Virus record (IMG/VR): IMGVR_UViG_3300017710_000026
Location: 1 to 34,504 of that record
Origin: a virus
Direction: 5' to 3' (one strand)
DNA: 34,504 bases
Of the stretch, positions 1 through 34,504 are shown in pieces. The stretch's first letter is position 1. Every line of letters starts with the position of its first letter. The position numbers were made by a program, and so were the translations under genes. A model generated the notes under the pieces. It saw only the letters and a list, made by a program, of their open reading frames with translations. It searched no databases and was not told where the DNA came from.

Positions 1-57
1 AAGGAAGAGAAAGAGAGGAAGAAGAGAAAGGAATACGGTCATTTATGGGAATATTTT
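1..57 (+). other. Left edge, probable 3' end of an upstream gene, frame unresolved
   Basis: These 57 purine-rich bases are open in all three forward frames up to the gp5 start. Frame 1 stays open into gp5 and would read a Lys/Glu-rich stretch ending YGHLWEYF just before the gp5 Met. Frame 2 stops at TGA 59-61, forming an ATGA overlap with gp5. Frame 3 stops at TAA 66-68. The stretch is probably the tail of an upstream baseplate gene, but it is too short to choose a frame. Confidence 0.35.
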
Positions 58-1131
58 ATGAGTACTAATAGTTTTTTAGGCAGAGACGGTTTTACATGGT
101 TTGTTGGTGTTGTAGAAGATCGGCATGATCCAGAGAAACTAGGCAGAGTAAGAGTAAGATGTCTAGGCTATCACACAAAAAATAAAACAGACCTACCCAC
201 AGCAGATTTGCCTTGGGCCTCGCCTGTGCTACCTATTACTTCATCTGGCATATCAGGCATTGGTTCTTCGCCTACTGGCCTTGTTGAAGGGTCTTGGGTG
301 TTTGGTTTCTTTAGAGACATATACTTACAAGAGCCAATTGTATTGGGGAGTTTGCCAGGTCGACCTAGTGAAGAGGCAGGGACTTCTGGCTTTTATGATC
401 CAAATAGAATTTTCCCTAGAGCCATTAACGAACCCGATACAAATAGATTGGCTGTTAATGATGAGAATAATCCCCATCTCGGCCTTGAATTACGTAAAGC
501 AACAAGGTCAACTAATTTACCCACGGCAGACTTTGACGCAACAACAGACGCTTCAGGTAGCATTATTGCCGCTTCAGATACAGATACTTGGGATCAACCA
601 GAGATTGCATACGCAAGTGTCTACCCTAGTAATCATGTTTACGAATCAGAGAGCGGCCACATATTAGAATTTGACGATACCAGTACGGCCGAAAGAATCT
701 ATTTACAACACAAAGTAGGCACATCAACAGAGATAAACCCTAACGGAGATCGTATAGACATTATTAAAGGTGCTGCTTATAATCTTACCACTTCAAACAA
801 CAAGGTCGATATATCAGGTAACTCTGACCTTACAATATCTGGCCGTCACAAAGTCTATATTAACAGAGACGGCCAATCAAACAACAACTATGATATACAA
901 GTCGGGCCTAACGCAAACGTCAATATACAAGTAGATACAGGTGACATTAATCTAGTGACCAAACAAGGTAAGGTCAACGTCAATAGTGGTGGTGATTACA
1001 ATGTTAAAGTAGGGGGTAATTACACAATGACCGTAGCAGGTAATCGAAACGTATCAGTTGAAGGCTCAACAGTAGATAACACATCATCGACCGTAATACA
1101 CAGAGGTAGTAGAATAGACCTTAACCCATAG
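58..1131 (+). CDS. gp5: Baseplate central hub / tail-tip protein gp5, lysozyme domain absent
   Basis: This protein forms the central hub and membrane-piercing needle under the tail tube. Residues 6-100 match the gp5 OB-fold domain: GRDGFTWFVGVVEDR, then LGRVRVRCLGYHT, and EGSWVFGFFRD with EPIVLGSLPGRP. Residues 190-235 carry the conserved linker YESESGHILEFDD. From about residue 235 to 335 short alternating V/N/G repeats (VNVNSGGDYNVKVGGNYTMTV, split over strands) look like the triple-stranded beta-helix needle. T4 gp5 is 575 residues and has a lysozyme domain between OB fold and needle; this protein has 357 residues and no such domain, as in many marine T4-like phages. The start at 58 directly precedes the OB fold. 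No convincing Shine-Dalgarno sequence is present, so translation may be coupled to the upstream gene. A PAAR protein that could cap the needle is encoded at 4407. Confidence 0.9.
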   Translation: MSTNSFLGRDGFTWFVGVVEDRHDPEKLGRVRVRCLGYHTKNKTDLPTADLPWASPVLPITSSGISGIGSSPTGLVEGSWVFGFFRDIYLQEPIVLGSLPGRPSEEAGTSGFYDPNRIFPRAINEPDTNRLAVNDENNPHLGLELRKATRSTNLPTADFDATTDASGSIIAASDTDTWDQPEIAYASVYPSNHVYESESGHILEFDDTSTAERIYLQHKVGTSTEINPNGDRIDIIKGAAYNLTTSNNKVDISGNSDLTISGRHKVYINRDGQSNNNYDIQVGPNANVNIQVDTGDINLVTKQGKVNVNSGGDYNVKVGGNYTMTVAGNRNVSVEGSTVDNTSSTVIHRGSRIDLNP

Positions 1132-1289
1132 ACTAGGGCTAAAACTAAGCCATAGATACTATCTAATCTATAAATGCAATATGTATAGTTAACAAATAAA
1201 GGCGGCCTTATCTGAGCCTTTTCCCGTTCACTACTTACACATAAAAATCCGCCAGTCCAAAAACCCTCGTATAAGTCGGCTTCACATTA

Positions 1290-1318
1290 TTGACATAAAG
1301 CACAAAATGTGTTATAAT
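1290..1318 (+). promoter_or_regulatory. Consensus sigma70-type promoter
   Basis: TTGACA at 1290-1295 and TATAAT at 1313-1318 are separated by exactly 17 bases, a perfect match to the bacterial vegetative promoter. Initiation would fall near 1325, giving a leader of about 20 nt with an AGAGAGG ribosome-binding site before the dioxygenase start at 1345. Other units in the window mostly use TATAAATA late boxes, so this promoter probably allows early transcription by unmodified host polymerase. Confidence 0.85.
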
Positions 1319-1344
1319 AAATATAAACTAACAGAGAGGTAACT

Positions 1345-1881
1345 ATGCACCTGATAAAGCAATTTAAATTGGATTACACGGACACTCATAGACGAGCCAT
1401 GATTGCAGAAGTATTAGATCAATATAAAGCAAGGCAACCTGTTAACGCATTTAATAATGGGCCTTATACAACACATAATTTTGAAGTTAAACCTACTATT
1501 GACTTTACTCGGTTATATAAAAACTTTGAATACCATGCTGTGGAATCTTTAAATAAATTTTCGCTTTCTAAAGAGAATCAAAGAAAATGTTGGGCGTTTG
1601 TTTCGTCTCGTAGTAATGCTCCTATGTACTGGCATAATCATAAAGAGACATCTACAATTAATGGTGTGTATTATCTTAAAGTAAATGAAGATGAAAGAGG
1701 TATACTATTTGCTCATTCAGGTAAAGAATATCACTATATGCCTAAAAATAATGATTTAATACTTTTTCCTAATTATCTAAAACATTTACCTTTACCTAGT
1801 TTATCAGCTACTCGTATAAGCATAAATATGGAGATAATTACTAACGAGGACGCTGACACAATCTTTTCTGTAAATTCTTAA
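1345..1881 (+). CDS. Putative 2-oxoglutarate/Fe(II)-dependent dioxygenase (TIGR02466-like)
   Basis: A 178-residue protein with the C-terminal half of a double-stranded beta-helix dioxygenase. MYWHNHKE at 94-101 supplies candidate iron ligands H97 and H99, INGVYYLKV is the following strand, DLILFPNYLKHLP gives the distal histidine H147, and TRISINMEI gives R157 for 2-oxoglutarate. The LxxFPxxLxH...R.S.N pattern matches the 'putative 2OG-Fe(II) oxygenase' family common in marine phages. The substrate is unknown. The first metal-binding segment is HxH, not the usual HxD, which is also seen in the relative at 22927. The gene starts an accessory island between gp5 and the rest of the baseplate genes and has its own sigma70-type promoter. 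Confidence 0.8.
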   Translation: MHLIKQFKLDYTDTHRRAMIAEVLDQYKARQPVNAFNNGPYTTHNFEVKPTIDFTRLYKNFEYHAVESLNKFSLSKENQRKCWAFVSSRSNAPMYWHNHKETSTINGVYYLKVNEDERGILFAHSGKEYHYMPKNNDLILFPNYLKHLPLPSLSATRISINMEIITNEDADTIFSVNS

Positions 1882-1975
1882 AATTATACATAAGGGTGTT
1901 GGGTCCCTTAAAGAAGGGCTAGAGCTATGTTTAGAAAACTCTGGAATCTTTACGTGCAATGGATTTTTTCAAGTT

Positions 1976-2284
1976 ATGATAACACTGACGCAAAACGCAA
2001 AAAATCACTTAAAGTCACTAAGCGAAAAACATAAAAAGTCTTATGTTCGTTTAGAAGTAAAAGGTGGTGGGTGTGCTGGATTTGAATATGAATGGACGTT
2101 TTCTAATGGTCCTGATGATAATGATATTGTCATTGACAATCTATTGTTAGTTGATAAAATGTTTGAATTATACATTGTTGGATTAGAGTTAGATTATGTT
2201 GAAGAAATCTTTGGTTCAAACTTTGTCTTTAAAAACCCACAAGCAAAAAACACTTGTGGTTGTGGTACATCTTTTTCTATATAA
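1976..2284 (+). CDS. iscA: IscA/HesB/ErpA-type (A-type) iron-sulfur carrier
   Basis: A 102-residue protein with full family length and all three cysteines that bind iron or the cluster: C33 in GGGCAGFEYEW, and C94 and C96 in the terminal CGCG (NTCGCGTSFSI). A-type carriers receive Fe-S clusters from the scaffold and deliver them to apo-proteins in the cytoplasm. HesB/IscA-like genes are known auxiliary genes of marine T4-like phages. The gene lies 94 nt downstream of the dioxygenase and is probably read from the same sigma70-type promoter. No good Shine-Dalgarno precedes ATG 1976. A 35-codon ORF at 1927-2034 overlaps the start in another frame and could couple translation. The target apo-protein is not evident in this window. 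Confidence 0.92.
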   Translation: MITLTQNAKNHLKSLSEKHKKSYVRLEVKGGGCAGFEYEWTFSNGPDDNDIVIDNLLLVDKMFELYIVGLELDYVEEIFGSNFVFKNPQAKNTCGCGTSFSI

Positions 2285-2287
2285 ATA
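2280..2287 (+). promoter_or_regulatory. T4-type late promoter box upstream of the riboswitch
   Basis: TATAAATA exactly matches the T4 late promoter consensus recognised by the gp55-type late sigma factor. Initiation about 6 nt downstream would fall near 2293, only a few bases before the first riboswitch helix at 2297. The box overlaps the last codons of the IscA-like gene. Confidence 0.7.
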
Positions 2288-2296
2288 ATTAATAAT

Positions 2297-2346
2297 CGTT
2301 TATCCTATTACGGACGGAAGTAGGCACAATGCCGAAGAAACGCACC
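2297..2346 (+). ncRNA. Glutamine-II riboswitch (downstream-peptide / glnA-type aptamer)
   Basis: The RNA has the glutamine aptamer layout. P1 is CGTTT 2297-2301 with AAACG 2338-2342. A short P2 is TCC 2303-2305 with GGA 2312-2314. The signature GGAAGTAGG lies at 2316-2324, P3 is GGC 2323-2325 with GCC 2331-2333, and GAAG with ACGC closes P1. The primary sequence CGGAAGTAGG...CCGAAG.AACGC is the hallmark of the family that binds L-glutamine in cyanobacteria, cyanophages and marine metagenomes. A short ORF with a strong ribosome-binding site follows at 2375, as the name 'downstream peptide' implies. CACCT at 2343-2347 can pair with parts of the purine-rich ribosome-binding region 2364-2373, a possible expression platform (inference). 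Confidence 0.88.
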
Positions 2347-2374
2347 TAACTTTAAATTTACAAAGGAGGGTGGT

Positions 2375-2566
2375 ATGGGAAGATTTACGTCACTCCTAAA
2401 TAACTTTGCAAAGAACGCTAAGCACAAAAGACAAAACGAAGCGTTAATAAGAACCAAAGAAGAAGTTAACATTAATGGTAACGGCACTTCTGGATATACA
2501 ATTAAAGCAGGTTCTAATAAAGGCAAAGTATTAGGTCATATACAATCACATAAAAAAGATATTTAA
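2375..2566 (+). CDS. Small protein controlled by the glutamine riboswitch
   Basis: A 63-residue basic, hydrophilic protein (MGRFTSLLNNFAKNAKHKRQ at the N-terminus) with no recognised domain, signal peptide or membrane segment. The N-terminal 25 residues could form an amphipathic helix, and the C-terminal half is Gly/Asn/Lys-rich. It has the strongest ribosome-binding site of the island, AAAGGAGG at 2362-2369, five bases before ATG. Its position right after the riboswitch makes it the 'downstream peptide'. In cyanobacteria such small ORFs include glutamine synthetase inhibitors, so a role in nitrogen assimilation is plausible, but I see no homology that proves it. A terminator follows at once, so riboswitch, ORF and terminator form a one-gene unit. 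Confidence 0.8.
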   Translation: MGRFTSLLNNFAKNAKHKRQNEALIRTKEEVNINGNGTSGYTIKAGSNKGKVLGHIQSHKKDI

Positions 2567-2575
2567 GGCTAAAAA

Positions 2576-2601
2576 AAAGGGCGGTTTTTACGCCGCCCTT
2601 T
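2576..2601. terminator. Bidirectional intrinsic terminator
   Basis: AAAGGGCGG (2576-2584) pairs with CCGCCCTTT (2593-2601) around an 8-nt loop. Eight A residues (2571-2578) on the left give a U-run for transcripts coming from the minus-strand cassette; only three T residues follow for + strand transcripts. It separates the convergent riboswitch ORF and the minus-strand genes. Confidence 0.85.
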
Positions 2602-2617
2602 AATGTTGAGTTATAAA

Positions 2618-2743
2618 CTAATATAACCCTAAACCGTTTTCAGGTGACATTGCCCACATAATTATGTACAACGCATAAAAGAAACCTATTGCGAAAGCAG
2701 TCCCAACAAGTGCCTTAGTTATTTCCCATATATCTTTTAACAT
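2618..2743 (-). CDS. 41-residue single-pass membrane protein
   Basis: The ORF reads MLKDIWEITKALVGTAFAIG, then a hydrophobic run FFYALYIIMWAM, ending SPENGLGLY. Residues about 11-32 make one transmembrane helix, with a short charged N-terminus and a polar C-terminus. A perfect TAAGGAG Shine-Dalgarno in the leader shared with the neighbouring gene at 2959 supports translation. It is the last gene of a four-gene minus-strand cassette and ends just before the terminator at 2576-2601. The function is unknown; small inner-membrane proteins of this type in phages are often superinfection or lysis modulators, which is only a possibility here. Confidence 0.7.
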   Translation of the reverse strand: MLKDIWEITKALVGTAFAIGFFYALYIIMWAMSPENGLGLY

Positions 2744-2758
2744 AGTGTTCTCCTTATT

Positions 2759-2959
2759 TTAGTTAGCGTTTAAATCTCTTTCTTTACCCATAATAATGTT
2801 TTTTGCAACATTACCTGTTTTCTTAAACCATCTATCATAAACATATTTAAGTCCTTTAAATTTTCTTTTAGGTATTGAAATATTGACTTCATCTAAAGAA
2901 CCCCAATTAGGTCCCGGTGTAGGTGTCACTTTAAAGTCTATGTGTATATTTTGTTTCAT
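2759..2959 (-). CDS. Hypothetical 66-residue basic protein
   Basis: Not recognised. The protein begins MKQNIHIDFKVTPTPGPNWG, with a Pro/Gly-rich turn, then a basic segment (KRKFKGLKYVYDRWFKKTGN) and a charged C-terminus. No signal peptide or membrane segment is visible. The start is supported by TAAGGAG, whose TAA is the stop codon of the upstream gene at 2970, so the two are translationally coupled. The 20 bases preceding the start are the same as those before the gene at 2743. Confidence 0.7.
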   Translation of the reverse strand: MKQNIHIDFKVTPTPGPNWGSLDEVNISIPKRKFKGLKYVYDRWFKKTGNVAKNIIMGKERDLNAN

Positions 2960-2969
2960 AGTGTTCTCC

Positions 2970-3317
2970 TTATTTTAAGTACAATGGACCAGTCCATTGA
3001 ATATTGTAATTACCAGTAAGTACATTACCTCTCGGTGAGTTTAAAGCAGGTGCATTGTAACCAGCAGCTTTCAATATATCACCTTTTTTAAAGTGTTTAA
3101 AATCTTCTTTTACAATAAACGCAAATACACCGTTTTCTTGTACGACTTTAATATACTTCTTTCCTTGAGAGACTTTAGTTTTACTGTCCCATTCTGCTAA
3201 TTGTCTTTTTCCGTAATCAGAACTTTCTCCCCACTTAGCATAATCGTCTTTAGCACCAGACATCATATTTTTGATACCTTCTTCTAAATTTTCAGCAGTT
3301 TTATTTACATTTATCAT
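2970..3317 (-). CDS. Hypothetical 115-residue protein
   Basis: Residues 1-45 are charged and helical (EEGIKNMMSGAKDDYAKWGE). Residues 52-115 look like a compact beta-rich domain: KKYIKVVQENGVFAFIV, FKKGDILKAAGYNAPA, and a C-terminal YNIQWTGPLYLK. The second half resembles a small conserved domain I associate with marine phage hypothetical proteins, but I cannot name a family or function. The leader has TAAGGA overlapping the stop of the upstream gene at 3327, so expression is coupled within the minus-strand cassette. Confidence 0.75.
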   Translation of the reverse strand: MINVNKTAENLEEGIKNMMSGAKDDYAKWGESSDYGKRQLAEWDSKTKVSQGKKYIKVVQENGVFAFIVKEDFKHFKKGDILKAAGYNAPALNSPRGNVLTGNYNIQWTGPLYLK

Positions 3318-3326
3318 AGTGTTTCC

Positions 3327-3524
3327 TTATTGGTTTATTTTTTTAAAGTTATAATCGTGTATAATCTTATTAATTGCATTTTTCATATTAATATCAATTA
3401 TATCTAAAAGGTCTTTATCAACCTCAACGATTTCTTTGATGTTTTTCTTCATTTTTTTAATCTGACTATAAGCAACATTTCTTACTATTGTCAAATTATT
3501 TGTTTTTGTTTCTTTTGTTGTCAT
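3327..3524 (-). CDS. Hypothetical 65-residue lysine-rich helical protein
   Basis: A small, Lys/Ile/Asp-rich protein predicted to be almost all helix (SQIKKMKKNIKEIVEVDKDL and onward). It has no recognised domain. It is the first gene of the minus-strand cassette. Unlike the three genes behind it, it has no Shine-Dalgarno sequence, and the bases before ATG are an alternating AT run. A promoter may lie immediately upstream (3533-3561), which would make its transcript nearly leaderless. Confidence 0.6.
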   Translation of the reverse strand: MTTKETKTNNLTIVRNVAYSQIKKMKKNIKEIVEVDKDLLDIIDINMKNAINKIIHDYNFKKINQ

Positions 3525-3532
3525 ATACGTAT

Positions 3533-3561
3533 ATAATATAGAAAAAAGTCAAGTACCTCAA
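3533..3561 (-). promoter_or_regulatory. Possible sigma70-type promoter of the minus-strand cassette
   Basis: On the minus strand TTGAGG (3561-3556) and TATTAT (3538-3533) are 17 bases apart, upstream of the gene starting at 3524. A TTGACT nearby is at unsuitable spacing for any -10 box. The match is moderate, but a promoter is needed here because the cassette is divergent from its + strand neighbour. Confidence 0.4.
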
Positions 3562-3682
3562 GCAAAAAATGGTCTAAATTGTCCGATTCTTCCGTAACCC
3601 CTCGGCATTTTGGCGTGTATAGAACAAAATGTGAACAAAAACCCTTTATTTTACTTGTTTTTTCCGTAAATTTACCGATTTC

Positions 3683-3690
3683 TATAAATA
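3683..3690 (+). promoter_or_regulatory. T4-type late promoter box
   Basis: TATAAATA matches the late consensus exactly, 78 nt before the coiled-coil gene start at 3769. It lies in the 244-nt divergent region 3525-3768. I see no other structure there beyond this box and the minus-strand promoter. Confidence 0.6.
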
Positions 3691-3768
3691 GATTCGAATC
3701 ATTCCCTATAATTTTTAGAAAAAAAATTGAATTGCGTTGAATATCAACAATCCAACGGAGACCAATCA

Positions 3769-3933
3769 ATGGCCGAAGAAAAACAAAACATCCTAGAAAG
3801 ACTTGAAGAGAAAATTGATAATTTAGAAAGTCGAATTGAAGAAATTGAGTCTGTTTTAGAGATAGAACCTGAAAACGAAGACATGGATGATGAAGATTTA
3901 GATGTGGAAGATAATGAAAAAGATGAAGACTAA
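3769..3933 (+). CDS. Small acidic coiled-coil protein
   Basis: A 54-residue protein, MAEEKQNILERLEEKIDNLE, followed by further heptads to about residue 33 and an Asp/Glu-rich C-terminal tail (DMDDEDLDVEDNEKDED). It is a parallel coiled coil with a strongly acidic tail and probably self-associates; the function is unknown. I chose ATG 3769 because ACGGAG lies just upstream. A TTG at 3727 is in frame but has no ribosome-binding site. Confidence 0.7.
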   Translation: MAEEKQNILERLEEKIDNLESRIEEIESVLEIEPENEDMDDEDLDVEDNEKDED

Positions 3934-3936
3934 ATA
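3930..3936 (+). promoter_or_regulatory. Late promoter-like box (CTAAATA variant)
   Basis: CTAAATA overlaps the stop of the coiled-coil gene. The same variant recurs in front of the genes at 21567 and 33653, which supports it as a late box. Initiation near 3942 would place the hairpin 3950-3972 at the 5' end of the transcript. Confidence 0.45.
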
Positions 3937-3949
3937 ATAGCATAACTAC

Positions 3950-3972
3950 GGCGCCATTCTTTGAGTGGCGCC
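3950..3972 (+). other. Strong 5' stem-loop before the cysteine-rich small gene
   Basis: GGCGCCA (3950-3956) and TGGCGCC (3966-3972) form a perfect 7-bp GC-rich stem with a 9-nt loop. No T-run follows, so it is a poor intrinsic terminator. Its position between a late box and the ribosome-binding site suggests a 5' stabilising hairpin. Confidence 0.6.
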
Positions 3973-3990
3973 AGAAAAAAGGTAAAAAAC

Positions 3991-4107
3991 ATGGCACAAA
4001 ATGTAGAAGGCACAGAGTTGTGTGACAGCTGTAATGCACCACAACATTGTAATAACACAAATCCACAAGATGAGTGCGATACTTGTAGATGTGTTGATTG
4101 TAATTAA
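3991..4107 (+). CDS. 38-residue cysteine-rich protein
   Basis: The ORF begins MAQNVEGTELCDSCNAPQHC and ends DECDTCRCVDCN. It has seven cysteines (positions 11, 14, 20, 29, 32, 34, 37), arranged CxxC...C...CxxCxCxxC, with acidic and Asn residues between. This spacing suits zinc binding or a small metallothionein-like cluster in the reducing cytoplasm. No signal peptide is present. It has an AAAAAAGG ribosome-binding site 8-10 nt before ATG, a hairpin and late box upstream, and the next gene starts 27 nt downstream, which all favour a real gene. I do not recognise a family. Confidence 0.7.
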   Translation: MAQNVEGTELCDSCNAPQHCNNTNPQDECDTCRCVDCN

Positions 4108-4134
4108 TAATTAATATTATAAAGGAATCATATA

Positions 4135-4407
4135 ATGGCAAAAATGAGAAAATTTAAGTTTTGGAATGAGGCAGGTGAAGAAAAAGAAAAAGAAGCTTTA
4201 AGTTTGAAAAAGGCAATTATGTCTGTTCAAGGCGATTTTAAAGATAAGGTTATAGGTGTTGAGTTTATTAGTAAAAAAGGTAAACATATTGAAACATCAA
4301 TAAGTATCCCAATAGGTAGAAAAATCAGACAAGCAATAGTAGTTGAAAAACGAAGAGCTGAACAAAAAGCAAAATTAGAAGCAAGAAGAGTAGTAAGAAG
4401 TGCATAA
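4135..4407 (+). CDS. Hypothetical 90-residue basic protein
   Basis: Not recognised. The first 60 residues look like a small alpha/beta domain (MRKFKFWNEAGEEKEKEALS, then KDKVIGVEFISKKGKHIETSIS). Residues 62-90 form a long basic helix rich in Arg, Lys and Ala (QAIVVEKRRAEQKAKLEARR). It has a good AAAGGA ribosome-binding site, and its stop codon overlaps the start of the PAAR gene by one base, so it is co-translated with tail-tip genes. It may be a virion or assembly protein, but nothing in the sequence proves this. Confidence 0.75.
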   Translation: MAKMRKFKFWNEAGEEKEKEALSLKKAIMSVQGDFKDKVIGVEFISKKGKHIETSISIPIGRKIRQAIVVEKRRAEQKAKLEARRVVRSA

Positions 4408-4706
4408 TGCCAGCAGTAAGTAGAAAAGGTGATAGTTTAAGTACAGGTCATATTTGTTCAAGTACAACGACTTTATCAACACCTTTACAATCAACCGTAT
4501 TTTCAAATAGTATATTAGTGTCTGTTGTAGGCACACCTACGGTTCCTCACCCTTTCCCACCTAACCCTCCATGTGCTGATCATGTTGCAAATTTAAACGC
4601 AGGATCAAGTACGGTGTTTATTAATAGTATTGCAATAGGTAGAATAGGTGATAGTGCAGACGCAGGCGCAATGACCTCAGGTTCTTCTAATGTCTTCAGT
4701 GGATAG
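4407..4706 (+). CDS. PAAR-domain tail-spike tip protein (T4 gp5.4-like)
   Basis: A 99-residue protein with the features of PAAR tip proteins: an N-terminal MPAVSRKGDSLSTGH, a middle region with PPNPPCADHV, and the C-terminal repeat-like pattern GSSTVFINSIAIGRIGDSAD then GSSNVFSG. PAAR proteins form a sharp metal-bound cone at the end of the gp5/VgrG needle. H17, C56 and H58 are candidate metal ligands. In T4 the equivalent, gp5.4, is also encoded between gp5 and gp6. Translation is coupled to the upstream gene by TAATG. Confidence 0.88.
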   Translation: MPAVSRKGDSLSTGHICSSTTTLSTPLQSTVFSNSILVSVVGTPTVPHPFPPNPPCADHVANLNAGSSTVFINSIAIGRIGDSADAGAMTSGSSNVFSG

Positions 4707-4735
4707 TGTATAAATATTAGCACTATGGCACTATC
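4702..4735 (+). promoter_or_regulatory. Start-codon-covering inverted repeat around the gp25 late promoter
   Basis: GATAGTG (4702-4708) pairs with CACTATC (4729-4735), 7 bp, or alternatively its last six bases with CACTAT (4721-4726), which contains the first bases of the gp25 ATG. The left arm lies just upstream of the late box, so a transcript initiated there would not contain it. Read-through RNA from PAAR would form the hairpin. Confidence 0.5.
4709..4716 (+). promoter_or_regulatory. T4-type late promoter box for gp25
   Basis: TATAAATA is an exact late consensus and ends 8 nt before ATG 4725. Initiation near 4722 would give an almost leaderless gp25 mRNA. No Shine-Dalgarno sequence is present here, consistent with that. 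Confidence 0.65.
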
Positions 4736-5156
4736 TAACTATGACGCACAAAGTAAAAATAACTCGACTAGATCGACTAGAACATACAGCGATCTAAATT
4801 TAAATTTTACTAAAAATCCAGCAACTAATGATGTTGCAAGATTAACAGATGTTGAGGCAGTAAAAAGATCAGTTCGTAATTTGATACTTACAAACAAGTT
4901 TGAGAAACCTTTTCATCCTGAAATCGGGTCAAGTGTTAGAGATTTATTATTTGAACCTATCAGTCCTTTATCTGCTGTTTTATTACAAGATAGAATTGAA
5001 GAAGTTTTAATAAACTTTGAGCCAAGAGTAGATATAAATCAGATCATTGTACAAGATGATATAGATAGAAATCAATATAAGGTTACGATTACTTTCTATG
5101 TTTTAAATAGACCTGAACCAGTAACCATAACAGAATTTTTACAAAGATTAAGATAA
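4725..5156 (+). CDS. gp25: Baseplate wedge subunit gp25
   Basis: A 143-residue protein (T4 gp25 is 132) of the GPW/gp25 family. It has the family core: DVEAVKRSVRNLILTNKFEK, then PFHPEIGSSVRDLLFEP, where the EIGS loop is typical. The C-terminal strands end in TITEFLQRLR. gp25 clamps the gp6 dimer to gp53 in each wedge and resembles type VI secretion TssE. It lies directly before gp6 with a one-base gap, a common arrangement in marine T4-like phages but not in T4 itself. Confidence 0.95.
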   Translation: MALSNYDAQSKNNSTRSTRTYSDLNLNFTKNPATNDVARLTDVEAVKRSVRNLILTNKFEKPFHPEIGSSVRDLLFEPISPLSAVLLQDRIEEVLINFEPRVDINQIIVQDDIDRNQYKVTITFYVLNRPEPVTITEFLQRLR

Positions 5157-5157
5157 C

Positions 5158-7011
5158 ATGGCAAGTAAATTAAATATATCACAATTAGATTTTGATCAAA
5201 TCAAAGGAAACTTAAAAAGGTTTTTGTCACAACAAAATACTTTTAACGATTATGATTTTGAAGGATCAGGTATGTCTGTATTATTGGACTTACTTGCTTA
5301 CAATACACACTACTTATCCTACAACGCAAACATTTTAGCAAATGAAATGTTTATTGATACTGCTGATTTAAGAAACAGCATTGTATCTTTGGCAAAGGCA
5401 CTTGGTTATACACCTAACTCACCAAGATCACCAGTAGCAGATTTAAGTATTGTAGTTAACAATGCAACAGGTTCTACTTTAACAATGCCTGTCGGTACAA
5501 AATTTTCAACAACGGTTGATGGTCAAACTTATAACTTTGTAACCATCACATCAAATACAATTTCACCTATCAATAACATTTACACTTTTTCAAATGTTAA
5601 AATTTATGAAGGTACATATGTGACCTTTCAGTATACTGCTAACACAGCAGATTTAGACCAGAAATTTTTAATACAATCTGCAAATGCTGATACAACAACT
5701 TTATCTGTATCGGTACAAAATAGTGCCAGTGATACAACAACTAATACTTACACTAAAGCAACTTCAATTACAGAATTAGATTCAACTTCCAAAGTTTATT
5801 TTTTACAAGAAGATGAAGATGGTAAATTTGAAATTTACTTTGGTGATGGTGTTATTGGTAAAAAATTAGAAGATGGTAATATAGTAATTTTAAAATATGT
5901 TGTGACAAATAAAGCTGCTGCTAATGGTGCAACAACATTTACATTAAATGGCAACATTGGTGGTTTTAGTGATACAACAATAACAACTAATTCAAATGCT
6001 GCTAATGGTACAGAGGCTGAGACAAATGCAAGTGTTAAATTTAATGCGCCGAAATCTTACTCTGCACAGGATAGAGCAGTAACCGTAGAAGATTATAAAG
6101 TTAAAGTACAAGAGATTTACGCAAATGCAAAATCTGTTTCTGCTTGGGGTGGTGAAGATAACGATACACCTTTTTATGGTCGTGTTTACATTTCAATAAA
6201 AGCAAAATCAGGTTCTAATTTAACAGAAACAACTAAAACAGATATAGTAAATCAATTAAAAAAGTTTTCTATTGCTTCGGTTACTCCTGTTATACTTGAT
6301 CCAGAAACAACTGATATTATTTTAACATCAAATGTAAAATACAATGAACCGGCAACAACTAAAGGTACAGAAACTATTAAAACAGATATTACAAATGCTT
6401 TAACTAATTACAACGATAACACATTAAATCAATTTGATGGTGTGTTTAGATATTCAAAAGTTATAGAATTGATTGATGACGCTGACTCAAGTATATTATC
6501 AAATATTACAACGGTGAAAATTAGAAAATCATTTACTCCAACTTTAAGCACTGCAACAAACTATACGGTGTCATTTAATAACGCATTATATAATCCACAC
6601 TCAGGACATAATTCAAGTGCTGGTGGTATATTATCTTCAACAGGTTTTAAAGTTTCAGGAGATACTACTAATGTTTATTTCTTTGATGATGATGGACAAG
6701 GAAACATAAGAAGATACTATCTTGCAAACCAAGTTAGAACATATGTTGACAATACTGCTGGTACAATTGATTATTCAGCAGGATCATTATTAATCAATTC
6801 AGTTAATATTACTAGTGTTGAAAATGTAAGAGGATCTGCTTCAAGTGTTATTGAATGTACGGTTACTCCTAGTTCAAATGATGTAGTGCCTGTAAGAAAT
6901 CAAATAGTTAACATAGATGTAACCAATAGTTCATTTACGGTAGCCGCTGATACACTTGTAGGCGGTTCTGCTAATGCTGGTGTTGGTTATACTACAACAT
7001 CAAGTTATTAG
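5158..7011 (+). CDS. gp6: Baseplate wedge subunit gp6 (baseplate J-like)
   Basis: A 617-residue protein (T4 gp6 is 660). Its N-terminus, SQLDFDQIKGNLKRFLSQQN, followed by GSGMSVLLDLLAYNTHYLSY and SLAKALGYTPNSPRSPVADL, is the typical gp6 helical domain. The middle (about 160-300) is beta-rich and contains EIYFGDGVIGKKLEDGN, a motif conserved in baseplate J/gp6 proteins. The sequence AVTVEDYKVKVQEIYANAKS at about 305 begins the core wedge domain. gp6 dimers form the inner ring that holds the wedges around the hub. The gene is packed tightly between gp25 and the 860-residue protein. Confidence 0.93.
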   Translation: MASKLNISQLDFDQIKGNLKRFLSQQNTFNDYDFEGSGMSVLLDLLAYNTHYLSYNANILANEMFIDTADLRNSIVSLAKALGYTPNSPRSPVADLSIVVNNATGSTLTMPVGTKFSTTVDGQTYNFVTITSNTISPINNIYTFSNVKIYEGTYVTFQYTANTADLDQKFLIQSANADTTTLSVSVQNSASDTTTNTYTKATSITELDSTSKVYFLQEDEDGKFEIYFGDGVIGKKLEDGNIVILKYVVTNKAAANGATTFTLNGNIGGFSDTTITTNSNAANGTEAETNASVKFNAPKSYSAQDRAVTVEDYKVKVQEIYANAKSVSAWGGEDNDTPFYGRVYISIKAKSGSNLTETTKTDIVNQLKKFSIASVTPVILDPETTDIILTSNVKYNEPATTKGTETIKTDITNALTNYNDNTLNQFDGVFRYSKVIELIDDADSSILSNITTVKIRKSFTPTLSTATNYTVSFNNALYNPHSGHNSSAGGILSSTGFKVSGDTTNVYFFDDDGQGNIRRYYLANQVRTYVDNTAGTIDYSAGSLLINSVNITSVENVRGSASSVIECTVTPSSNDVVPVRNQIVNIDVTNSSFTVAADTLVGGSANAGVGYTTTSSY

Positions 7012-7014
7012 TAA

Positions 7015-9597
7015 ATGGCAGACTTTAAAGATAAAATATCCCATATCATAAAACATCAAGTACCAGAGTTCGTACTTGAAGATCATCCATTCTTTTTAGA
7101 TTTTATAAAAGAGTATTATAAATTTTTAGAATGTGCTGAAGTAAAACTTAAAGATATTGGTGCGCCTAATACTTTACTATTAGAAACTGAAACATCTAAT
7201 ATAAACAGAATATTATTAAACTCTACTAACAGACAAAAAAGAGATGATGGTGATAACTTAATTTTAGAAGATTCAACTATTGGTGACTTTCAAAATGGTG
7301 AGACAATAACTGGCACAACAACAGGTGCAACTACAACTATTTTAATTGAAGATATAGATGATGGTCAAAGATTATTTGTTGCACATGATAATAAATTCCA
7401 AGAGGGTGAAGAAATCACAGGTTCAATTTCTGGTGCAACTGCAACAATTACAACTTACAGAGCAAACCCAGTACAAAATATTCAACAACTTTTAAACTAT
7501 CCTGATCCTGATAAAGTAATTCAAGGATTCTTAAATAAGTTTAGAAATGCTTTTCTACAATCTATACCTGAAAATTTATCAACTGGTTTAAATAAAAGAA
7601 AATTAATTAAAAATGTTAAATCACTTTACAGAGCAAAAGGTACTAAAAGAGCTTCAGAAATATTTTTTAAATTATTATTTAATGAAAATGCAGAATTAAC
7701 CTTCCCTAAAGAAAATATGTTAAGAGTATCAGATGGTACTTGGGATATTAAAAAAGTTTTAAGATGTAAAGAAGTAGGTGATTCAGAATCATTAAATCTT
7801 ATAGGTCAAACTATAACTCAAGCAGATGTACCGTCAAGTCTTATTATTAATAAAGCAACTGCCATTGTAGAAAATGTATTTAAGTTTTCAATAGGTGGTG
7901 AAACTATTACAGAAATTATTTTAAATGAAGATAGTATTGATGGTACTTTTATTGCTGGTCAAAATATAACTGGTGTTGATAACACAGATTCAGATGTAGT
8001 AGTTAGTTGTACAGTAATGGCAAGTATTGCCACAAAAACTTTAACTAATGATGGATCATATTATAATCCAAATGACACAACCGTGATTACTGGTGGTGGT
8101 AATGGTGCCGTTATTAATATTGAAGATGTAGGCTCAGGCGCCTTAGAAGAAATTTATGTTGACGCAGGTGGATCAGGATATGAAATAGGAGATACAATTA
8201 ATTTTAATACTGGTACTGCTACAGCTCAAGTATCTGTTGTCAATGGTGGTTTTGCACCTGAAGAGTTTACAACAGGTATGAGTGAAACAGATCATATTGT
8301 ACTTGAAGATGAAACAAGTAAAGGTGACTCATATACAGGTAATAAAATAGTACAAGAAGCAAACACAGGTTCAAATGATATTACAGATGTCAGAGTTATT
8401 CTTGGTGGTAGTTATAATACTTTACCAACTTTAACTATAACATCTAGTTCAGGTAGCAATGCTTCTATATTTGCAAAAGGTGGTGAAGTAGGAAGAATTA
8501 CAAAATTAAAAACAACAGAGTTAGGTGCAAACTATGGTGAATCACCATCACCACCCTCACTTGCATTACCAACTTATCTATTATTAAAAAGTAGAACAGC
8601 AGGTTTTACGATTGATGAAACAATTACAGGTTTAGACGCAAGTTCAAGTGTGGTTACTGCTACGGTAGTTTCTTTAGATACAAATACTAATCTTTTAAAA
8701 TGTTCAGGTGCTTCAGGAATATTTTCTGCTGAAACACAAATTACAGGCGGTTCTTCAGGAACTACTGCAACGATACATCATGTTGATCAGGGAACTGCAA
8801 CAGCGACCGTTGATGTAATTGTTGATACTGATGGTGCATACATTGACCAAGATGGTCATTTATCTGAAGACTCAATGAGAATACAAGATAGTTTATTGTA
8901 TCAGGATTATTCTTACATTATAAAAGTTGGTCGTTCTATTAATGAGTGGAGAGACACTTATAAGAAAACACTACACTCCGCTGGTTTCTATTTTAAAGGT
9001 GAAGTAGACATTACAAATAATGTAAACATGAGATTAAAAAATGTGACTGGATTAAATAGTTCAGTAACCGAAGAAATATTAGGAGTAATCAAAACTATAT
9101 TTACAACTATCTTACGAAGAAAACTAGGTACGGTTGATGATGGTACTTCATTAAGAGCAAATCCTCTTGCTGGTGTACCTGCTGATTTAGACGACTCAAC
9201 ACATAATCACTTCACACCTAATACAAGAGATGTCACTTTAAGAAGACAATATATATTAAAGTCTGCTGGTGGTGTTGTAAAAGATACAACTGCTATCAGA
9301 AGCAACTCTACTAAATTTGGTGTGCCTGTTGCAGGTCCTACATTAAAAGGATTATCTCATAGAATGTTAGCACAACATTTTGCAACAAGGGTCAGTGTTT
9401 CTGATATAGCTAATATAAGATTACAAGGCACACAAAATACATCAATTGATGGAGAGTTAAATAATCTATCAGACTTTGGGTTTAAATTAAAATCAAGTTT
9501 TACAATACCTTCAGAGATATGGCAAATTAGTAATGATAGTTTTGATGAAACAATTGCAACTTTTGACAGTGGAACTATAAAATTTGATAAGGCTTAA
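7015..9597 (+). CDS. Large baseplate/virion structural protein in the gp7 position
   Basis: An 860-residue protein. The N-terminus, DKISHIIKHQVPEFVLEDHP then FFLDFIKEYYKFLE, is conserved in the cyanophage-type protein encoded after gp6. Residues 165-240 are helical (KRKLIKNVKSLYRAKGTKRA). The centre (about 85-150 and 260-610) is built of beta repeats of the type F..GE.ITG..SGATATI and GGSGYEIGDTI. Residues from about 620 on form a helical and mixed C-terminal domain. The position between gp6 and gp8 matches T4 gene 7 (1,032 residues), the wedge protein linking gp6, gp8 and gp10. The gp7 role is inferred from position and size, not from clear homology. Confidence 0.75.
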   Translation: MADFKDKISHIIKHQVPEFVLEDHPFFLDFIKEYYKFLECAEVKLKDIGAPNTLLLETETSNINRILLNSTNRQKRDDGDNLILEDSTIGDFQNGETITGTTTGATTTILIEDIDDGQRLFVAHDNKFQEGEEITGSISGATATITTYRANPVQNIQQLLNYPDPDKVIQGFLNKFRNAFLQSIPENLSTGLNKRKLIKNVKSLYRAKGTKRASEIFFKLLFNENAELTFPKENMLRVSDGTWDIKKVLRCKEVGDSESLNLIGQTITQADVPSSLIINKATAIVENVFKFSIGGETITEIILNEDSIDGTFIAGQNITGVDNTDSDVVVSCTVMASIATKTLTNDGSYYNPNDTTVITGGGNGAVINIEDVGSGALEEIYVDAGGSGYEIGDTINFNTGTATAQVSVVNGGFAPEEFTTGMSETDHIVLEDETSKGDSYTGNKIVQEANTGSNDITDVRVILGGSYNTLPTLTITSSSGSNASIFAKGGEVGRITKLKTTELGANYGESPSPPSLALPTYLLLKSRTAGFTIDETITGLDASSSVVTATVVSLDTNTNLLKCSGASGIFSAETQITGGSSGTTATIHHVDQGTATATVDVIVDTDGAYIDQDGHLSEDSMRIQDSLLYQDYSYIIKVGRSINEWRDTYKKTLHSAGFYFKGEVDITNNVNMRLKNVTGLNSSVTEEILGVIKTIFTTILRRKLGTVDDGTSLRANPLAGVPADLDDSTHNHFTPNTRDVTLRRQYILKSAGGVVKDTTAIRSNSTKFGVPVAGPTLKGLSHRMLAQHFATRVSVSDIANIRLQGTQNTSIDGELNNLSDFGFKLKSSFTIPSEIWQISNDSFDETIATFDSGTIKFDKA

Positions 9598-9599
9598 TT

Positions 9600-9764
9600 A
9601 TGAGTATAAATAGTATAGATAACGAAATTTTAGTCACGGTGAACGGTATAGTAATGAAAAAAAATGAAGATTACACAATAGAAAATGGTAATCTTACTTT
9701 TAAAATTGCACCTGAAATCAATGACAGAATAAGAGTTTTAAAAGAAGTTAGAGAAGACGATTAA
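9600..9764 (+). CDS. 54-residue fibre-associated small protein (NG..DYTI module)
   Basis: The protein starts MSINSIDNEILVTVNGIVMK and continues with NEDYTIENGNLTFKIAP, ending RVLKEVREDD. It matches the second half of a beta module also found in the 80-residue protein at 19395 and near residue 1900 of the giant protein at 11851 (NG.....DYT...LTF..AP). An AAGG ribosome-binding site lies 8-11 nt before ATG 9600. A late box sits inside codons 2-5. It probably belongs to the virion or its assembly; the exact role is unknown. Confidence 0.75.
   Translation: MSINSIDNEILVTVNGIVMKKNEDYTIENGNLTFKIAPEINDRIRVLKEVREDD
9605..9612 (+). promoter_or_regulatory. Late promoter-like box inside the start of the 54-residue gene
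   Basis: TATAAATA spans codons 2-5 of the ORF at 9600. It could drive the fibre gene at 9767, or it could be chance in AT-rich coding DNA. Confidence 0.35.
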
Positions 9765-9766
9765 CA

Positions 9767-10318
9767 ATGGCTAAACAAATAATTAATGTAGGTAGTACGG
9801 TCAATGACGGAACGGGTAGTACTATACGTGCAGGTGGTCAAATTGTTAATGCAAACTTTACTGAAGTTTACAATGCAATAGGTGATGGATCATCTATTAG
9901 TTTTAGTGTTAATAGTACAGGCGTAAGTGCAAATCAAGGTTTAATTTTTAACAATTCAAGTTCTAAATTTGAACCTGCTAACGTACTTACTACAACATTA
10001 ACACAATCAGTCACTAATAAAACTTTTAATGTTACCAACACATTCCCATCATTGAATTTAATTGATGATAGTTCAACTGCTGGGGTAGTGTCTTTAGGGG
10101 GCGATTTACGAATTAATACAGGTACTGGTCTGTCAAGTTCAGTATCAGGTAGTACATTTACTATTAATATGAGTGCAGGTATCGCTGCTACAGACATAGG
10201 TGCAGGAACAGTAGATAATACAGAGTTTGGTCACTTAAACGGAGTGACTGCTAATGTTCAAACTCAAATTAATAACGCAAGAACATTTGCGATAGCAATG
10301 GGAATTGCTTTAGGATAA
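9767..10318 (+). CDS. Fibre-like virion protein with conserved FAIA..IALG C-terminus
   Basis: A 183-residue protein. The N-terminus, MAKQIINVGSTVNDGTGSTI, then GGQIVNANFTEVYNAIGDGS, is a common anchoring segment of marine T4-like fibre proteins. Residues 60-165 are Ser/Thr/Asn-rich beta repeats (QSVTNKTFNVTN, LGGDLRINTGTGLSSSVSGS). It ends ARTFAIAMGIALG, closely like the C-termini of the proteins at 18361 and 25313. No enzymatic motif is present. It is probably a short fibre or decoration on the baseplate, lying between the gp7-like and gp8 genes. Confidence 0.7.
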   Translation: MAKQIINVGSTVNDGTGSTIRAGGQIVNANFTEVYNAIGDGSSISFSVNSTGVSANQGLIFNNSSSKFEPANVLTTTLTQSVTNKTFNVTNTFPSLNLIDDSSTAGVVSLGGDLRINTGTGLSSSVSGSTFTINMSAGIAATDIGAGTVDNTEFGHLNGVTANVQTQINNARTFAIAMGIALG

Positions 10319-10320
10319 CA

Positions 10321-10328
10321 TATAAATA
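10321..10328 (+). promoter_or_regulatory. T4-type late promoter box for gp8
   Basis: TATAAATA matches exactly and lies two bases after the preceding stop codon. Initiation near 10334 gives a leader of about 14 nt with AAGGAAG before ATG 10348. Confidence 0.7.
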
Positions 10329-10347
10329 TGAATAAGGAAGAATTAAA

Positions 10348-11835
10348 ATGCCAGCAATAGTAACCAACAAGTTTAGGGTTCATAACCAAGAACAATTTGT
10401 CGAGTCTTTTTCAGAAAGCGGAGCAAATGTTTATTATATGATGTTAGGAAGACCACAAGATTTTACAACATCAACAAGACCAGACGCAAGAACAGAAAAC
10501 GAAGGTACTGATTCAGCACCTATCGCACCGATTGATTCAGTAGATGATGAGTTTTATACTTTTGATGACGCAATCGCAGCTAAAAAAATTACAAGTTCAG
10601 ATGTATCAATAGTGATACCAAGAAGAAACTGGACGACTGGCACAACTTACGACTATTACAGACATGATTACGGTAGAAGAATTACTGGCGGAACTTCTAC
10701 TCAAAGTGCTAATAGTGGTGCTACAAATTTATTTGACGCAACATTTTTTGTTGTATCATCTGCTTACAATGTTTACAAAGTTTTAGATAATAACGGTGGG
10801 GCTGCTTCAACAGTAGAACCTACAGGTACTTCAACTTCTACATTAACAACAGGTGATGGATACAAGTGGAAATTTATGTACACTTTATCTGCAACTCAAC
10901 AAGCAAACTTTTTATCTACTGACTTTATGGCAGTTGCAACTAATTCAACAGTTTCATCTGCTGCTGTTAACGGTGCATTAGATATAGTAAAAATTAAAAC
11001 TGCAGGTTCTGCTTATACGGTATCAGGTGGTGCTACTTCAGGTACTATTACTTCAGTACCAATAAGAGGTGATGGTGCTTCAGGCGCTTGTACGGTTACA
11101 TTGTCTTCAGGAGTTATTACTGCTGTTGCAATTACAACTGCTGGTACAGGATACACTTACGGATATATTAGAAATGCTGATATATTATCTCAAGGTGGTG
11201 GTGCTGGTTCAGGTGCAGAATTAGATGTAATTATCGGACCAAAAGGCGGTCACGGTTCAAACGCAATCAAAGAATTAGGTGGTTTCTTTGTAATGTTAAA
11301 CACTAACTTTGAAGGTGTTGAATCAGGATCAGGTTCAGATGTATCTGCTGCTAACGATTTTAGAAAAATTGCTCTTATAAGAGATCCACAATCAGGTGGT
11401 GGTGCTGCTTCGGCAACAACATTAAGAGCTACAAAGGCAATAAGATTTGCCGCTTCACCTACTCCAGGTTCATTTACGATTGATGAAGAAATCAATCAGG
11501 CAACTACTGGTGCTGTAGGTAAAGTTGTTGAATATGATTCAACAAACAGAATTTTATATTATATACAAACAAGATTCAATGATGAGGGCGCTGACTCTAA
11601 TGGTAATAAAACTGCATTTAGTACTGCGGCTGTGATAACTGGACAATCTTCAAGTGCAACTGGTACTCCAGACACTAGTTTTTCTAGTACAGTTAACGGT
11701 GCTTCATTTACTGGTGGTTATTCTTCTTCAGAGATAGATAATGATACAGGCGATGTAATGTATATTGAGAACAGAGCACCTATTACAAGGGCTACCGATC
11801 AAACTGAAAACGTAAAACTTGTTGTTGAATTTTAA
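10348..11835 (+). CDS. gp8: Baseplate wedge subunit gp8
   Basis: A 495-residue protein. The N-terminus, MPAIVTNKFRVHNQEQFVES, followed by NVYYMMLGRPQDF, is the gp8 signature in T4-like phages, and VIPRRNWTTGTTYDYYRHDY and GDGYKWKFMYTLSATQQANF follow as in other gp8 proteins. T4 gp8 is 334 residues; here insertions rich in G/S/T (about 230-300 and 370-460) add beta modules, including GSFTIDEEINQATTGAVGKV. gp8 dimers sit on the outer wedge and bind gp7 and gp10. It has its own late promoter and precedes the giant wedge/fibre protein. Confidence 0.88.
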   Translation: MPAIVTNKFRVHNQEQFVESFSESGANVYYMMLGRPQDFTTSTRPDARTENEGTDSAPIAPIDSVDDEFYTFDDAIAAKKITSSDVSIVIPRRNWTTGTTYDYYRHDYGRRITGGTSTQSANSGATNLFDATFFVVSSAYNVYKVLDNNGGAASTVEPTGTSTSTLTTGDGYKWKFMYTLSATQQANFLSTDFMAVATNSTVSSAAVNGALDIVKIKTAGSAYTVSGGATSGTITSVPIRGDGASGACTVTLSSGVITAVAITTAGTGYTYGYIRNADILSQGGGAGSGAELDVIIGPKGGHGSNAIKELGGFFVMLNTNFEGVESGSGSDVSAANDFRKIALIRDPQSGGGAASATTLRATKAIRFAASPTPGSFTIDEEINQATTGAVGKVVEYDSTNRILYYIQTRFNDEGADSNGNKTAFSTAAVITGQSSSATGTPDTSFSSTVNGASFTGGYSSSEIDNDTGDVMYIENRAPITRATDQTENVKLVVEF

Positions 11836-11850
11836 TTAAAGAGGAAATAA

Positions 11851-14800
11851 ATGGCAGCTTCAACTGATTTTAATGTCAGTCCCTATTATGACGATTTTAA
11901 CGAGTCGAAAAAGTTTCATAGAATACTTTTTAGACCTGCGTTTGCTGTACAAGCAAGAGAATTAACACAATCACAAAGTATTGTACAAAGTCAAATTGAA
12001 AAATTTGGCGATCATATGTTTCAACAAGGCGCAAGTGTAATACCTGGCCAAATATCTGTTGACACAAAATACTATGCTGTAAAGTTAACATCTAAATCTG
12101 CAAGTTCAATTAACGATTACAATAATACTACTATAACAGGTGGTTCTTCAGGAGTTATTGCTGAAGTTATTGGCGTATCTGCTGATGACGGAACTGATCC
12201 TGATACATTATTTGTAAAATACAATAAGACAGGAACTAATAATACTTCAACCGTATTTACTGATGGAGAAACAATTACATCAAGTGGTGCTGGTTCACCA
12301 ACTGCTGTAGTAAATACAACTGCAACAGGTTCAGCAGCTGCTGTTGAATCAGGCGTATATTATATTAATGGTTTCTTTGTACAGGCGGATGCCTCAGTTT
12401 TAATATTAGACAAATATACAAACTCACCTTCATATAGAATTGGTTTTACGGTTACTGAATCTTTTGTAACCTCTAATGATGACGCAAGTTTATCAGACAA
12501 TGCTCAAGGTTCTTCAAACTTAAACGCACCTGGTGCTCATAGATTTAAAATATTATTAACACTTGCAAAGAAAACTTTGGCTTCTACTGAAGACGATAAC
12601 TTTTATGAAATTGCTAGAGTAGAAAATGGCGAAATTAAATCAAAAGTTAGACATACAGAATATGCTGTATTAGAAGATACATTTGCTAGAAGAACATTTG
12701 ATGAGTCAGGAGATTATTCTTTAACTAATCCTGATTTTGAAGTAAGAGAACATTTATTATCAGGAACTAACAGAGGTATATTTACTGGAGGTAATGGTGG
12801 TTCTGCTACAAAACTTGCAATTGGTGTTTCACCTTTTAAAGCATATGTCAGAGGATATGAAAATGAAACAATAGGAACAACCTTTGTTGCATTAAATAAA
12901 GCAAGAGAGTTTGATACACAAAATAATCACAAACAAAGATTTGATGTTCAAAACTTTATCAATGTAAATAACGTATTTGGTTCTCCAGATATAGGATTTG
13001 TTGGTAGTGGTCCAGTAGAAGCATATAAAACGGTTAATTTATTTGATACTGCAACTGCTGTAAGAGGAACTCAACAATCAACAGTCGGTACAACTATACC
13101 TCAAATTGGTAGAGCAAAATCTCGTGGTTTTGAAACCGTATCTGCAACAGAATCTTTAGACATTAACGCAACAAGTTCAATTTACAGACATTATCTATTT
13201 GATATAGAAATGTTTACACATTTAGAATTAACTACAACAGGTTCATTTACAACTGGTGAAGTTCTTTCTGGTGCAAGTTCAGGCGCTACAGGTATTGTAG
13301 AAAGTATTACTGCAACTCTTACATTTGCTGGTGCAACTTGTTCAACAACTCCTGCTCCTGATGGTGCTGGTGTATTTACAAAATCTGCACACGGACTAAA
13401 AGATGGTCAACAAGTTAATGTATCAGGTGGTTCAATGTCAATTGCTTCAACAGCATATACACCTGGCATTTTCACAATTAGAAATTCTACAACAAACACT
13501 TTTGAGTTATATTCTTCAGATGGATTAACTCCTCAAGTAGTCACTGCCTTTTCATCTTCACCAACATTTACACACACAACTATTGTGTTGTCAAGTGTTA
13601 AAGGAACATTTACTGCAGGTGAAACCATTTCTGGTCAAACTTCAAATGTAAGTGGTACTTTACAATCAGATGTATTAGGATTGAAAGCTGCAACAACAAG
13701 AGAAGTGTCAGCAGTAAAACAAATCGGTATGGCTGGTTCGCCAACTTATACTTCAGATACAGATTTAACTTCTACACATGGTGCTAATTTAGATTTAGTA
13801 GGTGTTGCTTCAATTGCAAATGCTACAAATAACTTAATTGGTAAAGGAACAAACTTTACAAGAGATTTAAAAATAGGTGATTCAATTTCATTTATTAATG
13901 ACGCAAGTAGTACGGTTACTGCTTTAGTTAAAAATATTGTATCTCAAACACAGGCAACTTTAACTGCTAATGTTGGGGCTGCTGATGTATCAACTTCTAC
14001 TATTATAACAAGAAAAAGATCAAAGATACAAAATCCTGAGCAAAATACTGCAATTAAAAAACTACCTTATAAAACAATTAAAACATTAAAGACGGCAGCT
14101 AATAGTAATGCTACTGATACAAATTATTCTATAAGAAGACAATTTGTTTCAACATTATCATCTAATGGTGATGGTACTATTAACGCAGGAACCGATGAAA
14201 CATTTTCTTCACTTTCAAGTGATGACTTTACGGTTACAATTATGACAACAGGTTCTGGTGGAACTGGTGCTGCTGGTGATGTATTAAACTTATCTGGTAA
14301 TAACCATGAAGGTGACTCAATATTTACATTAACAGGTTCACCTACAGGCGCTTCACTAAAACTAGATTTTGGTGCAAACTTTAATGGTCACAAAGTTAAG
14401 ATACTTGCTACATTAAGTAAGACAGATGGTTCTAAAACAAAAACTTTAACAAATGGTTCGACTATTCAAAAAACAAGTCAGACAGAAATAGAATCAGGTA
14501 CTGTTGGTCTTGGTAAGGCAGATGTATTTGATATAAACAATGTTTATATGGCTGCAGATTTTAGCACAAACGCAACTGCTAGTGATACAGATATTTCAGA
14601 TAGATTTGATTTAGACACTGGTCAAAGAGATAACTTCTACGATATAGGTAGATTAAAATTAAAACCAGGTGCAATTGTACCAACAGGTAGATTACTTGTA
14701 AATTTTGATTTCTTTGCACATGGTACTGGTGATTATTTTGATGTTGACTCATATTCAGGTCAAGTAGATTACGAAAACATACCAAGTTATACTTCAGATA

Positions 14801-17800
14801 CCACTGGTGATAAATTTGAATTAAGAGATTGTTTAGATTTTAGACCACGAGTAGATGACGCAAGTACAATTAATTCTGGTGGCAACGATAGAAGTTTTGA
14901 TGGTTCTGGTAACTCTACGGTTGATGTTATAAAATTTGGTTCAGACATAACTGCTGATTTTGAATTTTATTTAAATAGAATAGACAAAATTTTTATGACT
15001 AGAGACGGTCAATTAAAAGCAGTTGAAGGTGCGTCTGCTCTTAATCCATTAGAGCCATCAGATTTAGATGGTCATATGTTATTGGCAACATTTACAATAC
15101 CTAGTTATACTTTAGATACAAGAGATGTCAAAATTAAAAAAGAAGACAATCAAAGATTTACCATGAGAGACATTGGTAGAATAGAAGATAGAATTAAAAA
15201 TATTGAATACTACACTCAACTTTCTTTATTAGAAGCCGATGCACAAAATTTACAAATACAAGACGCTGATGGTTTTGATAGGTTTAAAAATGGTTTTGTT
15301 GTTGATAATTTTAGTGGTCACAATGTTGGTGATGTAGGCAACAATGATTACAAACTTGCAATAGATAGAGCAAGAGGTGAAGCAAGAACATTATTTAATG
15401 AAGACATAGTAGAATTTGAAGAAATAGATGACGATCTAACGACAATTGTTGCAGGAGATCGAACGGCTGCAAACTATCAGAAAACTGGTGACTTAATTAC
15501 ATTACCATATTCTCAAACTAATATGATTGAGCAACCATATGCAACTACAACAGAAAATTTAAATCCATTCTTAATATTCGACTGGGTAGGAAATATAGAA
15601 TTAGATCCACCACTTGATGAATGGAAAGATACAAGAAGAGCTCCAGAATTAGTAGTTAATATTAACGGTTCTTTTGATAACATGGCTAGAAATTTAGGCC
15701 TTGACAATACAAGCACATCAGAAATACCTTTAGGTACTGAATGGAATGAATGGCAAGATCAATGGTCAGGTAATCCAAGAACAACTACAAGATGGCAAGG
15801 CGATTCTTTAGTACAAACAACAAGTAGAGATGTTGTTCAAACAAGAAGTGGTATCAGATCAGTAGTAGTACCACAGGCAGTAAGACATAGTTTAGGCAGT
15901 AGAGTTATATCTGTTGCATTTGCACCATTTATAAGACAAAGAACAATTACATTTACTGCAAGAGGTATGAGACCTAATACTAGAGTTCATCCTTTCTTTG
16001 ACAATATTGACATATCAACTTATGTGACACCATCTGGTGGTTCATTAGGTGGTAACCTAGTGACGGATGCTAACGGTAGTGTAGTAGGAACATTTGCAAT
16101 ACCTGATCCATTTAATGGTGTAAATCCAAGATGGAGAACAGGTAAAAAAGTATTCAGATTAACAAGTTCATCAACTAATTCTTCAACCGAAAGTGACATA
16201 GAAACTTCGGCAGAGGCAGACTATGACGCAAAAGGATTAATAGAGACGGTACAAGAAGCTGTTATTTCTACAAGGGAAGCACGAACAATTAGAACGTCTT
16301 TGACTGGAAACAGAACAACTACAAGAACAGCAAGTAGAGTTATTGGAAATCGAGGTGGTGGCGGTGGTGATGACGGTCCAGCTGCAAACGGTGGTAGAGG
16401 CGACCCATTAGCACAATCATTTATAATTGAAGAAGCAGACGGTTCATTTATAACAAGTGTAGATACTTTCTTCTCAACAAAATCTACAACTATTCCTGTA
16501 AGGGCAGAAATTAGAAAAATGGTAAATGGTTATCCATCTACTAAATTAATACCATTTGCACAAAAATATTTAAATCCAGGTGATGTAAATACATCAACAG
16601 ACGGTACAACTGCAACTACATTTACATTTGATAGTCCAGTTTACTTACAAGAAGGAATAGAATATTGTTTAGTATTATATTCTGACTCAACAGATTACAA
16701 TGTTTATGTTGCAAGACTAGGTGATAAAGTAATTGGTGGTGATAGAACGGTATCTAAACAACCAGCAAGTGGTGTATTATTTAAGTCTGCTAATAATAGA
16801 ACATGGCAACCAGATCAAATGGAAGATTTAAAATACACTTTGAAAAAAGCAGTATTTGATACAACTGCGTCTGGTACATTAACATTGGCAAATAAAACTT
16901 TACCTACAAAATTATTAAACAATAATTCTATTAGAACATTTAACGGTTCAACTACAATTAGAGTATTTCATAAAAATCATGGTATGCACAGTACATCTGA
17001 TAATGTGACAATTGGTGATATTGCTTCAGGCACATATAATGGTATAACTCATAGTAATATTAATGGTACATATACAAGTATAAAAAATATAACATTAGAT
17101 TCTTATGATGTGGTTGCTGGTGGGGCTGCAAACGCAACAGGAGATGTTGGTGGCGCAACAGCAACAGCAACACAAAATAGATTATTTGACGTATTACAAC
17201 TTCAAATAGGTCATGTTGTTCATCCTAGTACTTCTTTAAGTGCTAATTTAAGAACAACAACAGGTAAATCTGTACATGGTACAGAAACACCATTTACTTT
17301 ACAATCAGCATCCGATGCTCAAAGTGTAGTATTAGGAGATAATATTTACTTTACATCTCCTAGAATGGTGGCAAGTGGTATTAACGAAACTAATGAGATG
17401 TCAGGTACATCTTGCGTTGTTAATATAACATTTAGTTCATCAAATGCTAACCTATCACCAGTTATTGATTTAAAAAGAGTTAATGCTTTTGCAATTTCAA
17501 ACAGATTAAATAATCCTACGGTATCATCTACTGACACATTTATAGGTGATGGTTCAACAGCAGGATTTACTTTAAGTGCTACACCAAGTGATGTTCATAT
17601 AATGGATGTTAGAAAAGATGGTAAAAAGTTAACACCTCAAATAGATTTTACAGTTTCAAGTACAACATTAACAATGACAACTGCACCAACTAACGGTGCT
17701 AGAGTTGTTGCAAAGATTACAAACACGGTTGACTTTGAAGAAGATACTGCAACAGAGGGTGGTTCATCTGCTGGTCAATACATTACAAAACCAATTAATT

Positions 17801-18135
17801 TAGTAAATCAATCTACTGCTTTAGATGTAAGACTTGCGGCTAGTGTTAGAGATACTTCTTCTATAACTGCATTTTTCAGAGTAAGTGGTGGTGAAGAAAC
17901 AAGAAGATTAGAAGATATACCATTTACACCATTTAACACAACTGGTGCGCCTGATAGTGCTGTTGATCCGTCAACAGGAGATCAAGTATTAGATATAGAT
18001 TTCAAAGATCATAAGTTTAGTGTAAGTGATTTACCAGAGTTTACAAGTTTTCAAATTAAAGTAGTGTTTAGAGGAACAAATAGTTCATACACTGCACGAA
18101 TAAAAGATTTAAGAGCAATTGCTCTTGCGGTATAA
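11851..18135 (+). CDS. Giant DUF4815-type baseplate/fibre protein (gp9-gp11 position)
   Basis: A 2,094-residue protein, the largest in the window. Its N-terminus, NVSPYYDDFNESKKFHRILF, then RPAFAVQARELTQSQSIVQS, is the DUF4815 start found in large virion proteins of marine T4-like phages. The DUF4815 region runs to about residue 450 and includes YAVLEDTFARRTFDESGDYS. Residues 450-750 hold beta repeats (F.TGE.LSGASSGATGIV, GTFTAGETISGQTS). Around 960-1160 a conserved block has RDCLDFRPRVDD and DIGRIEDRIKNIEYYTQLSL. Residues about 1420-1500 carry RTITFTARGMRPNTRVHPFF, and about 1505-1640 include DPLAQSFIIEEADGSFITSV. A DYT-type module lies near 1895-1955. The gene takes the place of T4 genes 9-11 after gp8, so a wedge/pin or fibre-anchoring role is likely. 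An AAGAGGAA ribosome-binding site precedes ATG. Confidence 0.8.
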   Translation: MAASTDFNVSPYYDDFNESKKFHRILFRPAFAVQARELTQSQSIVQSQIEKFGDHMFQQGASVIPGQISVDTKYYAVKLTSKSASSINDYNNTTITGGSSGVIAEVIGVSADDGTDPDTLFVKYNKTGTNNTSTVFTDGETITSSGAGSPTAVVNTTATGSAAAVESGVYYINGFFVQADASVLILDKYTNSPSYRIGFTVTESFVTSNDDASLSDNAQGSSNLNAPGAHRFKILLTLAKKTLASTEDDNFYEIARVENGEIKSKVRHTEYAVLEDTFARRTFDESGDYSLTNPDFEVREHLLSGTNRGIFTGGNGGSATKLAIGVSPFKAYVRGYENETIGTTFVALNKAREFDTQNNHKQRFDVQNFINVNNVFGSPDIGFVGSGPVEAYKTVNLFDTATAVRGTQQSTVGTTIPQIGRAKSRGFETVSATESLDINATSSIYRHYLFDIEMFTHLELTTTGSFTTGEVLSGASSGATGIVESITATLTFAGATCSTTPAPDGAGVFTKSAHGLKDGQQVNVSGGSMSIASTAYTPGIFTIRNSTTNTFELYSSDGLTPQVVTAFSSSPTFTHTTIVLSSVKGTFTAGETISGQTSNVSGTLQSDVLGLKAATTREVSAVKQIGMAGSPTYTSDTDLTSTHGANLDLVGVASIANATNNLIGKGTNFTRDLKIGDSISFINDASSTVTALVKNIVSQTQATLTANVGAADVSTSTIITRKRSKIQNPEQNTAIKKLPYKTIKTLKTAANSNATDTNYSIRRQFVSTLSSNGDGTINAGTDETFSSLSSDDFTVTIMTTGSGGTGAAGDVLNLSGNNHEGDSIFTLTGSPTGASLKLDFGANFNGHKVKILATLSKTDGSKTKTLTNGSTIQKTSQTEIESGTVGLGKADVFDINNVYMAADFSTNATASDTDISDRFDLDTGQRDNFYDIGRLKLKPGAIVPTGRLLVNFDFFAHGTGDYFDVDSYSGQVDYENIPSYTSDTTGDKFELRDCLDFRPRVDDASTINSGGNDRSFDGSGNSTVDVIKFGSDITADFEFYLNRIDKIFMTRDGQLKAVEGASALNPLEPSDLDGHMLLATFTIPSYTLDTRDVKIKKEDNQRFTMRDIGRIEDRIKNIEYYTQLSLLEADAQNLQIQDADGFDRFKNGFVVDNFSGHNVGDVGNNDYKLAIDRARGEARTLFNEDIVEFEEIDDDLTTIVAGDRTAANYQKTGDLITLPYSQTNMIEQPYATTTENLNPFLIFDWVGNIELDPPLDEWKDTRRAPELVVNINGSFDNMARNLGLDNTSTSEIPLGTEWNEWQDQWSGNPRTTTRWQGDSLVQTTSRDVVQTRSGIRSVVVPQAVRHSLGSRVISVAFAPFIRQRTITFTARGMRPNTRVHPFFDNIDISTYVTPSGGSLGGNLVTDANGSVVGTFAIPDPFNGVNPRWRTGKKVFRLTSSSTNSSTESDIETSAEADYDAKGLIETVQEAVISTREARTIRTSLTGNRTTTRTASRVIGNRGGGGGDDGPAANGGRGDPLAQSFIIEEADGSFITSVDTFFSTKSTTIPVRAEIRKMVNGYPSTKLIPFAQKYLNPGDVNTSTDGTTATTFTFDSPVYLQEGIEYCLVLYSDSTDYNVYVARLGDKVIGGDRTVSKQPASGVLFKSANNRTWQPDQMEDLKYTLKKAVFDTTASGTLTLANKTLPTKLLNNNSIRTFNGSTTIRVFHKNHGMHSTSDNVTIGDIASGTYNGITHSNINGTYTSIKNITLDSYDVVAGGAANATGDVGGATATATQNRLFDVLQLQIGHVVHPSTSLSANLRTTTGKSVHGTETPFTLQSASDAQSVVLGDNIYFTSPRMVASGINETNEMSGTSCVVNITFSSSNANLSPVIDLKRVNAFAISNRLNNPTVSSTDTFIGDGSTAGFTLSATPSDVHIMDVRKDGKKLTPQIDFTVSSTTLTMTTAPTNGARVVAKITNTVDFEEDTATEGGSSAGQYITKPINLVNQSTALDVRLAASVRDTSSITAFFRVSGGEETRRLEDIPFTPFNTTGAPDSAVDPSTGDQVLDIDFKDHKFSVSDLPEFTSFQIKVVFRGTNSSYTARIKDLRAIALAV

Positions 18136-18137
18136 TT

Positions 18138-18359
18138 ATGGCACAAATTAAAGTAGAAGGAACAACAAATTTAGTTAGAGATGTAAAATCAAATGCTATA
18201 TTGAATACAAGTCAATCTGAATTTACTTCTTACATGAGTAAATATAAAAACAGAGAAAAGACAAATGATGTTTTAAGAGGTGCTGTAAAAGAAATAAATA
18301 ATATTAAGAACGAAATGAAAGAAATAAAAAGTTTATTAACAAAGGTATTAAATAAGTAA
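18138..18359 (+). CDS. Small coiled-coil protein next to the giant baseplate gene
   Basis: A 73-residue protein: a beta-like N-terminus (MAQIKVEGTTNLVRDVKSNA) followed by a helical, heptad-patterned C-terminal half (VKEINNIKNEMKEIKSLLTK). Similar small ORFs follow the DUF4815 gene in related phages as I recall, but no function is known to me. It starts two bases after the giant gene and one base before the next, so the three are one translational unit. Confidence 0.72.
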   Translation: MAQIKVEGTTNLVRDVKSNAILNTSQSEFTSYMSKYKNREKTNDVLRGAVKEINNIKNEMKEIKSLLTKVLNK

Positions 18360-18360
18360 A

Positions 18361-18753
18361 ATGGCTTTAAGAAGTGTAAATAGTACAGATACTTTAGAGG
18401 CGTTAAGAACAACATTCAATTCTCATGCAACAGACACAGGAGATTTGACTGCCTTAACAACTTCTAGTAAAAGTTCACTGGTAGCTGCGATTAACGAAGC
18501 TGCTGGGGGTACTAATAACTTTGTTATACGAGATAGTACAAGTACCACACAAACTATTAGTGGTGGTGACGTACTAAATATAGTTGGAGACTCAAATATT
18601 ACAGCAACGGTATCTGCTACAGATCAATTCAATATTGCTTTAAGCACTACAATTACTGGAATTTCTTCAATTACTGCGACTACGATTACTGAAGGTAGTG
18701 ATAGAGTTGCGACTAGACCTTTTGCGATTGCACAGGCAATTGCTTTAGGTTAA
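18361..18753 (+). CDS. Fibre-like protein with FAIAQAIALG C-terminus
   Basis: A 130-residue protein. Residues 1-45, MALRSVNSTDTLEALRTTFN, then SSKSSLVAAINEA, are a helical N-terminal anchor widespread in marine phage fibre proteins. Residues 55-115 are Thr/Ser-rich beta strands (TTQTISGGDVLNIVGDSNIT). It ends VATRPFAIAQAIALG, shared with the proteins at 9767 and 25313. Its role is probably structural, attached to the baseplate or as part of a short fibre. Confidence 0.7.
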   Translation: MALRSVNSTDTLEALRTTFNSHATDTGDLTALTTSSKSSLVAAINEAAGGTNNFVIRDSTSTTQTISGGDVLNIVGDSNITATVSATDQFNIALSTTITGISSITATTITEGSDRVATRPFAIAQAIALG

Positions 18754-18759
18754 TTATAA

Positions 18760-18767
18760 TATAAATA
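18760..18767 (+). promoter_or_regulatory. T4-type late promoter box (distal of a tandem pair)
   Basis: TATAAATA, seven bases after the preceding stop codon and 28 bases before a second exact copy (start to start). Confidence 0.6.
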
Positions 18768-18787
18768 TAAACATATACTTTAAAAAG

Positions 18788-18795
18788 TATAAATA
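18788..18795 (+). promoter_or_regulatory. T4-type late promoter box (proximal of a tandem pair)
   Basis: TATAAATA, 19 nt before ATG 18815. Its first four bases lie in the right arm of an inverted repeat (TATACTT 18774-18780 with AAGTATA 18785-18791). Confidence 0.65.
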
Positions 18796-18814
18796 CTATA
18801 AAGGGTAGTTATAA

Positions 18815-19183
18815 ATGGCTAACGATTTTAAAAGATTTGCAAAACCAAATGTAGGAACAAGTACAGGTGCGTCTGGAGACGCTATCTATACAGTACCTGC
18901 AGGCGCTGGTTCAACTGCATTAGAATCAATCATTATCGGTATATCAATCTGTAATAAAAATGCGGCTGAAAGAACGGTCGGTATCTTTTTAGATAACGAA
19001 GACGGTTCAAATGACGCATATGTTGTTAATGGATTAAAAGTACCTGCTAATACAACGGTTGAGATAATGCAAGGAAACAAAATTGTAGTTCAAAACGATG
19101 GTACAAACGCTGATGTAATCAGAGCAGAGGCTTCTGCTGGTTCATCAATTGATGTTGTTCTTTCTGTTTTGGAAGACGTATAA
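18815..19183 (+). CDS. Small beta-sandwich virion protein
   Basis: A 122-residue protein with no cysteine-rich or catalytic motif apart from a single ICNKN. It shows the pattern IYTVPAGAGSTALESIIIGI, then RTVGIFLDNEDGSNDAYVVN, then VPANTTVEIMQGNKIVVQND and IDVVLSVLEDV. This alternation is typical of a jelly-roll-like virion protein seen in many marine phages (vertex, tail or capsid decoration). Two tandem late promoters and an AAAGGG ribosome-binding site suggest high late expression. The exact location in the particle is unknown. Confidence 0.68.
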   Translation: MANDFKRFAKPNVGTSTGASGDAIYTVPAGAGSTALESIIIGISICNKNAAERTVGIFLDNEDGSNDAYVVNGLKVPANTTVEIMQGNKIVVQNDGTNADVIRAEASAGSSIDVVLSVLEDV

Positions 19184-19200
19184 TAGTTAAGGGTTGAAGT

Positions 19201-19395
19201 ATGGCAGTTAAGACAATAATCCCAAGTGGATCAAAAGCTAACAGTGATCCTCAAAATGGTGCAAAAACAAATACACCAGGAGGACAAACATACATTCAAT
19301 TATCTTCACCTGTATTTAATTCAAATGCAGAGGGAGAAACTAGACAAATCAAAAACCATGGCTATTGGGTTAAAAAAGTAGGAACGGACATTTAA
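19201..19395 (+). CDS. Hypothetical 64-residue virion-module protein
   Basis: Not recognised. It is Ser/Asn/Gly-rich with two likely beta strands (GGQTYIQLSSPVFNSNAEGE and KNHGYWVKKVG) and no membrane segment. The ATG is preceded by AAGGGTTGAAGT. Its last base overlaps the start of the gene at 19395, so it is co-translated with the DYT-module protein and probably acts in the same virion structure. Confidence 0.65.
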   Translation: MAVKTIIPSGSKANSDPQNGAKTNTPGGQTYIQLSSPVFNSNAEGETRQIKNHGYWVKKVGTDI

Positions 19396-19637
19396 TGGTT
19401 AGATATATTAACGGAAAAGATAGACCAACAGAAATTAATGTGAGAGTAAGTACAGGTGATGGATCTACTACAGCATTTACTTGTACTCAAGGATTAACGG
19501 TTGATAAAGTATTAGTCACTGAAAACGGTGTCTTACAAAGACCAACTGCCGACTACACTATTTCAGGCACTACTTTAACATATAACACTGCACCAGAAGT
19601 TGGTGTGCAGCTTATTATAAGAGAATTACCAATTTAA
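19395..19637 (+). CDS. Fibre-module protein (GDGSTT...NG...DYTISGTTLTY)
   Basis: An 80-residue protein formed by one complete beta module: STGDGSTTAFTCTQGLTVDK, then VTENGVLQRPTADYTISGTT, then YNTAPEVGVQLIIREL. The same module is found in T7-type and marine phage tail fibres. A C-terminal part is present in the 54-residue protein at 9600, and a divergent full copy lies near residue 1900 of the giant protein at 11851. Its start overlaps the upstream stop by one base. A structural or adaptor role near the fibre is likely. Confidence 0.75.
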   Translation: MVRYINGKDRPTEINVRVSTGDGSTTAFTCTQGLTVDKVLVTENGVLQRPTADYTISGTTLTYNTAPEVGVQLIIRELPI

Positions 19638-19642
19638 AAAAG

Positions 19643-19650
19643 GATAAATA
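19643..19650 (+). promoter_or_regulatory. Late promoter-like box (GATAAATA) for the glycine-rich fibre
   Basis: GATAAATA ends five bases before ATG 19656. If used, initiation would fall at the start codon and give a leaderless mRNA. Confidence 0.5.
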
Positions 19651-19655
19651 GTAGT

Positions 19656-21533
19656 ATGACAACAAAGATTACTAATGCGAATTTAACAACTAGAACAATT
19701 GACGCTGATAAAGTCAAATCAAATATTCTAACAGCAGATGAGCTTGCTACTAATGCGGTTACATCAGACGAAATTACAAATGGTGCTATTGTCAATGCTG
19801 ACATAAGTCCATCAGCTGCTATCGCAAGTTCTAAGGTAACAGGTGTCGCTACTTCAAGTGATTTAAATACAATCAAAGATAATATCGGTTTATTAGGTTT
19901 TAAAATGGCTGTTAACGAAAGTTTAACGGTCTTTAATTTTGTTGATGGAGTTGTTGACGAGTTCCATGATGAATCAGGAGTTGAAGAAACTGCAAGTGCT
20001 AACGATAGATACGTTGCTGCTTCAGATTACTATATTAACTCTACACAGGATGATGGTCAATCATCTCCAATGGGTTCATTTGCAGGCGGATTTTTATTTG
20101 AAACAGGTGCTGGTTCGGTAACAGAACCTGACACTTCAACTGCACAAGCAGTTCACCCACAATCTTGGGACCCACTAGGACATCATTACACAGATGGTCA
20201 ATATGCTGTTGACCCAAGTGTAAGTACTATAACGGTTAAAGGCTGGGGAGGCGGAGGACGAGGTCCTTATAATCAACCTAACTTTTTTAGAGGTACTGGA
20301 GGTGGTGGAGGCCACGTTTCTGGTAACTTAACGGTTACGGCTGGTCAAACAGTTTATGTAGGAGTTGGAGTAGATAATCAAACAACATCTTCACCAGCAC
20401 CTTTAATTGGTCCTGGAAATCCATGGCCAAATTCCAATCCAATGTCAAACGATCACCCAAGTACAGGTATCTACGCATATTTTCCTGACTCAGCAAATAG
20501 TGGTGGTTGGGGTCAAAGACCTACAGGAATGGGTCACTTTGGTGGCGGCGGATCAATGTCATATGTATCTGTTGGTCCTGCAGAGATTGATTGGGAAAAT
20601 ACAGGAAATACTTTTGGAGTTTCATCAAACTCTTCACCTCAGGTTGCTGGGGCTGCTCCACCTTATAGTCCAGGCGGGCAGAGATTAAATTATTCACCTA
20701 TCTCACCACAAATTGCATTTGTTGCTGGTGGTGGAGGATGTGCAAACGGTTCACAACCACTAGGTACACCAACAAGAAATGGTGGTGCTGGTGGGGGATT
20801 AACTGGAGAAGCTGCAGGTACTGGAGAACAAACATCACACGGACCAAACGGCGGTGGTGGAGGAGACCAAGAACAAGGGGGTCCTAGACACCCGGATGCT
20901 GGAGGTCCAGACGGATTTGAATCTGAAAGATTTATGACTACTGACAAGGCTGGTTCAGGAATGGGATTCTTTGCTGGCGGTGGCGGTGGTGGTCAAATGG
21001 GCCAACACGGTGCATGGGCAGGTGGTGGAGGATCATCTTACTTTGGTCACCCACAAGTTGCTTCTGGTGCTACAACTGCAGGTGCTACTACAAGTGTTGC
21101 TGCCTCAAGCGATCCTGTATATCAACCAGGTGTTGGTAATGGTGTAAACTACTGGAATACAACAGAAGGTGGTTATGTTTTTATTACTGCAACAGGATTC
21201 AATGCTGCTACAACAACTGCAACAGATTTAGTTTCAGAACCATTTACTGCTGGTTCAGCACCATCAAGTGCAAGAATAGTAGTATTTGAAGAAAACATTG
21301 CTACACCTACGTTAAATACTGACATCATTGCTAGAGTAAGTAGAGATGGTGGTACTAACTTCTCACAAGCTACTTTATCAGATAGTGGTTATGTCACAGG
21401 CGCTTCTGGTCAAAGAATTTTAACTGGAACTGCTGACGTATCTGGTCAACCATCTGGTACAAATATGAGATGGAAGTTAGAGTTAAGAAATAACTCTGTT
21501 AAGATACACGGTGTATCTCTTCAGTGGGCTTAA
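19656..21533 (+). CDS. Glycine-rich tail fibre / adhesin
   Basis: A 625-residue protein. Residues 1-65 (NANLTTRTIDADKVKSNILT, then ELATNAVTSDEITNGAI) are a repetitive fibre-shaft segment common in marine phage fibres. Residues about 195-460 contain many glycine runs (KGWGGGGRG, GTGGGGGH, FGGGGSM, GGGGGQMGQHG, AWAGGGGSS) separated by variable segments rich in Asn, Pro, His and aromatic residues. Residues 470-625 form a beta-rich C-terminal domain ending VKIHGVSLQWA. Glycine-run layers with variable loops recall gp38-type adhesins of T-even phages, although sequence identity is not claimed. It is the best candidate for receptor recognition in this window. Confidence 0.75.
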   Translation: MTTKITNANLTTRTIDADKVKSNILTADELATNAVTSDEITNGAIVNADISPSAAIASSKVTGVATSSDLNTIKDNIGLLGFKMAVNESLTVFNFVDGVVDEFHDESGVEETASANDRYVAASDYYINSTQDDGQSSPMGSFAGGFLFETGAGSVTEPDTSTAQAVHPQSWDPLGHHYTDGQYAVDPSVSTITVKGWGGGGRGPYNQPNFFRGTGGGGGHVSGNLTVTAGQTVYVGVGVDNQTTSSPAPLIGPGNPWPNSNPMSNDHPSTGIYAYFPDSANSGGWGQRPTGMGHFGGGGSMSYVSVGPAEIDWENTGNTFGVSSNSSPQVAGAAPPYSPGGQRLNYSPISPQIAFVAGGGGCANGSQPLGTPTRNGGAGGGLTGEAAGTGEQTSHGPNGGGGGDQEQGGPRHPDAGGPDGFESERFMTTDKAGSGMGFFAGGGGGGQMGQHGAWAGGGGSSYFGHPQVASGATTAGATTSVAASSDPVYQPGVGNGVNYWNTTEGGYVFITATGFNAATTTATDLVSEPFTAGSAPSSARIVVFEENIATPTLNTDIIARVSRDGGTNFSQATLSDSGYVTGASGQRILTGTADVSGQPSGTNMRWKLELRNNSVKIHGVSLQWA

Positions 21534-21549
21534 TTTAAAAATTAAACGA

Positions 21550-21556
21550 CTAAATA
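21550..21556 (+). promoter_or_regulatory. Late promoter-like box (CTAAATA variant)
   Basis: CTAAATA, ten bases before ATG 21567, in an otherwise AT-only leader without a Shine-Dalgarno sequence. Confidence 0.45.
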
Positions 21557-21566
21557 ATAATATATT

Positions 21567-22277
21567 ATGGCATTCGATTTTAAAAAATATATACCTAATA
21601 CTTTTAAGTTTCCTAAGAATCCAGACGAGGCATTCAAACAGGTAACAGTTAATAAAATTCGTTATAAAGAATTACTTAAAGAACACTCTGTCAATCCTGA
21701 AAAAATATCTAAAGAAAGATTAGAGAAGTTTCGTGCAAGATGGATGGAAACTGAAGAAGATAGATTTAGAAGATGGGAACAACAATTTCATCAAAAAGAT
21801 TTAGAACAAAAATTATTAAGAGATTACTCAACATTTAAAGACAATCCAAAAGACTATCTTAAAAGAGCATTAGATTTAGGCAAAAGAGGACAAGATATGT
21901 TTTCTAAATGGTGGTGGACTAAACCACCAAAACCTGCAGGTAAAGGTAGATTGGTTCAATCTAAACTTACAGGTCGTTGGCAACAAGAATATAAACCTCA
22001 TAGAAGTAGAAGAATTAGAGATTGGTTAAAGGCTGCTGAACACGGTGATGTATTCGTAGGATCATTAAATCCTAATCGAATACCTATAACAAGAAATGAA
22101 CCTACAAAAGAAGAGAGACATCAACACCACGAAGCAACTCAAAAAAGAGCATTAATGAAGTGGAGATGGTTATTAAAAGAGTCTAATTTCTTAGGTAGTA
22201 AAGACGATAGAAAACGAAAACTTATGTGGGATGATCCTATATCAGGTTTTGAAGGTATAATGGACAATCACCACTAG
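21567..22277 (+). CDS. Hypothetical 236-residue basic Trp-rich protein
   Basis: Not recognised. The protein is very basic and Trp-rich, largely helical. It has a segment KFRARWMETEEDRFRRWEQQ at about 54-73, DMFSKWWWTKPPKPAGKGRL at about 110-130, then LTGRWQQEYKPHRSRRIRDW and ATQKRALMKWRWLLKES. There is no signal peptide or membrane helix. It lies between the adhesin and the dioxygenases and appears to use a late box. DNA or RNA binding, or an internal virion protein, are possible from composition only. Confidence 0.72.
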   Translation: MAFDFKKYIPNTFKFPKNPDEAFKQVTVNKIRYKELLKEHSVNPEKISKERLEKFRARWMETEEDRFRRWEQQFHQKDLEQKLLRDYSTFKDNPKDYLKRALDLGKRGQDMFSKWWWTKPPKPAGKGRLVQSKLTGRWQQEYKPHRSRRIRDWLKAAEHGDVFVGSLNPNRIPITRNEPTKEERHQHHEATQKRALMKWRWLLKESNFLGSKDDRKRKLMWDDPISGFEGIMDNHH

Positions 22278-22280
22278 TTA

Positions 22281-22309
22281 TTGACATTATATTAAGAAAG
22301 TGATACAAT
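22281..22309 (+). promoter_or_regulatory. Near-consensus sigma70-type promoter, probably leaderless
   Basis: TTGACA (22281-22286) and TACAAT (22304-22309) are 17 bases apart. The start codon ATG 22316 is only six bases after the -10 box, so transcription should begin at or within a base or two of the ATG. No Shine-Dalgarno sequence is possible. It resembles the promoter at 1290-1318, which also precedes a dioxygenase. Confidence 0.8.
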
Positions 22310-22315
22310 ATTAAT

Positions 22316-22924
22316 ATGAGTGAAAATGAAACTAAAAGAGATGTACCTCTTACATCTATAAAACAATTAGAAAATATCAGATTAAATGAAAAATTTTGTT
22401 CAATAGTTCATACAGATATATTAAGTTCTAAACAATGTGAAGCTATTAACAAAGAGATCGTACCTGAATTATGGTCGGATGTTGATTCAAAATCAACAGA
22501 TATAATCAAAAATATTAAAAGACAAGCATTACCTATCAATACAGATGGTTGGCCTTTAACATATATTTTAGCAGGTCTTAAAGAAGCTGACACAGAAAAA
22601 TTTAAATTTGATTTAAGAGGTTTTATGGATAATGACGCACCTACTTTATGGCAGTTTCCTAAAGGTAGTCAATATGATTGGCATGTAGATATAGGTAATA
22701 ACTTTCCTACTAGAAAATTAAGTTTCATAGTTCAATTATCAGACCCTAAAGATTATGAGGGTGGTGATGTAGAATTTTTAAATAGTAAAACAGATAAAGA
22801 AGCGTTAAGACAACAAGGTAAATTAATTATATTTCCTGCTTTTATATCTCATAAAATTACAAAAGTGACTAAAGGTGTAAGACATGCTATTGTTGGTTGG
22901 GTACATGGTCCTACTTTCTTTTAA
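22316..22924 (+). CDS. 2-oxoglutarate/Fe(II) dioxygenase (PKHD/2OG-FeII_Oxy_3 type)
   Basis: A 202-residue protein with the complete facial triad: H123 and D125 in DWHVDIG, and H179 in LIIFPAFISHKI, followed by R189 for 2-oxoglutarate in KGVRHAIVGWVHGP. The strand KLSFIVQLSDPKDYEGGDVE between the metal motifs is typical of PiuC/YbiX-like prolyl-hydroxylase-type proteins. It should hydroxylate a substrate, unknown here, with O2 and 2-oxoglutarate. It is the first gene after a sigma70-type promoter and is followed two bases later by another dioxygenase, so both are probably made before the surrounding late structural genes. Confidence 0.9.
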   Translation: MSENETKRDVPLTSIKQLENIRLNEKFCSIVHTDILSSKQCEAINKEIVPELWSDVDSKSTDIIKNIKRQALPINTDGWPLTYILAGLKEADTEKFKFDLRGFMDNDAPTLWQFPKGSQYDWHVDIGNNFPTRKLSFIVQLSDPKDYEGGDVEFLNSKTDKEALRQQGKLIIFPAFISHKITKVTKGVRHAIVGWVHGPTFF

Positions 22925-22926
22925 TT

Positions 22927-23544
22927 ATGATAACAACAAATGGTTCTTCGGTAGACACAACCTTTGCAACTAAAATATTTCACAAAGTACTACCTAACTT
23001 TGAAGAAGAAAACAAAAAAATCACAAACAGATTATATACCCTTAAAAATACAACAAAGGGTTTAGATAGATCAAATCAATTAGGTTGGCATAGTGATGTC
23101 AACATACAAAGTTATCCTGAATTTGATGAATTTAATAAACACCTAAAATTTACATTAGGTGAAATATTTACTTTCTATGATTATGATCCTAATTTTGAGT
23201 TAGATGTTCATTCATTTTGGGGTAATATCAATCCTAAATACGGATATAATAATACACACTCACACCCACATTGTTTATGGTCAGGTGTTTACTATGTTCA
23301 AACACCAGAGAATTGTGGTAATATTCATTTTGTTGATCCAGTAAAACCTAGAATACATTATCAAGCACAATTTAGAAATGATAAAAGTTTATTGGCATCC
23401 TCAAGTATATTTTATGTTGCAGAAGCCAGTAAGTTAATTATTTTTCCTGCATATTTAGAACACTTTGTAAAACCTAATATGTCTGATACAGACAGAATAT
23501 CTTTATCTTTTAATATAAGACTAAATCCTAAGCCATATAAATAG
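22927..23544 (+). CDS. 2OG-Fe(II) oxygenase, TIGR02466-like
   Basis: A 205-residue protein. Iron-ligand candidates are H111, H113 and H115 in NNTHSHPHCLWSGVYYV and H179 in KLIIFPAYLEHFVKP. R190 in DTDRISLSFNIRL would bind 2-oxoglutarate. The HxHP...GVYY and FPAYLEH...R.SLSFN layout is that of the phage 'putative 2OG-Fe(II) oxygenase' family and is related to the protein at 1345. I start at ATG 22927, two bases after the stop of the upstream dioxygenase. An in-frame TTG at 22897 lies inside that gene and lacks support. The last codons form part of an inverted repeat that covers the start of the next gene. Confidence 0.85.
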   Translation: MITTNGSSVDTTFATKIFHKVLPNFEEENKKITNRLYTLKNTTKGLDRSNQLGWHSDVNIQSYPEFDEFNKHLKFTLGEIFTFYDYDPNFELDVHSFWGNINPKYGYNNTHSHPHCLWSGVYYVQTPENCGNIHFVDPVKPRIHYQAQFRNDKSLLASSSIFYVAEASKLIIFPAYLEHFVKPNMSDTDRISLSFNIRLNPKPYK

Positions 23545-23566
23545 TCTAATAGGAGATAGATATGGC
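23532..23566 (+). promoter_or_regulatory. Start-codon-sequestering hairpin with embedded late promoter
   Basis: GCCATAT (23532-23538) pairs perfectly with ATATGGC (23560-23566), which contains the ATG 23562; the AGGAG ribosome-binding site is in the 21-nt loop. The left arm overlaps the late box at 23536-23543, so late transcripts starting near 23549 lack it. Read-through RNA from the sigma70 promoter at 22281 would carry the complete hairpin. Confidence 0.6.
23536..23543 (+). promoter_or_regulatory. T4-type late promoter box
   Basis: TATAAATA, an exact match, spans the last codons and the stop codon of the dioxygenase. It gives a leader of about 13 nt with AGGAG before ATG 23562. Confidence 0.7.
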
Positions 23567-23912
23567 AGTAACCGTAAAATCGGCAGAAAACTTTTCATTA
23601 GATCAAGGCGCAGACTTCAGTAGGACTTTAACGGTTACAACTGATGGTACTACTGCTTATGATATTTCAGGTCTAACTCTTCAGGCGCAAATGAGAAAAT
23701 CATATGCGTCAACAGCTGCAACTACATTTACTTGTACAATAGTTTCTGGAACAGCAGGAACATATAAACTAGAATTAACAGATGTTGTCACAGCTGCTTT
23801 AGATGGTGATACTAGATATGTTTATGATGTAGAATTAATCTTAGCAGACTCAACAATAGAAAAAGTTCATCACGGAATCATAACCGTCAACGCAGAAGCA
23901 ACTAAAATATAA
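23562..23912 (+). CDS. BppU-like / Ig-like beta virion protein
   Basis: A 116-residue protein: AENFSLDQGADFSRTLTVTT, then YDISGLTLQAQMRKSYASTA, then TYKLELTDVVTAALDGDTRY and VHHGIITVNAEA. This arrangement (a linear-motif 'G.dfs..v.v', a membrane-free beta sandwich and a terminal G.itv..e.T) is like the N-terminal domain of baseplate upper-type proteins that attach fibres. It overlaps the next fibre gene by one base (TAATG), so the pair probably forms an anchor and shaft. Its translation start is covered by the hairpin at 23532-23566. Confidence 0.72.
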   Translation: MAVTVKSAENFSLDQGADFSRTLTVTTDGTTAYDISGLTLQAQMRKSYASTAATTFTCTIVSGTAGTYKLELTDVVTAALDGDTRYVYDVELILADSTIEKVHHGIITVNAEATKI

Positions 23913-25276
23913 TGAGTAAAAAAAGAACAGGACTAGAAAATTTCTTTACAGGCATTTCTGGCGTTGATTTTATTGGAAAATTAGATGAAGAAAAAAAACA
24001 AAAAGAATTACAAGAACAAAAAAAGATAGAAGAAGCAACAGAGAAACAAAAACAGATTGTTGCTCAAAGAGAACAAAAAAGACTATCTGAAACTAAAAAA
24101 TTATCAGTACTAGAAGATTTATTTGGTATACAAGAGTTCAAAGAACAAATTAAAGAAACAATTCAAACTAACGCAAAAGTAATTAAAGAAAAATCACCTG
24201 AACAAGAACAAAAACTTTTAGAGTCTTTAGGTAATCTATATGGTTCAATAACTAAATTTGCAGAGAAACAACCTAACAAAATAATATCAGATGGTTTAGT
24301 AAATCAAGTAGAACAAGTTATTAGTCAAAATATTAAACCTCAAATGCCAGAGATTGACAAATGGTCGATTCAACCAGGTGAGTCTATACCTGCAACAAAA
24401 GAGTTTGTTGATACAGCAACTATCTATGATGTTCTTTCTAAAAATGCAAAACAAATTACTGAAGATATTGAAACAGGTAATATTTCACTTGAAGAATTAT
24501 CAAAAAGTTTTAATAAGTTCAAACAACTAACATCACTACAACTACAATCAATTGGTGGTGGCGGTGCTGGTGATTTAAAAGATTTAGGAGATGTTGATAT
24601 ATCTGCTCAACAAAATGGTTTTGCATTAAAGTATAATTCAAGTACTGGCAAATACGACTTTGGAGAAGTTGCAAGTGACTTATCTGCCGTAGATCAACAT
24701 ATAGTACCTGATACAGATAATACAAGAGATATAGGTAGCGGATCTAAAGCATTTAGAAATGGTTACTTTAAAAATGTTTATGTATCAGGATCAACATTAG
24801 AAGTTTCAAACGATACAACTTTAAAAGGAGATACCGTTATTGGTGTCAACACAGGCGACTCAACTGAAGATACGATAAATGTAGTCGGAAGATTTATTTC
24901 AAATTTAGAACCTTTAACAACATTAACACATGACTTAGGTTCCCCAGCAAGAAGATGGAGAGATATTTACTTATCAGGTAATACTATTGATCTTGCAGGT
25001 GCAACAATATCGGGTGATGGTACAGGTGCAATTACAATATCTGCTACTGGTGCAACATTACCTGTAGGTTCTAAACTAGGAACCGAAGCAATTGCAAAGA
25101 CTAACGCAGAGGGTACCGTGACAAAAACTGTACCTTTCTTTACACAGGCAGGTGGTTTAGGTAGTGCAAATGCTACATTTACTATGGCTGCAGGTTCTTC
25201 TAAATCTTCAGTATTTACTTCATTTAAGAAGGCAGATGGTAGTACGCAAGGTAGATTTGAATTGTTTAGTTTTTAG
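23912..25276 (+). CDS. Coiled-coil tail/whisker fibre protein
   Basis: A 454-residue protein. Residues 20-115 are a highly charged coiled coil (EEKKQKELQEQKKIEEATEK and onward). Residues 115-215 stay helical. DLKDLGDVDISAQQNGFALK (about 222-241) is a known collar between shaft and head in marine phage fibres. Two copies of a fibre repeat follow, RDIGSGSKAFRNGYFKNVYV at about 272 and HDLGSPARRWRDIYLSGNTI at about 340, and then a beta C-terminal domain. The location just before gp13 corresponds to T4 fibritin (wac), which is also a coiled-coil fibre, but homology is not shown. Confidence 0.78.
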   Translation: MSKKRTGLENFFTGISGVDFIGKLDEEKKQKELQEQKKIEEATEKQKQIVAQREQKRLSETKKLSVLEDLFGIQEFKEQIKETIQTNAKVIKEKSPEQEQKLLESLGNLYGSITKFAEKQPNKIISDGLVNQVEQVISQNIKPQMPEIDKWSIQPGESIPATKEFVDTATIYDVLSKNAKQITEDIETGNISLEELSKSFNKFKQLTSLQLQSIGGGGAGDLKDLGDVDISAQQNGFALKYNSSTGKYDFGEVASDLSAVDQHIVPDTDNTRDIGSGSKAFRNGYFKNVYVSGSTLEVSNDTTLKGDTVIGVNTGDSTEDTINVVGRFISNLEPLTTLTHDLGSPARRWRDIYLSGNTIDLAGATISGDGTGAITISATGATLPVGSKLGTEAIAKTNAEGTVTKTVPFFTQAGGLGSANATFTMAAGSSKSSVFTSFKKADGSTQGRFELFSF

Positions 25277-25288
25277 TATGAAAAAATA

Positions 25289-25296
25289 TATAAATA
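25289..25296 (+). promoter_or_regulatory. T4-type late promoter box
   Basis: TATAAATA, 16 nt before ATG 25313, followed by a TAGGAG ribosome-binding site. Confidence 0.7.
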
Positions 25297-25312
25297 GAGA
25301 TAGGAGAAATTA

Positions 25313-25726
25313 ATGTCAGTAAAAGTACCTATAAGAACCGTATTTGATGGATCAACTGCAACAGGACTTGCAGAGTTTCAATCAGGAGAATTTATCGCAT
25401 TATCACATGGTGGTCTAGGCGCTTCATTATCAATCGGTAGTGCAGGACAAGTTTTAAAAGTTAACACTGGCGGGTCAGCATTAGAATTTGGGGCAGTCGA
25501 GGCAATTATCAATATTGATGGTGCAGCTGACTTAACTAGTCAAACTTTAGTAGATAACGATCAACTTATGGCTTCTGATGGTGGTACTGAAGGTAGAATT
25601 AGATTATCTCAAATTAAGACATATATCACAACATCATCTTTAAACGTCACAGGATCACTTCAAATTAATGGTAGTGATGTATCAACTAAACCATTCGCAA
25701 TTGCACAAGCAATAGCACTTGGTTAA
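25313..25726 (+). CDS. Fibre-like protein with FAIAQAIALG C-terminus
   Basis: A 137-residue protein. The N-terminal half, VPIRTVFDGSTATGLAEFQS, followed by ISLSHGGLGASLSIGSAGQV-like strands (EFIALSHGGLGASLSI, GQVLKVNTGGSALEFG), is a segment common in marine phage fibres. The middle has TLVDNDQLMASDGGTEGRIR. It ends VSTKPFAIAQAIALG, the same C-terminus as the protein at 18361 and nearly that at 9767. It is probably a small fibre or whisker component located before the neck genes. Confidence 0.7.
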   Translation: MSVKVPIRTVFDGSTATGLAEFQSGEFIALSHGGLGASLSIGSAGQVLKVNTGGSALEFGAVEAIINIDGAADLTSQTLVDNDQLMASDGGTEGRIRLSQIKTYITTSSLNVTGSLQINGSDVSTKPFAIAQAIALG

Positions 25727-25729
25727 TCT

Positions 25730-25737
25730 TATAAATA
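25730..25737 (+). promoter_or_regulatory. T4-type late promoter box for gp13
   Basis: TATAAATA, four bases after the preceding stop. Its last four bases form part of the left arm of the hairpin 25734-25759. Initiation would fall near 25743, right after the left arm. Confidence 0.7.
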
Positions 25738-25759
25738 TACCTGAATAACGAGGTATATT
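25734..25759 (+). promoter_or_regulatory. Ribosome-binding-site hairpin at gp13 with embedded late promoter
   Basis: AATATACCT (25734-25742) and AGGTATATT (25751-25759) form a perfect 9-bp stem with an 8-nt loop. The right arm contains the GAGG ribosome-binding site (its AGG at 25751-25753) and ends one base before ATG 25761. The left arm overlaps the late promoter, so it is missing from RNAs started there. Confidence 0.65.
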
Positions 25760-25760
25760 A

Positions 25761-26567
25761 ATGGCAGAACCAGCAACAAGAGAACAACTTAAACAATACG
25801 CTTTACGAAACTTAGGTAAGCCTGTTATTGAAATAAACGTAGATGACGCTCAATTAGAAGATAGATTAGATGAAGCACTACAATATTTCTCACAATATCA
25901 CTATGATGGCGTTGAAAGAGTATATTTAAAATACAAATATACAGAGGCAGACAAAGCTAGAATTACATCTAATACAGCTTCTTCAGCAACTAAAAACGGT
26001 GTCACAACAAATTTTTTAGAGGGAAACAATTACATAATTGTTCCTGATAGTGTATTAGCAGTTAATAGAATATTTAATTTATCAGACAAACATAATATGA
26101 ATATGTTTGATGTTAGATACCAATTAAGATTAAATGATTTGTATGATTTTTCTTCTACAAGTATAATTCACTATGATATGGTTTTAAGACATTTAGATTT
26201 TTTAGACCACATTTTAGTAGGTGAAAAACCAGTAAGATTTAATCAACACAATAATAGACTTTATGTAGATATGGATTGGTCTGAAGATTTATCAGTAGAT
26301 GAGTTTATTGTAATTGAGTGTTATAGAAAATTAGATCCAGAAACAATGACAGATGTATTTAATGACATCTATCTAAAAAGATATGTGACTGCTTTATTTA
26401 AAAAACAATGGGGTGCCAATCTATCTAAATTCAATGGTGTTGCAATGATAGGTGGAGTAACCTTAAACGGACAACAAATTTATTCAGAAGCGCTACAGGA
26501 TGTTGAAAAACTAGAGACCGATATAAGAGGTACCTACGAAACACCTGTAACCTACATGATAGGATAA
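25761..26567 (+). CDS. gp13: Neck protein gp13
   Basis: A 268-residue protein (T4 gp13 is 309). The N-terminal MAEPATREQLKQYALRNLGK, then VEINVDDAQLEDRLDEALQY-type helix (PVIEINVDDAQLEDRLDEAL) and FSQYHYDGVERVYLKYKYT, are conserved in gp13 proteins. The central block DKHNMNMFDVRYQLRLNDLY and the C-terminal FKKQWGANLSKFNGVAMIGG also fit. gp13 sits under the portal and joins with gp14 to close the filled head and receive the tail. It begins the T4-ordered run gp13-gp20, and its translation appears to be controlled by the hairpin just upstream. Confidence 0.92.
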   Translation: MAEPATREQLKQYALRNLGKPVIEINVDDAQLEDRLDEALQYFSQYHYDGVERVYLKYKYTEADKARITSNTASSATKNGVTTNFLEGNNYIIVPDSVLAVNRIFNLSDKHNMNMFDVRYQLRLNDLYDFSSTSIIHYDMVLRHLDFLDHILVGEKPVRFNQHNNRLYVDMDWSEDLSVDEFIVIECYRKLDPETMTDVFNDIYLKRYVTALFKKQWGANLSKFNGVAMIGGVTLNGQQIYSEALQDVEKLETDIRGTYETPVTYMIG

Positions 26568-26571
26568 TTAC

Positions 26572-27372
26572 ATGGCAGTTAACCATTTTTTTCAAGGTGG
26601 TAATGGTATAGGAAATGCCGCCGAAAAAAGATTACATGAAAATCTAATAATAGAAGGCCTAAAAATCTATGGGCATGATGTCTATTATCTACCTAGAACA
26701 TTGGTTAACCAAGACTTAATATTAGGTGAAGATGTATTAAGTAAATTCACCTCTTCATACTTAATAGAAATGTACATGGAAACAACTGAAGGTTTTCAAG
26801 GTGAACAAGAATTAGTATCTAAATTTGGTTTAGAGATTAGAGAAGATACAACATTTACGGTTGCAAAACGAAGATGGTCAGATTCAGTAGATGATCCTGC
26901 AACACTAATAAAAGGTGGCAGACCTAATGAGGGTGATTTAGTTTACTTCCCTCTAATGAATAGTTTTTTTGAGATACAATTTGTTGAAGATCAGGAACCA
27001 TTTTTTCAACTAGGCAACTTACCTGTTTATAAATTAAGATGTACTAGATTTGAATATGCTTCTGAAAAAATTGATACAAATGTTTCTGATATTAATAAAT
27101 TAGAAGACAATCTATCAATAGATCAATTAAATTATCAATTTAGTTTAGAGACAGCGACAGATGGTGGCACTGGTGCATTATTACTTGAGTCTTCTACTGG
27201 CGAAGTAAACTATTTAATTAACGAAGAATATAATCTACAAACTCAAACAAGAGATTTTGCAGATAATAATACATATGAGTCAGACGCAGGTTTTGGTACA
27301 ACAAGTACCGCTGATGATATATTAGACTTTACGGAAAGAAATCCTTTTGGTGAAGTAGATGAAGGATTTTAA
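26572..27372 (+). CDS. gp14: Neck protein gp14
   Basis: A 266-residue protein (T4 gp14 is 256). Typical segments are AVNHFFQGGNGIGNAAEKRL, then GLKIYGHDVYYLPRTLVNQD and ILGEDVLSKF, with LVYFPLMNSFFEIQFVEDQE and FFQLGNLPVYKLRCTRFEYA in the middle. All are hallmarks of the gp14 neck family. It binds gp13 at the head-tail junction. The gene starts four bases after gp13 and ends two bases before gp15, forming one unit. The acidic C-terminus (residues 230-266) is more variable. Confidence 0.94.
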   Translation: MAVNHFFQGGNGIGNAAEKRLHENLIIEGLKIYGHDVYYLPRTLVNQDLILGEDVLSKFTSSYLIEMYMETTEGFQGEQELVSKFGLEIREDTTFTVAKRRWSDSVDDPATLIKGGRPNEGDLVYFPLMNSFFEIQFVEDQEPFFQLGNLPVYKLRCTRFEYASEKIDTNVSDINKLEDNLSIDQLNYQFSLETATDGGTGALLLESSTGEVNYLINEEYNLQTQTRDFADNNTYESDAGFGTTSTADDILDFTERNPFGEVDEGF

Positions 27373-27374
27373 TT

Positions 27375-28175
27375 ATGTTCGGAAAACATTTTTACCATGA
27401 ATCATTAAGAAAGATTGTAGTTGCATTTGGTACTATTTTTAATAATATTTCTATTCATAGAAAAGATAGTAATGGTAATGTAATACAATCTTTAAAAGTA
27501 CCTCTTGCATATTCACCTAAAGAAAAGTTTTTAACAAGATTAGAACAACAAGCAGATTTAAGTAAAAGAGAAGTTGCAATAACTTTACCTCGTATGGGTT
27601 TTGAAATTGCAGGATTAAGTTATGACCCAAGTCGTAAACTACAAAGACTAGGAAGATTCAAAGCAACAAGATCAGATAGAGGTGATGTTTTAGATTATCA
27701 ATATAATCCTGTACCTTACAATATAAGTTTTAATTTATATTCTTTTACAGCAACTGCTGAGGGTGGTTTACAAATTGTCGAACAAATATTACCTTACTTT
27801 CAACCAGATTATACAATAACAGTAAACGCAATACCAACTATGGGTGTTAAACGAGATGTGCCTGTTGTTTTAAATAGTGTAAATTATGAGGACACTTATG
27901 ATGGTTCATTTACACAAAGAAGAGCAGTAAATTACACAATGAGTTTTACTGCTAAAACATATTTGTATGGACCTGTGTATGCAAAAAGAGTTATCAAAGA
28001 AACTCAAACAGACTTATATACAGATACAGCAACAGGTTCTAAAAGAGAAGAAAGAATCATTGTAGTGCCTAATCCTACAAGTGCAAACGCAGATGATGAT
28101 TTTGGTTTCACAACAACCATAACTAATTTTACAGATAGTAAAGACTACAATCCAGAGACTGATTCCGACGAATAA
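27375..28175 (+). CDS. gp15: Tail sheath stabiliser / tail completion protein gp15
   Basis: A 266-residue protein (T4 gp15 is 272). It has the conserved start MFGKHFYHESLRKIVVAFGT with IFNNISIHRKDSNG, then VPLAYSPKEKFLTRLEQQAD, LPRMGFEIAGLSYDPSRKLQ and YNPVPYNISFNLYSFTATAE. gp15 forms a hexameric ring on the tail's head-proximal end and connects it to the gp13/gp14 neck. The C-terminal acidic tail (about residues 235-266) is a common feature of marine homologues. Confidence 0.94.
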   Translation: MFGKHFYHESLRKIVVAFGTIFNNISIHRKDSNGNVIQSLKVPLAYSPKEKFLTRLEQQADLSKREVAITLPRMGFEIAGLSYDPSRKLQRLGRFKATRSDRGDVLDYQYNPVPYNISFNLYSFTATAEGGLQIVEQILPYFQPDYTITVNAIPTMGVKRDVPVVLNSVNYEDTYDGSFTQRRAVNYTMSFTAKTYLYGPVYAKRVIKETQTDLYTDTATGSKREERIIVVPNPTSANADDDFGFTTTITNFTDSKDYNPETDSDE

Positions 28176-28178
28176 ATA
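28171..28178 (+). promoter_or_regulatory. Late promoter-like box (AATAAATA) for gp16
   Basis: AATAAATA overlaps the gp15 stop and ends five bases before ATG 28184. There is no Shine-Dalgarno sequence, so a leaderless transcript or translational coupling to gp15 is possible. Confidence 0.4.
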
Positions 28179-28183
28179 ATATT

Positions 28184-28678
28184 ATGGGCATTAATGATAA
28201 AATAAACGAAGTGTTAGGTATCCCTACGGTAGATAATATTAAAAATTTACCAGAAAAAAAATCTATACCTCCTGTTCCTAGATTAGAAGATAAAAATAAA
28301 GAAGATGTTGAGAACGATTACAAGTATAGTAGAGAAAATTACTATAACTTAATTGAAAGAGGACAAGACGCTATTCAAGGCATACTTGATATTGCAAATG
28401 AAAGTCAACACCCTAGAGCATATGAGGTTGCAGGTAATTTAATTAAACAAGTTGCTGATACGGTTGATAAACTACAAGATTTACAAGGCAAACTTAAATC
28501 ATTAAAAGATGTGCCTAGCAAAACAAATACAAACATCAAACAAGCATTGTTTGTTGGTTCGTCAAAAGAATTACATACACTTTTGAAGAATAAAAATAAG
28601 GATGTTCAAAGTGATGAAGATAAAAGTTTTAAAGGCAAAACAATTACACCCACAGAAACAGACATTTCTGATAAGTGA
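28184..28678 (+). CDS. gp16: Small terminase subunit gp16
   Basis: A 164-residue, largely helical protein, the same length as T4 gp16. It shows a proline-rich N-terminal segment (EKKSIPPVPRLEDKNKEDVE), YKYSRENYYNLIERGQDAIQ and GILDIANESQHPRAYEVAGN, which is the conserved core of T4-like small terminases, followed by KQVADTVDKLQDLQGKLKSL, a coiled-coil oligomerisation segment. gp16 forms rings that recognise viral DNA and stimulate the gp17 motor. Its 3' end overlaps the next ORF by up to 77 bases in another frame. Confidence 0.92.
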   Translation: MGINDKINEVLGIPTVDNIKNLPEKKSIPPVPRLEDKNKEDVENDYKYSRENYYNLIERGQDAIQGILDIANESQHPRAYEVAGNLIKQVADTVDKLQDLQGKLKSLKDVPSKTNTNIKQALFVGSSKELHTLLKNKNKDVQSDEDKSFKGKTITPTETDISDK

Positions 28679-28922
28679 TTTAGGTTACACAAATAAAACG
28701 CCTTATCCTCATAAAGAGAAAAATAAAGATACTTGGTTAGATGATGGTATGAACAATCCAATAGAAGTTGTTGAACATGCTATTACTAATAAACCTCGTA
28801 AAGGTGCAGGTGGTGTTGAGTATATTGAAAAAAAGTATAAAGTTAAATATGGTAGTAGTAGAGTAAATGCAGCCATCAAAAAAGGTTACAACGCAATAGA
28901 AGGTATAATTATTAATGATTGA
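28602..28922 (+). CDS. Hypothetical 106-residue protein between the terminase subunits
   Basis: Not recognised. The likely domain is residues 25-106: DLGYTNKTPYPHKEKNKDTW, LDDGMNNPIEVVEHAITNKP, then a basic segment and a C-terminal helix (RVNAAIKKGYNAIEGI). The start is uncertain: ATG 28602 or the in-frame ATG 28614. Both lie inside gp16, so up to 77 bases are read in two frames. AAGG just before 28602 suits 28614 better by spacing. Its stop overlaps the next dioxygenase start by eight bases. Confidence 0.68.
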   Translation: MFKVMKIKVLKAKQLHPQKQTFLISDLGYTNKTPYPHKEKNKDTWLDDGMNNPIEVVEHAITNKPRKGAGGVEYIEKKYKVKYGSSRVNAAIKKGYNAIEGIIIND

Positions 28923-29490
28923 GTATAAACTAGATGAACATACTTTGATGGGAGGATGGTTTATATCTGAAAAAGTTTGTGATAATATTGTCAAACATTT
29001 TAAGGCAAATAAACAAGCATGGGTACAAGGCCTCGTAGGAGAAAAAGATGGTCGTGTTGATAAAAAAATTAAAGAGTCTTATGAGTTGCCTATAAACTAT
29101 GATAGGTCTGAACAACCTTTTTACGATTATAGAATAGAATTACAAAATTGTTTAGACTCGTATATAAAAAAGTATCCTGAAATTAATAGTTTAACAAGAT
29201 TTGCTATTAATACAGATTACAAAATTCAGTATTATAAAAAAGAACAAGGTTTTAAAACTTGGCATTCTGAAGTTATGACTAAAAGTAGCTGTGATAGAGT
29301 TTTAGTTTTTATGACTTACTTAAATGATGTCGAAGATGGTGGTACAATATTTAAATATCAAAATATTACTATGCCAGCAAAAAAAGGTTTAACAGTAATT
29401 TGGCCTGCACATTTCAGTCATGTACATAAAGGACAAATAACAAATAAAGGAGAAAAATATATCGTCACAGGATGGTATAATTTTATTTAA
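28915..29490 (+). CDS. 2OG-Fe(II) dioxygenase (prolyl-4-hydroxylase type, HxE variant)
   Basis: A 191-residue protein. Candidate ligands are H117 and E119 in KTWHSEV, and H171 (or H169) in WPAHFSHVHKG. K181 in GEKYIVTGWYNF sits where the 2-oxoglutarate-binding Arg/Lys is expected. VLVFMTYLNDVEDGGTIFKY between them is the characteristic strand pair of P4H-type enzymes. The metal motif is HxE instead of HxD, a variant I associate with phage members of the family. The gene lies directly before gp17 with no gap and shares the terminase operon. The substrate is unknown. Confidence 0.85.
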   Translation: MIEYKLDEHTLMGGWFISEKVCDNIVKHFKANKQAWVQGLVGEKDGRVDKKIKESYELPINYDRSEQPFYDYRIELQNCLDSYIKKYPEINSLTRFAINTDYKIQYYKKEQGFKTWHSEVMTKSSCDRVLVFMTYLNDVEDGGTIFKYQNITMPAKKGLTVIWPAHFSHVHKGQITNKGEKYIVTGWYNFI

Positions 29491-31116
29491 ATGAGTGAAA
29501 ATTATTTAGGCAATCCTAATCTATTTAAAGCAAATACACAACAACAATACTCTGAAGAACAAATCAGAGAGATTGCAAAGTGTATGGAAAATCCTATTTA
29601 CTTTGTCAAAAAATATACAAAGATTGTAAATATAGATGATGGTTTAGTGCCTTTTAATATGTATCCTTTTCAGGAAAAGATGGTAGACACTTTTCATAAT
29701 AACAGATTTTCTATTTGTAAACTACCAAGACAATCAGGTAAATCAACTACCATCATTGCATATCTATTACATCAAGTTATATTTAATGATAATATTAATG
29801 TTGCAATACTTGCCAACAAATCTACAACTGCTAGAGACTTACTAGGTAGATTGCAACTTGCATATGAAAACTTACCTACATTTTTACAACAAGGTGTTTT
29901 AAACTGGAACAAAGGTTCGTTAGAGTTAGAGAATGGATCAAAAATACTTGCAGCTGCAACTTCTTCAAGTGCAATTCGAGGTGGTTCATTTAACATAATA
30001 TTTTTAGATGAGTTTGCTTTCATACCTGCAAATATATCTGAACAGTTTTTTAGCTCTGTATATCCTACAATATCATCTGGTAAAAAATCTAAAGTGATGA
30101 TTGTATCTACACCACATGGTATGAATATGTTTTATAAGTTGTGGAATGACGCAATACATAAAAGAAATGATTACAAACCTATTGAAGTACATTGGTCTGA
30201 AGTACCAGGTAGAGATGATAAGTGGAAAGAAGAAACTATAAGAAACACTAGTGAGGCACAATTTGCTACAGAGTTTGAGTGTGAGTTTGTAGGTTCAGTA
30301 GATACATTATTAAATCCATCTAAAATTAGAACACTGTCTCATAACACTCCTAAAATATCAAATCAAGGTTTAGATGTTTACGAACAACCTCAAAAAGGAA
30401 AAGATTATGTAATGACGGTTGATGTCGCAAGAGGCACCATAAAAGATTACTCAGCATTTGTTGTGTTTGATGTATCACAAATGCCATACAAGATTGTTGC
30501 GAAGTATAGAAACAATGAAATTAAACCATTACTATTTCCTCATACGATAGAGAGAGTAGCAAAAAATTATAACAATGCTCATGTATGTGTTGAAGTAAAT
30601 GATGTAGGCCATCAAGTTGCTGACGCATTACAATTTGAATTAGAATACACAAATCTATTAATGTGTATGATGAAAGGAAGAGCAGGTCAAATATTAGGTG
30701 GTGGTTTCTCTAAAAGAGGATCACAACTTGGTGTCAGAATGACAAAACAAGTAAAACGAATAGGTTGTACTAATTTAAAGACTCTTATCGAGGGAGACAA
30801 GTTAATTGTACAAGACTTTCATATTATACAAGAACTGTCAACTTTCGTAAGGAGAGGCGCCTCCTGGGCGGCTGAAGAGGGGTCTAATGACGATTTAACA
30901 ATGTGTCTAGTAATCTTTGCATGGATATCAAATCAAAGATATTTCAAAGAATTAACAGACCAAGATGTTAGAGCAAGGATGTACGAAGAACAGAAAAATG
31001 CAATAGAACAAGATATGGCACCTTTTGGATTTTTAGATGATGGTTTAGAAGAAGAACAAATTATAGACGACAAAGGGGAAGTGTGGAATCCCGTAAAAGT
31101 TCGTAGAGGTTTATAA
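29491..31116 (+). CDS. gp17: Large terminase subunit gp17 (packaging ATPase and nuclease)
   Basis: A 541-residue protein (T4 gp17 is 610). The ATPase domain has Walker A PRQSGKST at 79-86, Walker B IIFLDE at 169-174 and coupling motif STPHG at 206-210. The nuclease domain begins near residue 300 with catalytic D311 in VMTVDVARG and a second acidic cluster EVNDVG at 368-373. The third acidic residue lies near SNDDLTMCLVIFAW at about 468. gp17 pumps DNA into the prohead through the portal and cuts the concatemer. It follows the dioxygenase without any intergenic base. Confidence 0.97.
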   Translation: MSENYLGNPNLFKANTQQQYSEEQIREIAKCMENPIYFVKKYTKIVNIDDGLVPFNMYPFQEKMVDTFHNNRFSICKLPRQSGKSTTIIAYLLHQVIFNDNINVAILANKSTTARDLLGRLQLAYENLPTFLQQGVLNWNKGSLELENGSKILAAATSSSAIRGGSFNIIFLDEFAFIPANISEQFFSSVYPTISSGKKSKVMIVSTPHGMNMFYKLWNDAIHKRNDYKPIEVHWSEVPGRDDKWKEETIRNTSEAQFATEFECEFVGSVDTLLNPSKIRTLSHNTPKISNQGLDVYEQPQKGKDYVMTVDVARGTIKDYSAFVVFDVSQMPYKIVAKYRNNEIKPLLFPHTIERVAKNYNNAHVCVEVNDVGHQVADALQFELEYTNLLMCMMKGRAGQILGGGFSKRGSQLGVRMTKQVKRIGCTNLKTLIEGDKLIVQDFHIIQELSTFVRRGASWAAEEGSNDDLTMCLVIFAWISNQRYFKELTDQDVRARMYEEQKNAIEQDMAPFGFLDDGLEEEQIIDDKGEVWNPVKVRRGL

Positions 31117-31119
31117 TAG

Positions 31120-31127
31120 TATAAATA
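31120..31127 (+). promoter_or_regulatory. T4-type late promoter box for the tail sheath gene
   Basis: TATAAATA is an exact match. It gives the longest leader in the window, about 40 nt, which includes a palindrome and a strong ribosome-binding site. Confidence 0.75.
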
Positions 31128-31145
31128 TCAGTGAGATTAATGATA

Positions 31146-31161
31146 CTTATTAGCTAATAAG
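31146..31161 (+). promoter_or_regulatory. 16-bp perfect palindrome in the sheath gene leader
   Basis: CTTATTAGCTAATAAG is perfectly self-complementary and abuts the AAGGAG ribosome-binding site (31159-31164) of the sheath gene. In RNA it can form a 6-bp hairpin with an AGCU tetraloop; in DNA it could be a dimeric protein site. Confidence 0.55.
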
Positions 31162-31174
31162 GAGAATAACAATT

Positions 31175-33082
31175 ATGGCATTTCAAGTTTCACCAGGTGT
31201 ACTAGTACAAGAAAAAGACTTGACAAATGTTGTACCAGCAGTTGCGACTTCGATCGGCGCAATCGCTATACAATCTACTCAAGGACCACTTGACGAAGTT
31301 GTAACCATTGGCTCAGAAAAAGAATTAGTAGAACAATTTGGTAAACCAGATAGTAATACTTTTGAATACTTTTATGCAGCTCAATCGTTTTTACAATATT
31401 CATCAAGTTTAAAAGTTGTACGTGCTACAAATACTGGTCTACTTAATGCAACTGCTAATGGCAGTGGTTTACTAATCAACAATACAACATCATATCAGAA
31501 TGACTATTCTGGTGGTGCTGGTAGTGTTGGTGCGTGGGCTGCTAGAACTGCAGGTGCACACGGTAACAATTTAAGAGTGTCGGTTTGTCCTTCATCAACT
31601 GTTTATGAAGAAACTGCAAAAACAACAACGCAAGATACTGATTCTGCTGTAGGTGATACATCTATCGTAGTACAATCTGGCACTGGTTTTTCAGTCGGAG
31701 ACATCATAAACTTTGGCGAAACAGGCGGATACGAATATAGAATAACAAACATATCTAATCAAACAATAACTTTCGTTAGACACCCTTCAGGTGTTGGTGG
31801 TTTACATACTGCTGTCACTAACGGATCAAATGTAAGAAGAAGATGGCAATATTACGATCAAGTATCGGCTGCGCCAGGAACTTCACCTTACGTTTCAGAT
31901 AGAGGTGGTTCAGGAGACGAACTACACATTGTTGTTGTTGATGAAGATGGTGGTATTACAGGAAAAGCAGGAGACATATTAGAAGTATATGATTCATTAT
32001 CAAAAGCTTCTGACGCAAAAACTCCTCAAGGTGATACAAACTATTATCCTGATGTAATATACAATCAATCACAATACATTTACTGGATGGATCACATAAC
32101 TGGTGGTTCTAATTGGGGTTCAGCTGCATTAAATTTAACATTTGCTTCAGTCACTTCAGTTAACAACGCACCATTATCTGGTGGTTCAAACGGTTCTGCT
32201 GTATCAACTGCTCAGTTAAAAACTGCTTACGAAAAATTTGCAGACGCTGAAACAATTGATTGCAATTTAATTATCGCTGGAAAAGGCGATGCTACGCACA
32301 TAGATAACTTAATTACTATTGCAGAAAACAGAAAAGACGCTGTTGTATTCTGCTCACCTGAGAGATCAGATGTAGTTAACGTGACTTCTAGTGTCACTCA
32401 AACGTCCAATGTTAAAGGATTCTTTGATGGTATTAGATCATCTTCATACGTAGTATTCGATAGTGGATACAAATACGCATATGACAAATACAATGACGTA
32501 TTTAGATTCGTTCCTTTAAACGGTGATGTGGCAGGATTGGCTGCAAGAACAGACCTAACTAACGACTCATGGTTCTCACCTGCTGGTTTGAACAGAGGAG
32601 TTTTAAGAGGTGTTGTTAAACTTGCTTATAATCCCACAAAAGCAGAGAGAGACGAACTTTACAGAGCTAGAATTAACCCAGTGGTTACATTCCCAGGACA
32701 AGGTACAATCTTGTTTGGTGATAAAACTGGATTAAGTGCTCCTAGTGCGTTTGACAGAATAAATGTTAGAAGACTATTCATTACTTTAGAGAAGGCAATA
32801 TCAACTGCTTCTAAATTTCAATTGTTTGAATTCAATGATGAATTTACAAGAGCAAATTTCAGAAACATTGTAGAACCTTTTTTAAGAGATGTACAAGGTA
32901 GAAGAGGTATCACAGACTTTTTAGTAGTATGTGATGACTCAAATAACACTGCTGATGTAATCAATAGAAATGAGTTTAAGGCTGACATTTTTGTTAAACC
33001 TGCTAGATCAATCAACTTTATAACACTTCAATTCGTAGCGACTAGATCAGGCGTTGCATTTAACGAAGTAGTAGGAGCTTAA
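31175..33082 (+). CDS. gp18: Tail sheath protein gp18
   Basis: A 635-residue protein (T4 gp18 is 659). The start FQVSPGVLVQEKDLTNVVPA and VATSIGAIAIQSTQGPLDEV, with LVEQFGKPDSNTFEYFYAAQ, are classical sheath N-terminal features. Residues about 145-260 form a protruding domain with variable Gly/Ser-rich loops. The C-terminal core has FVPLNGDVAGLAARTDLTND, ARINPVVTFPGQGTILFGDK and INVRRLFITLEKAISTASKF, ending FKADIFVKPARSINFITLQF. This protein forms the contractile sheath around the gp19 tube. It has its own late promoter, the palindrome and a TAAGGAG ribosome-binding site, consistent with very high expression. Confidence 0.97.
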   Translation: MAFQVSPGVLVQEKDLTNVVPAVATSIGAIAIQSTQGPLDEVVTIGSEKELVEQFGKPDSNTFEYFYAAQSFLQYSSSLKVVRATNTGLLNATANGSGLLINNTTSYQNDYSGGAGSVGAWAARTAGAHGNNLRVSVCPSSTVYEETAKTTTQDTDSAVGDTSIVVQSGTGFSVGDIINFGETGGYEYRITNISNQTITFVRHPSGVGGLHTAVTNGSNVRRRWQYYDQVSAAPGTSPYVSDRGGSGDELHIVVVDEDGGITGKAGDILEVYDSLSKASDAKTPQGDTNYYPDVIYNQSQYIYWMDHITGGSNWGSAALNLTFASVTSVNNAPLSGGSNGSAVSTAQLKTAYEKFADAETIDCNLIIAGKGDATHIDNLITIAENRKDAVVFCSPERSDVVNVTSSVTQTSNVKGFFDGIRSSSYVVFDSGYKYAYDKYNDVFRFVPLNGDVAGLAARTDLTNDSWFSPAGLNRGVLRGVVKLAYNPTKAERDELYRARINPVVTFPGQGTILFGDKTGLSAPSAFDRINVRRLFITLEKAISTASKFQLFEFNDEFTRANFRNIVEPFLRDVQGRRGITDFLVVCDDSNNTADVINRNEFKADIFVKPARSINFITLQFVATRSGVAFNEVVGA

Positions 33083-33086
33083 AAAC

Positions 33087-33614
33087 ATGCCAAACATTAA
33101 TGACTTTAAAAGTAAATTAAGAGGCGGCGGAGCTCGTGCTAACCAGTTTAGAGTGACAATGCCTTTCCCAGGATATGCTGCTGTAGGTGGTGAAACTGAA
33201 GAAATGAGTTTCCTATGTACATCAACATCTTTACCTGGAATGACAATAGGAGAAGTTGCGATACCATTTAGAGGTAGGGAGTTATATGTTGCAGGTGATA
33301 GAACATTTGCTACATGGGCAACTACTATCTTAAATGATACAGACTTCAAAATAAGAAACGCATACGAAAGATGGTTAAATGGTATTAACAATATGTCCGA
33401 TAATGAAGGACTTGTTAATCCTGCTGACTATCAAGTTGACGCTTTTGTTGACCAATTAGACAGAAACGGTAATGTGATTAAATCATATACATTTAGAGGA
33501 ATGTTCCCAACAACATTGGATGACATACCTTTAGATTATGGTACTAACAATGCAGTAGAATCATTTACTGCTACGCATAGATACCAGTACTTTGAAACAA
33601 ATACAACTACTTAA
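33087..33614 (+). CDS. gp19: Tail tube protein gp19
   Basis: A 175-residue protein (T4 gp19 is 163) of the T4 gp19/Hcp-like tube family. Typical segments are NDFKSKLRGGGARANQFRVT with MPFPGYA, then FLCTSTSLPGMTIGEVAIPF, and FRGRELYVAGDRTFATWATT. The C-terminal part has NVIKSYTFRGMFPTTLDDIP and ESFTATHRYQYFET. It polymerises as hexameric rings inside the sheath. The gene begins four bases after the gp18 stop. Confidence 0.97.
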   Translation: MPNINDFKSKLRGGGARANQFRVTMPFPGYAAVGGETEEMSFLCTSTSLPGMTIGEVAIPFRGRELYVAGDRTFATWATTILNDTDFKIRNAYERWLNGINNMSDNEGLVNPADYQVDAFVDQLDRNGNVIKSYTFRGMFPTTLDDIPLDYGTNNAVESFTATHRYQYFETNTTT

Positions 33615-33621
33615 TAGACGA

Positions 33622-33628
33622 CTAAATA
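33622..33628 (+). promoter_or_regulatory. Late promoter-like box (CTAAATA) for the portal gene
   Basis: CTAAATA, 24 nt before ATG 33653, with TTGGAGAA as the ribosome-binding site. It is the same variant as at 3930 and 21550. Confidence 0.5.
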
Positions 33629-33652
33629 GTTAAGTAGAATTGGAGAAATATT

Positions 33653-34504
33653 ATGGCAGAACTGTTTGGGTTTAAGATTGAGAGATTAGGTTCCTCAAAG
33701 GTTGACCCTCGACAAAATATAGTTCCACCACAAGCGGATGACGGTACAACAACCGTCCCCGCTGGTGGGTTTTTTGCGTCTTACGGAGGTTTTGATGTAA
33801 ATGCTAGGAACGAATTAGACCTCATTAGAAGATATAGAGAAATATCGTTGCATCCTGAATGTGATTTAGCAATTGAGGACATTGTATCAGAAGCAATTGT
33901 CTCAAATGAAAATCAATCTTCAGTGCAATTAGACTTATCACACATTAATTATAACGACTCAATCAAAAAAGCAATACGAGACTCATTTAGTGAGATATTA
34001 GATTTGTTAAGATTTGATACAAAAGGACATGACATTTTTAGAAGATGGTATGTTGATGGTAGAGTATTTTATCACAAAATAATAGATAAAGACTCACCAA
34101 GAAAAGGTATAACAGAGTTAAGATATATCGACCCTCGTAAAATTAAAAAAGTAAGAGAAGTTAGAAAAAACAAAGTAGATGGGATGCCTGGTTCGTTTGC
34201 AATGACAAACAAATATCAGGAGTTTTATCTATTTAACGAAAAAGGAATACATCCTACTGCAACATCAAACGCAGGTGGATTACAAATCGCTACAGACGCT
34301 ATCGCATATTGTCCATCAGGATTAATTGATACAACTAAAAATATAGTTATGTCTTACTTACATAAGGCAATCAAACCTGTTAATCAATTAAGAATGATTG
34401 AAGACGCTGTTGTAATATACAGAATTGCTCGTGCACCTGAAAGAAGAATATTCTATATTGATGTAGGTAATTTACCTAAGATCAAGGCTGAACAATATTT
34501 AAGA
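33653..34504 (+). CDS. gp20: Portal vertex protein gp20 (5' part, cut by window end)
   Basis: The ORF runs open for 284 codons to the window edge; T4 gp20 has 524 residues. It starts MAELFGFKIERLGSSKVDPR and continues with SLHPECDLAIEDIVSEAIVS, RRWYVDGRVFYHKIIDKDSP and LRYIDPRKIKKVREV, all characteristic of T4-like portals. The dodecameric portal nucleates prohead assembly, docks the gp17 motor and later the neck. Only the wing and the beginning of the stem region are in view. Confidence 0.97.
   Translation, partial: MAELFGFKIERLGSSKVDPRQNIVPPQADDGTTTVPAGGFFASYGGFDVNARNELDLIRRYREISLHPECDLAIEDIVSEAIVSNENQSSVQLDLSHINYNDSIKKAIRDSFSEILDLLRFDTKGHDIFRRWYVDGRVFYHKIIDKDSPRKGITELRYIDPRKIKKVREVRKNKVDGMPGSFAMTNKYQEFYLFNEKGIHPTATSNAGGLQIATDAIAYCPSGLIDTTKNIVMSYLHKAIKPVNQLRMIEDAVVIYRIARAPERRIFYIDVGNLPKIKAEQYLR

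Follow-up and report, generated by a model that had tools for sequence, protein, structure and literature searches.

According to a 2018 review, glutamine riboswitches are restricted to cyanobacteria, where the characterized members of type 1 and type 2 activate expression (PMC6316151). In the solved aptamer, the linchpin pair G23–C60 forms only with glutamine bound (PMC11477058, PMC5393176). Glutamine riboswitches in the phages Mosig and Melnitz and in related assemblies were already published in 2022, and the Melnitz riboswitch was assigned to the control of ssrA (PMC9004378). In a survey of pelagimyophages, late promoters could not be found and no riboswitches were reported (PMC7029224).

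The locus described here lies in a window of 34.5 kb (the whole stretch of viral DNA that was analyzed, 34,504 nucleotides). The gp6-like protein encoded in the window has 61% identity with that of Mosig, a Pelagibacter phage, 58% with that of HTVC008M and then 55% with that of Melnitz, an OM43 phage, so that, judged by this protein, the window is a fragment of a T4-like pelagimyophage with Mosig and HTVC008M as nearest relatives. The virus is a marine T4-like phage and its host is probably SAR11 bacteria, as its kinship with pelagimyophages suggests. A nucleotide search of phage records with the riboswitch–ORF region gave no match, whereas a peptide search did find relatives, among them the Pelagibacter phages HTVC019P, Kolga and HTVC008M.

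The reading considered probable is that a late pelagimyophage mRNA with a single gene begins with a type-1 glutamine riboswitch, which acts as a translational ON switch for a 63-residue protein. The features on which it is built are the following:

2280–2287, plus strand: T4-type late promoter box TATAAATA, exact match
2293, plus strand: predicted transcription start, placed by the T4 rule
2295–2346, plus strand: type-1 glutamine riboswitch aptamer (RF01739, glnA leader), from cmscan
2297–2301, plus strand: 5′ arm of P1, CGUUU, pairing with 2338–2342, from the cmscan alignment
2316–2317, plus strand: equivalents of G22 and G23 of the glutamine pocket, from alignment to the solved aptamer sequence (PMC5393176)
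2338–2342, plus strand: 3′ arm of P1, AAACG, from the cmscan alignment
2343–2347, plus strand: anti-Shine–Dalgarno arm CACCU, its first base C2343 being the C60 equivalent, from folding and covariation
2363–2369, plus strand: Shine–Dalgarno sequence AAGGAGG, read from the sequence
2368–2372, plus strand: GGGUG arm, pairing with 2343–2347 and overlapping the Shine–Dalgarno sequence, from a fold of 2343–2374 (−9.9 kcal/mol)
2375–2566, plus strand: basic protein of 63 residues, phrog_32989 (hmmscan, E = 3.7e-12), with the Shine–Dalgarno sequence at 2363–2369
2576–2601, no strand assigned: terminator hairpin between convergent units, from a scan (stem −17.3 kcal/mol, T run on the minus strand)

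Glutamine aptamer and late promoter

An earlier note on this DNA had assigned the aptamer to a joint downstream-peptide/glnA class and proposed a check with the two Rfam covariance models. The glnA half of the assignment stood: the model of RF01739 matches positions 2295–2346 of the plus strand over its full length (1–53), with 56.8 bits against a cut-off of 35 and E = 4e-10 over the window, and it is the sole Rfam family above its gathering score in the window. The other half was rejected, since the Downstream-peptide model (RF01704) gave no match even at E ≤ 1 over 1880–2760. The bases of the ligand pocket are present in the alignment, namely ACGGAAGUA at 2314–2322, GAAG at 2334–2337 and the C directly after P1; this C2343 corresponds to C60 of the solved aptamer, and G2317 to G23. 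By this correspondence the aptamer is predicted to bind glutamine, and G2317–C2343 would be the ligand-dependent linchpin pair.

In T4, the late promoter box TATAAATA spans −13 to −6, and transcription starts about 6 nt 3′ of the box in dependence on the late sigma factor. The late box that the earlier note had placed at 2280 is borne out by an exact copy at 2280–2287, which by the T4 rule would set +1 near 2293, four bases 5′ of P1 (2297). The window holds 11 exact copies of TATAAATA, all 11 on the plus strand, which is that of the late genes, against 6.1 expected on both strands together; NATAAATA occurs five further times, always on the plus strand and never on the minus strand. Nine of the 11 copies of TATAAATA lie 16–55 nt 5′ of the start of a plus-strand ORF. 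With the aptamer lying in between, the riboswitch gene starts 95 nt from its box.

Related leaders were collected from viral contigs with an aptamer-core pattern (at least 120 stretches) and with a peptide profile for relatives of the 63-residue protein (best 80 of 351 used), and 102 distinct leaders running from aptamer to start codon were taken from all loci. By motif rules of this analysis, the peptides were divided into families A (63-residue type), B (DPRMQ, as in Mosig), C (NPFYP), D (YRG, DUF4278-like) and E (other). Among family-A leaders, 21 of 22 have the late-box core TAAATA no more than 25 nt 5′ of P1, as do 7/8 of family B, 17/41 of family E and a single one of 23 YRG leaders; from the flanking sequence, 0.017 per leader would be expected, or about 0.4 in all 22 family-A leaders. 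The core is found at −12 to −15 from P1 in 20 family-A leaders and in most leaders of A and B. Thus, these phages appear to have in common that the late transcript begins at the foot of P1, close relatives adding to the count, and the almost vanishing gap between predicted +1 and P1 pointed out in the earlier note is supported by its recurrence in many related phages. Expression of the 63-residue protein would then be late. In the riboswitch-free relatives L134, L140, L155, L159 and L170, TATAAATA stands 13 nt 5′ of the ATG and would yield a leaderless late mRNA.

A small ORF with a Shine–Dalgarno sequence follows nearly every aptamer found. The combination of late glutamine riboswitch and small gene is not peculiar to this phage and recurs in many related ones. 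Tandem pairs of glutamine aptamers before a single small ORF were observed in nine contigs (L018, L032, L066, L086, L097, L098, L014, L055 and L077), and freshwater-2, manA or permuted tmRNA elements near a glutamine riboswitch at L005:1882-1970, L005:2328-2532, L051:2398-2467, L057:7442-7646 and L061:1745-2032.

Shine–Dalgarno hairpin and direction of switching

The spacer between aptamer and ATG is 28 nt long and holds a covarying hairpin that masks the Shine–Dalgarno sequence. In the window, CACCU pairs with GGGUG across this sequence, and CUUU pairs with AAAG in the interior of the hairpin (−9.9 kcal/mol). A helix of at least 5 contiguous base pairs from C60 to the Shine–Dalgarno region is present in 66 of the 102 distinct phage leaders. 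When the 3′ arms were swapped between leaders 1,000 times, a mean of 35 and a maximum of 44 leaders had at least 5 pairs from C60, none of the 1,000 swaps reaching 66; when each of the eight peptide clusters contributed a single representative, 2–12 of 2,000 swaps attained the observed mean, and in both controls shared ancestry is not fully removed. Compensatory stems across leaders include CACCU/GGGUG, CACC/GGUG, CAUC/GAUG, CAAUC/GAUUG, CUCUUU/AAGGAG and CACUUU/GAAGUG. C60 is paired in the minimum-energy fold of all leaders of families A (22/22), B (8/8) and C (7/7) and in 2 of 24 YRG leaders, which have the same aptamer. The late-leader organization and the hairpin are supported by these comparisons of sequence.

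According to the proposed mechanism, the late promoter would start the transcript about four bases 5′ of P1. Without glutamine, CACCU (2343–2347) would pair with GGGUG (2368–2372) and mask the Shine–Dalgarno sequence; with glutamine bound, C2343 (C60) and G2317 (G23) would form the linchpin pair, and the hairpin thus weakened would let ribosomes start the 63-residue protein, whose output would come late in infection and mainly at plentiful glutamine. Since C60 joins G23 only in the bound state, the stem would yield its first pair upon glutamine binding, and hairpin and bound state would compete. Blocking C60 costs the window hairpin 3.1 kcal/mol, and blocking C60 and A61 costs 4.5 kcal/mol. 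Under the nearest-neighbor model, the Shine–Dalgarno sequence is still mostly paired after the latter block, and what is proposed is accordingly not full opening but a weaker hairpin that competes with the ribosome; the ligand may do no more than weaken the hairpin. Its covariation across phages supports a translational ON switch, while the ON direction itself would follow cyanobacterial precedent. Anatomy and known precedents together suggest that the 63-residue peptide is made at plentiful and not at scarce glutamine.

The 63-residue protein and its counterparts

The small downstream gene proposed in the earlier note was confirmed: ORF 2375–2566 has a Shine–Dalgarno sequence and matches the profile of phrog_32989 over residues 5–52 (E = 3.7e-12), which is a large phage family, and pairs of its relatives show purifying selection (pN/pS 0.32). 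In bacterial genomes, just two relatives were found, at least one of them in a metagenome-assembled genome, and both are perhaps phage contamination. The protein matched nothing in Pfam or NCBIfam at E ≤ 1 and no PDB sequence. Its predicted structure consists of a helix at 3–27 and two strands (mean pLDDT 73, pTM 0.35); this fold had no match among PDB folds (best E 2.2), so no function was drawn from it. The comparison with glutamine synthetase inhibitory factors suggested in the earlier note was negative, with no sequence or profile similarity to the inactivating factors or DUF4278 (Pfam and NCBIfam, E ≤ 1), which share just small size and basic charge with the 63-residue family (mean charge +7.5).

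The next genes (2618–3524) lie on the opposite strand in the window and likewise in relatives, so the 63-residue gene is alone on its transcript, barring readthrough. The terminator described as the gene's own in the earlier note is a real hairpin (2576–2601), but it is shared with the minus strand and better suited to it: the long T run is on that strand, so the hairpin mainly ends the convergent minus-strand genes. Two of the minus-strand genes carry a nearly identical leader AAAATAAGGAGAACACTATG (window 2743–2765 and 2959–2975). Directly 5′ of the cassette, an IscA-like iron–sulfur protein gene occupies window positions 1976–2284, and it adjoins the cassette in several relatives too.

With the Rfam model, a glutamine riboswitch was found in 19 of 46 peptide-encoding contigs, one in each. 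The other 27 records, most of them fragments and mostly of a distinct MIERLKDL subfamily, had none in the record; riboswitch-free relatives being this common, glutamine control is not essential to the role of the protein. HTVC019P, Kolga and HTVC008M encode homologous phrog_32989 proteins, but no glutamine riboswitch was found anywhere in the three genomes. Two riboswitch-free phages (L193:2821-3180 and L203:2851-3165) encode fusions of the 63-residue family with the C-terminal part of S-adenosylmethionine decarboxylase.

In the T4-like contigs, the cassette occupies one neighborhood, by the IscA-like gene and before a minus-strand island, PAAR, gp25 and gp6, and this position holds the 63-residue family in some genomes and a 51-residue family in others, including Mosig. 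A similar alternation is seen in riboswitch-free podophages, where phrog_20984 and phrog_24646 are preceded by the 63-residue type in HTVC019P and by the 51-residue type in HTVC103P. Homology of the two families was rejected, since profile comparison found none. The exchange of peptides at one position suggests related roles. The peptides encoded behind the riboswitch are basic, their mean charge being +6.2, compared with −0.1 in the other small ORFs. By analogy with the cyanobacterial glutamine-switched proteins, it is possible, as a tentative guess, that the 63-residue protein is a small basic binding protein acting on a host target; that this target belongs to nitrogen metabolism is likewise a guess. 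It is rather doubtful whether the whole can be generalized to a standard late cassette of marine T4-like phages, with the promoter at the riboswitch base, a C60-anchored Shine–Dalgarno hairpin and one interchangeable small basic protein from several unrelated families, which would act on host nitrogen metabolism at high glutamine.

Alternative readings and comparison with described systems

With the opposite sign, the Shine–Dalgarno hairpin would stack on the glutamine-stabilized P1 and translation would be turned OFF, the protein being made when glutamine is short late in infection. This is nearer to the idea of the earlier note, which had stressed the nitrogen demand of that stage, and seems unlikely. 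P1 and the hairpin do abut in the minimum-energy fold, so that stacking is possible, and they do not overlap apart from the conflict at C60. Nevertheless, C60 cannot pair with G23 and the 3′ arm simultaneously, the covarying stem starts exactly at this base, and expression is activated by the characterized riboswitches of either glutamine class. A loss of ligand response, in which the aptamer is kept as a stable 5′ structure protecting the late mRNA and the peptide is made constitutively late, is given little credence: there are late relatives that lack the aptamer, and in some of these the late box precedes the ATG by 13 nt, but every leader retains the pocket bases (some of which the search pattern itself demands), the window has a full-length match of 56.8 bits, and the hairpin covaries.

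It is very improbable that the aptamer governs transcription or RNA processing of neighboring genes or tmRNA, the small ORF being incidental, although control of ssrA was reported in Melnitz (PMC9004378). The ORF in the window is the sole plus-strand gene before convergent genes, it is under purifying selection in relatives, and small ORFs with a Shine–Dalgarno sequence follow nearly all aptamers found. In Melnitz itself, the riboswitch (46398–46446) and the annotated 3′ end of ssrA overlap, and within 25 nt 3′ of the riboswitch there is an unannotated 32-residue ORF, MTLYQQWCYLKAQKEYRRRQKILMYFRIRLKG, with a Shine–Dalgarno sequence and a CACUU/GAGUG stem of its own (riboswitch and ORF together, L211:1899-2065, with ssrA upstream). 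Relatives of this ORF follow an aptamer in L038, L070 and L110. From this arrangement, the 32-residue ORF appears a more plausible target than ssrA, which lies upstream; this suggests that the published assignment be revisited.

If the translational ON switch is true, abundant ocean viruses, SAR11 phages among them, have a metabolite-sensing RNA built into their late program. It would offer a concrete switching mechanism with a built-in comparison, the YRG-type leaders, most of which have no hairpin, and unrelated small viral proteins under one sensor would make a shared target a direct experimental question. In the literature surveyed, which excludes the primary riboswitch papers, no description was found of the cassette organization (late box, single gene and C60 hairpin) and no earlier account of the C60-anchored hairpin as a feature.

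Among the related T4-like phages, Mosig has the same aptamer class, late box spacing and downstream small basic peptide as the window, and Melnitz has the same aptamer class; their peptide families (51 residues in Mosig, the unannotated 32 residues in Melnitz) differ from the 63-residue one. Downstream-peptide RNA (RF01704, the type-2 glutamine riboswitch) shares the ligand and the small protein downstream, but its covariance model fails on the window aptamer, even at E ≤ 1. The closest described RNA is of the glnA type (RF01739), as in the gifB leader of Synechocystis: the window shares its aptamer sequence and fold and its position as 5′ leader of a small protein, and activation by glutamine is likely common to both. 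In contrast to gifB, the 63-residue protein has no match to DUF4278 or to an inactivating factor, and the window element belongs to a phage, probably of SAR11, stands behind a phage late box and carries the C60-anchored Shine–Dalgarno hairpin, which few of the YRG-type leaders examined possess.
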